55,553 bases of DNA from a virus, in IMG/VR virus record IMGVR_UViG_3300009184_000006, positions 1-55,553 of that record; one strand, written 5' to 3'. The notes below the pieces were generated by a model. That model had not been told where the DNA came from, made no database searches, and worked only from the letters and a program-made list of their open reading frames with translations. The translations under genes and the position numbers were made by a program. Positions 1 through 55,553 of this stretch are shown piece by piece; within the stretch, counting starts at the first letter, position 1; each line of letters opens with the position of its first letter.

Positions 1-123
1 GCGAATCGTAATGCGCTCAGTCTGCCTCGCTGGCAGTCGATACGGGTCTTTTTGGTCCGCGCAACCTTCGTTGCAAACCTGGAGACCGGGAAAATTAGGG
101 TCGGAGCGCATCACCGAATGCGC
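1..123. repeat. Terminal direct repeat, left copy
   Basis: The first 123 bases are identical to the last 123 (55431-55553). A reading frame runs through the repeat and is completed only when the ends are joined, so the sequence closes into a circle of 55,430 bases. A repeat of this length is typical of the overlap left by an assembler on a circular or circularly permuted molecule. A genuine short terminal redundancy cannot be excluded from sequence alone. Confidence 0.95.
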
Positions 124-198
124 TCTCTTCATCTTGCAGCGATCACAAACCGCAATCGATAGCGTCGAATTGCCGAGAGTGTCGAGGAAAATGCCCAT
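1..198 (-). CDS. Small zinc-ribbon-like virion-region protein, N-terminal part (continues across the join)
   Basis: The start ATG at 198 follows a strong GAGGGGG ribosome site. The frame runs to base 1 and continues at 55430 down to 55287, giving a 113-residue protein. It has a CDRC pair near residue 18 and a CNEGC motif near residue 42, a spacing that suggests a single zinc-binding ribbon, followed by a hydrophilic tail. It lies 10 bases downstream of the adaptor-like gene and immediately upstream of the tail-fibre gene, so it is probably a late virion or assembly protein. I do not recognise a named family. The break at the window edge is an artefact of where the circle was opened. Confidence 0.8.
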   Translation of the reverse strand, partial: MGIFLDTLGNSTLSIAVCDRCKMKRAHSVMRSDPNFPGLQVCNEGCADQKDPYRLPARQTERITIR

Positions 199-208
199 GC
201 AACCCCCT

Positions 209-1282
209 CTACGCCGTGTAAACGCCAATAGCTGGCGCAAAATAAATCGGGGACTTGTCGCGCTCTTCCTGCTCGGCAAGGTTCGTGTACTCGTTCGCTT
301 TCGCTTCCAAGTACTGAATCCGGTCCAGCGGCACATTCGGCAGCTCCAGCCCCATTCGATGCGACAGCTGCATCAAAATCGCCTCGTACCAACGCTGCGG
401 AATCTCGATCTCGTTGGTCAACGCCCCAACATCCATGACTTGGCGTGAATACCAAACAGTCATCTGCACCAGCGGGTCACTCGGGGTGGGCCAAAGCCAT
501 AACTGCGGCTGGGGGATCGTGCGGTTGAACCAAAATTGAAAAGGCTGGTTGGCCGTGAAATTCTTGTTCGGTAGATTTGTGTAGTCGTCGCGGTTTAACC
601 GCGCCATGGTGATCTCGGTGCTGTTGTTACCCACGAAGAATTCGCGCAGCGCCAGCGTAGTACCGCCGGACGCCAAAATACGGTAGTATTCGACGCTTTG
701 ACCCGGGTTAATGTCGTACCAAAGCCATTCGTTGTCAGTTACAGTGGTCGTCCCCACATCATCCAACGTCAGCCAGTTAGTGCCATCAATGCTGTACTGC
801 AACGTGAAAGTCCAGACTGCGCTGCCGCCACCGGCGACGTAAGGAAGAACACCGATTGAACCCGCATAAATAGGGTTATCCGTGCCGAATGCGACGGAGA
901 TATAACCATTCGCGGATGTCTGCTGGCATACCGTATCTACATCCCCGTCGAATGCATTTCCTACAGTGCCGCCAGCCGATGAATAATAAGCCCCGCTTGG
1001 GCGATTCATCTTTCGATACAGTGCGTTGAGCACCTCGATCGAACCTTTGGGTAGCGAGTAAATGTAGTTGTCGGCGGTTACGCCGAACACCTTCTTGTCA
1101 ATCGCCCAGTAATTAATACCGATATTGGACAGATTGGTGAGAAGGATAAATAGCGATTCGCGTGCCGACAGCTGCTGCTCGGACGTCAATTCCTCCGCTA
1201 ATTTGCCGCAACGGCGAGCACCATGGTCAATGAACGTTTGTACATTGAGAACCGTTTGCCCTACCGTATTTGAATATGCCAT
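209..1282 (-). CDS. Head-tail adaptor-like protein with inserted discoidin-like domain
   Basis: This 357-residue protein has ends that look like the helical connector or adaptor proteins of podoviruses: an N-terminal helix set, then a C-terminal part rich in Trp, Leu and Glu around IPQRWYEAILMQLSHRMG. Between about residues 95 and 220 sits a beta-rich stretch (NAFDGDVDT, YSIDGTNW, YYRILASG) that resembles the F5/8 type C (discoidin) carbohydrate-binding fold. The gene follows the DUF6321-like gene by one base and precedes the zinc-ribbon gene. Connector function is inferred from position and from partial resemblance to the 211-residue adaptor at 47593-48228. The inserted domain may be displayed on the virion surface. 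Confidence 0.6.
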   Translation of the reverse strand: MAYSNTVGQTVLNVQTFIDHGARRCGKLAEELTSEQQLSARESLFILLTNLSNIGINYWAIDKKVFGVTADNYIYSLPKGSIEVLNALYRKMNRPSGAYYSSAGGTVGNAFDGDVDTVCQQTSANGYISVAFGTDNPIYAGSIGVLPYVAGGGSAVWTFTLQYSIDGTNWLTLDDVGTTTVTDNEWLWYDINPGQSVEYYRILASGGTTLALREFFVGNNSTEITMARLNRDDYTNLPNKNFTANQPFQFWFNRTIPQPQLWLWPTPSDPLVQMTVWYSRQVMDVGALTNEIEIPQRWYEAILMQLSHRMGLELPNVPLDRIQYLEAKANEYTNLAEQEERDKSPIYFAPAIGVYTA

Positions 1283-1283
1283 C

Positions 1284-1664
1284 TTACCATCCCGGACAAT
1301 TCCATCGTTGCATCGAAGCCCGTGCTCGGCTGCCCTTTTCGGACTTTTCGGCTACTGGTCCCATCCTCGCACAAAAAGAATCGCGGCGTGCACCACCTTG
1401 GGGCTGCGGGGGTTTGAGGTCGGAGCCAGTTTCGCTATTATACCGCGCCCGACCCTTTGCAGTCAATCCTGCCCCTTTTTCTGCCGGAAGCTTTTCACCA
1501 CGCCCGATAGCCAAGCTTGGGCCACCTTTATTAAATCTTTTACCTTTGTCAGCATTTGCATAGTCCTTTCCGACAGATTGCGGGATGCCTACCTTCTTGG
1601 CGAACGCTGGATTGTGCGCTACCGCCTCCATCAACCTGTGCTGGGAAGGTGACTTGCTCGGCAT
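1284..1664 (-). CDS. DUF6321-like conserved phage protein
   Basis: The protein has 126 residues. Its C-terminal half carries the strongly conserved run typical of DUF6321: PAEKGAGLTAKGRARYN, then KPPQPQGGARRDSFCARMG and a terminal RWNCPGW. The family is common in uncultured aquatic phages and has no established function. The ATG at 1664 is preferred over an upstream TTG; it overlaps the stop of the preceding gene, which suggests translational coupling. The N-terminal half is basic and low in hydrophobics. Late-operon position suggests a virion or DNA-associated role, but this is inference. Confidence 0.75.
   Translation of the reverse strand: MPSKSPSQHRLMEAVAHNPAFAKKVGIPQSVGKDYANADKGKRFNKGGPSLAIGRGEKLPAEKGAGLTAKGRARYNSETGSDLKPPQPQGGARRDSFCARMGPVAEKSEKGSRARASMQRWNCPGW
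1437..1466 (-). promoter_or_regulatory. Possible internal sigma70 promoter
   Basis: TATAAT (1437-1442) and TTGACT (1461-1466) are 18 bases apart on the coding strand, inside the DUF6321-like gene. The -10 coincides with conserved Arg-Tyr-Asn codons, so it may be fortuitous. If real it would boost the adaptor, zinc-ribbon and tail-fibre genes. Confidence 0.3.
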
Positions 1665-1666
1665 GA

Positions 1667-2071
1667 TCAAGCGTAGGATTTAATCATCTCAAGCACAACA
1701 GTGTATGTGTCGCCAGAGCTTGCATCTGAAGTGCTAAACACAATATTTCCATTTTTACCAGTGCTGGAATTGTTTGTAATTCCACCAAAACTGGAAAAAT
1801 CATTTGTGTAATTGCTGTTCACATTACTAAGGAAGAACGGAACATCCGTATTTGCGTCCCAGTACATGCGAACTTCCATGCCATGGCAAATTGCGGTGAT
1901 TTTGCTCACTGAAACACCAGTGCAGGCTTTGCCAGAATCACTGGAAGTAAGAGTTGACACATTGACTTTTGTGACTGCCGTTTCACCAGTGCCATCACTG
2001 ATGTTCGTGAATTTCATGATTGCCAGACGCTCTCCGTCCAACAATGTTTGACTTGTGACTGCATCAGCCAT
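1667..2071 (-). CDS. Small virion structural protein, probably decoration-like
   Basis: This 134-residue protein is rich in Ser, Thr, Asn and Gly, with a beta-strand pattern and no cysteine pairs or membrane segment. It has alternating hydrophobic segments (LAIMKFTNI, VEVRMYW-like, TYTVVLEMIK). The start ATG at 2071 lies 6 bases after GGAG; a TTG four codons earlier is not needed. It lies between two capsid-region genes and is preceded by a terminator hairpin. Its last segment, GDTYTVVLEMI, resembles the GDTYTVVRVTI ending of the 190-residue capsid-region protein (4900-5472), hinting at a shared fold. Its base composition is visibly more AT-rich than its neighbours. Confidence 0.6.
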   Translation of the reverse strand: MADAVTSQTLLDGERLAIMKFTNISDGTGETAVTKVNVSTLTSSDSGKACTGVSVSKITAICHGMEVRMYWDANTDVPFFLSNVNSNYTNDFSSFGGITNNSSTGKNGNIVFSTSDASSGDTYTVVLEMIKSYA

Positions 2072-2083
2072 TTTTATCTCCAA

Positions 2084-2108
2084 TTAAAAGATGGGGGCCG
2101 AAGCCCCC
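2084..2108 (-). terminator. Rho-independent terminator
   Basis: On the minus strand a perfect GGGGGC / GCCCCC stem is closed by a TTCG tetraloop (2093-2108) and followed by ATCTTTTAATT. It lies between the Lys/Gly-rich protein gene and the next small structural gene, so it probably tunes expression within the late operon. The same stem and loop recur at 29594-29609. Confidence 0.75.
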
Positions 2109-2112
2109 ACCA

Positions 2113-2901
2113 TTAACACTCGTCAGCTTTTACTTTTCCGCCACGCTTGAACGTGCCGGATAGCTGCGATATTGCTACCGGAGCTGACGGTTTCTTCTTG
2201 GGCATTGCTACGGCGCGACCCGAGTCATTAACTGCGCCCCCCGTAGCAAAATGCTTTTTTGCAGCACCGCCTTTTTTGTAGCCGCCGCCGTTACCCAGTT
2301 TAACATCACCTGTGGGTGCTGAGTTGTTGTCGGGATGAGCGGTGCTCATCTTGGTAGAACCTTTGGTCGATTTGATGATGCCGCCGCTTTTGTAGCCGCC
2401 TTGGCCATCCACTACACCACCGGTCTTGTAGGCTCCGGGTTTGGTGCTCTTGGCAATACCACCAGTCTTCAAGCCTTTGTGGGCTTTAGACGCGGGTTTG
2501 CTCTCGTGCATTTCCAGCTCTTTGCCGACACCCTTGATAGCCTTCATTTCGGCTTTGTGCATCTTGGGTGACTCCATCTCGCCGCCTTTTTTCATGGCGG
2601 GACGCATTGGAGCTGCTGCCATGGCATCAGGACCGGTCATACCGGGTGCACGACGAGCCATACGCTTCGCAGCCATAGCACGAGCTGCACCGGGTGCGCC
2701 CATAGGTGGAACCACGGGGCTTCGGCCAGCCAAAGCACCCATGACACCACCATCCATCTTCTTGACGGGCTTTTTATCGCCCATCTTCGGGATGCCCTCG
2801 GCTTTCATCCGAGCAAAAGTAGCTGAACCACCAGTCTTGAGTTTTAACTCAACTGACGGTTCTGTGGTCATCATTTTGACCATTGGCTTGAATTGACCCA
2901 T
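2113..2901 (-). CDS. Lys/Gly-rich repetitive virion-region protein
   Basis: The protein has 262 residues and low complexity, very basic with repeated short motifs of the type K-(T/S/K)-GG (for example AYKTGGVV, GYKSGGIIKSTKG, GYKKGGAAKKH, TFKRGGK) and an Ala/Met/Pro-rich middle section. No globular domain is evident. Similar KGG-rich proteins occur beside capsid genes in uncultured podovirus-like phages; a DNA-condensing or capsid-internal role fits the charge but is not shown. The start has AAAGGAGAACAGC before the ATG. A terminator follows directly. Confidence 0.65.
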   Translation of the reverse strand: MGQFKPMVKMMTTEPSVELKLKTGGSATFARMKAEGIPKMGDKKPVKKMDGGVMGALAGRSPVVPPMGAPGAARAMAAKRMARRAPGMTGPDAMAAAPMRPAMKKGGEMESPKMHKAEMKAIKGVGKELEMHESKPASKAHKGLKTGGIAKSTKPGAYKTGGVVDGQGGYKSGGIIKSTKGSTKMSTAHPDNNSAPTGDVKLGNGGGYKKGGAAKKHFATGGAVNDSGRAVAMPKKKPSAPVAISQLSGTFKRGGKVKADEC

Positions 2902-2912
2902 GCTGTTCTCCT

Positions 2913-3890
2913 TTAGGCTTGTGTGACGCCAAGAGCGCCAATACGGGTTGCATTCGGACCTGCCGCAATTGCTGGCAGGGCTATCCCCATCACGAGGCGC
3001 TTGATGCCGTCACAAGCCGATGAGGGCAAATAAGTACCCCTTACATCACCAGTTGTGGTGGTTGCTGTGGCGGTAGCGGCAACAGTCATAGTTCCAGCAT
3101 CTTCAGCCAAGGTGTTGTCCCAGCCAGCGCGGGTGACGTAACCCCTATCGGTGATACGAAGTGGCGCACCCAAGATGTCGGTCGTACCTACCGCAACGGT
3201 AACAACACTCCCGCCAGAAGCAGTGACACTGGCGATTTGGTAGAAAGCTTTCTTACCATTGACAGTAGTAGACGCCACCGTTCCCGTTGCAATTACCTCG
3301 CTCATGGCTTGACCGTAGTAGTCGTAACCAGAAACAGTAATGTTAACAGAAGTTGGAGTACCAGCACCTGTAGTAGTAGAGACAGCACGGGGGCAATCAA
3401 GTTGCAAGCCTGTCGTACCGCCAGTGATTGTAGTGGATGTTACGCCAGCACCTGCTGCGAGCGTGAGTGTGGTAGCGGTTGTAATGACTGCGGCGACAAT
3501 GTTCGTAGTCAATTTGGCTTGTGGTACAGCGTCCCAAATGTAGACGCGGCCCAGTGGGCCAACACCCAAGGTCATTGGGGACGGATTTTGTAGCAAAGCA
3601 TTACCGGAACCAATAATCGTAGCGCTAGCCACAGTTTGAGAGGCGCTTACGGTGTAGGTGCCAATACCTCCGGTACCAGTACCGAAAGCGGTAATGTAGG
3701 TTCCGTTGGTCAGCGACGTAGAACTGTCAATAAACATGCCCACAGCAATCGGGTCACCGGAAAGCATAGCGGTGACGGTCAGTGTCGTGGTGGCAATTGA
3801 GCCAGTAAAAGTCGAAACAGCGGGGTAGGCGTCTGCACCCTGAGCGGTGACAGCGGAACCTAGGAAAAGGTCATCCGAGAATTGAGGCAT
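2913..3890 (-). CDS. Beta-rich capsid-region structural protein
   Basis: The protein has 325 residues, almost all Thr, Ser, Ala, Gly and Val, and begins [13 protein letters not shown]. An internal segment around residues 25-90 ([32 protein letters not shown]) is a repeat-like beta module. A related module (TGTNIPSNTVV and similar) occurs in the nozzle-like protein at 44151-46352. The start at 3890 is chosen because AAGGAG lies 7 bases upstream. It follows the major capsid gene after a terminator, which suggests a separate expression level. Likely a head decoration, spike or fibre protein; the family is not recognised. Confidence 0.6.
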
Positions 3891-3926
3891 GGTCTGCTCC
3901 TTGAAAAGTTTGACCAAACAGTTAAC

Positions 3927-3959
3927 AAAAATGGGGGGGCTGAGTGTTACCCCAGCCCC
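3927..3959 (-). terminator. Terminator after the major capsid gene
   Basis: On the minus strand GGGGCTG and CAGCCCC form a 7-bp stem with a 10-base loop, followed by CCCATTTTTG. It sits 13 bases after the capsid stop codon. Such hairpins often let capsid protein be made in excess over the genes that follow. Confidence 0.65.
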
Positions 3960-3971
3960 TGATGGCGTTTA

Positions 3972-4886
3972 TTAGACGCCAGGAGTACCGTACATAGCGC
4001 GTGGGTCGGTGAAGCCGACTTGGTAACGCTCGGTTGCTTTGTAGCGCATCGAGTCAGTCTCGAAGTCACCTTCCATGGTCTTCTCCAATGCACGACGCAT
4101 GAGGAGCTTCATGCCCTCAGGAGCGTCGGATTGAACCCACCATGCATTCGCGTTGGTTAAACGGGACAGGACAGCGGCACCTTCGTCCAGCAAGCCGATG
4201 GACTTGACGGGGTTGATGTCGTTGTTAGCTGTTCCAGCACGCAACACCGATTTCAGCAACACTTCGGCTTGGAAGACGTTACCGGGAGCCACCACCAACT
4301 GGCGGGGAACCAAGCGGATCTTCTTGCCGTTGTTGTCCACTGCTTGGCGGATCTGGATGAGCATTTGCTCAAGCGAGGTCTGCGACAAGTTAGCGGAAGT
4401 CGACAGCAGGTTGCTGAAAGTACCATTCACGATGGGGTGAGAGGCGCTGTTCAACTGAACGCCGTCACCACCGGGATAAGAACTATTGAAAGCGCGGTTC
4501 AGCACGTTGGCCGACAGCGTTTCTTTGGTCTCAATCAGTGATTGGGCGAGGTGGCGAGCGTAGACTTGGCCAATTCGGATGTGGTCGCCGTCCTCTACCA
4601 ACACTTTGGTCAAGGCAAAGGCGAGGCCAAAGACTTGGTACACATAGCGTTGCAGGAACAGGACACCACCTTGTTGGTAGGTCACTGGAGTACCATCGGG
4701 CAACTGGGGGGCTGCACCGAAACCGTACAAGACGGGTTCTTCATGGTAGTTACGGGGAATGCCCTGTTCCTCGCGGAACACACGGGACCATTCGTCTTTT
4801 CGTTGGTCGTACACGCCGTCGAAGCATTCGTTGAGGATAGGTTCAACAATACTTCTAAAGTCCGTACTGCGCATTGGAGCGGCCAT
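3972..4886 (-). CDS. Major capsid protein
   Basis: This 304-residue protein matches the size and pattern of HK97-fold major head proteins of the Mu gpT / podovirus type. It has a helical N-terminal arm (IVEPILNECFDGVYDQRKDEW), a long E-loop-like region, a spine helix (SLEQMLIQIRQAVDNNGKKI), the strand RLVPRQLVVAPG, and a C-terminal domain ending RYQVGFTDPRAMYGTPGV. It lies directly after the 190-residue capsid-region gene and the scaffold, the usual order of a head module. AAGGGGG precedes the ATG at 4886. The strand PRQLVVAP followed by EVLLKS is a common signature of this family. Confidence 0.85.
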   Translation of the reverse strand: MAAPMRSTDFRSIVEPILNECFDGVYDQRKDEWSRVFREEQGIPRNYHEEPVLYGFGAAPQLPDGTPVTYQQGGVLFLQRYVYQVFGLAFALTKVLVEDGDHIRIGQVYARHLAQSLIETKETLSANVLNRAFNSSYPGGDGVQLNSASHPIVNGTFSNLLSTSANLSQTSLEQMLIQIRQAVDNNGKKIRLVPRQLVVAPGNVFQAEVLLKSVLRAGTANNDINPVKSIGLLDEGAAVLSRLTNANAWWVQSDAPEGMKLLMRRALEKTMEGDFETDSMRYKATERYQVGFTDPRAMYGTPGV

Positions 4887-4899
4887 GGTTTAGTCCCCC

Positions 4900-5472
4900 T
4901 TAAATGGCATTAACGGTCGCTTGATACTGCGATTCGTTAATAGTTACCCGCACAACCGTGTACGTATCGCCCCAAGCATTGTCGGGGTACGGAGCCAAAT
5001 CAACGATCCGCATTTGAGCAGAGCTACCAGAGCCGACCAAAGTGGTAGACAAGGTGCACTGCGACAAACCAGTGACATTGCTGCCAGCGGTAGTCGCGCT
5101 CAAATCGGCTTGATCGCCAATAGAGGTCTGAGCCAGTGAGCCGTCGGCTTGAATTTCGTAAACGATGTTGGGGTCGTTATAGAAATAAGCAACGCATGAA
5201 CCGGTTTGGTAAGCCGTGTTGGCTGGCCAATAGTTCGATATGCGACGACGACCAGTGGTGTCAGTCCACTCAACGCCAGCGAAAGCCCCTTGGAAGGAGT
5301 CACCCGCTGCTGCGACAACGATGTTGCCGCTCGTATTGAGCTTGACCGGTTGGCCTTTCAGAATGTCGGTGTTGTACGCCGACGCAATACCGCCAGCCAA
5401 CGCTTGAGCGCGATCCAAACCAGAGGGGTGGAAAGCAGGGCGCAGACCGAACGGTGCATTTGTAGAAGACAT
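4900..5472 (-). CDS. Putative capsid decoration protein
   Basis: The protein has 190 residues and opens MSSTNAPFGLRPAFHPSG, a start shared by many small capsid-associated proteins of uncultured phages. The rest is beta-rich (GQPVKLNTSGNIVVAAAGD, AFAGVEWTD) with a terminal strand pair, TYTVVRVTINE. It is immediately upstream of the major capsid gene, 13 bases away. Position and composition favour a cement or decoration role; an alternative is a minor head protein. GGAGAAAAG precedes the ATG. Confidence 0.65.
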   Translation of the reverse strand: MSSTNAPFGLRPAFHPSGLDRAQALAGGIASAYNTDILKGQPVKLNTSGNIVVAAAGDSFQGAFAGVEWTDTTGRRRISNYWPANTAYQTGSCVAYFYNDPNIVYEIQADGSLAQTSIGDQADLSATTAGSNVTGLSQCTLSTTLVGSGSSAQMRIVDLAPYPDNAWGDTYTVVRVTINESQYQATVNAI

Positions 5473-5504
5473 AGTCTTTTCTCCAGAATGTAGTTCGAAA
5501 TCCG

Positions 5505-6044
5505 TTAGGTAAATACCGGAACGGGCATGGGTTTGTCAAGCTCACGAATTCCATCGCCTTCAATATCGCCTAACGATCGACCCTTGCTGTCACGCGGACC
5601 TAGGTTGTCAGCCTGAATACGGATTTTGTCCGCTTCATCCTGAGGCGCAAAGTGGTGCAGCTCTTCCATGATGGACTGGTAAATGTCCTCTGGAATTTTA
5701 TACAAAAGCATCTCGTTGCATGCAATATAACCCGCTTGTTCACCGGCTTTAACTTTGTAGTTTTCAAAGCCCGGAACTTCGTCAATCATGACTGGAGTAT
5801 ACCCCATACGGAGGCGTTTGTGGATCGGATCGTAGCCGTTAGTTGTCGACAGCCAGATCGCGTGATATCCCGGCATATCCGGGGGCTTGGGGAGGGACTC
5901 TTGCGTCCACTCGTTCCGGAACATCCTGCGACGCTCCTGATCACTAGCCAGCTGTGTAGTGGCATCGGCACGTTGGCGATCCTGCGATGCGCGGGATTCA
6001 CGGCCACCAGCGGTAGTATCTTTCTTTAAACGGTCATCTTTCAT
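5505..6044 (-). CDS. Conserved head-module protein of unknown function
   Basis: The protein has 179 residues, with a charged, probably helical first 45 (many Arg, Lys, Asp, Gln) and a compact middle with the distinctive string YHAIWLSTTNGYDPIHKRL followed by GYTPV. This pattern recurs next to scaffold and capsid genes in uncultured podovirus-like phages. It starts 11 bases after an AGGAG and follows the scaffold gene by 2 bases. Assembly or minor virion role is inferred from place only. Confidence 0.6.
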   Translation of the reverse strand: MKDDRLKKDTTAGGRESRASQDRQRADATTQLASDQERRRMFRNEWTQESLPKPPDMPGYHAIWLSTTNGYDPIHKRLRMGYTPVMIDEVPGFENYKVKAGEQAGYIACNEMLLYKIPEDIYQSIMEELHHFAPQDEADKIRIQADNLGPRDSKGRSLGDIEGDGIRELDKPMPVPVFT

Positions 6045-6046
6045 GT

Positions 6047-7048
6047 TCAGCTCCTGTTGGCGTTTAAGCGGTCATATTCAGCGTATTTTTTGATCATCTT
6101 GTTGCGTTCGGCCATATTATCCCACCGACCCGCATCCTTGATGGCTCGCACACGCTCTGGAGACAGACGGAACTCGTTCGGTCTTAACGAATTACTAGAT
6201 TCCCGTCCAGATCCTGTAACCACTTGCCTTGGTCTCCGATTTTGAGCAGATGACTGATCGTCATTTCCGCCATTATAACGGTGAGGCAGGTATTTTGTCA
6301 ATCTATTGTCCAACTCCGACCAGTAATCGGGGGTGTTGGGATCCCAGCCTTCCTCGACGAGACTTTCATCGATTTTAACCGCGACACGGCTGTCGGTATC
6401 CTTCCCATTCGGGTCGTACCAATCATTTCGCGCCATCCAGTCACCGGCCAGACGCTTCAAGCGCGGGTCCGGCGCTTTTGGGACTGCTGGAGTGTTAGGT
6501 GCCGCCACGGCACGCTTTTTGAGCGCTTCGAGGGATTCGACCTGTCGTCGGGCATCGTACCAAGCTTCCTGGGCATCAGCCAAACCCGCGCCATCGGCCA
6601 TTTCGGTCGCCTCTTTGATCTTCATCTTGGCGTATTGCAGCCGTACATGACCATCTTCGATCGCCTTGTCCAGCCGTGCCACATCGGCACCCGCCGTGCG
6701 TTTTTCCAGCACCGCCAGCCGTTCGGTCATCTGCTCGTTCTGGCGCTGCAGAGTGGTGATCAGATGGTTCGATTCGGCGGTTCGAGCCTTGTGGAGCTTT
6801 TTCTTGAGATTCCGCTCTTCACGCCGCGCCAGCCGGATGGCCTCTCGCTGCGGATCAGGGTCCGGAGTATTGTCTACCCCACCACTGGAATCATCATCGT
6901 GGTCATCGTCTGTATCCGCCGAATTTTTCTGCGAATCCGTTTCGGCATTACTGCCATTGTCTGGAGCTTCTCCGGGTGGCAGCAACACCGTCGCTGACCC
7001 ATCTGAACCCTCCGACATTTGCAATTCTAATTTATCGACCGTGTTCAT
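6047..7048 (-). CDS. Head scaffolding protein
   Basis: The protein has 333 residues. The first 75 are acidic and disordered (DTDDDHDDDSSGG). A long charged coiled coil follows (about 75-200: ERNLKKKLHKARTAE, TLQRQNEQMTERLAVLEKR). The second half contains WYDPNGKDTDSRVA and a basic C-terminal helix, a layout typical of scaffolds whose C-terminus binds the coat protein. It sits between portal and capsid genes. Its ATG overlaps the stop of the GroES-like gene (ATGA). Confidence 0.75.
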   Translation of the reverse strand: MNTVDKLELQMSEGSDGSATVLLPPGEAPDNGSNAETDSQKNSADTDDDHDDDSSGGVDNTPDPDPQREAIRLARREERNLKKKLHKARTAESNHLITTLQRQNEQMTERLAVLEKRTAGADVARLDKAIEDGHVRLQYAKMKIKEATEMADGAGLADAQEAWYDARRQVESLEALKKRAVAAPNTPAVPKAPDPRLKRLAGDWMARNDWYDPNGKDTDSRVAVKIDESLVEEGWDPNTPDYWSELDNRLTKYLPHRYNGGNDDQSSAQNRRPRQVVTGSGRESSNSLRPNEFRLSPERVRAIKDAGRWDNMAERNKMIKKYAEYDRLNANRS

Positions 7049-7479
7049 ATAAACGCCTTCACTTTCAAGGGATCTCCAGTCACTTTTGCAATGACTTCGT
7101 GATCGTTAAACACACTGAACAACGCGGTACTGCCTTCATCGGGGTGCCCGTAGGGTACTTCCCAACGATCGCCGCCCCATTTGGGCATACGCACGTAGTC
7201 TCCAACTTCGATCCAATTGCCCTCGGGCCACGGTTCGAGCGAGTCGCGTTTCTTGAAAGCCAGTGGTCCGATCGCTATGACTTTCGCCACTTGATTGTTC
7301 CACTTCTCAGTCTCCTTGGTCTCTTCGACCAGTACAATGCCAGAGCTGGTGACAGTCTTTTTGGTCTGTCTCCACTGGACGAGAACCCGTCCACCTACTG
7401 GCCAAGCACCGGGATCAACTGCGGGAAATGCTTCCTGCAACGCTGCTTCATTCAAAGCTTCCGGTTCGTTTTTCATCAT
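7045..7479 (-). CDS. GroES-like co-chaperonin
   Basis: This 144-residue protein carries the Cpn10 fold pattern: PVGGRVLVQWRQT, a mobile-loop-like segment (KKTVTSSGIVLVEE, about 41-54), QVAKVIAIGPLAF, WIEVGDYVRMPKWGG and a final VIAKVTGD strand. Host GroES is about 97 residues; the extra length is in an N-terminal acidic extension and in a longer roof region. Phages such as T4 encode a GroES substitute (gp31) to let the host GroEL fold the large coat protein, and placement between portal and scaffold fits that job. The ATG at 7479, 6 bases after GAGG, is preferred to the TTG before it. Confidence 0.75.
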   Translation of the reverse strand: MMKNEPEALNEAALQEAFPAVDPGAWPVGGRVLVQWRQTKKTVTSSGIVLVEETKETEKWNNQVAKVIAIGPLAFKKRDSLEPWPEGNWIEVGDYVRMPKWGGDRWEVPYGHPDEGSTALFSVFNDHEVIAKVTGDPLKVKAFI

Positions 7480-7657
7480 CAATGTCCTCTTCCTTTAGAA
7501 GATGGTTTAAGGTGTCCAGAGCTTCTTCAAGCCCTTGGTGCTGTCCTACCAATCGCTGGTAGGTTTCGAAATTGACGACATGGCCGTCAATTAACGATTT
7601 GGCGATCGCTGCTTTGCGCTCTTCGATTGCACCCACGAAGTCGCTGACGTATCGCAT
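7448..7657 (-). CDS. Small helical head-module protein
   Basis: A 69-residue, all-helical protein (AIEERKAAIAKSLIDG, LVGQHQGLEEALDTLNHLL). The phrase ETYQRLVGQHQGLEEAL is typical of a short conserved protein found between portal and scaffold genes in related phages. Its function is unknown. Its ATG overlaps the stop of the preceding 55-codon gene (TAATG) and its end overlaps the GroES-like gene by 32 bases. Confidence 0.65.
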   Translation of the reverse strand: MRYVSDFVGAIEERKAAIAKSLIDGHVVNFETYQRLVGQHQGLEEALDTLNHLLKEEDIDDEKRTGSFE

Positions 7658-7824
7658 TATTTCTTCTTCGCTTGCATCAACGCGCCGACTTTGGGCTTGG
7701 TGTTGCTGGAAGACTTGGTATCCTCCTTCGCGCCCAATGAAGACCCGTCAAGCTTTGCACCCATCGCCATGCGCTTGTGCATATTCACATCTTGACCCAT
7801 TTGACCTGCGTTGTTAGTAGCCAT
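7657..7824 (-). CDS. Short basic protein downstream of portal
   Basis: A 55-codon gene beginning MATNNAGQMGQDVNMHK and ending in a Lys-rich GALMQAKKK tail. It has one of the best ribosome sites in the window (TAGGAGG, 5-bp gap, ATG). It overlaps the portal gene by 11 bases and the next gene by one. The middle is rich in Lys, Ser and Asn and probably disordered. The strong translation signal argues that it is real. No family recognised. Confidence 0.75.
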   Translation of the reverse strand: MATNNAGQMGQDVNMHKRMAMGAKLDGSSLGAKEDTKSSSNTKPKVGALMQAKKK

Positions 7825-10318
7825 TTTGACCTCCTAAGGTTTGTTGTGCGCTTTCCAGCGCGGCGATAGCAGTTTTCTCCTGCTCGTGCTTCAAGACGGA
7901 GGTATCGTGCGATAACTCCGCAGTCTTGATTCTCTCTTCTGTCAGATTGTCGCTCGCGTTCGTCGCGATGTCGATCTGCATTTTGCGGTTGTTGTCCAGC
8001 ATCGTGGCTTGCAGCTTCGCTTTGTCGTGCTCCGCATCCATCTGGTCTTTCGCTGCACGCCGCTGAGTTTCGGCCATCGAGGTCTGCATGATCACTTTGT
8101 CCGACGCGTCCATCGGCGGCTCGGGTTTGTACTGCTGCATGGTCTGCACAAGCTTTTGCAACGCTGGCATCACCTTGGTGAACGCATCTTTCGTGTCCAT
8201 ATCGGTGTGCTGCGACGCCAACGCGTACAACTTGTCGATCTCCCCGGTGATTCCCGGCACGTCGTAATCTGCGGGTTTCTTGCCCAATGACTCTTCGACA
8301 TACCCGTTCATGTGACCCATGTACCACAAGATCAAGTGCTGCTTGAAGTGTTCGAGGAACGCTGGCATGAAAGACGGAGCGATGATGGGCGATGAACCCA
8401 GCATCGGGTTGAGCGCGAAGTCCAAATGCGCTTGGATGTGCGCCAATTGATTTTGGTGCGGGTAGGCAAACGCTGCACGACCAATCGCCATCGCTGCGTT
8501 CTCCTCGGCTGCGTTCGATTCGGTCGGTTCCACGATGCTCGGCATCAACTCGGAGGGGTTCGGCACCTTCATCTGCTTGATCACCCGCTGGATAACGGCA
8601 CGACGATCGAACTGGTCCGGGTATTTCTCCATCAGCGCCAGCACCGCTTGGTTCTGTGCAAATCGCTGAGTCTCGCTGAAAATGTGCGGATCGCTCACCG
8701 GAATCACGTCGGTGTTGCGATTGAAGTCCTCGCGTTTGATCGGCAGCTCTTGGACAATGTCTCCCTTGCGCATGTCGTCCAAATACCAGCGATTGATACG
8801 CTGCAGGATCATCAGCACCCGGCCTTGCGACTGGTGCAATCGGGCGTGAATTGCCGAGAACACCGCCGCGCCCTGCTCGATCAGCGCCTGAGTGGTCCCA
8901 ACTGGTGCGTTGTTGGTGATGTCGGCGATTTTCTCCTCGCTCGTGGTCACAACACCCTTTGCTGCGGTGGTCAGCCAGCCCAGCAGATTGAAAAGCGTCT
9001 CGCTTGGTGGGTTAAAAGGCATCGGCATCGCGATTTTGCGAATGTCGTCGACCCCCGGAGCACCCTCGATCTCGGCCACTTGGGTCACTTCGACCTGCTG
9101 CGATTGCCCCGAAATCTTCGCGCCTTTGAGCTTGAGCATCGTCGCGGCGTTGTTGATGTGCGCCGAATCCATCAATGCACGCAATGCGCCGGTCAACGCA
9201 GCAGAAAGGCCACCGATCAGGTGTGGGAGACCAATCGCGTAGGCTCCGCGCCACGGGATGAACTTGAACTCGACCATCCAGTCGAGCTTGGCCATGCTCT
9301 CGTCGCCCTCTTCCCAATTGCGATACAGTCCGACCACCTCGGTGTTCAGCTCGTCGATCATCAAAATGTAGGGCGCAATCTCGCCTTTCGAGTGTCCATC
9401 GTCTTCTACTGGCATGTTCACGTAGATGTGGTACACCCGGCGCAACCCGTCCTCGTTGTCCTCGAACTGTCGACCCTCGATCTTGTTATTCGCCTTCTCG
9501 GCGGCAGTCATCTCGGGTTCCATGCTGGCGCGAATGATGTCGATGTCGCGGTACAGACCGCTGGAGACACGCGATTCGAATTCCTCTTGCGTGATGTCCT
9601 GCTGTTCCGTTACCCGTTGCGCAGTATAGAACGACCCGGCAGCAAATGGGAGCAGCACGTTGTCCACCGCCACGAACTCGGCGCAGGGGCGTTTCATGCG
9701 GGTGTCGTACCACAACTTCAAATACTGCGATCCACCGAGTGGCAACTGCGTGAGCATCTGCTCTTGCTCGTCGCGAAATTCCTCGATCTGCTCGGTCAGC
9801 TGCCAATTCATGAAGTCGCGTTTGCGCTCCGCACGCTGTGTAGCTTCCTCTTCGGCTTTGCCCACGACCTTGGTGCGCACTGGACCATCGGGCGGAAACA
9901 GCTCTTTAATCGCTCGCGACTCGAAATCAATGCAGGCCTCGGCCATGATCGGATGCACGACCTTGCTGGCCCCGGCGAACGTCGCACCACCGGGCGCATC
10001 GTTTCCCATGCCGGTGCGCTTTAATCCCTCTTCGTATTTCTTGTCTCGATCCTTGCGAGCTTCCCGGTCCTTTTCCACCATTTCGATGTACTTGAGCGCA
10101 ATGCGGCTTAGATCCCACGACGGGAGCGACTCGGCTAAATTCTCGTAGAAATCGCCTTCTTGCATCGGACCGTTGAAGTCGTCCATTCGCACGATCGCTG
10201 ACCCATCGGGCTGCTCTTCAACTTCTGCAAATTCGTCTTCCAAGTCGAACACCAACCCCTCAGTGTCTTCGGGTCCGGGTGCTGCTTCCATCTGCGGTTG
10301 TGGGAATTCGGTTGCCAT
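7814..10318 (-). CDS. Portal protein
   Basis: This 834-residue protein is of podovirus portal size. Recognisable regions are an acidic N-terminus, the clip/stem-like middle (ALRALMDSAHINNAATMLKL, NLLGWLTTAAKGVVTTSEEK, QALIEQGAAVFSAIHARLHQ) and a long helical C-terminal barrel rich in Gln, Lys and Ala after about residue 720. It forms the dodecameric DNA gate at one capsid vertex and binds the terminase and adaptor proteins. The gene follows the 443-residue protein by 26 bases, with AAAGGA before its ATG. Confidence 0.9.
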   Translation of the reverse strand: MATEFPQPQMEAAPGPEDTEGLVFDLEDEFAEVEEQPDGSAIVRMDDFNGPMQEGDFYENLAESLPSWDLSRIALKYIEMVEKDREARKDRDKKYEEGLKRTGMGNDAPGGATFAGASKVVHPIMAEACIDFESRAIKELFPPDGPVRTKVVGKAEEEATQRAERKRDFMNWQLTEQIEEFRDEQEQMLTQLPLGGSQYLKLWYDTRMKRPCAEFVAVDNVLLPFAAGSFYTAQRVTEQQDITQEEFESRVSSGLYRDIDIIRASMEPEMTAAEKANNKIEGRQFEDNEDGLRRVYHIYVNMPVEDDGHSKGEIAPYILMIDELNTEVVGLYRNWEEGDESMAKLDWMVEFKFIPWRGAYAIGLPHLIGGLSAALTGALRALMDSAHINNAATMLKLKGAKISGQSQQVEVTQVAEIEGAPGVDDIRKIAMPMPFNPPSETLFNLLGWLTTAAKGVVTTSEEKIADITNNAPVGTTQALIEQGAAVFSAIHARLHQSQGRVLMILQRINRWYLDDMRKGDIVQELPIKREDFNRNTDVIPVSDPHIFSETQRFAQNQAVLALMEKYPDQFDRRAVIQRVIKQMKVPNPSELMPSIVEPTESNAAEENAAMAIGRAAFAYPHQNQLAHIQAHLDFALNPMLGSSPIIAPSFMPAFLEHFKQHLILWYMGHMNGYVEESLGKKPADYDVPGITGEIDKLYALASQHTDMDTKDAFTKVMPALQKLVQTMQQYKPEPPMDASDKVIMQTSMAETQRRAAKDQMDAEHDKAKLQATMLDNNRKMQIDIATNASDNLTEERIKTAELSHDTSVLKHEQEKTAIAALESAQQTLGGQNGY

Positions 10319-10344
10319 AAAAGTCCTTTATTGTATCACGGGCG

Positions 10345-11676
10345 TTAGTCGTTGTTCCACAGATTCTCGGGCCGATACTTCGGTTCTGCGTGCTCGCCAC
10401 GTGCGTATTTTTCCAGATCTTTCGGGGTCATCATACCACTCTCAAGTGTCGTTTCGTACGACCCCATCGAAAAATCCTTGGCCGAATTCATCATCTGCTG
10501 ATAGCGTTCCGGGTCCGCTTCCTTGATCTGGCGTAGCGCACCACGTAGCTGCATTGGTGGTACATTGGAGCTTGGTGTGCCAAGCATGACGTTCAACGCG
10601 CCGGATGGGCGCATCGGTCCGAAAAATTCCCAATCGTTCGGTGCGTATTCGGGGTCAGTCAAATGCTCGTACATCCGCTCGATTTGGAATTCGTTGCCTG
10701 ATGGGTCAAACGCTTTGGTCGGCTTCGCACCACTCAACTGGTTCTGTACGAACTCTATTGCTTCTTTTTTGGACATGCCCTGCTTAATAGCGGCCATGAT
10801 GAGACCGGGCATCATGTCGGCGCTAACAGCTGCAGCGGCTGGCGCTACGGATTCAGCCAAACTCGCGACGTTTGGTAAGGGTATCATGCCTTGCATCGCT
10901 TGACCCGCTGCGGATTTGAGCACGGTGCGACGAGAAACGGGCGTTTCGGTGATCGATTTCAAGGTCGATTTCGTAGCTCCTGCATCGGGCGACACGGTGG
11001 TCGTCTTTTCGGTCAGCGTTGGCGCTTGGCCCTCTTTGCCGAATTGCTTCTCCAGCTTAGCGAGTGCTTTGTCGTCGATCCGGGCCAATGGGAAATCCAT
11101 TGCTGGTTGGGCTTTCAATCCGAACAACGAGCGACGTGCGAGATCCGGCTTGTCGGCGACCTTAGTGCCTTTCATCAGCAACTCATCCGCCATCTGCTGC
11201 ACGGTCTTTTTCGCACTGCCACCACCAGCAAATGCACGTCTGGGCATTGGTGCACGCATCAAGTCGGAGCTTCGCGCCTTGGGCGGCGTGGCACGCATCT
11301 CGGGTCCCGCGTAGGTCTCCGCATTGTGTGGCATGAAGTCCACACGCCGGGTTGCAGTTGCCGGGTCGTATGCCTTGTTAGACGCGGCTGCACGCATATG
11401 AGCCATAGCTGCACGTTGCAATTCGGGCGTTGGAAATCTGCGCTGAAATTCCTCAGCCATGCGACGATCTTGGTCGTCTTCGCTCAGCTGCGGCATCGAA
11501 GGTTTAGGCAATGGACCAAGGCGTTTAAGCAGCTCCTCGTCGTGTCCTTTGTTTAAATCGCCAGCGTGCAAAGCCATGTATGTGGGAACCGACGCACGCA
11601 AACCAGCGAACATCGTGGCCACATCCGCAGGATCGGGGTCCATCGCTTTTACAAGGTCTTCATACCAAGCTGCCAT
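10345..11676 (-). CDS. Unknown protein between terminase and portal, with a Tat-like motif
   Basis: A 443-residue protein I cannot assign. The first half is Ala/Arg-rich and probably disordered. At about residue 245 it has SRRTVLKSAAGQAM, which looks like a twin-arginine signal core followed by an Ala/Pro/Val-rich stretch, but it is internal rather than N-terminal. The C-terminal 120 residues look globular (EFQIERMYEHLTDPEYAP, NDWEFFGPMRPSG). Start chosen at MAAWYEDL, 6 bases after GAGG; it begins 9 bases after the terminase stop. A packaging or minor-virion role is inferred from position only. Confidence 0.55.
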   Translation of the reverse strand: MAAWYEDLVKAMDPDPADVATMFAGLRASVPTYMALHAGDLNKGHDEELLKRLGPLPKPSMPQLSEDDQDRRMAEEFQRRFPTPELQRAAMAHMRAAASNKAYDPATATRRVDFMPHNAETYAGPEMRATPPKARSSDLMRAPMPRRAFAGGGSAKKTVQQMADELLMKGTKVADKPDLARRSLFGLKAQPAMDFPLARIDDKALAKLEKQFGKEGQAPTLTEKTTTVSPDAGATKSTLKSITETPVSRRTVLKSAAGQAMQGMIPLPNVASLAESVAPAAAAVSADMMPGLIMAAIKQGMSKKEAIEFVQNQLSGAKPTKAFDPSGNEFQIERMYEHLTDPEYAPNDWEFFGPMRPSGALNVMLGTPSSNVPPMQLRGALRQIKEADPERYQQMMNSAKDFSMGSYETTLESGMMTPKDLEKYARGEHAEPKYRPENLWNND

Positions 11677-11684
11677 GTCACGCC

Positions 11685-13121
11685 TCACTGTGCATACGGG
11701 TTGACCTTTTCTTGCCGCTCGTCGTCCGCGTATTCGTCGGTGGGCACGGGGTCAAAGTTGAGAAAGCCCATGTCGCGCAGCAGCCGCAGCGCTTGGGTCG
11801 TAGTGTCGGTCAAGTCGTCACGCTCGGACTCGGGGAACGAGCAGATCTGGCTCACCAGCGGTTCAGCCCAATCGCGTGGCTGGCCCCGGTGGACCGTGGA
11901 TTCGGGCACGTAGACGCGGCCATGCAGAATGATGTTGGCCACCAAGTGCAAACGCTGGACTTTGTCGGCACGCCCCGGGTTGTAAGCGCGGCACGGCACT
12001 TGTGCACGCTGCAAATCCTGCAAAATGCTGATACCCGACGCTTTGTCCTCGACCAGCACCAAGTCAACCTTTTTGCCCGGGTCGCCGTAGACCGATTTGT
12101 ACTCGTCGATCACGCGAGGGCGCAGGTCCGGGTAAGCGAGGAAGTCCTCCCAGCAATCGATGAGCATGGCGCACAGTGGCCGATCGTCATTTGGGCGAAA
12201 GATGCCCCACGTGCTGCACGCGGTCGGGTCGTTGATCGTCTTCTCAGTGTACGCGCAATCGTACGACTGCAGAATGAACAAGAACTCGGGCAATGCACGA
12301 TCCGCGTCCCACAGCTTGAACCACTCGCGTTTGACAATGCCGTAGTCTTCCGGGTCGATGACCTCGGCATACAGCTCCTGCCGTCCCAGCCGCGTGCCCT
12401 CGTACTGCGCCACGATTTCGTCACGAAACGTGGGTGCAAGGTTGTTGAAATTCTCGTGGGTCGTGCCGGTGGTCAGGTAAACACGGTCGTCGTCCATGAG
12501 CTTTCGCACGATCGGGATCGGCTTGGGTGTGGTCGTGATGCAAACGCGGGGCTTTTGCCCAAGGCGCAAGCCGAACATAAGGTTGGACCACATATCTTCG
12601 ACATTGCGGAATTTTGCAAGCTCGTCCACCCACGCCAAATCGTGCTGGGGTCCGCGCAGCGTTTCGGGGTCGTTGTCCGAATAGATCGTCGCAATCGCGC
12701 CGTTGGGCCACTCGATCCGGCGTTTCGATGGAACAAATACCGGCTTGCACTTGGGGTGCGAGATGGCCAAAATGCCGGACTCGCCCTCGATCATGACGTC
12801 GCGTGCATCGCCTGCGTCTTCAGCAATGAGTGCAACACGGCCAGCGAGACCATTTTCGACGTGGTAGCGCACGAACTCAGCACCACAACGGGTTTTGCCC
12901 CACCCACGACCAGCGAGGATAAGCCAGATGGTCCAAAGGTCGCCGGGGGGTATGAACTGGTTTGGCCGTGCCCACGTTTGCCAGTCGTAGTACAGCTCGA
13001 CGGCTTCGATGTTCGACAACTCACCCACGAACTCGCGCAGGTTCGCCGGGTCAACGAGGTTTCGGGCTTTGCTAGCCTTCTGCCTTTGACTTCTGCTCAA
13101 GCCGTTGTGCAAGGCGATCAC
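11685..13121 (-). CDS. terL: Terminase large subunit
   Basis: This 478-residue protein is the ATP-driven packaging motor and headful/terminus nuclease. Walker A is GRGWGKT (71-77) and Walker B is LAWVDE (163-167, catalytic Glu167). The coupling motif ITTTPKP follows near 195. The RNase H-like nuclease has Asp288 (QSYDCAY), Glu358-Asp359 (LVEDKASG) and a late Asp in SERDDLTD. It starts with GTG inside the 3' end of the small-subunit gene (50-base overlap), which implies coupled translation. Confidence 0.93.
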   Translation of the reverse strand: MIALHNGLSRSQRQKASKARNLVDPANLREFVGELSNIEAVELYYDWQTWARPNQFIPPGDLWTIWLILAGRGWGKTRCGAEFVRYHVENGLAGRVALIAEDAGDARDVMIEGESGILAISHPKCKPVFVPSKRRIEWPNGAIATIYSDNDPETLRGPQHDLAWVDELAKFRNVEDMWSNLMFGLRLGQKPRVCITTTPKPIPIVRKLMDDDRVYLTTGTTHENFNNLAPTFRDEIVAQYEGTRLGRQELYAEVIDPEDYGIVKREWFKLWDADRALPEFLFILQSYDCAYTEKTINDPTACSTWGIFRPNDDRPLCAMLIDCWEDFLAYPDLRPRVIDEYKSVYGDPGKKVDLVLVEDKASGISILQDLQRAQVPCRAYNPGRADKVQRLHLVANIILHGRVYVPESTVHRGQPRDWAEPLVSQICSFPESERDDLTDTTTQALRLLRDMGFLNFDPVPTDEYADDERQEKVNPYAQ

Positions 13122-13734
13122 GGAGTCCCTCGATGTTGATGTTTGAGTCGAGCGAGCCAGAGACGTTCATGTTCACATCTTTCGCTCGGAATTTCGCATC
13201 GTAGCCCATGAGCGTGAACTGCAGCAGCCCATCGCTGTATCGCTTCACCGTTTCGCCCGTCTTGACGCCTTGATGCACCAATGGCTCGTCGTGTCCGACT
13301 ACGGACCGGCGATACGCTTCAGCACGCATCGTGTCGACCATCTCTTCTTGTATCGCTTCCATGAGCGAATCAAAAAGTCGGTGGTCTTTGCGCCAGCCCA
13401 GCAGAGTCGTGCGGTGCACACCGGCAGTCGTGTAAGCATGGCGCATTGAAAACATGGCAGAGGCCGGACCATCACGGTACTCGGCGAGCACGATCAGCAT
13501 TTTGAATGCTCGCGTTTCCTCATGCAGCTGCAAAGCTCCCGTGGCTTCGATCGTTGGGTCGTTGCACGTGAGTGAGTGTGCCAAACGGCACGATTCGCTG
13601 GGCGGGAAACGCACGCGGTCCCGGCGTATGGCGTCGAGCAAGGCACGGGCAGAAATTCCAGCACGCCGCTCAAACTCCGCTAGAGTTTCTGCGCCGATTT
13701 GGTCGAGGGTCGTGAGGTCATCGTGAAAAGCCAT
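13072..13734 (-). CDS. terS: Terminase small subunit-like DNA-binding protein
   Basis: The protein has 220 residues. The middle contains a helix-turn-helix of the phBC6A51-type small terminases: YTTAGVHRTTLLGWRKD, then FDSLMEAIQEEMVDTMRAEAYRR. The segment GHDEPLVHQGVKTGETV is also common in that group. It would recognise the packaging site and load the large subunit. The ATG at 13734 (MAFHDDL) is chosen because upstream codons give a cysteine-rich run unlike a protein start; the ribosome site is weak. It is the first gene after the hexamer-rich intergenic region, a plausible place for the packaging site. Confidence 0.8.
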   Translation of the reverse strand: MAFHDDLTTLDQIGAETLAEFERRAGISARALLDAIRRDRVRFPPSESCRLAHSLTCNDPTIEATGALQLHEETRAFKMLIVLAEYRDGPASAMFSMRHAYTTAGVHRTTLLGWRKDHRLFDSLMEAIQEEMVDTMRAEAYRRSVVGHDEPLVHQGVKTGETVKRYSDGLLQFTLMGYDAKFRAKDVNMNVSGSLDSNINIEGLRDRLAQRLEQKSKAEG

Positions 13735-13794
13735 GGGTCGGATTAAAACACAGGCAGCGAAGGCACACAATGGTCCGTTTTGCCGACGAAACAG

Positions 13795-13833
13795 GTTATA
13801 AAAAGCGGGTTGTGTTATAACTTCGGGTTATAA
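13795..13833 (-). repeat. Three TTATAAC direct repeats upstream of terS
   Basis: Reading the minus strand, TTATAAC occurs at 13833-13827, 13820-13814 and 13801-13795 (steps of 13 and 19 bases), each followed by C or A and then a C-rich stretch. They contain a 5/6 match to a -10 box, but no -35 box is found at the right distance. They may be activator-dependent late promoters or protein-binding repeats. Confidence 0.5.
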
Positions 13834-13916
13834 AGACACGCGCACGTACGTGAGGGGAGAGAAGAGAAGCCCCATGTGGTGGTGCAACAACAGTTGGCGT
13901 CTAGAGCGAGTCGTGC

Positions 13917-14179
13917 TTTGTTCCATTGTTCCACGATGATGGAACAGCCGATGGAACACCCCGACAGGCCGAAAACCCGCGTCCCTCGGGGCTTCGTTCA
14001 CTTCGAACACCTTTTGTTCCATTGTTCCACCTCATACCCCCCCATATTTGAAGTGCGTTGACACGGCCAAGTCGCTCGCGTGCGTGGAACGCTGGAACAG
14101 CTGTTCTTTTTTCGAATGGGGAGGGCGTTCCGTTGGTTGTTCCATCTTGATGGAACGGTGGAACAGGGCTGGGGTTCCA
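13917..14179. repeat. GTTCCA iteron cluster A
   Basis: The hexamer GTTCCA starts at 13920, 13928, 14016, 14024, 14139 and 14174 on the plus strand. Its complement TGGAAC starts at 13940, 13952, 14085, 14093, 14151 and 14159. Copies come in pairs 8 bases apart (GTTCCATTGTTCCA) and in inverted pairs 12 bases apart. The 18-mer TTTGTTCCATTGTTCCAC occurs twice (13917 and 14013). The fuller consensus is TGTTCCAY. Twelve hexamers in 260 bases is about a hundredfold above random expectation. Confidence 0.9.
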
Positions 14180-14181
14180 CG

Positions 14182-14202
14182 GTGCTGGTGTTGGACCAGC
14201 AC
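14182..14202. terminator. Strong hairpin after the nuclease gene
   Basis: GTGCTGGT and ACCAGCAC form a perfect 8-bp stem with a 5-base loop (GTTGG). It lies about 30 bases after the end of the last early gene. There is no U-run on either strand, so it is not a classical intrinsic terminator. It could protect the 3' end of the early transcript or be part of the junction control region. Confidence 0.4.
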
Positions 14203-14231
14203 GCCGCGTTGCGCGACGTCCCGTTACTTTA

Positions 14232-14705
14232 TCACACCTGAGCCAGCGCGTCAAGTATTGCTTTGCTGTCTGCATTTCGATTCGAGTGCCACACCGCGTG
14301 AGACTCCCAGTCGGCCCGGGTCCACTTGTCGATTTGGAGTGCCGCGTCGCCACCCCGGAACAGGAACACGTCGCCGGTCGTCCCGAATTCGACCAGCAGC
14401 GCGATTTTCCCACCGCTCGTTTGGTGCCGCTCGGCCCAGTAGCGCTGTCCCGTGGTCCAGTGCCCGAGCCGGATGGGGGTTTTGACGCGGAGCGGGAAGT
14501 CGGCCACGACTTTCATTTCGATCCACCCATGCCAGCCGGGGTGGGCCAAGTACAGGTCCGGGGTGTCGCGTTTGACCCGGTTCTCGACGCGGGTCAGGTG
14601 GGCGAGGTGGCCGATCCGGCGCACCACCCAGTCGTACAGTCGCTGTTCGGGGAGTCGCATGGGTTCGTGCCTTTCGAGGATTTGCCTTTTGCGCCAGCCG
14701 GTCAT
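14232..14705 (-). CDS. PD-(D/E)XK-type nuclease-like protein
   Basis: The protein has 157 residues. The core has the nuclease layout: Glu in RLPEQRLYDW, then TPDLYLAHPG followed by WIEMKVV, that is Asp, a spacer and E-x-K, and a later Gln/Lys helix GQRYWAERHQTSG. This is the VRR-NUC / resolvase-like arrangement in which Asp, Glu and Lys bind metal and cut DNA. It is the last gene of the early module. Its ATG overlaps the stop of the preceding gene (ATGA), which fixes the start. Likely role: junction resolution or recombination during replication. Confidence 0.65.
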   Translation of the reverse strand: MTGWRKRQILERHEPMRLPEQRLYDWVVRRIGHLAHLTRVENRVKRDTPDLYLAHPGWHGWIEMKVVADFPLRVKTPIRLGHWTTGQRYWAERHQTSGGKIALLVEFGTTGDVFLFRGGDAALQIDKWTRADWESHAVWHSNRNADSKAILDALAQV

Positions 14706-15169
14706 GTGCGGAGTTTAGCACGCAGCGCGTTGGCCAGTCGCATGCTCGCCACCCCGGGGTTGGGCGCGTTGGTCAGAATCGCCGGATCAACACCGTACTG
14801 GGCGCACAGCGCGAGCCGGGAATCGGGCGAGCGATGGATCGCAAGCAGTTGGGCCACCGTGTCCAGCTCCCGGGGGGTCCGGGTGGGCTTCGAAGGGGTC
14901 CGGAAGGCCCGGAGCGGGGTCTCGGAGGCCTTCGGCGCACGGGGTTGGGGCGTGGGTACCCGGGCGATCTCGGAGGGCTTCCGGAGGCTTCCCGTTCCAC
15001 GTGAAACGATCCGGCCACCCTCGATGCAGGTGCCGTCCGAGAGCCGGTACTTGGTCCCGTTCTTTCGGGCGTACTCGCCCTTGGCCCACCAAGGCAGGTA
15101 TAGCGGGTCGTCCGTGCCCCGGGGGGCGTGCTCGGTGAGGACTTGGTCGATGGTGGTGGACTCAAGCAT
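14702..15169 (-). CDS. Unknown early protein containing the parS-like site
   Basis: The protein has 155 residues. The N-terminal 60 look globular (YLPWWAKGEYARKNGTKY, GTCIEGGRI). The middle is Pro/Arg/Thr-rich (PTPQPRAPKASETPLRAFR) and probably disordered. The C-terminal 50 are helical (LDTVAQLLAIHRSPDSRLAL). No family recognised. The ATG at 15169 overlaps the stop of the upstream gene; an earlier GTG is less likely. Very high GC in the linker. Confidence 0.65.
   Translation of the reverse strand: MLESTTIDQVLTEHAPRGTDDPLYLPWWAKGEYARKNGTKYRLSDGTCIEGGRIVSRGTGSLRKPSEIARVPTPQPRAPKASETPLRAFRTPSKPTRTPRELDTVAQLLAIHRSPDSRLALCAQYGVDPAILTNAPNPGVASMRLANALRAKLRT
14994..15007. promoter_or_regulatory. parS-like near-palindrome
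   Basis: GTTCCACGTGAAAC is identical to the inner 14 bases of the well-known ParB-binding site parS (canonical form TGTTCCACGTGAAACA); only the two outermost bases differ. It lies inside the coding sequence above, spanning Val-Ser-Arg-Gly-Thr codons. Its left half, GTTCCAC, is also the repeated hexamer of the two intergenic clusters. ParB binding is inference. Confidence 0.4.
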
Positions 15170-15416
15170 TGCGGCCACCTTTCACGTGCACGAGGCATTC
15201 GGCCACGCGATCGGACCACTTCTCGTCCGCGTCTTCGTTGTACGCGTCGAGGGTCTCGTCCAACGAGGCATCGTCCAAGTAGTCGTTGGCGCAGTCCACG
15301 AGGTCGTTGGCCATGGCGAGCAGCCCGACTTGCTCGGGGGTCAGGCCCAGCGCGGCGAGCGCTTGGGTGGCCAATTCGAGCTGCTTTTTCGCTTTGGTGG
15401 TGAGTCGTACTTGCAT
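15162..15416 (-). CDS. Small acidic early protein
   Basis: The protein has 84 residues: a short basic N-terminus (MQVRLTTKAKKQLELATQ) and then an acidic helical body (NDLVDCANDYLDDASLDETL). Unknown family; size and acidity are typical of early host-takeover proteins. The start at 15416 follows the conserved leader of promoter cassette P1. Its end overlaps the next gene by 8 bases. Confidence 0.65.
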   Translation of the reverse strand: MQVRLTTKAKKQLELATQALAALGLTPEQVGLLAMANDLVDCANDYLDDASLDETLDAYNEDADEKWSDRVAECLVHVKGGRNA

Positions 15417-15450
15417 TTTTGTGTCCTCTATCGGTTGGTTGAAAAGCCCA

Positions 15451-15479
15451 ATTATACCACGGCTGGGGCTATTTGTCAA
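15451..15479 (-). promoter_or_regulatory. Early promoter cassette P1
   Basis: TTGACA (15474-15479), a 17-base spacer and TATAAT (15451-15456) on the minus strand, a perfect sigma70 consensus. The leader CAACCAACCGATAGAGGAC follows and supplies the ribosome site. It drives the 84-residue gene and probably the two genes after it. Confidence 0.9.
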
Positions 15480-15494
15480 GTATTACGAAAGTAT

Positions 15495-15707
15495 TCATCC
15501 GCCCAAATGTTCGTCGACGAAGGTCTCCAGCGCCCGGAGGGCGAGCCAGTGGTCCACCCGGGAGCCGTCCGCTGCCTGATCGGCAAAGGTGGCGTCGACC
15601 TTTTGCGGGGAGACGTTGGCCACGAACTGGATCCGTTGACCGTTGAGCAGCATTTCGCCGGACAAGGTGGCCGAAGCCACCCGGACCGCAGCGCGGACTT
15701 TATGCAT
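15495..15707 (-). CDS. Small early protein
   Basis: The protein has 70 residues, with a basic start MHKVRAAVRVASATLSGE, a beta-like middle (MLLNGQRIQFVANV) and a helical acidic end (DHWLALRALETFVDEHL). It starts inside the end of the preceding gene, with AAGGAAACCGCAA before the ATG, so it is coupled to it and driven by cassette P2. No family recognised. Confidence 0.6.
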   Translation of the reverse strand: MHKVRAAVRVASATLSGEMLLNGQRIQFVANVSPQKVDATFADQAADGSRVDHWLALRALETFVDEHLGG

Positions 15708-16212
15708 TTGCGGTTTCCTTCAAAGCTTTGCGAAGCATGTTGCCGAGATTCATGCGTTGCATGCCGACATTGAGGTGACCAAAGCGCTCGCGCAGACCGG
15801 CTTGCGAGATGCCGGTGGCTTTCGACACGTGGGCCACCACCTGCTCCAGCGTCATCGGACGCAGAGCCAGCGCCACGGCGTCGCCCTTGTCGATCGAGCG
15901 TTTCACGTCGCCGGACTTGGTCACGGTGCTGTACGACACGTATTGGGGCAGGTAGCCGCTGTACACGACGCCATTTTTGCGATCTTCGATCGGCAGCTTC
16001 GAGCGGGGAGCCTTGGCGCTCTCGGTGCTCTGCTCGGCCTTGGCAATGTAGGCGCGGGTGATGGGCGCGTCGACGACGGTGTGGCCCGACAGCTCGCCGT
16101 TGCGCAGCTTGATCTGCTTCGTATTGCCGATAACACGGGCTGTGGTCCAGCCGCCGTTTTTAGCGATGATTTCGACTTGCTGGCTGGTTTTGGTGATGAT
16201 TGCTACGTTCAT
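15700..16212 (-). CDS. Unknown early protein with possible helix-turn-helix
   Basis: The protein has 170 residues. The first 60 are beta-rich (MNVAIITKTSQQVEIIAK, NTKQIKLRNGELSG). The last 60 are helical, with ISQAGLRERFGHLNVGMQRM followed by NLGNMLRKAL, which resembles a small winged or helix-turn-helix domain. A DNA-binding early regulator is possible but not shown. The start at 16212 follows the cassette leader of P2. Confidence 0.6.
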   Translation of the reverse strand: MNVAIITKTSQQVEIIAKNGGWTTARVIGNTKQIKLRNGELSGHTVVDAPITRAYIAKAEQSTESAKAPRSKLPIEDRKNGVVYSGYLPQYVSYSTVTKSGDVKRSIDKGDAVALALRPMTLEQVVAHVSKATGISQAGLRERFGHLNVGMQRMNLGNMLRKALKETANA

Positions 16213-16246
16213 GGTGATGTCCTCTATTGGTTGGTTGAAAAGCTTA

Positions 16247-16275
16247 ATTATAACACGGGTGGAACAGTTTGTCAA
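16247..16275 (-). promoter_or_regulatory. Early promoter cassette P2
   Basis: TTGACA (16270-16275), 17-base spacer, TATAAT (16247-16252), then the shared leader CAACCAACCAATAGAGGAC. It drives the 170-residue gene and the 70-residue gene. Confidence 0.9.
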
Positions 16276-16289
16276 GTATACCGAAGGTA

Positions 16290-16541
16290 TTACTCGCAGT
16301 GGTGGTGTACGACACGTGCGGCGTTGCGAATGACTTCGCCGTTCATGTCGAAAGCGCGATCGAAACCCCAGCCCTCAGCGACCAAGGTCTCGAGCACGGC
16401 TTCCAAATCCGTTTGGCCGCAGCCACCGTTCATCACGCTGTCGCCGGTGGCGAGGTCGTAAATCGTGGCTGTACGACCGGCGTTGCCGAATCCGGCGCAT
16501 GCGCTGAACTCGATGCTGTAGCTGGCTGGGAGTGCTTTCAT
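16290..16541 (-). CDS. Small early protein, Gly/Cys-containing
   Basis: The protein has 83 residues with the pattern of a small mixed alpha/beta domain: MKALPASYSIEFSACAGFGN, ATIYDLATGDSV, then a helix, LEAVLETLVAEGW, and a His-rich end (VVHHHCE). Not recognised. It has its own promoter cassette (P3) and GAGGAC 5 bases before the ATG. Confidence 0.6.
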   Translation of the reverse strand: MKALPASYSIEFSACAGFGNAGRTATIYDLATGDSVMNGGCGQTDLEAVLETLVAEGWGFDRAFDMNGEVIRNAARVVHHHCE

Positions 16542-16574
16542 TCGTTGTCCTCTATCGGTTGGTTGAAAAGTCTA

Positions 16575-16604
16575 ATTATACCACGGGGGCAATACCTTTG
16601 TCAA
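16575..16604 (-). promoter_or_regulatory. Early promoter cassette P3
   Basis: TTGACA (16599-16604), 18-base spacer, TATAAT (16575-16580), leader CAACCAACCGATAGAGGAC. It drives the 83-residue gene alone. Confidence 0.9.
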
Positions 16605-16607
16605 GTA

Positions 16608-16889
16608 TTACAGCCGTATTACAAAGATCCCGGACGGATCTTGCGCGGTGTCGACGTACTCTTGCACGCCGGGGGTCCACTCGGCATCGGGCCAATAGAC
16701 CACGTAGCCCATGCCCAGATGGTCCACGCGACACCCCTCTTTCGGCAAGCCCTCTAGGTCGCTGCCCCGCTCGATAGTGCAAGCGACGCACGATTTGCCG
16801 TACATGAAGCGGCCAGAATAGGACCACGGCTGCAGCTCGCGATTGAGAATCGCGTCGACCAAATCCATCGTTGTGTTCAGAATCATCAT
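16608..16889 (-). CDS. Small early protein of the P4 operon
   Basis: The protein has 93 residues, beginning MMILNTTMDLVDAILNREL. It has two Cys (KSCVACTIE) and a Trp/Tyr-rich end (GYVVYWPDAEWTPGVQEYV). Not recognised. It is the third gene of a tight trio: each start overlaps the previous stop as ATGA, which also fixes this start rather than the longer reading frame upstream. Confidence 0.6.
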   Translation of the reverse strand: MMILNTTMDLVDAILNRELQPWSYSGRFMYGKSCVACTIERGSDLEGLPKEGCRVDHLGMGYVVYWPDAEWTPGVQEYVDTAQDPSGIFVIRL

Positions 16890-17131
16890 GGAAAAGCCCT
16901 CATTTCTTCGAGTTGACGAACATTTTTGCGAATTTGCATTTGTCGATCGCGGATCGCGTCGATTTCGCACCACACCTTGCGCACGTACTCGCTCGATGCG
17001 AGTTCGTGCTCGTGGATGCGCAGCACCTCGTAGCAGTCCTGCAATGCGCACTGCAAGCCGTAGGTGTCGGACTGGGCGAATTTACGGCGAAAGACCGCCG
17101 CAAGGTCTTGGTAGGAGATCGTGCGATTCAT
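16886..17131 (-). CDS. Small helical early protein of the P4 operon
   Basis: The protein has 81 residues and is almost wholly helical and charged (YQDLAAVFRRKFAQSD, LRIHEHELASSEYVRKV, IRDRQMQIRKNVRQLEEM), possibly a coiled-coil dimer. Start and stop overlap both neighbours as ATGA. Function unknown. Confidence 0.6.
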   Translation of the reverse strand: MNRTISYQDLAAVFRRKFAQSDTYGLQCALQDCYEVLRIHEHELASSEYVRKVWCEIDAIRDRQMQIRKNVRQLEEMRAFP

Positions 17132-17391
17132 ACGCGCTCCACGGTGCCGACCAGTTGGCCATCAGCGATTTCGAACAGCACGTGCTTTGCGATGTTCAGA
17201 GTCTTGCGTGCACGCTCGGTGTCGCCCATGGCCAGCAGCTCTTGCGCGTCGGACATCAACCCGGCCACCACCATGTGGCCACCGGAGCATTTGTAAGTGA
17301 TCGAGTCGGTCAGATCGCGAATGTACTGGTCGATGTCTTCGACGCCGTACATGCTCATGTTGCAAACGATTTGTGTTCTGGTCAGTGCCAT
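17128..17391 (-). CDS. Small early protein, first gene of the P4 operon
   Basis: The protein has 87 residues, beginning MALTRTQIVCNMSMYGVED. It has helical segments (IDQYIRDLTDSITYKC, SDAQELLAMGDTERARKT) and a short C-terminal strand. Not recognised. GAGGAC of cassette P4 lies 7 bases before the ATG. Confidence 0.6.
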   Translation of the reverse strand: MALTRTQIVCNMSMYGVEDIDQYIRDLTDSITYKCSGGHMVVAGLMSDAQELLAMGDTERARKTLNIAKHVLFEIADGQLVGTVERV

Positions 17392-17426
17392 GGTGCTTGT
17401 CCTCTATCGGTTGGTTGAAAAGCCCA

Positions 17427-17455
17427 ATTATAACACGCGTGGGACAATCTGTCAA
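17427..17455 (-). promoter_or_regulatory. Early promoter cassette P4
   Basis: TTGACA (17450-17455), 17-base spacer, TATAAT (17427-17432), shared leader. The TGA stop of the upstream 251-residue gene lies inside the -35 box (17452-17454). Confidence 0.92.
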
Positions 17456-18207
17456 GTACCCCCCTCCAAGAACCGATCGATCTCCTGCGACAGCGAGTGC
17501 ATGCCGCTGTTGACGAGCTTGACCACCGGGACCACCGCACGCACCCGGTCCTGCGCTGCATGGCTTATGAACTTGGTCATGAGAAAAGCCGCGTCGACTT
17601 TCGGTATAGCCCTAGATTTCGCCTCGTCCGCTGTGTAAAACAGCAGGACCACATTCTGCTTTCGGTACTGGGTCGCGACCATGCTGGCTTGGCTATCCAG
17701 CAACCCCACGACCAGAATGTAGGGACGCGGCTTTTTGCACGAATCGGGCAACCAGCCACCATCGATCGACGCACGCCGGAACTCGGCATTTCGCTTGGCG
17801 TATTCCGCGTCGAACTGGTCGTCCACATCTTTGTACACTTGTGCACGCAGCCGAGCCTCGACTTTGTCGAGCACTTGCTCCACGAGCCGATCCACGAGAG
17901 CGGCGAAAAGTACGCCTATATCGGTATCGTTTCGCAATTGCGGGGGTGGCGCGGGTTCGGTAGCCACAGGTGCCGGTTTGGGCAGATTCTTCACCCGGGC
18001 TTTAGCAATGGTTCTCGCCTCCGCGATTCGCGCTTTGTAGGTGTGCACGCGTTGGTCGGTGATTTTCACACGACGATCTTTCACCAGCACATTCTGCGCG
18101 TGGTGCATCGCGGTGCGGTTGGTGGTGAGCGGCTGCTCGATAAACACATCGATCATCGATGCAAACACGGCAGTCTTTTCTTCGTTCGTCCAAACGGTTC
18201 GGGTCAT
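17452..18207 (-). CDS. Two-part early protein: SANT/Myb-like start, DUF2325-like end
   Basis: The protein has 251 residues. The first 60 (MTRTVWTNEEKTAVFASMID, then basic helices) resemble a Myb/SANT or homeodomain-like DNA-binding unit. A Pro/Ala linker near 78-90 follows. The last 90 (YILVVGLLDSQASMVATQY, VDAAFLMTKFISHAAQDRV, LVNSGMHSLSQEI) have the strand-helix order and Ser-His and Ser-Gly positions of the DUF2325 Rossmann-like fold. Both assignments are by eye. A DNA-binding regulator is possible. A terminator stands between its start and the gene upstream. Confidence 0.5.
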   Translation of the reverse strand: MTRTVWTNEEKTAVFASMIDVFIEQPLTTNRTAMHHAQNVLVKDRRVKITDQRVHTYKARIAEARTIAKARVKNLPKPAPVATEPAPPPQLRNDTDIGVLFAALVDRLVEQVLDKVEARLRAQVYKDVDDQFDAEYAKRNAEFRRASIDGGWLPDSCKKPRPYILVVGLLDSQASMVATQYRKQNVVLLFYTADEAKSRAIPKVDAAFLMTKFISHAAQDRVRAVVPVVKLVNSGMHSLSQEIDRFLEGGT

Positions 18208-18226
18208 GGCTTTTGTCCTCTATGCT

Positions 18227-18257
18227 AAAAAAAGGGGAGACCATCGCTGGCCCCCCC
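18227..18257 (-). terminator. Strong terminator in the leader of the 251-residue gene
   Basis: On the minus strand GGGGGGGCCA and TGGTCTCCCC form a 10-bp stem (two G-U pairs) closed by a GCGA tetraloop and followed by seven T. It ends 20 bases before the ATG at 18207 and lies downstream of a TATAAT at 18297. It can end transcripts from the DUF932 gene or act as an attenuator for the next gene. Confidence 0.85.
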
Positions 18258-18296
18258 GAACTCTTGGCAACTGCAGCATTTCGCCGCAGCCCCCCT

Positions 18297-18323
18297 ATTA
18301 TACCAGCGACAATGCGGTGTCCA
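18297..18323 (-). promoter_or_regulatory. Possible promoter ahead of the terminator
   Basis: TATAAT (18297-18302) preceded by TGG, an extended -10, with TGGACA (18318-18323) 15 bases upstream. It overlaps the stop codon of the DUF932 gene. The spacing is short, so it is weaker than the P1-P8 cassettes. Confidence 0.45.
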
Positions 18324-19275
18324 GTGCGTCGCGTTTGAGGCGTGCACCGGCACCAAACCAAGCGGACTGCAAGCGGGTGTCCCGCGAGGTTGCACCACGC
18401 TCGTGGTCGGCGAACCGGGTGACTGCGTTGAGCAAGCCCCATGCGGTGCCGGTCGCGGTCTTGGTGCGTTGGCCCACACCGTCGAGGTAGATCTTGGTCA
18501 CCAGCTCGATCATCGGGCGCTTAGCCTTGGGGTCGATCTCCTCCTCTTCGCCGTAGAACACGTCGAGGAAGTACTTCGCGGCTTCCTCTTTCGACACCTT
18601 GCGCTTGCTCAGCGTCGTGGCGTTCGACTTGAACTGGTCCCAGGCTCCCCCGACTAGACCCAGCTCGGTCTTGAATCGCACCGGGTTGAACTGCGTGCTG
18701 TGCGGTACCCGGATCTGGCCCGATTTGTTGCCCACGGCAACGGACAGCGTGTTGTTGCACACGACGCGGGTGGTCGTGAACTGTGCGCTGTTGGACAATG
18801 TGCCATCGCACGAGGTAGCGAGCAGCAGATAAGGCAGGACCACGTCGCCGCCACCCACGTCGAACGAGTCATCAGCCTTGGCCAACGCCCAGTAAGTCGC
18901 GCCATTGCGCAGCATCCCAGCGGTCTCCATCTTGAAGCCGCCCACCTCGCACAAGTCGCGAAAGAACTCCATCACGTCGCGGGGTTGAGTGATGTGGTAG
19001 TTGCTCGACATCACCGAAAGGGGAGCACCTGTATCGCTCCGGTACAACGCCCAGCGCTTGGGTACGGTCTGCATGCGCACCGGTGCGTCGTTCTCGTCGC
19101 GCACCTCGTAGGCGATCGCGCCCTTTTTCACGGTCCAGTCGAACCCGGCTTCGCGGGTCCAAGTATCGAGATTCGCATCGGGGGTCAGCACCTGACCTAA
19201 ACCGTGCCACGGGGTCTCGCCGACGTAGGCCATGGATGCTTTACCGGCAGCGTTTGTGTGTAGTTCGTGAGCCAT
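18298..19275 (-). CDS. DUF932 family protein
   Basis: This 325-residue protein matches the phage/plasmid DUF932 family: the opening MAHELHTNAAGKASMAYVGE and TPWHGLGQVL, then WALYRSDTGAPLSVMS, SNYHITQPRDVMEFF, LATSCDGTLSN and TTRVVCNNTLSVA. Its function is unproven; it is widespread on phages and plasmids. The start at 19275 follows cassette P5 leader; codons upstream are untranslated leader. Its stop lies within the TATAAT of the following promoter-like site. Confidence 0.85.
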   Translation of the reverse strand: MAHELHTNAAGKASMAYVGETPWHGLGQVLTPDANLDTWTREAGFDWTVKKGAIAYEVRDENDAPVRMQTVPKRWALYRSDTGAPLSVMSSNYHITQPRDVMEFFRDLCEVGGFKMETAGMLRNGATYWALAKADDSFDVGGGDVVLPYLLLATSCDGTLSNSAQFTTTRVVCNNTLSVAVGNKSGQIRVPHSTQFNPVRFKTELGLVGGAWDQFKSNATTLSKRKVSKEEAAKYFLDVFYGEEEEIDPKAKRPMIELVTKIYLDGVGQRTKTATGTAWGLLNAVTRFADHERGATSRDTRLQSAWFGAGARLKRDALDTALSLV

Positions 19276-19311
19276 TGTGTAGTCCTCTATTCGTTGGTTG
19301 ATGAAGATGCT

Positions 19312-19340
19312 ATTATAACACGCGTGGGACAATCTGTCAA
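19312..19340 (-). promoter_or_regulatory. Early promoter cassette P5
   Basis: TTGACA (19335-19340), 17-base spacer, TATAAT (19312-19317), leader CAACCAACGAATAGAGGAC. The spacer is the same sequence as in P4. It drives the DUF932 gene. Confidence 0.92.
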
Positions 19341-19351
19341 GTATTGTCCGA

Positions 19352-19546
19352 TCAATCCAGCGTTTCCCAAGTCTCGCCTTGGTGTCCGCATTCGTAGCAG
19401 AACCAGCCCATCTTGGCCCACGAAAGGTCCAAGCGGGGGTCCGACTTTTGAGCCAGTATCCGCACCTGCATGTCGCTTCGACACACGGGGCACGTTTGCT
19501 CGGTCTCTTCGGATTCCTCGGGTTCGTCTATGTCGTCTTCTGTCAT
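19352..19546 (-). CDS. Small zinc-ribbon protein
   Basis: The protein has 64 residues: an acidic N-terminus (MTEDDIDEPEESEETEQ), then CPVC and CYEC pairs about 30 residues apart, a four-Cys zinc ribbon. Acidic ribbons of this kind often mimic or bind nucleic-acid proteins; no target can be named. It is the last gene of the P6 operon, 9 bases after the previous gene. Confidence 0.65.
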   Translation of the reverse strand: MTEDDIDEPEESEETEQTCPVCRSDMQVRILAQKSDPRLDLSWAKMGWFCYECGHQGETWETLD

Positions 19547-19555
19547 GGTCTGCCC

Positions 19556-19756
19556 TTAGTCTGTTTCGCCAGTCGATTCATCCAGCACGTCGTAGGGCGG
19601 GAGGAAGGCCACATCGGCCAACTGGCGTATGTTGCGAAATCGAGCCTCTTGCTCGGTAAGCAGCTTTCGAAAGTGGTCGTTCTCTTTGACCAGCCTTCGA
19701 ATGTCTTCGAGTGCGTCGCCCAGTGCAAGGTCGAGGATTCGTTCTTCATCGGTCAT
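19556..19756 (-). CDS. Small coiled-coil early protein
   Basis: The protein has 66 residues, with an acidic helix (MTDEERILDLALGDALEDIR, RLVKENDHFRKLLTEQEARF) likely forming a coiled coil, then a Pro-containing tail. The ATG at 19756 overlaps the stop of the 34-codon gene (ATGA) and has GGAG upstream. Function unknown. Confidence 0.6.
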   Translation of the reverse strand: MTDEERILDLALGDALEDIRRLVKENDHFRKLLTEQEARFRNIRQLADVAFLPPYDVLDESTGETD

Positions 19757-19857
19757 CCCGGTCTCCAAAGTAAAAAGTCGAGCGCCAGCACGATGAGTGC
19801 GGCGAGGATTACTACGCGTTCAACGGTTTGCAGCAGTGTGTGGTTGAAAGGGCGCAT
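19753..19857 (-). CDS. 34-residue single-span membrane protein
   Basis: A very short gene: MRPFNHTLLQTVERVVILAA and then LIVLALDFLLWRPG. Residues 14-31 form one hydrophobic membrane span with a basic N-terminus. Its ATG overlaps the preceding stop (TAATG) and its stop overlaps the next start (ATGA), which supports translation. It lies in the early P6 operon, not with the lysis genes, so it may modify the host membrane early in infection. Confidence 0.65.
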   Translation of the reverse strand: MRPFNHTLLQTVERVVILAALIVLALDFLLWRPG

Positions 19858-20156
19858 TACAGGATCTCCATTTGGCGAATGTTCATCTTTTCGACGCTGT
19901 TCATGTGCTCTTTGCACCACTCTTCGCCCAGTGTGGCACGGGCTGCTGCGGAGTCCAAGCGCTGCTCGTTCGTGAACTTCACTTCGAGCTGGTAGGCCTT
20001 GCCTTTGTACACCATGTCCTGCCCTGCGCAGTCCTCGCGCAGCGCTTCTTTCAGTAACTTCTCGCGTGCGGTCAGTGCACGCAACTGGTCACGCACTTGG
20101 GCCAATTCGTCGATCATCGCGGTGGTGATCGTGGCGCGGGTTTTGGTCTTGCTCAT
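19857..20156 (-). CDS. Small coiled-coil early protein, first gene of the P6 operon
   Basis: The protein has 99 residues. A long helix (TAMIDELAQVRDQLRALTAR) precedes a beta hairpin (MVYKGKAYQLEVKFTNEQR) and a helix with LGEEWCKEHMNSVEKM. This order resembles small phage proteins often found near recombination genes, but no function is known. GAGGAC 4 bases before the ATG comes from cassette P6. Confidence 0.6.
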   Translation of the reverse strand: MSKTKTRATITTAMIDELAQVRDQLRALTAREKLLKEALREDCAGQDMVYKGKAYQLEVKFTNEQRLDSAAARATLGEEWCKEHMNSVEKMNIRQMEIL

Positions 20157-20189
20157 ATTGTCCTCTATCGGTTGGTTGTGGAAGGCCTT

Positions 20190-20218
20190 ATTATACCACG
20201 GGTGGAATCATGTGTCAA
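20190..20218 (-). promoter_or_regulatory. Early promoter cassette P6
   Basis: TTGACA (20213-20218), 17-base spacer, TATAAT (20190-20195), leader with CAACCGATAGAGGAC. The -35 lies within the final codons of the DUF6378-like gene. It drives four small genes. Confidence 0.92.
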
Positions 20219-20483
20219 GTATCCTCTCGGCACTGATCTGGGCATACCCGGCTATATCGACCCACGAATCCCGGTTCTCCGGGTTGCCGTTTAGAATCCG
20301 CGACACTTTGTGCATGATCATGTCGAGCGATTCCTTCTGGTGCGATTTCAGCCGCTTCCATCCGTCTTGCTCGCGCATGTACTCTTTCAGATCTTGTGCG
20401 ATGATCCCTTGATGTGTGAAATCGCCGTACTCGGCCCCCCGCTCATCAGTGATCGCTTGTAGGTTAACTTTCAAGTGCTGCAA
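20208..20483 (-). CDS. DUF6378-like protein
   Basis: The protein has 91 residues with the phage DUF6378 pattern: ERGAEYGDF near the start, then WKRLKSHQKESLDMIMHKVS, RILNGNPENRDSW and a closing VDIAGYAQISAERI. The family is frequent in phage early regions; its function is unknown. The start codon is TTG at 20483, with AGGGGGAC upstream, overlapping the end of the preceding gene by 20 bases. Confidence 0.75.
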   Translation of the reverse strand: MQHLKVNLQAITDERGAEYGDFTHQGIIAQDLKEYMREQDGWKRLKSHQKESLDMIMHKVSRILNGNPENRDSWVDIAGYAQISAERILDT

Positions 20484-21618
20484 CTAGTCCCCCTTTTCTA
20501 TACCGTCCTTTGATCGCATCGCTGGCCCCGGGCAATTCGAGCAGCTTGCGAGCTACGTCCTCCGGGTCTATACCGCGCTCCATACCGCTTATAAACGCCT
20601 CGGTGGAACCCGCACGCCCAAGAAGACCCGGGCCAAATGCCCTTGCCGGTCCCATGGTGCTGTAGGGCTGCGTCCCCTCTTGCCGTGCTCGCGTGGCGTA
20701 CCACTTGAGTGCGTCTAAATCCATCGGGTTGGCAAGATCGAAAATGCTCTCGTTCGCCAGCCCCTCGGGTCCATGCGCCCGGGCCAGCTGGGCCTCTCGT
20801 AGCGCCAGCAGTCCGGTCTGGGCTTGTGGCGAAAAGCGCAGCGTGTCGCGAGCCGAGGTGTTGATCGCGGTGTCGTACCGATTGCCCGGGCCAAGCAGCG
20901 ATTTCAACGCCTCTTCTTCTGCGTCGCCTCGTTTACCGCCATACATGGGCATGAACGGAAAAGGGTCGCCGCCGCCACCTTGGAACAGGGGTAAAAGGCC
21001 GTAGTCGCCGTGGGCGAGACCGGAGGACATCACGTTGCCGGGTCTGCGCAGCTGGTTGATGTTGGTCAAAATGTCGACGGAGTTTAGGTGGTTCCCAGCT
21101 CGCAATGCGTCGAACATCATAGCATAGGCCGATTTGCCTATACCCTCCGGCATCCCGACGGTCGTCAATCCATAGGGCGAGGGCTTACCACCAAACCACC
21201 CACTTTTTTGGTTCGCGTGCATCAACGTTTCCATCGGGTTACCGGCCAAGTCCGATGTGCTCCTCGCGGTGAAACCTAAATATTCCCCCGGTTCGTATGC
21301 ACCTGTGGGGTCTTCGAACACGATTTTTCCGCTCTCGGGCAAGTGCCCTTTGTCCATCGCCCTCTTGGCAGTGGTGGGGTGGCCCTCGGGAATCACCCGG
21401 GGCTTGAGTCTTTCGCCTTTAGGGTTTACAAGGTAGCCTTTGTCAAAGAATCGTTCTAGCACCTCCAATTCCAGCTCATTGGGTCTGAGTACACGCTCAG
21501 CGTTAGGAATCCGAGCCGCTTTAGGAGCCATTTGCATTACCTTATGGCCTCGTCCTATACCCTCGGCTAGATCATGAAACGAGTACCCGGCGGGGATTTT
21601 TTTAGGTGCTGGTGGCAT
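20464..21618 (-). CDS. Unknown protein coupled to the deacetylase-fold gene
   Basis: A 384-residue protein with no recognised domain. It is Gly/Pro-rich in the middle (GGGGDPFPFMPMYGGKRGDA), has several helical stretches (DLDALKWYATRARQEG) and ends in GRYRKGGLVAALES, an ending of the KGG type seen in virion proteins of related phages. It overlaps the deacetylase-like gene by 17 bases, so the two are translated together. It may be a substrate, partner or independent; nothing in the sequence decides. Confidence 0.5.
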   Translation of the reverse strand: MPPAPKKIPAGYSFHDLAEGIGRGHKVMQMAPKAARIPNAERVLRPNELELEVLERFFDKGYLVNPKGERLKPRVIPEGHPTTAKRAMDKGHLPESGKIVFEDPTGAYEPGEYLGFTARSTSDLAGNPMETLMHANQKSGWFGGKPSPYGLTTVGMPEGIGKSAYAMMFDALRAGNHLNSVDILTNINQLRRPGNVMSSGLAHGDYGLLPLFQGGGGDPFPFMPMYGGKRGDAEEEALKSLLGPGNRYDTAINTSARDTLRFSPQAQTGLLALREAQLARAHGPEGLANESIFDLANPMDLDALKWYATRARQEGTQPYSTMGPARAFGPGLLGRAGSTEAFISGMERGIDPEDVARKLLELPGASDAIKGRYRKGGLVAALES

Positions 21619-22438
21619 AATAAACCTTGTCGGACATTTGGAGGGTGTTGAGGTGGATGTCTATCGTCTTTTGCATCGGGTCCGCGTAGCCGCCAGCAAG
21701 ATTCCACACTAGAGGGATCCCCGCTGCTTTTGCCGCTTCGAACATACCGCTGTCCCTCCGCATAAGACCCTTGACGGATAGATAACCGACGCCGTACGGG
21801 TCTTGGTCCCATGCGTCAGCACCAGCCTGATACATTATTATACCCGGCTTGTGGTCCTTGAGCAAGTCCTCGAAGTACGATTTCCACTTCGCAGTGCTAG
21901 CCCCGGCGAAGCGAAGCTTCCCGAAGTTATCGCGGGTGATGTGGGGCACCTGATCGCGCAGCCCCAAAAGCTCGATAATGTTGTCGGTTCCGTCCCCGTA
22001 GTGACCATCGCCGTCGACGATCATCACGCGCTGGATGTCGTACCGCTCCAGTAGGTGCACAGCGGCGACCATCAGCCCGTTGAACGTGCAGTACCCGTAG
22101 CAGTGGTCCCAGTGTGCGTGGTGAAAGCCCTGCGATGCGGAGCACGCCACACCGCCATTCTCCACGACATGGACTGCGGCGGCGAGGAAAGAGCCATTCG
22201 ACGCGAGCAGCGACCGGTTGATCTCGGGGTTGCGATTGCCGAACCCATTCTCGGTGACGCCGTCCATCACGGAGCGCACGAACTTCGGATCGTGAGCCAC
22301 TGCAATCTGGTCCACGGTCAGCGGCGTGGGAATGTGGTACTTGCGGTCCGACTGGCGCACGAATTCGGGGATCTTCTTGGTCGAGATCCAGTCGAATACG
22401 ACGTCTTGGTCCGGATGGTAGAACAGTGGTGTTGCCAT
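21602..22438 (-). CDS. Histone-deacetylase-fold hydrolase
   Basis: This 278-residue enzyme has the arginase/deacetylase superfamily motifs. The catalytic His pair is in GFHHAHWDHCYGYCTFNG (His106-His107). Zinc ligands are Asp144 and His146 in VDGDGHYGDGT and Asp213 in AGADAWDQDPYG. The Gly-rich turn with Tyr is LAGGY. Bacterial relatives deacetylate acetylpolyamines, acetoin-related substrates or proteins. Likely activity: zinc-dependent deacetylation of a small molecule or host protein; substrate unknown. It is the first gene after promoter P7. Confidence 0.85.
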   Translation of the reverse strand: MATPLFYHPDQDVVFDWISTKKIPEFVRQSDRKYHIPTPLTVDQIAVAHDPKFVRSVMDGVTENGFGNRNPEINRSLLASNGSFLAAAVHVVENGGVACSASQGFHHAHWDHCYGYCTFNGLMVAAVHLLERYDIQRVMIVDGDGHYGDGTDNIIELLGLRDQVPHITRDNFGKLRFAGASTAKWKSYFEDLLKDHKPGIIMYQAGADAWDQDPYGVGYLSVKGLMRRDSGMFEAAKAAGIPLVWNLAGGYADPMQKTIDIHLNTLQMSDKVYYATST

Positions 22439-22471
22439 GGTGTGTGCCCTCTATATGTTGATGAATCCCCG

Positions 22472-22501
22472 ATTATACCACACGTCCTATACCTCTGTCA
22501 A
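22472..22501 (-). promoter_or_regulatory. Early promoter cassette P7
   Basis: TTGACA (22496-22501), 18-base spacer, TATAAT (22472-22477), with a diverged leader that retains ATAGAGG. The -35 overlaps the TGA stop of the NrdR-like ribbon gene. It drives the deacetylase-like gene and those after it. Confidence 0.88.
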
Positions 22502-22692
22502 TCCTCGCTATCCCGCACCCGACGCTCCCGCTCGTCCAGCTCCGGGCGTTCCCCGGTCTCGGGCTTCTCCCGGGTAGTGAACCGAAATCCGCATTTCTCG
22601 ACCAAGCACTCGCGTCGACGCTTTGTAGTCAGGTCCACGTTTTGGTAGGTAGTCGTCACCCGTGTGTCGCTACCGCATTGCAAGCATTTCAT
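22498..22692 (-). CDS. Stand-alone NrdR-like zinc ribbon
   Basis: The protein has 64 residues: MKCLQCGSD at the start, RRRECLVEKCGFRFTTRE in the middle, and a charged tail. This matches the N-terminal zinc ribbon of NrdR, the repressor of ribonucleotide reductase genes, but the ATP-cone domain is absent (host NrdR has about 150 residues). One Cys pair is spaced CLVEKC rather than CxxC. It overlaps the HD phosphohydrolase gene (ATGA) at the end of the Z-nucleotide operon, so a link to dNTP control is attractive but unproven. Confidence 0.7.
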   Translation of the reverse strand: MKCLQCGSDTRVTTTYQNVDLTTKRRRECLVEKCGFRFTTREKPETGERPELDERERRVRDSED

Positions 22693-23252
22693 AACCATCC
22701 TCCATGTATTCCTATATCTTGGCATACTCGACGTACGCCCTCGCGCACCCCAAGCTTGGGGTACTCCCGTTCCATGCTGGTGACCATACCAGCAAGGATT
22801 TGCCGCAGCTCGTCGAGCACCTGCTTGGCATGTGCCCCTATACCGTTGTCCTGCAAGAAGTAGATCGCCTCGATCTGGTCCGCCAGCTTCACCAGCATTT
22901 CGATCTCGCTCCCTTTCACCTGCCGGTACGCCCCCATGTGCTCCCGGTCCACCAGATCTTCGGCCTTCTCCAGCACGCCAGCACCCCCGGCCTCTTCGAG
23001 GAAGCGCTTGAACGGTGTCGGCACGTCCCCGGTGCGCACTTCGATCAGGTCGTGGGAAAGGGACCATTGCAGCAGCTTTAGCTGTAGTGTGTGGTGCAGC
23101 AGTCCCGTCCAGCGCATCGCAGTGGCGAGCGATCCGGCGATCACCGCAACCGCGAATGAATGCTCCGCTAGCGTCTGCTCCCGGGCCACCTGCACTATAT
23201 GCCACCGGCGTACATGGCACGCCCTCAATTGTTCAGCCGTCGTTAAACTCAT
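22689..23252 (-). CDS. datZ: HD phosphohydrolase, DatZ-like dATP triphosphohydrolase
   Basis: The protein has 187 residues. Motifs are RRWHIV, EQTLAEHS (His31), SHDLIEVRTGDVPTP (His67-Asp68, Glu71, Asp76) and KLADQIEA (Asp125), the metal site of the YfbR/DatZ group. DatZ of Z-genome phages removes dATP (to deoxyadenosine and triphosphate) so that only Z enters the DNA. Sequence alone cannot separate it from YfbR-type 5'-nucleotidases; the operon with PurZ, a MazG-like protein and a family-A polymerase makes DatZ the better call. Confidence 0.75.
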   Translation of the reverse strand: MSLTTAEQLRACHVRRWHIVQVAREQTLAEHSFAVAVIAGSLATAMRWTGLLHHTLQLKLLQWSLSHDLIEVRTGDVPTPFKRFLEEAGGAGVLEKAEDLVDREHMGAYRQVKGSEIEMLVKLADQIEAIYFLQDNGIGAHAKQVLDELRQILAGMVTSMEREYPKLGVREGVRRVCQDIGIHGGWL

Positions 23253-23419
23253 GTGTTTTTCTCCTTAAGTGATTGCATTGCCGCTTTCAAATGTTCATCT
23301 TGTTGTTTCTTCGCCTCTATCATGTCGGCAAGCAATTGATCTATTTCTGCGATTGAATACATACCCGCAGGCACATAAACCCGCATCGTGTTATATGTTT
23401 TGTGTGTGTATTCCGTCAT
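23249..23419 (-). CDS. Small charged protein upstream of datZ
   Basis: A 56-codon gene: MTEYTHKTYNTMRVYVPAGM, then a helix, IAEIDQLLADMIEAKKQQDE, and a Lys-rich end. Start and stop overlap both neighbours as ATGA, which is the main evidence that it is translated. Function unknown. Confidence 0.65.
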   Translation of the reverse strand: MTEYTHKTYNTMRVYVPAGMYSIAEIDQLLADMIEAKKQQDEHLKAAMQSLKEKNT

Positions 23420-23607
23420 TGAATTCTCCCACGCAAAGCTTCGACCATTGACCTTTGTATATCCATTAATTCATCCCGTTGACGGTAAACCTGCTCGTAC
23501 ATGGCATGCAAGGTCGCTATGTCTCCGCGCAAATTCGCAACAGTAAACAAAAGCGAATCCCTCGCGGATTTAAGCTGCGCGAATTCGATTTCTTCTTCTT
23601 GTGTCAT
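23416..23607 (-). CDS. Small helical protein in the Z operon
   Basis: The protein has 63 residues: MTQEEEIEFAQLKSARDSLL, then a long amphipathic helix (VANLRGDIATLHAMYEQVYR, QRDELMDIQRSMVEAL), probably a coiled coil. The ATG at 23607 overlaps the previous stop (ATGA). Not recognised. Confidence 0.6.
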   Translation of the reverse strand: MTQEEEIEFAQLKSARDSLLFTVANLRGDIATLHAMYEQVYRQRDELMDIQRSMVEALRGRIQ

Positions 23608-23843
23608 CGCTCTTTCATCCTTGCTCTGATGGCATCGCCCCATGTGCCGCCATCTTCTTTAAGTATGTGGTCTACCATCTTTGCGTTCGCCTCACGCTCT
23701 GTTGATCGCTCCTCGGCCAGTAACTTTTTTATTCTGTCACCATACATTGACACCACAATGCTTGGAAGGCCGATCTCTCTGGCACGGTCGTACAGCTTAA
23801 TGTCATCCGGCGTTAGAGTGACAGTTATTTCAGGGTGAATCAT
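23604..23843 (-). CDS. Small protein in the Z operon
   Basis: The protein has 79 residues, beginning MIHPEITVTLTPDDIKLYDR, a strand followed by helices, and ending GDAIRARMKER. The short strand-helix-helix order resembles ribbon-helix-helix-like small proteins, but this is weak. GGGGACAAGC precedes the ATG. Its last 19 bases (TCATCGCTCTTTCATCCTT on the plus strand) are repeated exactly at the end of the next gene upstream. Confidence 0.6.
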   Translation of the reverse strand: MIHPEITVTLTPDDIKLYDRAREIGLPSIVVSMYGDRIKKLLAEERSTEREANAKMVDHILKEDGGTWGDAIRARMKER

Positions 23844-23871
23844 GCTTGTCCCCTTGCTCCGACGGCTTTGC

Positions 23872-24072
23872 TCATCGCTCTTTCATCCTTCGCAACTTAT
23901 CGGCGATCTGCTCGCCGTCCAATGCGTCGAACTCTTCGATTTCTAGCTTCTTAGCGGCCCGTTCCAGCACGCCGTTCCAGATCTTCTTCACAGCTTGCCG
24001 GTTGTCCTCGTCTTGCGAACCAAGCACGTTGCCGAAGGTCTGCTCGTACCATTCATCGAATGCTTTAGACAT
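23872..24072 (-). CDS. Small helical protein in the Z operon
   Basis: The protein has 66 residues (MSKAFDEWYEQTFGNVLGSQ, then helices) ending LRRMKER. Not recognised. Its start overlaps the end of the MazG-like gene by 8 bases. Directly after it lies an 11-codon reading frame (MSKAVGARGQA) that overlaps both its stop and the next start and may only serve translational coupling. Confidence 0.6.
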   Translation of the reverse strand: MSKAFDEWYEQTFGNVLGSQDEDNRQAVKKIWNGVLERAAKKLEIEEFDALDGEQIADKLRRMKER

Positions 24073-24559
24073 GGCGCATGATCCCAGTGTTTTCGTCCAC
24101 CCGCCACTGACGCGATTCGTTGATATCCATCTTCATCTCGATGGCCCGGTGTACATCTATACCGTTCTTGTACGCCACGTCAAGCAGCAGGATCATGATG
24201 TCGCCCATTTCTAGCGCCGATTGTGGGTCACGACAGTACTCACCAATTTCCTCGTAGAGCTTGAGTAGAATATCCTTCGTCGTGCGCTCAGGAAAGTTAG
24301 CGTCAGCCCATTGCGTGATCCGATCTTGTAACTGACGTATATCGGCCCCGCCCCGCTTCTTGTAAGCGTTGATTGAACGAACTGCGAGATCTGCGTTTTT
24401 GTCGCAGTTGCCGAGCACGCCCCGTAGATGGTGACGGACCTCGAAAGACGCGACGGCAGCGCCTTTCGCATCGACGACGATGGCGGGGTTTTGTGGGTCG
24501 ATCCCCCACGGGAGTTCATTGGTTTCATCCGTGTGTATCTCTGATTCAACTTGCAGCAT
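24065..24559 (-). CDS. mazZ: MazG-like (d)NTP pyrophosphohydrolase, MazZ-like
   Basis: The protein has 164 residues. The C-terminal half has the all-alpha NTP-pyrophosphatase signature: KLYEEIGEYCRDPQS with Glu103, Glu104 and Glu107, then LEMGDIMILLLD with Glu117 and Asp120, which together bind magnesium. The N-terminal 70 residues form an extra small domain. In Z-genome phages MazZ turns (d)GTP into (d)GMP, the substrate of PurZ. The gene overlaps the purZ 3' end by 14 bases, which supports that role. Confidence 0.8.
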   Translation of the reverse strand: MLQVESEIHTDETNELPWGIDPQNPAIVVDAKGAAVASFEVRHHLRGVLGNCDKNADLAVRSINAYKKRGGADIRQLQDRITQWADANFPERTTKDILLKLYEEIGEYCRDPQSALEMGDIMILLLDVAYKNGIDVHRAIEMKMDINESRQWRVDENTGIMRHV

Positions 24560-25655
24560 GGCGTTGGGCCTTCCAAATGTTAATGATCTGGTTCATCCGT
24601 AGTGCTCGCGCCCCACGATCGATAACGTGCACGTCGTTGTAGGTCGGCCCGGTGCCGATCCAGCGCACAATGGCTTGGTCGCTCTCGATCGCTTGCACTA
24701 TCGAGACCAGCTCTCGCTCTTCGCGCACATAATTGACGAAATTGAGGAACACTTCGCGTGCACCATTGTACTCGATCGATTCTTGGATCTGCTTCCCACT
24801 GAATGTGAAAATCCGGCGTGGCAGCTTGGTCACGGTGGTAAGCTCCGTCTTTTGCCCTATATCCTCGAAGCTGATCTCCACTTGGTCGTCGTAGCACGGC
24901 CCGGAGTACCCCACTTGCATTCCCTCGGTGTCGTATCGGTTCGCCACCCGGATCGGGTAGGTACGGCAAGTGCCAATCACCTGCAGCCGGGTGTTCTGGT
25001 ACTTGTCCACCAGCATATCGTACGAGATCCCGGCATCGGCGAGGATTTGCCACGTGCTCACGTCCCTCGACGTGGTGTAGGGGTAGAACCCGTGGTACAT
25101 CGAGAGTCCGTATCCTTGCGCCCCCTCGATCAGCACGTGCCGAGCTTCGCGCAGCGCGGCCCGGTAGCCCATCGTGGTGGTCACGTACCGCGCAAGCTCC
25201 GAGCAGTTGGCCGCGATGTTTAGATCGTCCGGGTTGCGCCGAATGCGCTGAATCATCGCAGCACCAACGCCCTTTTTGGTGGAACCGATCTTGGTCATCG
25301 GTCCGGCTTCCTCGTCCACGTGCCGCTGGGTGACGATCGCGGCGTGGGGGTGGATTAGTATTTCGATGAACTGCGTGAGCGCCTTGCTCGCCTCGATCTC
25401 TTCCAGCAGTTGATGCGGGTTGATGAGCGACCCGGGTCCAAGCAGCACGCGCTTGAGGTAGGGGGAGACGATGCCGTTGGCCAAATGCGTGTGGATGTAT
25501 TTGCGCCCTTGACTGCTGATGTAGGTGTGCCCCGCGTTGGGTGCCCACGCCGTGATCACCGTGTCGGGTGATTCCTCCTCCGCTAAGTACCCCACGATCA
25601 GCCCCTTGCCGGTGCTACCGTACTGCAGATCCACTACCATCTTGATTGTTTCCAT
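24546..25655 (-). CDS. purZ: PurZ, 2-aminodeoxyadenylosuccinate synthetase
   Basis: The protein has 369 residues and is an adenylosuccinate-synthetase homologue. The phosphate loop reads VVDLQYGSTGKG: Ser14-Thr15 stand where host PurA has the catalytic Asp-Glu (GDEGKG). This substitution is the recognised mark of PurZ, which joins aspartate to dGMP. The catalytic His is kept (PNAGHTYIS, His43). Other PurA-like blocks are GSTKKGVGAAM and LIEGAQGYGLS. The product is split by host PurB to dZMP and then phosphorylated. Start at 25655 (METIKM), 5 bases after AAGGA, just after the polymerase stop. Confidence 0.92.
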   Translation of the reverse strand: METIKMVVDLQYGSTGKGLIVGYLAEEESPDTVITAWAPNAGHTYISSQGRKYIHTHLANGIVSPYLKRVLLGPGSLINPHQLLEEIEASKALTQFIEILIHPHAAIVTQRHVDEEAGPMTKIGSTKKGVGAAMIQRIRRNPDDLNIAANCSELARYVTTTMGYRAALREARHVLIEGAQGYGLSMYHGFYPYTTSRDVSTWQILADAGISYDMLVDKYQNTRLQVIGTCRTYPIRVANRYDTEGMQVGYSGPCYDDQVEISFEDIGQKTELTTVTKLPRRIFTFSGKQIQESIEYNGAREVFLNFVNYVREERELVSIVQAIESDQAIVRWIGTGPTYNDVHVIDRGARALRMNQIINIWKAQRHAAS

Positions 25656-25657
25656 GT

Positions 25658-27493
25658 TTATCCTTTTGCTGCGTACCAGTCTTTGCCCAAACCCCAATCG
25701 CAGCGAATCGGGACTCGGAGTTTAATCGGACACTCGACGCCGTCGAATGTAGTATAGAGTCGGGCGATCTCCTCGGCTTCGTGCTTCGAATCGTTATCTA
25801 GTGATATCCCTACCTCGTCGTGCACGGTCAGCAGCAGCCGACCACATTGGCGCTCGCGCAGATGGCGGTGCAGCTCGATGAGTTTTAGCTTCATGCAGTC
25901 CGCACTGGTGGCTTGGTAAATAAGCCCCGACGCCTTGTGCACGAACTGACCACCGGGGAAGCGGATGTGCCGCCCCATCACTGAATGCACGAATCCACGC
26001 TCTTTCGCAATGCCGCTGGCCTTCATCGAGGTGTTGCGCATTCCGGGGTTCGCAGCGTGGTACTTCTCGAACAACGCCATCGCCTCGGGTCCAGCCTTGA
26101 GGTAGACGTTGCCATTCGGCCCCTCCTCCTCGGTGTAAGGCAGTCCACATTCCTGCGCCAGCCGTCCGGACCCCATGTTAAACGCAAGTCCGAGGTTAAT
26201 CGCTTTGGAGCTTGGGCCACCCGCATACTGCGCATTTCGCGGAATCCCGGTCATGTCACTCACCAGTTGGTGGAAATCCAAGTCCGGATTCTCCTCGTAG
26301 GCCTTGAGAATCGCGGGAACCTGACCGTAATGATTAGCCACTCGGAATTCAAATTGTGACCAATCCAGACCCAGCCACTCAGCCCCCAAATCGGCTTGGA
26401 AAATCGGACGAACCAATGACTTAATGGCGACGTCTCGACTTGGAATCTGCTGCAGAGCGGGATTAGTAATCGATAGCCGTCCAGTCCCTGTACCAGCCTC
26501 GGCATCATTTTTGGTCTGGTTATAATTGCAATGAATGATTCCATCGTGCTGGTGTCCCAGTATGTGGCCCTTGAGGAAGGTATCGCGGGTCTTGAGTGCC
26601 TTTCGCAGGTCGAGGATCATCGCCGCCGCTGGGTGCTTCATACGACGCAGACAGTCAGCGTCGATCGACGCCTTACCGCCGTCGGTCTTTCCGGCCTTGG
26701 TCCCGTCGATCAGATACCACTCATTGTCCTCGCGTAGCGTGGGCTTGAATAGATCCGCGATCGATCCGGAGGGGTTCGGGTTGACCTCGAAACCGGCGAG
26801 GCTATTAAGACCCCGCTGCATCTCGTCGATGCGCTTCGTGAGGCCATGGACGGCCCTCTCGGCCTGTTCCACATCCACCGCCACACCCTGCTCCTCCATG
26901 TCGATGATCACCGGCATTAGATCGCGTTCCAGCCGCAGCACTTGGTGCAAGTCTTGCCGCTCGATTTCTCCTTGCTGCCAGTTGTACAGCGCCAGCGTGA
27001 CCACCGCGTCTTGGATCGCGTACTTGGACACCACGTGCTCCGGTGCTCGGGAAATGTTAGGCATCTGCATGTTGCGGGTAGGGCGACCGCCGAACAGCTT
27101 CGCCAGCTCCTCGTACATCTCCTCGTCCTTTTTCATGCCGACATACTTGCGAGCCAAGAAATCCAGCGCGTAGGTCGGTTCGTGCTCGTTAATGAGCGCT
27201 GCCCGGATCATCGTGCAGTCGATCTGGTCCGTAGGTACTGCCACCCCGGCTTCGCGCAGGAAGTGCACGTCGAACTTCATGTTGTGCCCCACCCACGTAC
27301 CCACCCGCTTTTCGCGGATCAGGTCGTTGAGCCACCCGATCACCCCGGGAGATGTGCGGATGTCCCAGTACCCGGAGAACTCGGGGAGTGCGATGGAAAT
27401 GCCGAATGCTCGGTCCTCCCACCACTTCAACCCCGTAGTCTCGGTATCTATGACCAACACCGGGGCGTGGTCGATTCGTGGAAATGCGATCAT
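25658..27493 (-). CDS. dpoZ: Family-A DNA polymerase with 3'-5' exonuclease, DpoZ-like
   Basis: The protein has 611 residues. Exonuclease motifs are VIDTETTGL (Asp16, Glu18), GHNMKFD (Asp75) and YAIQD (Asp162). Polymerase motifs are A, LDWSQFEFRV (Asp377); B/O-helix, SSKAINLGLAFNMG (Lys430, Leu434, Phe438); and C, LTVHDEV (His558, Asp559, Glu560). There is no 5'-3' exonuclease domain. The O-helix position of E. coli Phe762 is Leu. It directly precedes purZ, as the Z-selective DpoZ genes do. Base selectivity cannot be read from sequence. Confidence 0.88.
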   Translation of the reverse strand: MIAFPRIDHAPVLVIDTETTGLKWWEDRAFGISIALPEFSGYWDIRTSPGVIGWLNDLIREKRVGTWVGHNMKFDVHFLREAGVAVPTDQIDCTMIRAALINEHEPTYALDFLARKYVGMKKDEEMYEELAKLFGGRPTRNMQMPNISRAPEHVVSKYAIQDAVVTLALYNWQQGEIERQDLHQVLRLERDLMPVIIDMEEQGVAVDVEQAERAVHGLTKRIDEMQRGLNSLAGFEVNPNPSGSIADLFKPTLREDNEWYLIDGTKAGKTDGGKASIDADCLRRMKHPAAAMILDLRKALKTRDTFLKGHILGHQHDGIIHCNYNQTKNDAEAGTGTGRLSITNPALQQIPSRDVAIKSLVRPIFQADLGAEWLGLDWSQFEFRVANHYGQVPAILKAYEENPDLDFHQLVSDMTGIPRNAQYAGGPSSKAINLGLAFNMGSGRLAQECGLPYTEEEGPNGNVYLKAGPEAMALFEKYHAANPGMRNTSMKASGIAKERGFVHSVMGRHIRFPGGQFVHKASGLIYQATSADCMKLKLIELHRHLRERQCGRLLLTVHDEVGISLDNDSKHEAEEIARLYTTFDGVECPIKLRVPIRCDWGLGKDWYAAKG

Positions 27494-27759
27494 CAGAACG
27501 GGATGTCGTCGAAGTCGTCGCGGAACCCGGTGGGTGCTGGTCGAACCGTGCCCCCGGCGCTCTGCTCTTTGCGGTTGATCTTGATGGAGAAGTACTTCTT
27601 GCCCTCCATCTTGCCCCCCGCTTTGCCCTCGTTCACCCACGCCGATACCCAATAGTCCACGCCCTCCACGTTGAGTGAGCCAGTGAACTCGGGGTGATTC
27701 TCGGTCTTGCGATTCTCGTTCCGGGCAATCATGCCGGAATTGGTGTTGTCGTATGCCAT
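27493..27759 (-). CDS. Small SSB-like protein
   Basis: The protein has 88 residues. Strands such as HPEFTGSLNVEGVDYWVSAW and KKYFSIKINRK suggest an OB-like beta barrel. The tail is disordered and ends DDFDDIPF, nearly the same as the conserved SSB C-terminal tip that recruits replication enzymes. Being first in the operon, with its stop overlapping the polymerase start, supports a single-strand DNA-binding role. An alternative is a DUF736-like protein. Confidence 0.65.
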   Translation of the reverse strand: MAYDNTNSGMIARNENRKTENHPEFTGSLNVEGVDYWVSAWVNEGKAGGKMEGKKYFSIKINRKEQSAGGTVRPAPTGFRDDFDDIPF

Positions 27760-27798
27760 CTAGGTTCCGTCCTCTATCAGTTGGTTAATGAAGCGGCC

Positions 27799-27827
27799 AT
27801 TATATCACCGCTGGAATGATCCGTCAA
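27799..27827 (-). promoter_or_regulatory. Early promoter cassette P8 (Z operon)
   Basis: TTGACG (27822-27827), 17-base spacer, TATAAT (27799-27804), leader CCAACTGATAGAGGAC. It drives the SSB-like gene, polymerase, purZ, mazZ and probably through to the NrdR-like ribbon. Confidence 0.88.
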
Positions 27828-27830
27828 TTA

Positions 27831-29243
27831 CTACAGTTTGTACCCGTTGTACCCCTCCACGATGTCCAGCACGTTCTTGCTCCGGGTCATCCCGACGTAG
27901 AACACTCGGACCTCGTCATCCGGCGATTTCTCAGCGGTCTGCTGCACCCGGGTGGTCATGTCCGTGAGAAGAATGACTCGATCCGCTTCGTGCCCTTTTG
28001 CAGCATGTATCGTGCTAAGTCGAATAGTCGGGGCCACGTCCAAGTCGGCGTCGGAGTAGAAGTCAATAACCCGCGCTGGGACATTGAGTGCCACATAAAA
28101 CGGTCGTTTGGCAAAGGCGTGATCGTTACGTTCGAGGTCTGCCCGGGTCTCTGCAGTAGCGATCGCAAATATTGCATTCCGCTCGCTATCTGCGATTCGC
28201 TCACCCCGGCCAAGCTTGCGGAAAGCCCGAACACCGGTGGCGTAACGATTTTGGTACATTCCCGGTCGGCCACTCTCGCGGGTGTACGGTATGCGTTTCT
28301 CAATGAGCGATTGTTCAACTTCGCGAAGGACTGAATGCGTCCGTCCCAGTAATAACGTATCCGTCCCGTGTTCGATTTCCACTGAGTTGATCGAGCCGTG
28401 TACTCGGACCAGTCCCAGATGCGCTCGGGGATTGAATGTCTTATCCACTCGGAAATTGACGCGACGGATGAGGTCTTGAGAGCGCGAGTGGACTGTAGAA
28501 GGAAGTCGATGCGATTGCGAGAGGACCGTATTACGACCCTTATGCCTTTGTGTGAATCGCGCCATACCGTGCACGTCTGCTCCCGCCCACGTGTAAATCG
28601 CTTGGTCATCATCCCCCGCGATAATGACTTGGTGAGAACGTCGGCAGAGCTTCTCGATGACAGCCCACTGCAAAGGTGATAGGTCTTGAGCTTCGTCGAC
28701 GAAGACCACTTCGGCGTCGGCGCGGACCGCCCCCTTAGCGGCTCGTTCCAGCATATCGGTAAAGTCGTAATAACCGTACGTAGATTTCCACTCAGAATAC
28801 GCCCGAACGAATGCATTGAACTCGGCACGGGTGCCGGGTCGGTCCGATACGTCGTAAACGTTGGCTGGATCATTAAACGTGTTTCTAGCGTAGTTGAGTA
28901 TGTCGAGATAGAAATCCCCATCTGCTCTCTCCTCATCGTCTTCGGGCGACTTGCCGATTACCGGCACACCCATCACTATCGAGAATTCGCGCAGCTTCAT
29001 CGGGTCCACCACCTGTGACTGGCGCATTCCCATATGGCGAAATGCCATCGCGTGAATCGTGGATACGTTGTCGGAGCGACGTAGTCCCAGTCTAGATAGC
29101 GCCTCGTTGGCTGCTGCACGGGTGAAAGATACGAAAGCCACGCGCTCGGCTTGCACTCCCGAGTCGCGTGTCTCCTTTACTCGCCTTAGTAACTCCGTCG
29201 TTTTGCCAGTCCCGGGTGGTCCGTAGATGGCCTCGACTTGCAT
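27831..29243 (-). CDS. UvrD/Rep-type SF1 helicase
   Basis: The protein has 470 residues. Motifs in order are Ia/Walker A IYGPPGTGKTT (8-16), FVSFTRAAANEAL, Walker B VVFVDEAQDLS, motif III IIAGDDDQAIYTWAGA, motif V STIHAAKGHEAD and motif VI RVFYVGMTRSKN. It is shorter than host UvrD (about 720), lacking the large 1B/2B insertions, like small phage SF1A helicases (Dda type). It probably unwinds forks or recombination intermediates. Start at 29243 with GGAGGGGG; it overlaps the Acb2-like gene's stop (TAATG). Confidence 0.88.
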   Translation of the reverse strand: MQVEAIYGPPGTGKTTELLRRVKETRDSGVQAERVAFVSFTRAAANEALSRLGLRRSDNVSTIHAMAFRHMGMRQSQVVDPMKLREFSIVMGVPVIGKSPEDDEERADGDFYLDILNYARNTFNDPANVYDVSDRPGTRAEFNAFVRAYSEWKSTYGYYDFTDMLERAAKGAVRADAEVVFVDEAQDLSPLQWAVIEKLCRRSHQVIIAGDDDQAIYTWAGADVHGMARFTQRHKGRNTVLSQSHRLPSTVHSRSQDLIRRVNFRVDKTFNPRAHLGLVRVHGSINSVEIEHGTDTLLLGRTHSVLREVEQSLIEKRIPYTRESGRPGMYQNRYATGVRAFRKLGRGERIADSERNAIFAIATAETRADLERNDHAFAKRPFYVALNVPARVIDFYSDADLDVAPTIRLSTIHAAKGHEADRVILLTDMTTRVQQTAEKSPDDEVRVFYVGMTRSKNVLDIVEGYNGYKL

Positions 29244-29572
29244 TACCCCCTCCAAGTAACAGCGCGTACCGCCCACATACTCGCGGTCTCCACGTCGGTG
29301 ATCGCAACGGATAGCGCTCGCTGCACATCCGCATCGTGGTATGAATCACGCAGCGTTTTGAGGTAGGTGACCATGTCGTCAGTCTTCGCCTTGATCGTCG
29401 CCACGCGCCGCGCTTCGTCCTCGTTCAGCGTGGGGTAGGCTGTGAAAGGTACTGCTTTGGGCTGCTCAGCGGGTTTTATCGGGACAGCGACCTGGGGTTC
29501 GGACACTACCATTTGCTCAGCCACTGGTGCTCGACCGAATGCCTCGTCTTTGGGGTCTTTTTTCGTTGCCAT
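29243..29572 (-). CDS. Candidate Acb2/Tad1-hairpin family protein
   Basis: The protein has 109 residues. The first 45 are Pro/Ala/Val-rich and disordered. Then come two helices: EARRVATIKAKTDDMVTYLK and, after a turn, QRALSVAITDVETASMWAVR. The T-x-(V/L)-E-x-A-x-MWA pattern is characteristic of the small helical hairpin of Acb2 anti-CBASS proteins, which form hexamers that sequester cyclic nucleotides. The match is by eye over one helix, so this is a candidate only. It sits between the helicase and a conserved early gene. Confidence 0.45.
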   Translation of the reverse strand: MATKKDPKDEAFGRAPVAEQMVVSEPQVAVPIKPAEQPKAVPFTAYPTLNEDEARRVATIKAKTDDMVTYLKTLRDSYHDADVQRALSVAITDVETASMWAVRAVTWRG

Positions 29573-29585
29573 GTCTATATCCTAA

Positions 29586-29609
29586 AAGAAGATGGGGGCC
29601 GAAGCCCCC
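29586..29609 (-). terminator. Rho-independent terminator
   Basis: On the minus strand GGGGGC / GCCCCC with a TTCG loop (29594-29609), followed by ATCTTCTTTTAGG. The same stem-loop occurs at 2093-2108. It separates the 252-residue gene from the Acb2-like and helicase genes, so these may be read at reduced level. Confidence 0.75.
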
Positions 29610-29614
29610 GTTAA

Positions 29615-30373
29615 TCAATACTCCGATTCAGCAGCCGCAGCCACCTCGCCGTCGTAATCCGCACTCACCTTGACGCCGCCTTGACGAATAGTCTCGTACA
29701 GCTTCTCGGCTCGCTCGTAGATGTCCTTTTGGACGAACCCCAGCGGAGTCACGTTGTAGTTAAAGTACGATTCGTTCCGAGCGTTGGTCTCGGTGATCGC
29801 CGACAGCTTGTAAGCCCTACTAAAAGAATCGGTGTTGGTCAGTCGCATCAGCGAATTCCAACGCTTCGATACCTTCATCTTGGACTTGGCCATCGACAGC
29901 ACCGCTTCTTGCCACTGGTCAGCGTAGCGCACCAGCACAAAATGCTGCGCAGTGTCCACCGCTTCCAGTCCTTCTTCGCCCAACGCTGCAATCGCATCGT
30001 CCGCTAAGCTCTTGGACGCGAACGCGCCACGGAAGCCATTGGAACCGCCGCCACCAGCCTTGCGATCTTTCCATACCAAGTACTGCTTGGTATAGTAGAC
30101 CGGCACGACAGTGACCGCTTCGCCGTACAGCTCGCGGGTTACGTTGTTGTACAGCATGCCCTCTTCTGCGCCCTCAATGTAGGCCGCATCGGTCTTCTTA
30201 CGCGCCGGGGACAGTGCTTGCACCAATTCGATACGCGGGATAATCATGTCATCCGTGGTCACGTTTTCCGCACCACGGGCAGCACCCTTACCCTGTAACC
30301 AATCGGGCAGCTCGTTCGATACTACCAATTCACTACTATTAGCCGTCGCTAATTCACTCTTTTTACTAGCCAT
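29615..30373 (-). CDS. Conserved early replication-module protein of unknown function
   Basis: The protein has 252 residues. A Ser/Asn-rich start leads to DMIIPRIELVQALSPARK, a phrase often seen in proteins next to phage replication genes. A mixed alpha/beta core follows (TVVPVYYTKQYLVWKDRKAG, AQHFVLVRYADQWQEAVLSM, KVSKRWNSLM) and an acidic Ala-rich tail, EVAAAAESEY. The acidic tail would fit a single-strand DNA-binding or recruitment role, but I cannot name the family with confidence. Confidence 0.55.
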   Translation of the reverse strand: MASKKSELATANSSELVVSNELPDWLQGKGAARGAENVTTDDMIIPRIELVQALSPARKKTDAAYIEGAEEGMLYNNVTRELYGEAVTVVPVYYTKQYLVWKDRKAGGGGSNGFRGAFASKSLADDAIAALGEEGLEAVDTAQHFVLVRYADQWQEAVLSMAKSKMKVSKRWNSLMRLTNTDSFSRAYKLSAITETNARNESYFNYNVTPLGFVQKDIYERAEKLYETIRQGGVKVSADYDGEVAAAAESEY

Positions 30374-30391
30374 TTTGCATTACTCCATGAG

Positions 30392-30417
30392 TTAAAAAAG
30401 ACACGCCGGGGCGTGCC
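30392..30417 (-). terminator. Rho-independent terminator
   Basis: On the minus strand GGCACGC and GCGTGTC (one G-U pair) pair around CCCG (30400-30417), followed by six T. It ends the transcript of the 145-residue gene upstream of the 252-residue gene. Confidence 0.75.
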
Positions 30418-30444
30418 ACGTATCCGGCTTGCGCCGAATTGGGG

Positions 30445-30882
30445 TTACGACTTCGTGATCGAAGCGCGTGTAAATGGCGAGACATTGAGGAGTGTGTCCG
30501 GGATGTCCTCGCCTTTCTTGAACATGCCCTTGACGGTCGCCTTCAAGGTGCTTGGATTGATATTCTCTTGCAGTAGATCGCCACGCCCGTTGTCGCGGAG
30601 CCACTCGAAGAATGCGGCTTTTTGGTCAGCCTTGACGCTGACGTGCATATCGGCGGTGAGTGATACCCGGCCAATGCCGGTCACATTGATTCGGTCGACG
30701 CCGTCCTCCTCCATGACCGTCGGGATCTTGGTGATTCGCAGGAAGTCGAATTCTTTGTTAATCAGCTTGAGCTGATCTTCCATCGCTTCTTTGCGATTTT
30801 GCAGGGTGGACATCGCGTGGACCAGATCCACCAGCGTTAGACCATCATATTGCGAATATTCGTTGGTTTGTTCAGTAGACAC
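30445..30882 (-). CDS. Conserved early phage protein of unknown function
   Basis: The protein has 145 residues, a GTG start at 30882 with AAGGAG 6 bases upstream. A helical N-terminus (LVDLVHAMSTLQNRKEAMED) leads to KIPTVMEEDGVDRINVTGIG, then AAFFEWLRDNGRGDLLQENI, NPSTLKATVKGMF and PFTRASITKS. This order of motifs is common in phage early proteins near replication genes; function unknown. It overlaps the upstream gene by 11 bases. Confidence 0.65.
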   Translation of the reverse strand: MSTEQTNEYSQYDGLTLVDLVHAMSTLQNRKEAMEDQLKLINKEFDFLRITKIPTVMEEDGVDRINVTGIGRVSLTADMHVSVKADQKAAFFEWLRDNGRGDLLQENINPSTLKATVKGMFKKGEDIPDTLLNVSPFTRASITKS

Positions 30883-31207
30883 CTGTGACTCCTTTAACTC
30901 CGATACGGATTGCTGTATATACTCGATCTCGATTGTTCCATTTGAGGACGTTGAATGTGTCGCCCTTTTCGCGAGCAAGTGCGAACACCAATCCCGCAAT
31001 AATTGGTGATCCACTAGGGGCGATGAAGTCAACTCCGGGATCGTACTCATGAAATCGTTCGCGGATGAGGCCAACGAGCTTTTGGTTGTGGAGCGAATCT
31101 GGGACATTGCTTACCTCCGACGCAGACAGGAATACAGGTTCACCGAATCGCTCGATGTCGCTATAATTCGCGGTCGTCACTTCTTGTGTTACGAACACCT
31201 TTGGCAC
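30872..31207 (-). CDS. Small early protein of unknown function
   Basis: The protein has 111 residues with a GTG start chosen because GAGGAG lies 5 bases upstream and the promoter -10 lies just before. FIAPSGSPIIAGLVFALARE followed by LKWNNRDRVYTAIRI looks like a short Rossmann-type unit found in other phage proteins. Not assigned to a function. Confidence 0.6.
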   Translation of the reverse strand: MPKVFVTQEVTTANYSDIERFGEPVFLSASEVSNVPDSLHNQKLVGLIRERFHEYDPGVDFIAPSGSPIIAGLVFALAREKGDTFNVLKWNNRDRVYTAIRIGVKGVTGVY

Positions 31208-31244
31208 TGGGACTCCTCTATTCACTTCTCTATCAGATGGACTC

Positions 31245-31274
31245 ATTATAACATCACCCTAATGCACCCATCAA
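31245..31274 (-). promoter_or_regulatory. Early promoter (TTGATG type)
   Basis: TTGATG (31269-31274), 18-base spacer, TATAAT (31245-31250), with ATGT just before the -10, as in the primase promoter. It begins inside the 3' end of the SNF2-type helicase gene and drives the 111- and 145-residue genes. Confidence 0.75.
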
Positions 31275-32993
31275 TAGATTCTCGTTTCTCGATGCAATGC
31301 TCGTGCGCACGAACTCCGACACGTCCTTCTTGCTCCGCAGCGCGTCCACTACGATCGCGTCCACCGTGCCTTCGGCTACGATGTCGATATAGGTCACCGA
31401 TTTCGTCTGCCCGATCCGGTGCGCCCGATCTTCCGATTGCTCGCGATCAGTGAAAGAGAATGAATTGCTGTAGTACACCACCAACTCGGCAGCGGTCATG
31501 TTCAGCCCCACACCCCCGGTGGCCGCATTACCAACGATGAACCGGGCGATACCCTTTTGGAACTTCTCCGACACGTTATCCCACCGCGTGTTCTCGTCGA
31601 TTGCACCATATATCTGCACCACCGAATCCTTGCCGTATTTCTCGACCAGTGCTTCCGTGATCATCTGGATCTCTTCGATGAACCGGCACCAAATGATTGT
31701 ACTGCATACGTTCTCTTCCACCACCGACATTAATTCATCAATCTTGGGGTTCTTGCCCGGTATACGTGTGTGCTCGAACTTCGCGGTGTTGTAGGTATCC
31801 GGGTTGCGCTCGTAGGTGATGATACCTCCGGCGATCTCTTGTAATCGGAGCATTCTTTCGAGGACGGTGTTAACGGTAATGCCTCGATCCCCAGATACTG
31901 CGCGGTCACGCTTAGCAATTTCTTTGTATAGTCGCTTTTGCTCTTCATTCAGTTGTACTTCTCTCGTTTCGTAAATCTTCGGCGGCAGCTCGGTGAGCAC
32001 GTCGCTTTTGCGCACTTGGTACACAAAGGGGGAGATCAGCTCGATCAATTCCTCCATGTTCTGGTATCCCACAATCTGCCGGTCTTCGTACCCGCCCATG
32101 ATCGCATATCGGTTGCGGAATGAATAAAAATCTCCGATCCCGATAATATTAGGGTCAAGGAACTCGAACTGCATGAACACGTCCATGGGTCCATTGGCGA
32201 TCGGCGTGCCGGTCATGATGATCTTGTACCGTGCCGATTTGCCCAAGTCCACACAATTCTTGCTGCGCACCGCGTTGTGCGTTTTAATCATGTGCGCCTC
32301 ATCCACAATCATCGCCACAGCGAGCGCGGAATTGACGAACGTCATGGAGTATTTTATTGCATTGCCAGCAGCAAGCGATTCGGTTCCCACGATCAGGAAT
32401 TTAAGGCCTTGATCGGTGCGTGCGTTCCACTCCTCGAATGCTTTCGCCTTGGAGGTATCGAGCACGTGCACATCGCATTGTACCGGGCAGTGAATTCCGA
32501 TCTCGGCTTCCCAGTTACGCCGGGTGCTGAACTTCGTGACCACCAACACTCGCTCGACTTTGCCGTCGATGAAGTGGGCCGACATCAGGTCCAGTGCCGT
32601 TTTGGTCTTGCCCGTTCCCATGTCCATGTAGAACGCGAACATTTCCTTCCCCCACGCCCGGTCGAGGGCAGTGCGCTGGTACTGGCGCGGGTTGGTCTTG
32701 AATGGATACAGGACCGGGAACGGGGTTACAGATCGCGATACACGTTCGATAGTCTGATTTGCAACTTCGCGAGCGATGCTTGTGAACACACCGTCATCAA
32801 AATTACTAAGGAGAAAGTCGCTGTTAGCCCGTAAAGCAGGAGCTGTCCACACGCGACGCTTAGAATCCCAACGCCGGTTAGGAATCTTGCGCACTCTGTC
32901 GACCATCCACGCAGGTGTGTGAATGACGAAGCGAGAAGTCTTAGGATCGTAGTCAATGCGGACATTAGAACTCGGATTCGAACTTGGGTTCAT
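31254..32993 (-). CDS. SNF2-type SF2 helicase
   Basis: The protein has 579 residues. A HARP-like N-terminal segment (RFVIHTPAWM, RRWDSKRRVW) precedes the helicase core. Motif I is MDMGTGKTKTAL, motif II MIVDEAHMIK, motif III IIMTGTPIANG, motif V GGVGLNMTAAE and motif VI SEDRAHRIGQT, the SNF2 sequence. Such phage enzymes are thought to remodel or anneal DNA at forks. It overlaps the primase gene by 29 bases, so the two are co-expressed. Start at MNPSSNPSSN, with GAGG 9 bases upstream. Confidence 0.85.
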   Translation of the reverse strand: MNPSSNPSSNVRIDYDPKTSRFVIHTPAWMVDRVRKIPNRRWDSKRRVWTAPALRANSDFLLSNFDDGVFTSIAREVANQTIERVSRSVTPFPVLYPFKTNPRQYQRTALDRAWGKEMFAFYMDMGTGKTKTALDLMSAHFIDGKVERVLVVTKFSTRRNWEAEIGIHCPVQCDVHVLDTSKAKAFEEWNARTDQGLKFLIVGTESLAAGNAIKYSMTFVNSALAVAMIVDEAHMIKTHNAVRSKNCVDLGKSARYKIIMTGTPIANGPMDVFMQFEFLDPNIIGIGDFYSFRNRYAIMGGYEDRQIVGYQNMEELIELISPFVYQVRKSDVLTELPPKIYETREVQLNEEQKRLYKEIAKRDRAVSGDRGITVNTVLERMLRLQEIAGGIITYERNPDTYNTAKFEHTRIPGKNPKIDELMSVVEENVCSTIIWCRFIEEIQMITEALVEKYGKDSVVQIYGAIDENTRWDNVSEKFQKGIARFIVGNAATGGVGLNMTAAELVVYYSNSFSFTDREQSEDRAHRIGQTKSVTYIDIVAEGTVDAIVVDALRSKKDVSEFVRTSIASRNENLLMGALG

Positions 32994-34518
32994 CGACTTT
33001 TACCTCATGATCTTCGGTGATTGGGGCATACCATACATTGAGCGTTTTGCCGCCCGGGATTCGCATCTTGTCGTGATCCGCGCCACAGTCGCGCCGGAGG
33101 GTGGTCCACAGATCCATCCCGGTCTGCGCTTCGGCCTTGTTGCGCTTGAGGTACTCGCTGAACGCTGTGCCTCTAAACACTATACAGCGCACGCCGTTGA
33201 TGACTTGCACCACCGGAATGTTGCGGGTGAGCGCCTTGCGATCCTCGATGTTGGAACCATCGCTCGACAGGTCGGCCTTTTGCACGAACTCGTGGAACTT
33301 GGACACGATCACCCCCGCAGCGGACGCCTCTTTCGGCACTTCGATCACGCGCAGCGTTGAGATCAGCGGGTCCAACACCCTCTTGCGCCACGATTCCTGA
33401 GTGATCTTGGGAATGTTGAGCTTGAGCTTTTCGAATATCAGTGTACCCATTGCAGCCGGGTCGCGCAGCACCACCGTGGGAATGTTTGCGATCAGCTTGC
33501 TGTTGACATGGATGCCCCAGCGGGGTGGCTCCGATTGGTACTCGATAAGCTCCGTGAACTGCGGGAGCGAGTCGTGTGCATCCAGATCTTTCATCTCGTC
33601 CATCGAGATCCCGAACTCACGGGTGATACACACTTTGCGATCGCACAGGTCTTTGCATGGAGCCTCGGCGCACTTGTACAGGTAGTCACGCCTCGACGCC
33701 GACCTAATCACCTTTTTGGCCTCGGATGGCCCCAGTGGCTTATCGAACATCGTCTTGTTCAGCGCCATCGCATCATCGAAGAACGTGTCGGGGCGTGCTC
33801 GCTTGAGGTAGACGGTCACGTTGTACATGGCCTCATTTCGCGCTCCGGATTCCACACCCGAGTGAATCATCTTTTGAATGCACGGCGGTGCTTCCAAATG
33901 CTCACGCTGGGATAGCTCAGTCAGCTCCGCGACCGTGATCCGCTTGGACTGGGCGTGCTGCACGAACAGCTCGAAGGACATCGGCTTGCCATCATCATCG
34001 AACGCGTACCGGGCGGTCTTGTCGGCGTCGAAGTATCCGAGGTTGATCCAGTTGCCCAGTGCCTTTTCGCCACCACTGGTCACCAGCGAGTCCTGCTTCG
34101 GGAAGATCTCAGTCTTGTACTGGATCTCCAGCATGTCGCGCCAGCTGGTTAGTATACGTTGGACTTGCTTGGCCGGGAGATACTCTTGACCGAACAGATA
34201 AAGATGCGCTCCTCCTCGCTTAGTCCGACACATAACAAGCGGTAGGCGGTATTCTCGGATGCGATCAGCAATGGCTCGGAAATCAATGTCTTCCGGAGTG
34301 TCATGCTTATCAACGTCAATAGCACCAAAAAGACAAGTACCCCCGTCAGTAATAGGCACGATGCCCAGACCCATTTTGCCATTGATATGATTTTCATAGT
34401 CCTCTATCCTTACTTCACCTTTTTCGGTGATCATGCTACCACTTGCTGGGTCCCACTGCCCGTAACTTCGTAAGTTACCGGAGAAGAGGCCAGCAAAGTC
34501 TTTCACTAGACTTGTCAT
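32965..34518 (-). CDS. Archaeo-eukaryotic-type primase (PrimPol-like)
   Basis: The protein has 517 residues. The AEP core shows FGAIDVDKHD (Asp68, Asp70), RTKRGGAHLYLF (His105), TEIFPKQ and GNWINLGYFDADKT, the metal and nucleotide-binding motifs of the TOTE/PrimPol branch. A four-Cys element near 285-300 (CAEAPCKDLCDRKVC) is probably a zinc knuckle. The C-terminal 200 residues are an accessory region without a helicase. It would synthesise primers for the family-A polymerase. AGGGG precedes the ATG. First gene of the early module. Confidence 0.8.
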   Translation of the reverse strand: MTSLVKDFAGLFSGNLRSYGQWDPASGSMITEKGEVRIEDYENHINGKMGLGIVPITDGGTCLFGAIDVDKHDTPEDIDFRAIADRIREYRLPLVMCRTKRGGAHLYLFGQEYLPAKQVQRILTSWRDMLEIQYKTEIFPKQDSLVTSGGEKALGNWINLGYFDADKTARYAFDDDGKPMSFELFVQHAQSKRITVAELTELSQREHLEAPPCIQKMIHSGVESGARNEAMYNVTVYLKRARPDTFFDDAMALNKTMFDKPLGPSEAKKVIRSASRRDYLYKCAEAPCKDLCDRKVCITREFGISMDEMKDLDAHDSLPQFTELIEYQSEPPRWGIHVNSKLIANIPTVVLRDPAAMGTLIFEKLKLNIPKITQESWRKRVLDPLISTLRVIEVPKEASAAGVIVSKFHEFVQKADLSSDGSNIEDRKALTRNIPVVQVINGVRCIVFRGTAFSEYLKRNKAEAQTGMDLWTTLRRDCGADHDKMRIPGGKTLNVWYAPITEDHEVKVDEPKFESEF

Positions 34519-34571
34519 CGTTTACCCCTATACCTCTATGATTATTGACACCACTTCCGTGGGCTGATAGA

Positions 34572-34600
34572 ATTATAACATCTCGCCATCGGAACATCAA
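34572..34600 (-). promoter_or_regulatory. Primase promoter
   Basis: TTGATG (34595-34600), 17-base spacer, TATAAT (34572-34577) on the minus strand. It lies 13 bases past the edge of hexamer cluster B, so a protein bound there could regulate it. It drives the primase and SNF2-type helicase genes. Confidence 0.8.
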
Positions 34601-34609
34601 CCCTCACCG

Positions 34610-34848
34610 TTTGTTCCACCGTTCCATAGCAATGGAACACATGATGGAACACCCTCTCCCATTCGACAGACAGGACATCTGTTCCACCGTTCCATGCGCA
34701 CGCGGGGGAATTCTTGTCGCAGCTCGTTGACAGAACCTCGACCGGATATGGAACAGATGGAACAATGGAACAGAACCACTCAGAGTCCCGACCGACGCGG
34801 CCTCTCGGCCTGTTAACTGTTCCAGACGCCGTTCCATTATTATGGAAC
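34610..34848. repeat. GTTCCA iteron cluster B
   Basis: GTTCCA starts at 34613, 34621, 34681, 34689, 34819 and 34831 on the plus strand; TGGAAC starts at 34633, 34645, 34749, 34758, 34766 and 34843. The first four copies have offsets 0, 8, 20 and 32, exactly as in cluster A, with the same outer bases (TTTGTTCCA...ATGGAACACCC). Perfect 7-bp inverted repeats with 4-base centres occur at 34621-34638 and 34831-34848. Confidence 0.9.
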
Positions 34849-34958
34849 AGATAGACTATCTTGGGGTTCTCTCGTGCATGCGCATGTAAGCTCTGTGTAA
34901 GCGAATCGGACGAGAGCCTCACGGAGACCCTTAGAGGGGGTGGGAGCTACTTAGATAG

Positions 34959-36998
34959 CTACTGAGGCGTTCCGAGGCCGGGAGAAGGCTGCGGGGGCGG
35001 TGGAACGGGCATCTCCAAGTGCTGGGGAGTCAGCGTGTCCTCGGGGTACTGCTCCGGAGTGCCTCGCTTACCGGCCAAGCCGCCCAGATTAGCCGCTCCA
35101 ACATTAGCGGCGGTGGAAGCTTGCATCAACATCTGCTCTTGTGCCTTCAAGCTCTGCATGATACTATCCATCACTGGGTTAACCCCAGTGGCGGGGGTCA
35201 GGAGCTTTTGCTGAACGGGTGTGGATACGCGGGGTCCCATACCTGTCAGGCGAGGCACGGCGGCTTGGGTAGCCTCGATCGCAGCGCCGAGCGGGTTGCC
35301 CTGCACCAGCCGGGTAGCAGCGCCCACACCGGAAGCGCCCGAATCGAGGTCCACGTCCTGCGCGGTCTTGCGAAACCCAGTCTTTTCGGTAGTGAGCATT
35401 CGCTGCTCTTCGGTCAACCGGCGCTTGAATTGATCGAAAGCGTCATCATCGCGGAAAGCACGACGGATTTTTTGCTCCATGTCGCGTCCCAGCACCGTCT
35501 TCATAGGATCGGCGGTAGGTCCGGCAACCCGAAGCTTCTCCAGCATGCTTTGGGCTATACCGGCACGGAAGGCGTCGAACTCGGACGGATTGTCCTTGAA
35601 TCGATCGATCAGCTTGCGCATATCCATCTCGGGCAGCTGGTAAATCTTGCGACCCTCTTCCATCGCGGTGAGCATCTCCGAATCCCCGGCGTAGGCGAGG
35701 CGTGCGGTCTTGTACTCCGGCGCAGCTTTCTCCATGTCTTTGAGCAGCCGCTCTTTCATGCTCATCAGCGTGCTGGCTTGGCCACCTTTACCCTGACGAA
35801 TGGATTCCGAGATCATGTCGTCCAGCGCGATTTTTGTCTCGTGCAATCCACGGAGAGTGTTCTTCGGATCGGTGATATCGAGTCCGGCGTCGGCCATCCG
35901 TTTCGCACCCGCTTTCATCGCATCTTTGAATGACGGAAGGTTACGAAGCCGCTCGATGTCCGGCGCGGTCTTGGAGCTAAATCGCGCGTTCGAATCCCAA
36001 GCTGCTTGGTACAACGAATCGGCGTCTGCTGAGCGCTTCTTGATCAGGTCTTGTACATCGGTGTAAAAATCCTTGGACCCCGACATTAGTGTGCGCATAT
36101 CCTCACTCACCCGTGGGATTCGCTCCAACTCGCGGGTAGCCAGCGTATCTTTTGCTTCTCGGCGTGCAGCTCCGGGCGCAGCGGTCGCTTTACGCAGCAA
36201 TGCAGCGGTGTTCTCGCCAAGATCCGCTAGAGTGATCTCGCCCCTTGCTGCCGCTTGCATCTTCATCAACGCTTGTTCCGGCGTTAACCCATCTTTTTGC
36301 AGCGCTTTCGCGATAACCACGTCGGCCATCTTGTTAGCGTCGCCGAACCCCATCGCGGATTTGAGTTTGCCGAACGCTGGCATCACCACGTATTTCCCCA
36401 GAGCACCTGTGGCCCCGGTGAGTGCAGCACCGGAAGCTGCCCCTTTAAACGCTTCCGCAGGAAGCTCCGTCAGCGGCTTTTCGCTTGTACCCACGGCACT
36501 GGTAGCGCCGGATGCTGCACCATAGCCCATCATCCGAGCCACGGAAGGGGCTTTGCCAGCCAAGAATCCAGCGACCTTCGGACCCACTGATCGGGCGACT
36601 GCCGGGATCGCTCCAGCACCACCAGTGAGCAGCGCGGGGGCCACGCCACCCAGCAATTCCCCGGCGGTGGACGCTATGGGACTGTCCTCCGAATATTTGC
36701 GTTGCCCTTCGCGTTCCGCTTTCACGTAGTCTTCGTACGAGTGCTTCCCACCCATTGCACGCATTCGGGCAATAGCCTCATCCGAGAACCCCATGGTTAA
36801 GCCCTGCAAAGCAGCACCGCCGAACCCATCGAGGAGCGCGGAAGGGCGGGGTCCAGCCGGAGCTGGTCTGGGTGAACCGGGTGCGGAAGTGGGTGCGCTG
36901 CCACCAGTTTTACCTATTTCGAACTTGCGAATCTGCGCCTCATTCATTGAATCCGGGAATTCGTAGATAACGCCATTGATGATTCGTTCTTTAGTCAT
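34959..36998 (-). CDS. Internal virion / DNA-ejection protein candidate
   Basis: The protein has 679 residues. It opens MTKERIINGVIYEFPDSMNE. A Gly/Ala-rich hydrophobic stretch at about 55-190 (GGAALQGLTMGFSDEAIARM, AGAIPAVARSVGPKVAGFL) could insert in a membrane; long charged helices fill 200-540, and a Pro-rich tail ends GLGTPQ. This layout is typical of podovirus ejection proteins that leave the capsid with DNA. Last gene of the late module; ATG overlaps the previous stop (TAATG). Confidence 0.6.
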   Translation of the reverse strand: MTKERIINGVIYEFPDSMNEAQIRKFEIGKTGGSAPTSAPGSPRPAPAGPRPSALLDGFGGAALQGLTMGFSDEAIARMRAMGGKHSYEDYVKAEREGQRKYSEDSPIASTAGELLGGVAPALLTGGAGAIPAVARSVGPKVAGFLAGKAPSVARMMGYGAASGATSAVGTSEKPLTELPAEAFKGAASGAALTGATGALGKYVVMPAFGKLKSAMGFGDANKMADVVIAKALQKDGLTPEQALMKMQAAARGEITLADLGENTAALLRKATAAPGAARREAKDTLATRELERIPRVSEDMRTLMSGSKDFYTDVQDLIKKRSADADSLYQAAWDSNARFSSKTAPDIERLRNLPSFKDAMKAGAKRMADAGLDITDPKNTLRGLHETKIALDDMISESIRQGKGGQASTLMSMKERLLKDMEKAAPEYKTARLAYAGDSEMLTAMEEGRKIYQLPEMDMRKLIDRFKDNPSEFDAFRAGIAQSMLEKLRVAGPTADPMKTVLGRDMEQKIRRAFRDDDAFDQFKRRLTEEQRMLTTEKTGFRKTAQDVDLDSGASGVGAATRLVQGNPLGAAIEATQAAVPRLTGMGPRVSTPVQQKLLTPATGVNPVMDSIMQSLKAQEQMLMQASTAANVGAANLGGLAGKRGTPEQYPEDTLTPQHLEMPVPPPPQPSPGLGTPQ

Positions 36999-38608
36999 TA
37001 TGGTCTTTCCTGCCCGTCTGCACCAACCCGCACTCGGGGCATAGTGAAGTACTGCTGATAGGTGGCTCGGTTGGGATTCAGAATAACCCTGCCTTTATCG
37101 TCTCGCGATGTGATCGGGTTCGCGTCCAAATATTTGCGCCACTGCGCTTGCGCTTCTGGGCCGATGTGGCCATTAACAGCCGCATAATTGCTGATGTACG
37201 AGTTGTAGTCGCGATCGCGCTCACGTTGGGCGAGCTGGTACTGGATGATAGTCTTGTTGGTGATTGGCTCTTTGTCGCTGCTGAACGTTCCCAGTTGCAT
37301 CATCTTAACATCAAGGTTCGATACGTTGGAGTCGCCCGGGATGCGGTTTTGCTTCGCAGCCAGCGCGGAGAGTGAGTCGAATTCATTGATCTTGGCGCGA
37401 TCACCAGAGAGCACCTTGGCCACTCCGCCGACACCGGGAAGACCATAGGTCACCCCAGTGCTGATCTCGGTGTTGAGTGACAGCGCGCGCTTCAAATTGG
37501 AGATGTCGTCCTCCAGCCCACCCACGTAAGGCGAGACTTTGTCGCGGATGTAGTGATCTGCATCCTCCGCATCTTTCTTGCGTTTTGCTGCCGCTTCGAT
37601 TTTGTTCAAACCGGCGTAGCGGTTGGTGGTCGCCAGTGGAATACCCACCTCGGTAGCCCTTGCGGCGATGGCTTGCGAATCCTGATTGCGCACGTGCTCG
37701 TCGATTTCTTGCCGGAGCCGTTTGGTCTGCGTGCGGCTCTGCTCGATGGTAGTCTCTTTCCCCTCCTGCTCCAACCGGATGTTCTTCGACACGATCGATT
37801 GCGCCCGTGCCAGATCTTTGGGATTGAGTGGGTTGCCACCGAATGAATCCAACGCTTTGGCGACTTCGGGCGACTCTTTTTTGAACACTTCGGCTTGCAA
37901 CGCTTGCTGTGCTTTCTGGAGATCGATCGGGTTCGTCAAGTCTAGATTCAAGCGCACCGCGATGTCGTTCAGCGGCTTATTCTTTTCGAACGCCTCGAAT
38001 TTTGCAGCAAACGCGGGGTCGGTGAGCGACATTCCAGAGCGAGCCGCGAACGTCTTCATCTCGGGTGTGGCTTTATCCACGGCCATCAGATCTTTAATCC
38101 GGGAGATACCCTCGGGGCTGCGCGGGTCAATGCCTTCGGACTGCACCTGCTTTTGGTACGCGGTTAGCTGCGGGGTGAGCTTCGACACCACCGAGAGACC
38201 CAGCTTGGCTGCAGCTTCTTCGTCCGACAACCCAGCACGCGCCAGCTCGTAGCGCATCTTGGCGACATCCCGAAGCCGCGATTCCTCGTCTTGCTGAGCT
38301 TTGGAGTACGCTCCGGTGGCTGCGCCCAGTGACTCACCGAAAGAACCGGTGCGCGTGGGAGCCAAAAAGCCCTGAGCGAGTGCCATCATCGAGGGGTCAG
38401 GTCCACCACGACGGTCAGTCAGTGCCTTCACCATCGCTTCGCGAGCGGCGTCGACTTCGGTCTTCGCCTTTTGGTACTCTTCTGAATCGGACCCTAGTGC
38501 TTGACGACCAAGAGCCGAAAGCGACACACTGGCGACTTTGTCCGGGTCCATCCGGAGCATCTTGGCAAGCAGTGGACTGTAGGTATCTGCAGCAGTATCT
38601 TCGGCCAT
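36998..38608 (-). CDS. Internal virion protein candidate, helical
   Basis: The protein has 536 residues, mostly charged helices and coiled coil (EYQKAKTEVDAAREAMVKAL, EQSRTQTKRLRQEIDEHVRN), with an Ala/Gly segment LPGVGGVAKVLSG near 385. No enzyme motif. One of four consecutive large late genes that resemble the inner-core or ejection set of podoviruses. Its stop overlaps the next start. Confidence 0.55.
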   Translation of the reverse strand: MAEDTAADTYSPLLAKMLRMDPDKVASVSLSALGRQALGSDSEEYQKAKTEVDAAREAMVKALTDRRGGPDPSMMALAQGFLAPTRTGSFGESLGAATGAYSKAQQDEESRLRDVAKMRYELARAGLSDEEAAAKLGLSVVSKLTPQLTAYQKQVQSEGIDPRSPEGISRIKDLMAVDKATPEMKTFAARSGMSLTDPAFAAKFEAFEKNKPLNDIAVRLNLDLTNPIDLQKAQQALQAEVFKKESPEVAKALDSFGGNPLNPKDLARAQSIVSKNIRLEQEGKETTIEQSRTQTKRLRQEIDEHVRNQDSQAIAARATEVGIPLATTNRYAGLNKIEAAAKRKKDAEDADHYIRDKVSPYVGGLEDDISNLKRALSLNTEISTGVTYGLPGVGGVAKVLSGDRAKINEFDSLSALAAKQNRIPGDSNVSNLDVKMMQLGTFSSDKEPITNKTIIQYQLAQRERDRDYNSYISNYAAVNGHIGPEAQAQWRKYLDANPITSRDDKGRVILNPNRATYQQYFTMPRVRVGADGQERP

Positions 38609-38611
38609 TTT

Positions 38612-39946
38612 TTACTCCTCGCCTTCGAGCATTTGCCGAATTCTTTCGGCTTCCTCTTCGTCGGCTATCCGCTGGCGCTCAGCTTTTTCCTCTTGCAGGA
38701 TTCTCTCGATTTCCTCTTGACCAGTGGTTGCTACGGGTCCGGTGTCGTCTTGAATATCCGTAGGCTCCCATATCTTAATACCGTTTTTGTCGTAAATTGC
38801 GTTAGTAGCGGGGTCGGTGTACGTCCCATCCTCGTTCATATGGTATCCGTACATCGGACTGTCGGGCAGTTTAGACTTGTCCTCGTACGTGGGCGTTGTT
38901 ATACCGGGTACATCTTTAATACCTGTGATCGCACCCAAGATTCCTTTGGACGCGATGTCAGCGTAGGTCTTGTCGCCCAACACCGTTTTGAGCACGTTAT
39001 TCACTGCGCTTGGTGAGCCACCAGCTCCGGAGGAGAACAGCGTACCCAGACCCGCGATCTGCGACAATGGCGAGTTGGCATACGCGCCGGGAATCGGAGC
39101 GTTTGCGGTTTGCGATACGGTGGTCGGCACTTTGAGGTTCGTGAACACGTTCGCAGCATTGGTGGCTTGCGTGAGTGGTGCATTGAGCCGCGCCTGTGCC
39201 AGCTTTTGCTCTTGTTCGCCAGCTCCGAAGGTGGCCTCGGTGCCCTTGAGACCTAGCGTCTGCGCGGTGGTTCCCAGTGCCCCGCTGGTCTGCGCTTCTT
39301 GCAACGCGTTCGTAAGGTCGGTCCCAGTGAGCTGGCCCATCAATTGTCCAGCTTGCAGCTGGCGCGACTTATCGGCTTGTGCTGCAGCGAGCGCGGATTG
39401 GTAGCCGCTGCTCAGAGCCTTGGACTGCGCCCCGGTAATGTCGCTCAATGCGCCTTGCAGCGTTTGCCCCATGATCTCCTCGTTACGTTTGGAGCCAAAG
39501 TCGCCAGCGGACACGGACCGTGCATTGGCCATAGGACGCAGATTTTGGCGAATGTTGAGCTGTCCCAGCCGCCCGATTTCATCCACCACCTGCTGCTGGT
39601 AGGGGTCCATATACTGACCCACAGCGGTGGGCGCGGTTTGCGCTGCCTGAGACACGTAGGGGTTCGCCGCACTCACTGCCGATAAACCGGCGGTTTTACC
39701 CAGCGCCGTCTGAGCACCTTGCATATAGGGTTGGTAAGACGTTGCAGCACCGGGCGTCGCCTCGATAGCTGCCGTTTGCAAAGGCGAGAACCCCGCCACC
39801 GCTTGCTCGGGCGTGCGTTGAAGCGCTTGCGTTCCGGTCTGTGCAAGGTCTTGTAGGTACGAGTTGTACCACGATGGGCCGCTGGTAACGTCCGTCTTGG
39901 TGGTGGTGATATTCGGCAGCGCACTGCCTTGGAACATGTCAGCCAT
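38612..39946 (-). CDS. Internal virion protein candidate, Ala/Gln-rich
   Basis: The protein has 444 residues. The N-terminal 300 are Ala/Gln/Thr-rich helices, with the recurrent phage string DFGSKRNEEIMGQTLQGALS. The C-terminus is Glu/Arg-rich (EEIERILQEEKAERQRIADE) and coiled. Similar proteins sit with the ejection genes of uncultured podovirus-like phages. Its start overlaps the stop of the 1174-residue gene (TAATG). Confidence 0.6.
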   Translation of the reverse strand: MADMFQGSALPNITTTKTDVTSGPSWYNSYLQDLAQTGTQALQRTPEQAVAGFSPLQTAAIEATPGAATSYQPYMQGAQTALGKTAGLSAVSAANPYVSQAAQTAPTAVGQYMDPYQQQVVDEIGRLGQLNIRQNLRPMANARSVSAGDFGSKRNEEIMGQTLQGALSDITGAQSKALSSGYQSALAAAQADKSRQLQAGQLMGQLTGTDLTNALQEAQTSGALGTTAQTLGLKGTEATFGAGEQEQKLAQARLNAPLTQATNAANVFTNLKVPTTVSQTANAPIPGAYANSPLSQIAGLGTLFSSGAGGSPSAVNNVLKTVLGDKTYADIASKGILGAITGIKDVPGITTPTYEDKSKLPDSPMYGYHMNEDGTYTDPATNAIYDKNGIKIWEPTDIQDDTGPVATTGQEEIERILQEEKAERQRIADEEEAERIRQMLEGEE

Positions 39947-42900
39947 TATTTGATACCTTTCATATACTCCAAAGGCGATTTAGCCTTGGGTGGAATTCCA
40001 TCGATTGATGCCGACCGCTTGTGCTTTCGAATGCTCTTGCGCCATTTGTCCAGAATCTCCGCTCCGCGCTTGTTGGACCCATCGCCCAACGACGCCACGA
40101 TTTCGGCGTCCAACACGTACTCGCCATCCGCGAGTTTAGCATCAATGAGGTCATCTTGTCCACCCCCTGCGCCTTGGACGTAGTGGGAGCCTTTGTGCGG
40201 CACATCACCGCCCTGCGCGGCCATGAGGGGTGAATTCATGACTTCGCCGCCTTTAGCGTACATGGTGCTCGGGTTCTTGTAGGGCTGAATGATCGAGCTG
40301 TAGCTCGGTTCGTACCCATACGAGTAATAATTTACTTCGGGCTGCAAGGACATTTCCTCCTCGCGGCGTGGTGCGGCGGCTGCGGCGAGTGGTGATGTAG
40401 AATACATATCTTCGGAATCCTCTTGTCCGGTGATGTCAAGTCCGGTAGCTTGCAATGGGTCAATGAATGTGGACGGACGTCCCAGACCACCCACCCAGCT
40501 TCCGGGTATTTTACCAAGGGTCGAACCCTGCGCTTTGTCGCTCGCCGCTGCTGCTTGGAGAGCCGACGCGGGAGAGGAGGCGCTGGGGGATGTGGAGGAT
40601 ATCGGGGCGCTGGATGAAGTCGAGGACTTTTGAGTAGGAGATACAAAGCCCGTGCTGCTGCCGGGGGTGTTGACCATCTTGAACGTCGGGACTTTGGCCC
40701 CGGGGATGTTCTTGTAGGGCGTGCTGGCGCTGGTCCCCTCGGTGTCGGATCCGAATTCGTAACCCGACGCCGCAGTGTTGAGCAGCCCGTTGTCCACCAT
40801 TTTGGTGACTTCGTCCTCGTCGAGTGCATAGGGGTCGCCATTCTCGTTCATCCCGATGCCAGTACCATCATCGTAGACGAAAACACGGTCAGTACCGACT
40901 TGCTGCCACCCTACTGGAAAGCCGCCGCGCTCTTCCATAATGCTTTTCATAGAATCGTTAAAACTATCCCAATTTGCCTCTTCGCCACCCCCAAAATTCT
41001 GAATTGGATACCCGGCAAAGTCTGGTTTTACGTCGAACGGTGACAGCTCGGGTTCGTAACTGACAAATGCATCATTACCTGTATATACACCCATATACAC
41101 GCCCTGTGAGCTGTACATGTGGTAGCTGCCATCAGGGTTAGGGACACGGTAGGAGCCGTCGCCGCTTTGGTAATCGGCCAGCTCTTTGGTCGTTACGGAT
41201 TGCTTGTTGCTCAGGTCGCCAATGTCCGGTGTGATGCTCGTCACCCACGCGTTCACGTTGGGGTCATAATAAGTCTTGCCACCACCAGATGTCTGATCAG
41301 CGGTCACCTCGTCCATCGTGGCTAATCGGGTGCCGGGTGCCGCGTAGTAGTCTTCCGATCCCACTTGACCGCCAAACATCACGGGTCCGATGTCGCGAGT
41401 GAGGGTGGGCTTATCGCTAGATTCCACATCGCGCCCCACCATCGCTTTGGCGTATTCATCCGCGAAGGCTCGGGCCTCGTCCTGCGATTTGCCTTGGCTA
41501 ATCGCGTATTTGAACGCCCGATCTTGAGCGCTGTAGTATTCCGGGTCTGTAGAACGTATCGCGTTTCGATACTCGCTCAGCGATTCTTGAGAGCCAAGCT
41601 CCGAGGTGCGCATGTCGGTGAGCTGCGCCAGATTGTCGATGCTATCGGGGTTAAGATTATACTTAGCAGCAAAGGCACGAGCCTCCTGCGCGGTGGTCCC
41701 CATTGGGTCCGCGAATTTGTCCAGTTCAGCCAACACCTCGGTTTCGGTGCGCTGTTGAATATACTTGTCGAGTTCCTCGCGGGTGGGGTCGGGTATCCCT
41801 TGAGCCAAGTATTGGGCACGCGCTTCCTCTTCGATCACTGCACGAGGGTCGGCGTAAGCGGAGATGTCGCGAGAGGTGTCGACTTCCGCTTTATTACCAA
41901 CGTAATCTTTTAATTCCTCTTCGGTCGGGATGTACCCTTCTTTCTTGAAGAATTCGGTCGCTTCATCAGCCATCGTGGCCAAGGGGTCATACTTAGCACG
42001 GAGTGCCGCAATAGTATCGGCTTCGTTGCGATTGCCCAGATATTCTTTAATCTGGTCCTGCGTCGCGCTGTAACCTTCTTTAGAAAATCCTTCTGACGCT
42101 TCGCCCGAGGTTACGGCTAAAGGGTCAAACGTGCTCTCGATCGTCTGCCCAGTCTTCTCTTGTTCATTCAGCCCGACATATTTATTAAGCTCGTCCTCGG
42201 TAGCTTCGTAGCCTTGATTAGCGAAGTATTGGCGTGCTTCGTCTTTGGTGGTCTCGTAGGGATCAATGGCTTTAGCCACCACCGCATCTACTTGGCTTTG
42301 GTAATTTACTAGATTCTTGTCGAGTTCGGTCGAAGTGTCTTTCAACGTGGCCAGTGTTTTATTATACTCGTCCTTGGTGGACACCACGTTGCTGTTCGCA
42401 TCGTCGTACGCTTTTTTGGCACTGGCCAGAACGTCTTTATTGTCTGTATAGTATTTATTTACATCATCTACAGCAGCATTGGCCAGCTTAGCCGCCTCGT
42501 TGACTTTACCCACATAAGCGTTAGCACCGGCGTTGTCGCCCTCATCCACCATCGATTGCCACGTAGCTTTTTTTGCATTGAAATCGTCAATCAGCGTTTT
42601 TTGCTTATCGAATTTTTCCCGCAACGGATTGTTAACATCGTTGAATGCTTGAATTGCCTTGGCTTCTGTCTCGCTTGCGGCCAGCATTGACTGCTCTTGG
42701 GCCTGTGCGGTCTTGTACGCTTCTTGCGCTCTAGTCGTGTACTCTTTAAGTTCGGTGTTCGCTTTTGAGCTTACGATCTCCGCCAGTGATCGAGTGAGTG
42801 ATGCTTCCAGAGCGCTTGAGACATCGCGACCACGAATCGCTGCGCTCATGCTGTAGTTAAACGCATTGGACACCAGCGTGGTGGCCGCTTTGTTCGCAGG

Positions 42901-43470
42901 GTCCGAAAAGAACGCTTTAGTCGTTTCGTTCGAGTTAATCGCTGAGCTGAGAACGTTAGCACTTTGCAGCGCTGAGGCCACGACAGCAGTCCCGACATCT
43001 TTACCGGTGACAGCAGCCACGGTGGCGTTAGCTATCGCATTACGAGCCAAATCGGGTAGGCTGTTGAATCCATCGATTGAGCCAAGCGCCAGCGGGATAC
43101 CGGAAGCGACACCAGTCAGCAGAGCAGTATTGAGATCCCGTCCGGTGATTGCGGCAGCGGTCACATTCTTTGCGACGTTAGTAGCGATGGTGGTGGCCAC
43201 CGGGGAGCCGGACACAGCGCCGACCTCCGTTCCTACTACGTTACCAACGTACGACCCCACATACGATCCGACGCCGCCTACAACAGCGGATTTCAGCACA
43301 TCACTGGGCGAACCTCCTTGCAAAGCCGTGGCAGTCCCCGCGATAGTGGCAGCACCCACCGCTGTCGCGACTGTAGAGGATACTACGACGTCCGCAGCAA
43401 TCGTAGCAATAACCGCAGTACCGACGTACTCGGCACCGATCAGGATGATGACTGGTAATGCTGCTGGCAT
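39946..43470 (-). CDS. Large internal virion / ejection protein with 46-residue repeats
   Basis: The protein has 1174 residues. Residues 1-240 are Ala/Val/Gly-rich and hydrophobic (GAEYVGTAVIATIAADVVVS), then coiled coil to about 410. Four to five repeats of about 46 residues follow, each with DP....DEA, then F..EGY..T.EEL..YVG. A beta-rich section, a Ser/Pro-rich linker near 960 and a C-terminal domain (LADGEYVLDAEIVASLGDGS, WRKSIRKHKR) finish it; that last domain recurs in virion proteins of many phages. Likely the largest ejected or inner-core protein. Confidence 0.65.
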   Translation of the reverse strand: MPAALPVIILIGAEYVGTAVIATIAADVVVSSTVATAVGAATIAGTATALQGGSPSDVLKSAVVGGVGSYVGSYVGNVVGTEVGAVSGSPVATTIATNVAKNVTAAAITGRDLNTALLTGVASGIPLALGSIDGFNSLPDLARNAIANATVAAVTGKDVGTAVVASALQSANVLSSAINSNETTKAFFSDPANKAATTLVSNAFNYSMSAAIRGRDVSSALEASLTRSLAEIVSSKANTELKEYTTRAQEAYKTAQAQEQSMLAASETEAKAIQAFNDVNNPLREKFDKQKTLIDDFNAKKATWQSMVDEGDNAGANAYVGKVNEAAKLANAAVDDVNKYYTDNKDVLASAKKAYDDANSNVVSTKDEYNKTLATLKDTSTELDKNLVNYQSQVDAVVAKAIDPYETTKDEARQYFANQGYEATEDELNKYVGLNEQEKTGQTIESTFDPLAVTSGEASEGFSKEGYSATQDQIKEYLGNRNEADTIAALRAKYDPLATMADEATEFFKKEGYIPTEEELKDYVGNKAEVDTSRDISAYADPRAVIEEEARAQYLAQGIPDPTREELDKYIQQRTETEVLAELDKFADPMGTTAQEARAFAAKYNLNPDSIDNLAQLTDMRTSELGSQESLSEYRNAIRSTDPEYYSAQDRAFKYAISQGKSQDEARAFADEYAKAMVGRDVESSDKPTLTRDIGPVMFGGQVGSEDYYAAPGTRLATMDEVTADQTSGGGKTYYDPNVNAWVTSITPDIGDLSNKQSVTTKELADYQSGDGSYRVPNPDGSYHMYSSQGVYMGVYTGNDAFVSYEPELSPFDVKPDFAGYPIQNFGGGEEANWDSFNDSMKSIMEERGGFPVGWQQVGTDRVFVYDDGTGIGMNENGDPYALDEDEVTKMVDNGLLNTAASGYEFGSDTEGTSASTPYKNIPGAKVPTFKMVNTPGSSTGFVSPTQKSSTSSSAPISSTSPSASSPASALQAAAASDKAQGSTLGKIPGSWVGGLGRPSTFIDPLQATGLDITGQEDSEDMYSTSPLAAAAAPRREEEMSLQPEVNYYSYGYEPSYSSIIQPYKNPSTMYAKGGEVMNSPLMAAQGGDVPHKGSHYVQGAGGGQDDLIDAKLADGEYVLDAEIVASLGDGSNKRGAEILDKWRKSIRKHKRSASIDGIPPKAKSPLEYMKGIK

Positions 43471-43471
43471 A

Positions 43472-43900
43472 TCAGAATGTCATGTAGTAGGCAGTGGTGG
43501 TCTGGTCCGTCCCCGGGTACTGCACTTCCTTGGTCTGGAAAGGCAGACGGGTGCGCTTGGCCACCATCGCGAATTTGGGGTCATCGGTGTAAGTGTAAGC
43601 TGTCTTCACACCAATGTTCTTGAGGTAACGCGCAAGCTGAATGAAATTCCGCGACAACGATACCGAGTCTTCCTGCGTGGTCATGGTGTGGACTTCGACG
43701 AGTCCTTTACCCTTTACGATGACCAAGAATACCGTGTTACCAAGATGTACGAGCTTCGCGCCTTTGTCTTTCGTGAGCTTTACCAATCCGGCCATCATCT
43801 GCTCCACTTGCTGCGGCGATGAAGCTTCCTGCGCAAAGTACTCACGACAGATTCGGTTAACCTCTTTGATTTCTTCGAGTGATGAGTCTGCTGTGGCCAT
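43472..43900 (-). CDS. Conserved small late protein, possibly GNAT-like
   Basis: The protein has 142 residues. The core LVHLGNTVFLVIVKGKGLVE, VHTMTTQED, then LARYLKNIGVKTAYTYTDDP and KRTRLPFQTKEV has the strand order of a reduced acetyltransferase (GNAT) fold, without a clear acetyl-CoA loop. Often found next to ejection protein genes. Function unknown. TAATG overlap with the gene before. Confidence 0.55.
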   Translation of the reverse strand: MATADSSLEEIKEVNRICREYFAQEASSPQQVEQMMAGLVKLTKDKGAKLVHLGNTVFLVIVKGKGLVEVHTMTTQEDSVSLSRNFIQLARYLKNIGVKTAYTYTDDPKFAMVAKRTRLPFQTKEVQYPGTDQTTTAYYMTF

Positions 43901-44151
43901 TATGCACCTACTGCGGGGTTAACGGCATTGACCACGGCTTCGGCCCAGTCATACCAGAGATCATAAGCGTAGGGGTCCGGTATCGCCTCGTTTGCAAGCA
44001 AGTCGATTCCCTTGAACCCCGCCGCCCATTGCTGCCAGTTTTTTTCGACGCTTGGGATTTCGAGCTGCTGATTCGCATACAGCTCGCACATGAGGCTCGC
44101 CCAAGAGTCCCAAGAATGGTAGCGTGGATCGTAGACGAGTGCGACAGCCAT
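43900..44151 (-). CDS. Small late protein
   Basis: The protein has 83 residues and is rich in Trp and Tyr (YHSWDSWASLMCELYANQQL, WQQWAAGFKGIDLLANEAIP), all helix by pattern. It overlaps the nozzle gene (TGATG) and the following gene (TAATG). Probable minor tail or assembly protein, by place only. Confidence 0.6.
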   Translation of the reverse strand: MAVALVYDPRYHSWDSWASLMCELYANQQLEIPSVEKNWQQWAAGFKGIDLLANEAIPDPYAYDLWYDWAEAVVNAVNPAVGA

Positions 44152-46352
44152 CAGTACGGCCTTATATCGCCGGTGTCGGCATTGAGTAGCAAACGGCCAA
44201 GCTGGTAGTCACCACCCTGCACGTTGCTACGAAAACGTAGGCGAAGCTCGCGGCGTTGTTCGCGAAGATCGATTCGCCCAGTGGTCTGGTCAAAAAAGTA
44301 CGGCCCGGTGATAATGTCGTCGGCTTGAGCAAATGGACGACCGTACACGTACAGCTCCATTTCGCCACTCATGATGAAGTCCGGCTCCAAACGCTCGATG
44401 TGCAAACCGATGTTGTCACCAACTCCGGTGGACTGCGACGGACCACCGGATACCCACCCCAGATCGTTGGTCTCGAAGTAGCTCTCGATCGCGTTTTGAA
44501 CATCCCCAATGATAGCGTCGGTGCCGAATTCGTGCTGCCACAGGTTGATTCGATCTTCTGGAGTGCTGAACGTCAACGTCTCCGTTACCGTCGCTGTGGC
44601 CGCTTGCGACAGCGTAATGATCTGGGTCCAGATCGCAGTGATCGGAACCGAAAACCCGCTGCCCGTGCCCCCAATGGTCGCCGCCGTAGCGCTGAGGGCA
44701 TTGCCGATAATGTACCCCGCACCCAGTGTAGTGATAGTAACTGTAGTCACCACAGCACCCGCCACCACTATGGTAGCCCTGGCTCCAAACCCAGTGCCGC
44801 CGGTGAGCGCCACGTTAGTGTAAGTACCGTTGGTGTACAAAGAACCCCCGGTAATCGCCCCGAGTGTTTTAATACCACTCGATGTTATGTTGTTAACTAC
44901 CGTGTTACTCGGGATATTAGTTCCGGTCACGACTTGGCCAAGCTCTACATCGCCGTTGTAGGTGTCGCTGGTAAGGGTCGTCCTGCCCGATATCAACGCA
45001 TAACTCGCTGTAAACACGATTTCCGTTTCGATTACATCCCAGCCAGCATTGACGGGGTATTGGAACACCTGCGAGAAATACCCCGCTGAGCGTCTTGCAC
45101 CGTTGGCTTGGCCAGCATCGTACCAAGTACCTTCGCGCACGTTGTAGATGATCACGTCGGTGCACTCGGTCGCGTCGCCACGTGGATAAAACCACCAGAT
45201 TTCTCCGAATCGCGGAACCTTGGTCGCCCACACCTTTTGGCGCTGTGCGTAGTTAAGGTTATCGAAGAAGTAATTCTGGTTCATGTTATTGGGGATCTCT
45301 TTGACCACACCGTTGTAAAGCATGAACCGGTCCACAGCGCACCAGTAGTAAATACCGTCGTATTCGATAGCCGACTGGCTGGAAAGTATCGACGTTTGAC
45401 TAGTGATAATGTCGTAGCGCCAGTATTGAGCCGGTGTTCCTTGGCCCCCGATGTAGGACACACGAACCAGCGAATCAATCGACCAAAACAGGCCGGACGG
45501 AGCGTTCGAACCACCGCGCACCGGGAGACCCTGCACGATCTTGCCGGTAGCAACGTTTGTCTCGTTAGCATCAGCGCTCACCCAGTCGTCGGGGTTACCA
45601 GCTGCGCAATTACGGATGAGTCCGTCGTTACCGTACACAAAAATGTAGGGGTGCAGCACTACGACGCCACCAGAAACATCCACGTCGTTATCTATCGTGA
45701 GTGTAGACGATCCGGTGATCGTAGCAGCGTTAGAAATCGTGAATACAGTAGCATTTGTGACTGACACCACCGTAGTGTTCGCCGGTATGCCGGTACCCGT
45801 GACGATCTGCCCCGCGCCAATCAGATCGGTGCTGACCACGGTAACAGTAGTGGAGGTAGCGAGTGTAGCAGCGATGGTAAAAATACCGATCGCATTCAAC
45901 GTGGTTCCGGTGATGCTGCCTATAAGCACCGGAGTGTTAGCGGTACTATCGATCGCTACGAGGTTCTGTCCCGGGTGAGCTACGATAGTGTTGTCCGCCC
46001 CCTCGCGATTGTAGAAACCGTCGAATTGCCACAAATTCAGTGCGCTTGCTGTAAACCCGTTCAGCGTAAATGTGCTAGCCCCCGCACCAATTCCGTTTTC
46101 ATCGATAGCTATTGTTTGCAGTCCATCACTATATCCACTAAAAATGGCGGTGAAGTTGTCCTGTGCGTTCAACCAAATGCCGCGTGACGGACCCACAAAG
46201 TCCGCACTAATCTGCTTGTACCCGCGAATTTTTCGTGGACGGCCCCGCTGGAATCGAACCCACCGGCCATCAGTGTAGAAGTCCATGTCGAACACTGTAC
46301 CATCCCGCTGGATGCCGGGTTTGGTGTCGAGCGCAAAGACTTTAACGGTCAT
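44151..46352 (-). CDS. Tail nozzle / packaged-DNA stabilisation-like protein
   Basis: This 733-residue protein resembles P22 gp10-like and T7 gp12-like tail-hub (nozzle) proteins: GRWVRFQRGRPRKIRGYKQI at the start, blade-like repeats such as GSNAPSGLFWSIDSLVRVSY and IEYDGIYYWCAVDRFMLYNG, and FGEIWWFYPRGDATECTDVI. Two Thr/Val-rich inserts (about 190-260 and 510-610) look like the beta module in the 325-residue capsid-region protein. The start at 46352 overlaps the previous stop (ATGA). Confidence 0.75.
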   Translation of the reverse strand: MTVKVFALDTKPGIQRDGTVFDMDFYTDGRWVRFQRGRPRKIRGYKQISADFVGPSRGIWLNAQDNFTAIFSGYSDGLQTIAIDENGIGAGASTFTLNGFTASALNLWQFDGFYNREGADNTIVAHPGQNLVAIDSTANTPVLIGSITGTTLNAIGIFTIAATLATSTTVTVVSTDLIGAGQIVTGTGIPANTTVVSVTNATVFTISNAATITGSSTLTIDNDVDVSGGVVVLHPYIFVYGNDGLIRNCAAGNPDDWVSADANETNVATGKIVQGLPVRGGSNAPSGLFWSIDSLVRVSYIGGQGTPAQYWRYDIITSQTSILSSQSAIEYDGIYYWCAVDRFMLYNGVVKEIPNNMNQNYFFDNLNYAQRQKVWATKVPRFGEIWWFYPRGDATECTDVIIYNVREGTWYDAGQANGARRSAGYFSQVFQYPVNAGWDVIETEIVFTASYALISGRTTLTSDTYNGDVELGQVVTGTNIPSNTVVNNITSSGIKTLGAITGGSLYTNGTYTNVALTGGTGFGARATIVVAGAVVTTVTITTLGAGYIIGNALSATAATIGGTGSGFSVPITAIWTQIITLSQAATATVTETLTFSTPEDRINLWQHEFGTDAIIGDVQNAIESYFETNDLGWVSGGPSQSTGVGDNIGLHIERLEPDFIMSGEMELYVYGRPFAQADDIITGPYFFDQTTGRIDLREQRRELRLRFRSNVQGGDYQLGRLLLNADTGDIRPY

Positions 46353-47596
46353 GTAAAGACGCCCCCGGAGATGCCCCCGGTGAATGTGCCAGTACCCGCG
46401 TAGGTCAACCCCGTAGCGGTGAGCGTCAAGCGCAGCACGCCGAGAATCGACACGTTCCACTGTCCGGAACCGGCGCGGTACATGCCCGTGGTGGGTTCGT
46501 TGCCGTAATACAAAGCGGGGCTGGCGACACTGCCGTCGATCAAGCCTATGGATACCGAACCCGCAAGCACAGTGTTAGCGTTGAGAATATTTACCGAGTC
46601 GCACACCAATGTGGCTTGCTGATTCGACGCGATAGAAGCGGTAGAAGCGCCGGACACCCCAGTAGAAATCGTGACTGTAAAGTTAGACGCAGTGCCATTA
46701 GTGGCGTTTTGCACATAGTACACTTGGATGGTTTGTGGTACGACAATCGTCACGTTTCCAGTCAATGTACCGGTAAATTTTAGAATAACGTTCGTAGCCT
46801 CAGCGGACGTCAGTGTGTACGTGCCGCTGGTCACCGCTTTGGTGAGTTGTGTGAAGTTGAACTGCGAATTCTTGCCTAGCCCCACCGTGTAGAACGCCGT
46901 GCCCGAGGAGACGATAATCGCGGAATCGCCAGCTTGAAAAGTAACAGTGAGTGATCCATTGAGTAGATCCGACCCGTTGGTGTTGACTGCTAGCGCACCA
47001 GTACCGGAATTGCGCACCAATACAAACCAATTTTCACCCAGCGTCGCTGCTGCATCCAATGTTAAAGTACCCGCACCACCGGTCCACACCAGCGTTTCGG
47101 CTCGATCAGCGCTCGCCGCCGCCCTATCCGATGAAAAAGTCGTAACAGGGTGCGATTGATTCAGAGTCTGCCCAATGGCGACTAATCCATAGCCAGCTAG
47201 CGTCGCGGCATCCGCACCGGAGGAACCGATGCCGAAAGCGATGATGCCCCAAGTACCGGCGGTGGTAGCATTGGTGATAACGTAGATGTACTGGGCTTGC
47301 CCCGCAGCGACCGTTACAATAGTGTTCGCACCGGAGTAGTCTTTAACCGTTACAGCGACAGCGCCGACGTTGCGAATCAGTGCGTCTTGGCCCACGGATG
47401 TTTGGTTAGCCGGTGGCATCCACAGCTCGTGCGCGGTGGAAGCGGTGGACACCTCCATGATGCGAGCGGCAGCGGCGTCGTCGGTAGTACCATTGATGGG
47501 CCACTCCAACTGCAAGTCAGTGGTCAGGATGATGCGGCGGTAGGAAACGTCGGTGGGCTGAATGACGTTACCAGTAAAAGGGGAATTGTAACTCAT
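46349..47596 (-). CDS. Beta-rich tail or fibre protein
   Basis: The protein has 415 residues. An N-terminal virion-binding-like region (SYNSPFTGNVIQPTDVSYRR) leads into Thr/Val/Gly-rich strands (DALIRNVGAVAVTVKDYSGA, GTLTGNVTIVVPQTIQVYYV) and ends with NEPTTGMYRAGSGQWNVSIL, a phrase common near fibre tips. It lies between adaptor and nozzle genes, overlapping both as ATGA. Probably a tail-associated fibre. Confidence 0.6.
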   Translation of the reverse strand: MSYNSPFTGNVIQPTDVSYRRIILTTDLQLEWPINGTTDDAAAARIMEVSTASTAHELWMPPANQTSVGQDALIRNVGAVAVTVKDYSGANTIVTVAAGQAQYIYVITNATTAGTWGIIAFGIGSSGADAATLAGYGLVAIGQTLNQSHPVTTFSSDRAAASADRAETLVWTGGAGTLTLDAAATLGENWFVLVRNSGTGALAVNTNGSDLLNGSLTVTFQAGDSAIIVSSGTAFYTVGLGKNSQFNFTQLTKAVTSGTYTLTSAEATNVILKFTGTLTGNVTIVVPQTIQVYYVQNATNGTASNFTVTISTGVSGASTASIASNQQATLVCDSVNILNANTVLAGSVSIGLIDGSVASPALYYGNEPTTGMYRAGSGQWNVSILGVLRLTLTATGLTYAGTGTFTGGISGGVFT

Positions 47597-48228
47597 GAAT
47601 CAAGTACCGTTGCTTGTCGGTCACCAATACGGGTGAGATCCTCGCCCTTAAGCACTCGCACGATCTCGTCGTACTCGGCTTTCCACATCGGGAGTCGGGC
47701 GTCATTTTTAAGATAGGGCATAGCTTGGAGGAGCGAGCCGTAGAGCATGGCTTGGGGTGAGTACTGGGTGAACCAGTTGGTCTGGTTACTTGAATCCAGC
47801 GGCTGCGCACGCTCGTAGTACAGCACCTCGAAATCGTAGGCCAGCGCCGGAGTGGGGGCCACGAGCCAGTGGGTGTAGTCGTAGTCGCAGTAATATCTCG
47901 GAACTTCCGTGGTGGTGGCATTGGGCCAATACTCACGAAGGTACTCGTACTTGCGCAGTAGCACCGGCTGGCGCTCCCCGGCTACGGTGATATTCATGGA
48001 CACGGTCTTGCGCCACCGGGCCGGTTTGTCGATAATGCTGGCCCCTATCGTCATCGTACTAGCGTTGACGGTGAGGTTCCCGAGGAATTTGATGTCGGCT
48101 GCAAGCTTTTGCTCGCAGAGCATGATGAAGAGCGGGATCTTGGCCAGCGTGGCTGCGTCAATACGCTCCAGATACTGCTGGATGTCTAGCACTAGACTAT
48201 CGTAAGTCATCACTACAGCAGTAGTCAT
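47593..48228 (-). CDS. Head-tail adaptor (tail tubular A-like) protein
   Basis: The protein has 211 residues, the usual size of podovirus adaptors. It has an N-terminal helical pair (SLVLDIQQYLERIDAATLAK, FIMLCEQKLAADIKFLGNLT), a beta insert, and C-terminal helices with YSPQAMLYGSLLQAMPYLKN. Such proteins form the ring between portal and nozzle. GAGG lies 8 bases before the ATG. A second adaptor-like gene is at 209-1282. Confidence 0.7.
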   Translation of the reverse strand: MTTAVVMTYDSLVLDIQQYLERIDAATLAKIPLFIMLCEQKLAADIKFLGNLTVNASTMTIGASIIDKPARWRKTVSMNITVAGERQPVLLRKYEYLREYWPNATTTEVPRYYCDYDYTHWLVAPTPALAYDFEVLYYERAQPLDSSNQTNWFTQYSPQAMLYGSLLQAMPYLKNDARLPMWKAEYDEIVRVLKGEDLTRIGDRQATVLDS

Positions 48229-48259
48229 ATAGTTATCCTCTATCGATCAGTGCATCAGA

Positions 48260-48288
48260 TTTTAACATGTATTTCGTTCTAGAGTCAA
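48260..48288 (-). promoter_or_regulatory. Possible promoter ahead of the adaptor gene
   Basis: TTGACT (48283-48288), 17-base spacer, TTAAAA (48260-48265), in the 56-base gap between the endolysin and adaptor genes. The leader CGATAGAGGA resembles the early cassettes. The -10 is a weak match. Confidence 0.35.
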
Positions 48289-48629
48289 GCTCCTACATTT
48301 CTTTCGAAGTGCGGACAATCCACCAGCGACTTGAAATTTCCACCCCACCGGTTCTTGGGGTGAAGAGACTCCCAGTAGACACCCAGAGGGGCGAGGATAC
48401 CCTTGTCCCAGATGATCTGCCCATCCTTGAAGAAGTTAAGATCGATCGCGCAGCGCTTGAGGTGAATGGAGTTTAGGGTCTTGGAACGACCAGTCTTGAC
48501 GTAGATCGCTTGCTGTTCCGGGGTGCGAGCCAGTTCCCCACCGGTGACCACGAACCCCTGCTCCGTGGCGTGCTGAATGAGCTTGCAAGCGTCGAGGAGG
48601 AACGCGGCTTGTTCTTGGCTAAGGCTCAT
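48285..48629 (-). CDS. Endolysin, M15-type peptidase
   Basis: The protein has 114 residues. Zinc ligands follow the M15/VanY pattern: SIHLKRCAIDLNFF (His, then Asp seven residues later) and CPHFE (His). Other family marks are ARTPEQQAIY near the start and WGGNFKSLVD before the last His. This group cuts the L-Ala/D-Glu or D-Ala/D-Ala peptide bonds of peptidoglycan. No signal peptide; release depends on the holin gene, whose stop it overlaps (ATGA). Confidence 0.88.
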   Translation of the reverse strand: MSLSQEQAAFLLDACKLIQHATEQGFVVTGGELARTPEQQAIYVKTGRSKTLNSIHLKRCAIDLNFFKDGQIIWDKGILAPLGVYWESLHPKNRWGGNFKSLVDCPHFERNVGA

Positions 48630-49144
48630 TCTTTGCCCCCTTTGCGCATTTCCATGACCTTCTCGACCGTGCGACCACCAAAGTAGGCCGTCATCACCAG
48701 CATGCCCCACTGGCCCAGCAGGGCGACGTAGGACTCTTGCACTTGGATTCCTGCGGCGCTCAGGCCAGCAAAGATCAGGTAGGCAGTCAAGATGTAAATC
48801 AGCGTGCCGGGGCGAATGTTCTTGGACAGCCAAGAGTCGGAAGACATGTCGGCCTTCCAGCGGTCGGTCACATTGTTGTCTTCAGCTACTTTAGCTGCCA
48901 GCAGCGCTTTGAGTTCTTCCTGCTCTAGTCGGGCCTTTTCGATACCCAGCTCCAGCAGTCGCTCCTCGTGGTCGTACTGGAGTTGGCGCAACTTGGCGAC
49001 CTCAGCATCAGTGGGGTTGTCGGAGATCTTGACACCAAGAGTATTCTCGACGACTTCCTTGCCTTTAGCTTGGATAGCCGAGGACAAAAGACCCAGACCA
49101 TTCTGGGCCAGAGTGCCGAGTAGTGATGCGACGATTGGGATCAT
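48626..49144 (-). CDS. Holin, GTA 3TM type
   Basis: The protein has 172 residues. An N-terminal hydrophobic helix (IVASLLGTLAQNGLGLLSSA), a charged coiled coil (RLLELGIEKARLEQEELKAL), SDSWLSKNIRPGTL, then two membrane spans (LIYILTAYLIFAGL, ALLGQWGMLVMTAYFGGRTV) and EKVMEMRK. This is the arrangement of the gene-transfer-agent 3TM holin family. It would form the lesion that frees the endolysin. Confidence 0.8.
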   Translation of the reverse strand: MIPIVASLLGTLAQNGLGLLSSAIQAKGKEVVENTLGVKISDNPTDAEVAKLRQLQYDHEERLLELGIEKARLEQEELKALLAAKVAEDNNVTDRWKADMSSDSWLSKNIRPGTLIYILTAYLIFAGLSAAGIQVQESYVALLGQWGMLVMTAYFGGRTVEKVMEMRKGGKE

Positions 49145-49145
49145 T

Positions 49146-49499
49146 TCAATCCTTCCCAGTTATGGTTTTGATCGGCTTAGCAACATGAGTCTTCTCTTCC
49201 AAGATTGCAATATGCATTCGGTTTTCCGCGATCTGGTCGCGGTTGCGTTGAATTTCCTTTTCAAGGTCTTGACGCAGCTTTTCTCGGGCTAATTCGGCCC
49301 CAGAATTTACCGCTTGCCGATTGTCCGAAGTGACCACAAGTGATATTTTACTGTTAAGTATGGTGACTTCGTGTGCTAGATTAGACAGTGCACTCATCAA
49401 ATATACGACGCAAGAAAAAAGGAGTGGGAGAAGCGCGAAGGTGATCTTCTCGATTAAAGCACCTTTACTTTCCATCGCTTGAATCTTCTCCTCACTCAT
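49146..49499 (-). CDS. Single-span lysis accessory protein, possibly spanin-like
   Basis: The protein has 117 residues: one N-terminal membrane span (FALLPLLFSCVVYLMSAL) and a long coiled-coil tail (AREKLRQDLEKEIQRNRDQI). This resembles an inner-membrane spanin or Rz-like protein, though no outer-membrane partner is seen. It starts just after the 65-residue gene. Confidence 0.55.
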   Translation of the reverse strand: MSEEKIQAMESKGALIEKITFALLPLLFSCVVYLMSALSNLAHEVTILNSKISLVVTSDNRQAVNSGAELAREKLRQDLEKEIQRNRDQIAENRMHIAILEEKTHVAKPIKTITGKD

Positions 49500-49697
49500 T
49501 CAGATCCCCAGCATCTTTTTGACAAATTCCCCAGCCACCCCCGGGCCGAACAGGACGGCGATCAGAAGCACATACAGGAGTATCTCGATCTTGTTGATCC
49601 GTTTGTCGCCATCGCGCAGTGAACGATCGATCGAGTTGTACCGCTCAGTGCAAACGGCCTCGTGCACGGCCAAACGGGTGTCTAGGGAATCCGACAT
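49500..49697 (-). CDS. Small membrane protein of the lysis cassette, XhlA-like
   Basis: The protein has 65 residues: a helical N-terminus (TRLAVHEAVCTERYNSIDRS) and a C-terminal membrane span (KIEILLYVLLIAVLFGPGVA), the layout of XhlA-type holin partners. Likely role: holin helper. Confidence 0.6.
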   Translation of the reverse strand: MSDSLDTRLAVHEAVCTERYNSIDRSLRDGDKRINKIEILLYVLLIAVLFGPGVAGEFVKKMLGI

Positions 49698-49701
49698 CGA
49701 G

Positions 49702-49863
49702 TTACTCCGCTACTGGCGCGACTTCGACGACTTCGGGGGCAGCCTGAGCTTGCGCTTCTTGCTGAATACCGCTGATCAATTGTTGCACTTGAACGTAGGG
49801 TTGGTTACCAAGGTACTGCAGAATTGCGTTGACCAGCTCAGTTGAAAATGCGATTTTTTGCAT
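49702..49863 (-). CDS. Short conserved protein of the lysis region
   Basis: A 53-codon gene: MQKIAFSTELVNAILQYLGN, then QPYVQVQQLISGIQQEAQAQ and an Ala/Val/Glu tail. The MQKI-FSTELVNAILQYL start is familiar from small proteins in phage lysis regions. Function unknown. It begins after GGAGAGTATTTC and follows a TATAAT promoter. Confidence 0.7.
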   Translation of the reverse strand: MQKIAFSTELVNAILQYLGNQPYVQVQQLISGIQQEAQAQAAPEVVEVAPVAE

Positions 49864-49919
49864 GAAATACTCTCCAAGATGTTGTCCGCTGTTTTAAGGC
49901 CAGCGGGTTGCCCACCCGT

Positions 49920-49947
49920 ATTATACCGCAGGTGCGACCCAAGGCAA
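49920..49947 (-). promoter_or_regulatory. Probable lysis-cassette promoter
   Basis: TATAAT (49920-49925) with TTGCCT (49942-49947) 16 bases upstream. The stop codon of the DUF7936-like gene lies inside the -10. The leader contains a small CGGGT/ACCCG hairpin. It would drive five genes ending with the endolysin. Confidence 0.5.
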
Positions 49948-50247
49948 CGGGGTGTTCTGTGGGCTGACAGGCGGGGTGATCATGCTGTCGATCTGGCCCT
50001 GTACACAGGCTTGTGCGCTTGCCATGGCGTTCTCTGGAATCCAGCCAATGACGATAGCTTGGGTAAGCTGGTCGTAGGGGATGAATGTTTCAGGCGCTTG
50101 GCTCGAGTCAAAGGTGGTGTTGCCACCGATGCTGGCAGTGTATTCCCCGTCCACGCCAGTGACTTCCCACAAAGCGTTGACCACATAGTTGGGATCAGGC
50201 TGTTGCAAGGCGTACATCGAGGTGATGGTCGTGGTGAAAGTTGTCAT
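49921..50247 (-). CDS. DUF7936-like tail-fibre companion
   Basis: The protein has 108 residues: TTTITSMYALQQPDPNYVVN, then ALWEVTGVDGEYTASIGG and a Pro-rich end (PPVSPQNTPLPWVAPAV). This pattern matches the DUF7936 group commonly found just after tail-fibre genes. Possible assembly factor or fibre cap. It follows the fibre stop by 3 bases. Confidence 0.7.
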   Translation of the reverse strand: MTTFTTTITSMYALQQPDPNYVVNALWEVTGVDGEYTASIGGNTTFDSSQAPETFIPYDQLTQAIVIGWIPENAMASAQACVQGQIDSMITPPVSPQNTPLPWVAPAV

Positions 50248-50250
50248 GGT

Positions 50251-53250
50251 TTAAGCTCCTTGGTTGAGTTGAGATTTGAGGCTATCAATTTCGGCTTTGA
50301 GTTCTTGGATGGCTTTGATCAGTGGGCTGATAAACATTTCACGGCTGATTGCCTGTATGCCATCTGGCCCCATATCCCAACCAGCAAAAGTGTCTACGCC
50401 CTCTGCATCAAGAGCCGCCTTAACTTCTTGAGCAATCAATCCGTGAATAACTGTTGTCGTGTCACGCTTGTTTTCTTCTGCGTAATATGGATTGTCTTGC
50501 TCAAGTTCGTTGCTGGGTTTCCAAGTAAATTTAACAGGGCGCAGACGATTGATAAATGACAGGCCAAGGGTGTCTTCTTGGATGTTTTTCTTCAAACGCC
50601 CGTCTGAGGTTTGAGTCCAAGTGGCGTTGACTGTAAAAGCGTTATAAACTTTTCCTGTTGATGAGCCTAAAGTTACATAACTATCGCCTTGCCCAGTTAA
50701 ATCATAACCAATAACAATTTGAGTTGAGGCAGATGCTGAACTTCCTCTAGCACCATAACCTACAAAAGTATTTTGTGTGCCACTTGTAAGCGTATAGCCA
50801 GCAGACCGACCTAACAAAGTATTGTCAGCCCCAGTTGCTTGATAACCGGCCTGATAGCCAACAGCAGTGTTGTTGGCTGCTGTGGTGACTGCATAAAGCG
50901 CCTGATAGCCCACAGCCGTGTTGTATGAGGCTGTGGTGTTGTTTTGTAAAGCGGCAAAACCAATTGCCGTGTTGTTTCCACCTGTAGTGTTGTAGTACAA
51001 GGGGCTAGACCCACCAACAGCAGTGTTACCAGCGCCCGTTGTGGTGTTATACCCAGCAGAATACCCAATAAAACACTGGCCCGTAGCTGTGGTATTTGAA
51101 TATCCTGCTTGATAACCCAAGGCGGTGTTGTATGAGGCTGTGGTGTTGTTGACAAGGGCTTGAACGCCAATTGCAACATTGGAGCCGCCAGATGAGTTGT
51201 AGTAAAGAGTCTGGAACCCCATTGCAATATTGCTGGTTCCATTGTTTGTATATCCCGCTTGTGCCCCTAAAAACAGGTTTTGTATGCCCGTGCTATTCGT
51301 AAACCCCGCCTGATAACCTACCGCAGTGTTACTTGAGGCTGTGGTGTTGGACGGAAGTGCAGACCGTCCAATTGCGGTATTGTAGGAACCAGTTGTGTTT
51401 GCAGTACCTGCTACAACACCAATAAAAGTATTGTCGGAACCTGTGTTGGCAAAACCAGCTTGAAAACCTACAAATACATGGCCTTGAGCCGTTGTATTTG
51501 AATATCCCGCTTGATAGCCAATTGCGGTCATTGCGCCTGTTGTATTGCTATACCCCGCTTGATACCCTACAGCAGTGTTGTTTGAGGCTGTGGTGTTGGA
51601 GAACAGCGCATACCTTCCCAAGCCAGTATTTGCAGTTCCAGTTGTGTTTGCGTACATAGCTTCAGCACCCACAGCCGTATTGTTATCAGCCGTAGTATTG
51701 GAATACAAAGCCTGCGAACCTACTGAAGTATTGGCCGCACCAGTGGTATTTAAGTATGAAGCAAGTCTACCAATCGCAGTGTTATTCCCGCCTGTGGTGT
51801 TGGAGCGAAGGGCAGATTCACCAATTGCAGTATTGTATGAACCAGTCGTGTTGAGGCGCATTGCGTTATTGCCAATTGCAACATATTGAATTCCTGTCGT
51901 ATTGGTAAGCGCAGAATTTCCACCAACAGCAACGCCGTATCCAGATGTATTTTGATATCCAGCTTGATATCCAATAAATGTTGTTATACCCCCAGTATCA
52001 GTATTACTGTATCCCGCTTGATAGCCAACCGCCGTCATAACAGCACCAGTTGCGCTATACCCCGCCTGATAGCCTACAGCAGTGTTGCTTGAGGTTGTAG
52101 TGCTGCTGAATAATGCCTCACGACCAACGGCGGTGTTGTAGTTACCTGTAGTGTTGTAATACAAAGGTGAATCGCCAAAAGCATTGTTGGCTGTTCCCGT
52201 GGTATTAGCCGCCAAGGCATACGGCCCAAGACCAGTATTACGGCCCGTTGTATTTGATTTGAGCGCCCAATAGCCAAATGCACCTATTGTGTCGCCTGTT
52301 GTATTTGAATACCCTGCCTGATAGCCTACAGCAGTGCCAAATGAAGCTGTAGTGTTGGAATAGAGGGAATCTTTGCCAACAGCCGTGTTATACGATCCCG
52401 TGGTGTTGCTATATGCGGCATTTGTGCCGATTGCCACGCCACTCTCAGCAGTTGTGGTCAAACGAAATGCGTTGTAACCAAAGGCTGCATTTGCACCGTT
52501 GCCAGTTGTGTGCGAATACAAAGCACCCGAACCAGTTGCGGTGTTGTACTGCGAACCAGAAATGCTATACCCCGCCTGATAACCCACAGCAGTGTTGTTT
52601 GAGGCTGTGGTGTTAAATCTAAGTGATTCAGAGCCAACAGCTACATTAAAGCTGCCTGTTGTGTTTGCTCGCAACGCACTTGAGCCAAAAGCTACGCCGC
52701 CAGCACCAGTGGTGTTTGATTGATATGCATACCGACCGAAAGCATTATTTGCGTCTCCAGTAGTGTTAGAAGCCAACGCATTAGAACCAAAAGCAGTGCC
52801 ATAAATTGCGCTTGTGTTTGCAGACAATGCGCTAACACCAACTGCTGTATTCTCGGTTCCGCTTGTATTTGCCGCCAAAGCACTTGCACCCACCGCAGTG
52901 TTGGTGGCTACAGCACCTGCGCCAAGACCTACAGTGAGTCCTTGAATGGTTGCTCCAAGGGTGCTACTGAATGTTCCAGTGACTGCAAGCGCAGTACCAC
53001 TCCAAGTCAAATTAGCAGAACCAGCTAATGCACCAGAACTGTTGAACTGGACCTGAGTATTAGAACCACCTGCTGGGCCAGCAGTGGCACCGGCGAGCAG
53101 GGTGACAACGCCAGCGGAGCTCTTGTAGTAGAGCTTACCATCGACGGTATTGAGTGCAAGCTCGCCAGCGACGAGGTTTGCCGCTAACGGGACAGCCGCC
53201 GCAGTGGCGCTGTAGTAAAGCGAAATAGGGGTGAAGCCAACAGCAGCCAT
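50251..53250 (-). CDS. Tail fibre with about 43 repeats and S74 chaperone domain
   Basis: The protein has 999 residues. The first 110 are a beta-rich adapter. Residues about 115-860 are roughly 43 repeats of 16-18 residues around N-T-A-V-G-Y-Q-A-G-Y-S-N-T-T-G, forming a long beta-solenoid-like shaft as in YadA-type head repeats. The C-terminal 118 residues are a peptidase S74 intramolecular chaperone: SDGRLKKNI (cleavage expected before Ser882) and GLIAQEV. It overlaps the previous stop. The repeat DNA is more AT-rich than its neighbours, suggesting acquisition. Confidence 0.85.
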   Translation of the reverse strand: MAAVGFTPISLYYSATAAAVPLAANLVAGELALNTVDGKLYYKSSAGVVTLLAGATAGPAGGSNTQVQFNSSGALAGSANLTWSGTALAVTGTFSSTLGATIQGLTVGLGAGAVATNTAVGASALAANTSGTENTAVGVSALSANTSAIYGTAFGSNALASNTTGDANNAFGRYAYQSNTTGAGGVAFGSSALRANTTGSFNVAVGSESLRFNTTASNNTAVGYQAGYSISGSQYNTATGSGALYSHTTGNGANAAFGYNAFRLTTTAESGVAIGTNAAYSNTTGSYNTAVGKDSLYSNTTASFGTAVGYQAGYSNTTGDTIGAFGYWALKSNTTGRNTGLGPYALAANTTGTANNAFGDSPLYYNTTGNYNTAVGREALFSSTTTSSNTAVGYQAGYSATGAVMTAVGYQAGYSNTDTGGITTFIGYQAGYQNTSGYGVAVGGNSALTNTTGIQYVAIGNNAMRLNTTGSYNTAIGESALRSNTTGGNNTAIGRLASYLNTTGAANTSVGSQALYSNTTADNNTAVGAEAMYANTTGTANTGLGRYALFSNTTASNNTAVGYQAGYSNTTGAMTAIGYQAGYSNTTAQGHVFVGFQAGFANTGSDNTFIGVVAGTANTTGSYNTAIGRSALPSNTTASSNTAVGYQAGFTNSTGIQNLFLGAQAGYTNNGTSNIAMGFQTLYYNSSGGSNVAIGVQALVNNTTASYNTALGYQAGYSNTTATGQCFIGYSAGYNTTTGAGNTAVGGSSPLYYNTTGGNNTAIGFAALQNNTTASYNTAVGYQALYAVTTAANNTAVGYQAGYQATGADNTLLGRSAGYTLTSGTQNTFVGYGARGSSASASTQIVIGYDLTGQGDSYVTLGSSTGKVYNAFTVNATWTQTSDGRLKKNIQEDTLGLSFINRLRPVKFTWKPSNELEQDNPYYAEENKRDTTTVIHGLIAQEVKAALDAEGVDTFAGWDMGPDGIQAISREMFISPLIKAIQELKAEIDSLKSQLNQGA

Positions 53251-55286
53251 TAGAAAGTTCCTCCAAAGATTCCAGTTGTAGCAGTCACAGTTGTGAATGC
53301 CCCGGTGGTAGCGGTGGTAGCTCCAACAGTACCATTGATATTGATCGACGCGGTGCCGGTAAGATTCGTCACAGTCCCGCCGCTCGGCGTACCCAGTGCA
53401 CCACCATTAACCACGAAAGCCCCAGCAGCACCCGTGTTTAACCCCAGTGCGGTCACAACTCCCGTTCCGGTAGTCGTCGTGGCTGGCGCTACTCCAGCAC
53501 CCCCGCCAATCATTAATGCATTGGCCGCGAGTAGCGCCGAACTGGCTACCGCAGATGTCGAGGAGAAGTAGGGGATGCCGCCCGAAGTACCCGAAGTAAT
53601 TCCGAGACCGCCATTGCCCAGTGCGAGGGTGCCGTCCACGTGGGTAGTTAGACCGATCTTCCCCCAGCTGGGTGCGGTGGCAACGCCACCGGAGATTAAT
53701 GCGTTGCCGGTTGCTATGTCGGCCAGTTTAGCAAGGGTCGTGGTAGTGTTGGCGTAGAGCAGATCGCCCACGGCGTAGACTGTCTGCCCCGTACCGCCCA
53801 AAATCGCCGTGACCGGGGAGGTTAGACTGAACTGCGTGCCAGTGAGGGTCAAGCCCGTACCCGCTGTGTACGATCCAACACCGGCGAATTGAACCCAGGT
53901 GATCGCGGTTGTACCCAGCGTACCGCCAGCATTGGAGGTACACACCCAGCCCGTATCGGCGTATAAGGTTCCTTGCTCAATGAAGGTAAACGCACCCGGC
54001 ACCTCTGCCCACGAGTCCATGTCGGTTGCACGGGTCCACGCAGCTGCAGCCACTAAATAAATCCCGTTGTTCTGGCTTAACGTTTGGTCTTTCACCAAGC
54101 ATCTATCGCCAGCAATCAGTGCTACGCCATCAATGGTCTGCGTGCCCGACAGCGTAATATTCGCCGTAGTTGCCGCGACGCACGAAGCTTTAGGGTCTAA
54201 CCCCTGGGCTACTGTGTCGACGTATTGTTTGGTCGCCAGCTGCAATGCGGTGGTCGGGTCTTGGGTCACAGCGACCGATGTTAACCCGCCCAAAGTCAGG
54301 CTCGAGCTGCCCAAAGATATCGCGGTGGTTCCGATGGTCAGCGAGGAATTCGCGAGCTGTGCGTTGGTGATCGTTCCGGACAGGTCGCTGGTCGGAATAG
54401 ATGCCGAGGCCGTCATCGCACCCGTTCCGTTGCCGGAGACATACCCAGTGAGGGTCGTAGCACCCGTTCCACCATTTGCGGCATTCAAAGTACCCGCCAG
54501 AGTGATCGCACCACTGGTCGTAGCACTCGGGGTGAACCCCGTAGTACCCGCGCTGAATGACGTTACACCCCCAGTGAGTGCGAACTGCCGCCAAGCACCA
54601 CTCGAATACCCGTCGAAAGTACTTGTACTAGTGTTGAACCGCACCTGACCATCCGCGCCTACCGGTTGCTGGGCCGTAGTACCATTTGGAAGTGTTACAG
54701 CACCCGTTCCAGGGAAAATCGCATTGCTCGCCATCGCGATCGTTGGGTCTCCAGACCCATTTCCATTCGCTACGGTGATCTCGTTCGCCGTTCCATATAT
54801 CTGTCGACCCGCTATAGTGGTCCCATTAACCACCGCGAGCATTCCAGTACCCGAGGAATTGGCCAAAGCGAGTGCTAAACCACTCAGAGCGAACGTCGGA
54901 TTACCCGCGATACCATCCCCGTTGGTGATCGAGAGACCCGCACCGGAGGCTGTGAGAGTGCGGTTGGCTATACTAGTAGCCCCGGTCTTGACGAGAACCC
55001 CGGGAGATACTGTCTCGAGGCTCGCTGCGGCCCCGTTGAATTCCAGACGCAGGTAAGACTGCGCTCCGCCATCGGTCAGACCCAGTCCGGAACCGGTCGA
55101 TAGGTATCGGGAGTTGGGCAGAGTAGGTTCCTGGACCTTTGTCAGGAACGTCTGGTTCTGCGATGGGGACGCTGCGATTGCCGCAGTAGTCGTCCGCACC
55201 GTTTGGCCATTCTGTACAATAGGTACAGATTCGGTCCCGGTTATCGTCCCGGCTGCTGGAAGCTGTGTGATGGTTAAGTTAGCCAT
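53250..55286 (-). CDS. Tail fibre, proximal part
   Basis: The protein has 678 residues, opening MANLTITQLPAAGTITGTES and VPIVQNGQTVRTTTAAIAAS, a virion-attachment start seen in many fibre proteins. Ser/Thr/Gly-rich strands follow, with the module QLATKQYVDTVAQGLDPKAS, GDRCLVKDQTLSQNNGIYLV and RATDMDSWAEVPGAFTFIEQ that recurs in phage fibres. It ends with Thr/Gly-rich shaft and abuts the repeat fibre gene. It probably links the repeat fibre to the tail. Confidence 0.75.
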   Translation of the reverse strand: MANLTITQLPAAGTITGTESVPIVQNGQTVRTTTAAIAASPSQNQTFLTKVQEPTLPNSRYLSTGSGLGLTDGGAQSYLRLEFNGAAASLETVSPGVLVKTGATSIANRTLTASGAGLSITNGDGIAGNPTFALSGLALALANSSGTGMLAVVNGTTIAGRQIYGTANEITVANGNGSGDPTIAMASNAIFPGTGAVTLPNGTTAQQPVGADGQVRFNTSTSTFDGYSSGAWRQFALTGGVTSFSAGTTGFTPSATTSGAITLAGTLNAANGGTGATTLTGYVSGNGTGAMTASASIPTSDLSGTITNAQLANSSLTIGTTAISLGSSSLTLGGLTSVAVTQDPTTALQLATKQYVDTVAQGLDPKASCVAATTANITLSGTQTIDGVALIAGDRCLVKDQTLSQNNGIYLVAAAAWTRATDMDSWAEVPGAFTFIEQGTLYADTGWVCTSNAGGTLGTTAITWVQFAGVGSYTAGTGLTLTGTQFSLTSPVTAILGGTGQTVYAVGDLLYANTTTTLAKLADIATGNALISGGVATAPSWGKIGLTTHVDGTLALGNGGLGITSGTSGGIPYFSSTSAVASSALLAANALMIGGGAGVAPATTTTGTGVVTALGLNTGAAGAFVVNGGALGTPSGGTVTNLTGTASININGTVGATTATTGAFTTVTATTGIFGGTF

Positions 55287-55553
55287 TTAGGGACTCAACG
55301 TTATACTATCCAGATTACCATTGTTCTCGGGCGTCTGGGTATTTTGCTCGGGAGAGAGCACATAACCGCCGTATCCAGTGGCAATCAGATTGTTATCTTG
55401 AACAGCCACGGACACATCCGGGCGCGGAAAGCGAATCGTAATGCGCTCAGTCTGCCTCGCTGGCAGTCGATACGGGTCTTTTTGGTCCGCGCAACCTTCG
55501 TTGCAAACCTGGAGACCGGGAAAATTAGGGTCGGAGCGCATCACCGAATGCGC
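55287..55553 (-). CDS. Small zinc-ribbon-like virion-region protein, C-terminal part
   Basis: Continuation of the gene starting at 198: after the join the frame runs to the stop at 55287. This part has CNEGCADQKDPYRLPARQTE, then RITIRFPRPDVSVAVQ and a Gln/Asn-rich tail ending LDSITLSP. Together the protein has 113 residues. A GTG at 55544 would give a shorter frame, but the upstream ATG with its GAGGGGG site is better. Confidence 0.8.
   Translation of the reverse strand, partial: AHSVMRSDPNFPGLQVCNEGCADQKDPYRLPARQTERITIRFPRPDVSVAVQDNNLIATGYGGYVLSPEQNTQTPENNGNLDSITLSP
55431..55553. repeat. Terminal direct repeat, right copy
   Basis: Identical to bases 1-123. It lies within the zinc-ribbon-like gene and only duplicates the window edge. 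Confidence 0.95.

Follow-up and report, generated by a model that had tools for sequence, protein, structure and literature searches.

The virus record IMGVR_UViG_3300009184_000006 of IMG/VR, analyzed here as sequence only over the whole stretch of 55,553 nucleotides (the window), most probably (at about 0.93) belongs to an uncultured lineage of tailed phages and carries a Z-genome module of phiVC8/SH-Ab type. As the full set of known phage Z-genes was found, the virus can very probably be added to the known Z-DNA phages as a new, uncultured member. Replacement of A by 2-aminoadenine (Z) in its virion DNA is strongly predicted from the genes.

Organization of the operon

Between positions 27759 and 22498 of the minus strand, SSB, DpoZ, PurZ, MazZ, four small proteins, DatZ and a zinc ribbon are encoded in series. 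All features given with coordinates in this paper lie on the minus strand, and gene order and coordinates agreed with the earlier note. Its description of overlapping gene ends was correct for most junctions, for instance for the SSB stop codon, which is overlapped by the DpoZ ATG; the exceptions are a 2-nt gap between DpoZ and PurZ and a 28-nt gap in front of the 79-aa reading frame. Of the proposed single promoter, one sigma-70-like site ahead of the operon was recovered (27799–27827; TTGACG-17-TATAAT, TG before −10). The number of promoter-like sites in the region (5 observed versus 4.3 expected) is near chance, but 33 of 38 relatives also have a similar, loosely defined site in front of SSB. 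Among the small proteins, most members of the lineage retain the one of 66 aa (23872–24072) in this position. Those of 79 aa (23604–23843), 63 aa (23416–23607) and 56 aa (23249–23419) are variable; all three have a match in the close relative L075, and the 63-aa protein has a further one in L007.

Identification of the Z-DNA enzymes

The previous assignment of PurZ, DpoZ, MazZ and DatZ was borne out by curated models, the best solved relatives and published residues, and the family matches lie well outside what chance would give. PurZ, a succino-2-amino-deoxyadenylate synthase (24546–25655), scored 350.6 bits against the curated NCBIfam PurZ model (cutoff 300) and is 45–49% identical to PurZ of cultured phages, with 7odx and 6fko as nearest solved structures. 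The replacement of GDEGKG by GSTGKG noticed earlier was found as QYGSTGKG, which places Ser at the position of the PurA catalytic Asp, and the dGMP pocket residues were kept. In the ligand pocket 28 of 30 positions are those of S-2L, the differences being C204 to T and Q308 to N. Asn at the latter position is the phiVC8 residue, while PurA and PurZ0 have Asp there; from this residue PurZ is predicted to take an adenine nucleotide donor. In the phylogenetic tree the protein grouped with S-2L, phiVC8 and SH-Ab 15497 (97/96 support), PurZ0 formed a separate clade (100/100), and E. coli PurA also stood apart on a long branch. Clustering with PurA, suggested for checking by the earlier note, was therefore not seen.

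DpoZ (25658–27493) is a family-A DNA polymerase with 3'-5' exonuclease. It was assigned to the phiVC8-like subfamily with 798 bits to NCBIfam phage_DpoZ_1 (cutoff 500), while the phage_DpoZ_2 model gave just 29 bits, under its cutoff, and the best PDB match was phiVC8 DpoZ (7pbk, 1.7e-136). All 8 published residues were kept (D26, E28, D85, R161, M165, L455, F459, G548), including the phiVC8-like signature of L455, F459, G548 and, in helix E2, R161 and M165. The phiVC8 enzyme prefers dZTP (PMC8599892). As no single residue explains the Z selectivity of the polymerase (PMC8599892), these matches are supportive, not proof. DpoZ is preceded by the gene of an SSB-like single-strand DNA binding protein of 88 aa (27493–27759; PHROG 7364, 4.4e-13).

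For DatZ, an HD-domain dATP triphosphohydrolase (22689–23252; PHROG 7076, 4e-28), the best PDB match was S-2L DatZ (6zpa), and all 13 published residues are identical to S-2L (R19, W20, I22, Q29, A32, H34, H66, D67, G74, P79, K81, K116, D119). MazZ (24065–24559), a DUF550-type (d)NTP pyrophosphohydrolase with around 70 extra N-terminal residues, matched the Pfam dATP/dGTP pyrophosphohydrolase PF04447 at 6.5e-9, with S-2L MazZ (7ody, 8e-13) as sole PDB match. The MazG metal ligands E35, E38, E50 and D53 were kept, as were D60, K76, N80, W85, M93, R94 and H95; changed compared to S-2L, whose enzyme is of the MazZ-1 type, are I16 to A, N20 to F and A92 to I. N20 of S-2L MazZ contacts guanine O6, and its position is also occupied by F or Y in the PMBT28 and SH-Ab enzymes. 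Because this Asn is missing and an SH-Ab enzyme related to MazZ reportedly cuts dATP too (cited in PMC12884076), the specificity of the dGMP source may be lower, and MazZ is predicted to cut dGTP and perhaps dATP.

Predicted route to Z-DNA and degree of replacement

In the proposed mechanism, MazZ would act on dGTP (perhaps on dATP too) to give dGMP, which PurZ, with ATP or dATP, would join with aspartate to the dZMP precursor in its succino form; completion to dZTP would be left to kinases and adenylosuccinate lyase of the host. DatZ would strip dATP, and DpoZ, helped by the phage SSB, would copy using dZTP instead of dATP, so that most if not all A of virion DNA is expected to be replaced by Z. 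The pathway, called complete before, is so with respect to the full known phage gene set; searching the record for adenylosuccinate lyase and guanylate kinase yielded neither, and the remaining steps to dZTP must therefore be supplied by the host. Such host supply is established for other Z phages. When PurZ, MazZ and DatZ of S-2L act together, Z enters the DNA of E. coli (PMC8342488).

Complete replacement had been deduced from the joint presence of MazZ and DatZ. This argument is loose: A is excluded by DatZ and DpoZ, while MazZ just supplies dGMP. The sequence gives the identity of the genes, their active-site residues, ancestry and conserved order; from these we infer the enzyme activities, a degree of replacement that may be complete, and possible restriction resistance and protection against host nucleases. 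An A/Z mixture, caused by limiting PurZ or MazZ flux or by incomplete dATP removal in the host, is very unlikely. The degree of replacement is unreadable from sequence and the base-reading residue of MazZ differs from S-2L, but none of the published residues tested is changed in DatZ or the phiVC8-type DpoZ, both A-excluding, and full substitution is described for Z phages that have this set (PMC8599892, PMC12884076). Since nearly all published enzyme determinants are kept, the sequence rules for Z-genomes also apply beyond the cultured phages, and a sizeable uncultured lineage is added to the known Z-DNA phages. Furthermore, a DpoZ with approximately 48% identity to characterised Z polymerases and a MazZ with an altered residue could aid enzyme work on Z-DNA.

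Comparison with Z and PurZ0 phages

No DNA-level relatives were detected among 50,697 phage records. The replication block is collinear, except for the SSB position, with those of the Acinetobacter phage SH-Ab 15497 and the Salmonella phage PMBT28, where SF2 helicase, hypothetical genes, PcrA-like helicase, DpoZ with SSB, PurZ, DUF550 and DatZ follow in nearly the same order, with identities of 46–49% for PurZ and 48–49% for DpoZ. Unlike in these phages, SSB stands before DpoZ, MazZ has 164 aa instead of 385 and 290 aa, respectively, and extra small genes lie between MazZ and DatZ; the ribbon and the HDAC-fold gene described below were not found in either of them. The cyanophage S-2L shares the order PurZ-MazZ-DatZ and the active-site residues, but has PrimPol in place of DpoZ (PMC8065100). 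With the Vibrio phage phiVC8, PurZ, DatZ and DpoZ are shared, including the DpoZ signature and the PurZ Asn; however, the phiVC8 gene between purZ and datZ, which is of the MazZ-2 type (PMC8342488), gave no match to the MazZ described here. PurZ0 phages (Wayne-like Arthrobacter phages, Gordonia phage Ghobes) also carry Ser at the catalytic site of their PurA-family enzyme, but differ by Asp at the nucleotide site, dUTPase-type enzymes and another DpoZ subfamily; a search of the whole record for dUTPase found none. Although the superfamily Pfam PF00709 is shared, the chance that PurZ is a PurA-like enzyme of the AMP pathway or a GTP-using PurZ0, and the operon ordinary nucleotide metabolism, is negligible in view of the exchange of the catalytic Asp for Ser, the kept PurZ pocket, Asn and not Asp at the nucleotide site, the position in the tree and the neighboring PurZ-type DatZ, DUF550 and DpoZ.

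Zinc ribbon and HDAC-fold deacylase of the lineage

The gene order is common to dozens of IMG/VR contigs, which form an uncultured lineage. DatZ is followed in this lineage by the ribbon without ATP-cone and then by a separately promoted HDAC-fold deacylase. The terminase is nearest to those of a spring-water siphovirus and of Caulobacter phages, at 41–46% too weak to name a host.

The NrdR-type ribbon (22498–22692) reached 30.8 bits to Zn_ribbon_NrdR PF22811 (cutoff 27.2), and its motif CxxC...RRRxC...C..RFTTxE is kept across the lineage. The label “NrdR-like” was right for this domain; the ATP-cone, the nucleotide sensor of NrdR, is absent and the 64 aa consist of the ribbon alone, hence the protein is of the ribbon type and not NrdR. 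Scanned for the motif, neither cultured Z phages nor distant Z loci nor HDAC loci of non-Z type gave a match. A guess at the role of the ribbon is that it binds DNA and regulates genes of the phage or the host.

The HDAC-fold gene (21602–22438; PF00850, 1.4e-32; class IV/cluster 5-like) lies next to the Z operon and has a promoter to itself, a perfect sigma-70 site (12/12) with TG before −10 (22472–22501). The promoter is conserved and near-consensus across the lineage, with a matching site in 36 of 36 relatives versus 4% of random stretches. The protein has the classical features of Zn-dependent deacylases (HH pair, DxDxH, second Asp, catalytic Tyr), and the alignment showed the catalytic set H106, H107, D142, D144, H146, D208 and Y251 to be identical in 53 of 53 relatives. 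PurZ was present with all 30 distinct close HDAC relatives having enough upstream sequence. As a general Z-phage marker the gene was rejected, as it was not found in the regions of SH-Ab 15497, PMBT28, S-2L and phiVC8. The other PurZ and PurZ0 regions examined from cultured phages carried no HDAC annotation, the gene was absent from distant Z records searched whole, and cultured Z phages examined had neither ribbon nor HDAC gene. A tblastn search of all phage records gave hits in just Rhodococcus phage E3 and four uncultured phages of huge size.

It is somewhat favored that ribbon and HDAC are cargo of the lineage, held together by common descent only and without functional link to Z-DNA. All close HDAC relatives fall in one lineage and may therefore derive from a single acquisition, the relative L061 has operon and ribbon without HDAC, more distant HDAC-fold genes (33–40%) occur in six viral records without PurZ match, and a separate promoter precedes the HDAC gene. 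Against this, adjacency and full catalytic conservation persist while PurZ diverges to approximately 57% identity.

Concerning its function, the HDAC-fold protein shares fold and catalytic residues with V. cholerae HdaH (9gkv, 9gky; cluster 5b) at an identity of about 26%. It is a candidate lysine deacylase, perhaps for host proteins, a role which is again a guess. That it is an acetylpolyamine amidohydrolase releasing spermidine, and not a protein deacylase, is unlikely. Giant viruses encode active enzymes of this kind (PMC9992855) and the superfamily is shared, but HdaH was the top PDB match by sequence with 94.8 bits, whereas 3q9b, an acetylpolyamine enzyme from bacteria, reached 31.6 bits, the fold search ranked HdaH and a Leptospira HDAC11 first, and in PMC11532494 polyamine activity of bacterial enzymes was restricted to cluster 4.

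It is unlikely that the Z operon gained a working extension by both genes. The sensor-less ribbon would keep host ribonucleotide reductase genes on while dATP is destroyed, and the deacylase would adjust host replication or transcription proteins to Z-DNA. If true, Z-genome replication would have a layer of regulation and protein modification of which we found no report; the open-access literature gave nothing relevant on HDAC or NrdR with Z phages. Ribbon and HDAC are two testable candidate partners of Z replication. Defence-system annotation gave no result for the small proteins, the ribbon, the HDAC and a further conserved protein of 384 aa. The latter had no family match and its structure model (pLDDT 80) no structural match; its gene (20464–21618) follows the deacylase gene across the lineage and overlaps it by 17 nt.

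The Z operon and its conserved neighbourhood

The operon under study is from an uncultured lineage of the known Z-DNA kind and is accompanied by a conserved accessory neighbourhood. The ORF listing and the reading of the sequence agreed with the earlier note on a single operon on the minus strand (27759-22498), and its interpretation as a Z-DNA operon was found essentially right by protein models, structures, residues and phylogeny. Transcription starts with an SSB-like gene (88 aa), upstream of which a single promoter-like site (TTGACG-17-TATAAT) was observed. It is followed by DpoZ, whose start codon (ATG at 27493) shares bases with the SSB stop, by PurZ (ATG at 25655) and directly thereafter MazZ, then by ORFs of 66, 79, 63 and 56 aa in that order, DatZ and finally a zinc ribbon of 64 aa (22692-22498), all on the minus strand. 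Most adjacent genes overlap by 1 to 14 nt, with gaps of 2 nt between DpoZ and PurZ and of 28 nt between the 66-aa and 79-aa ORFs.

A single PurZ scan of IMG/VR yielded 67 related loci, most of them with the common order PcrA-like helicase, SSB, DpoZ, PurZ, MazZ, 66-aa ORF, DatZ, ribbon, HDAC and unknown protein. Contigs of the lineage reach about 59 kb, and most relatives are contig fragments. The replication blocks of the cultured Z phages SH-Ab 15497 and PMBT28 are collinear with the window, except for the position of SSB. Similar phage DNA was not found in the annotated phage collection.

Enzyme identity and PurZ ancestry

PurZ and DpoZ exceeded the curated NCBIfam models by wide margins, PHROGs matches identified DatZ, PurZ and SSB, and Pfam assigned MazZ to the DUF550-type pyrophosphohydrolases. 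Among all solved structures, S-2L PurZ, phiVC8 DpoZ, S-2L DatZ and S-2L MazZ were the best matches. A maximum likelihood tree of 61 proteins was used for the comparison of PurZ with PurA proposed earlier. The window PurZ grouped within the phage PurZ clade beside S-2L, phiVC8 and SH-Ab 15497 (support 97/96), PurZ0 formed a separate clade (100/100), and E. coli PurA was distant on a long branch.

For the residue tests the proteins were aligned and published positions were read (S-2L PurZ and MazZ, PMC8342488; S-2L DatZ, PMC8065100; phiVC8 DpoZ, PMC8599892). All 13 DatZ positions and all 8 DpoZ positions, L455, F459 and G548 among them, were identical. For PurZ 28 of 30 positions agreed with S-2L, the differences being C204 to T and Q308 to N. 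The phiVC8 PurZ likewise carries Asn at the latter site, whereas E. coli PurA and the PurZ0 phages have Asp; because of this replacement an adenine nucleotide donor is predicted for PurZ. MazZ retains the metal ligands and D60, with Phe at the position of S-2L N20, which touches guanine O6 (PMC8342488). PMBT28 shares this Phe, while SH-Ab 15497 has Tyr. As the SH-Ab enzyme was reported, in work cited in PMC12884076, to cleave dGTP and dATP alike, a dual activity is possible for the window MazZ by analogy.

From homology and published enzymology we infer the enzyme activities and the extent of A-to-Z replacement as follows. MazZ would provide dGMP and PurZ the precursor of dZMP, with dZTP being completed by host adenylosuccinate lyase and kinases; a phage-encoded adenylosuccinate lyase or guanylate kinase was not found in the virus record. 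DatZ would remove dATP, and DpoZ would incorporate Z.

Many bacteria and some archaea were found to encode PurA-like proteins whose P-loop contains GS, most of those sampled lying outside the PurZ clade. Such bacterial and archaeal proteins were encoded on genome contigs (loci L116, L118 and L122-L187), with the P-loop GSEGKG where read. Four contigs assigned to bacterial genome bins (L109, L110, L113, L114) also contained PurZ-like genes. The first three additionally carry genes similar to DpoZ and DatZ and resemble phage DNA; on the 994-kb contig of L114 PurZ alone was present among the genes searched.

Zinc ribbon, HDAC-like gene and downstream protein

The ribbon exceeds the Pfam NrdR-ribbon cut-off, is devoid of the ATP-cone and retains its RRRxC...C..RFTTxE core across the lineage; a motif scan of cultured Z phages and distant Z loci found none. 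In many relatives (e.g., L017, L019) the ribbon ORF extends into the HDAC promoter. The conserved LSHxWYN at the C-terminus of the ribbon there appears to be this promoter read as protein, so that the conservation of this part probably reflects a constraint on DNA, not on protein.

Directly after the operon, an HDAC-fold, class IV-like deacylase gene (22438-21602, minus strand) is kept through the lineage. By sequence and predicted fold (pLDDT 87) its nearest match was the cluster 5b lysine deacylase HdaH of V. cholerae (PMC11532494). In the window the gene has its own promoter, a perfect 12/12 site. As the sequences are related by descent, the following counts show conservation and not repeated independent association: all catalytic residues were retained in 53/53 distinct relatives, PurZ was present for 30/30 distinct close relatives with at least 6.5 kb of upstream sequence, and TTG[AT]C-16..20-TAnnnT preceded the gene in 36/36 relatives versus 4% of random 130-base stretches from the same contigs. 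The link between HDAC and PurZ is not absolute, because HDAC is missing from one related locus (L061) that carries PurZ and the ribbon, and six viral records with distant HDAC-fold genes gave no PurZ match, while positive controls matched. Downstream of the deacylase gene the lineage retains a 384-aa protein (20464-21618, minus strand); the structure of this protein was predicted with a pLDDT of 80, and family and fold searches gave neither a family nor a structural match.

Further observations

Among the likely structural genes, a 536-aa protein (36998-38608, minus strand) showed a weak, below-cut-off match to a type III secretion needle family, probably by chance. A family of near-perfect sigma-70 promoters (TTGACA-17/18-TATAAT, in most cases with TG preceding the -10) starts on the minus strand at 27827, 22501, 20218, 19340, 17455, 16604, 16275 and 15479. 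If the genome is Z-substituted, the A positions of these promoters would carry Z. Downstream of most of them lies a common leader similar to CAACCAACCGATAGAGGAC.
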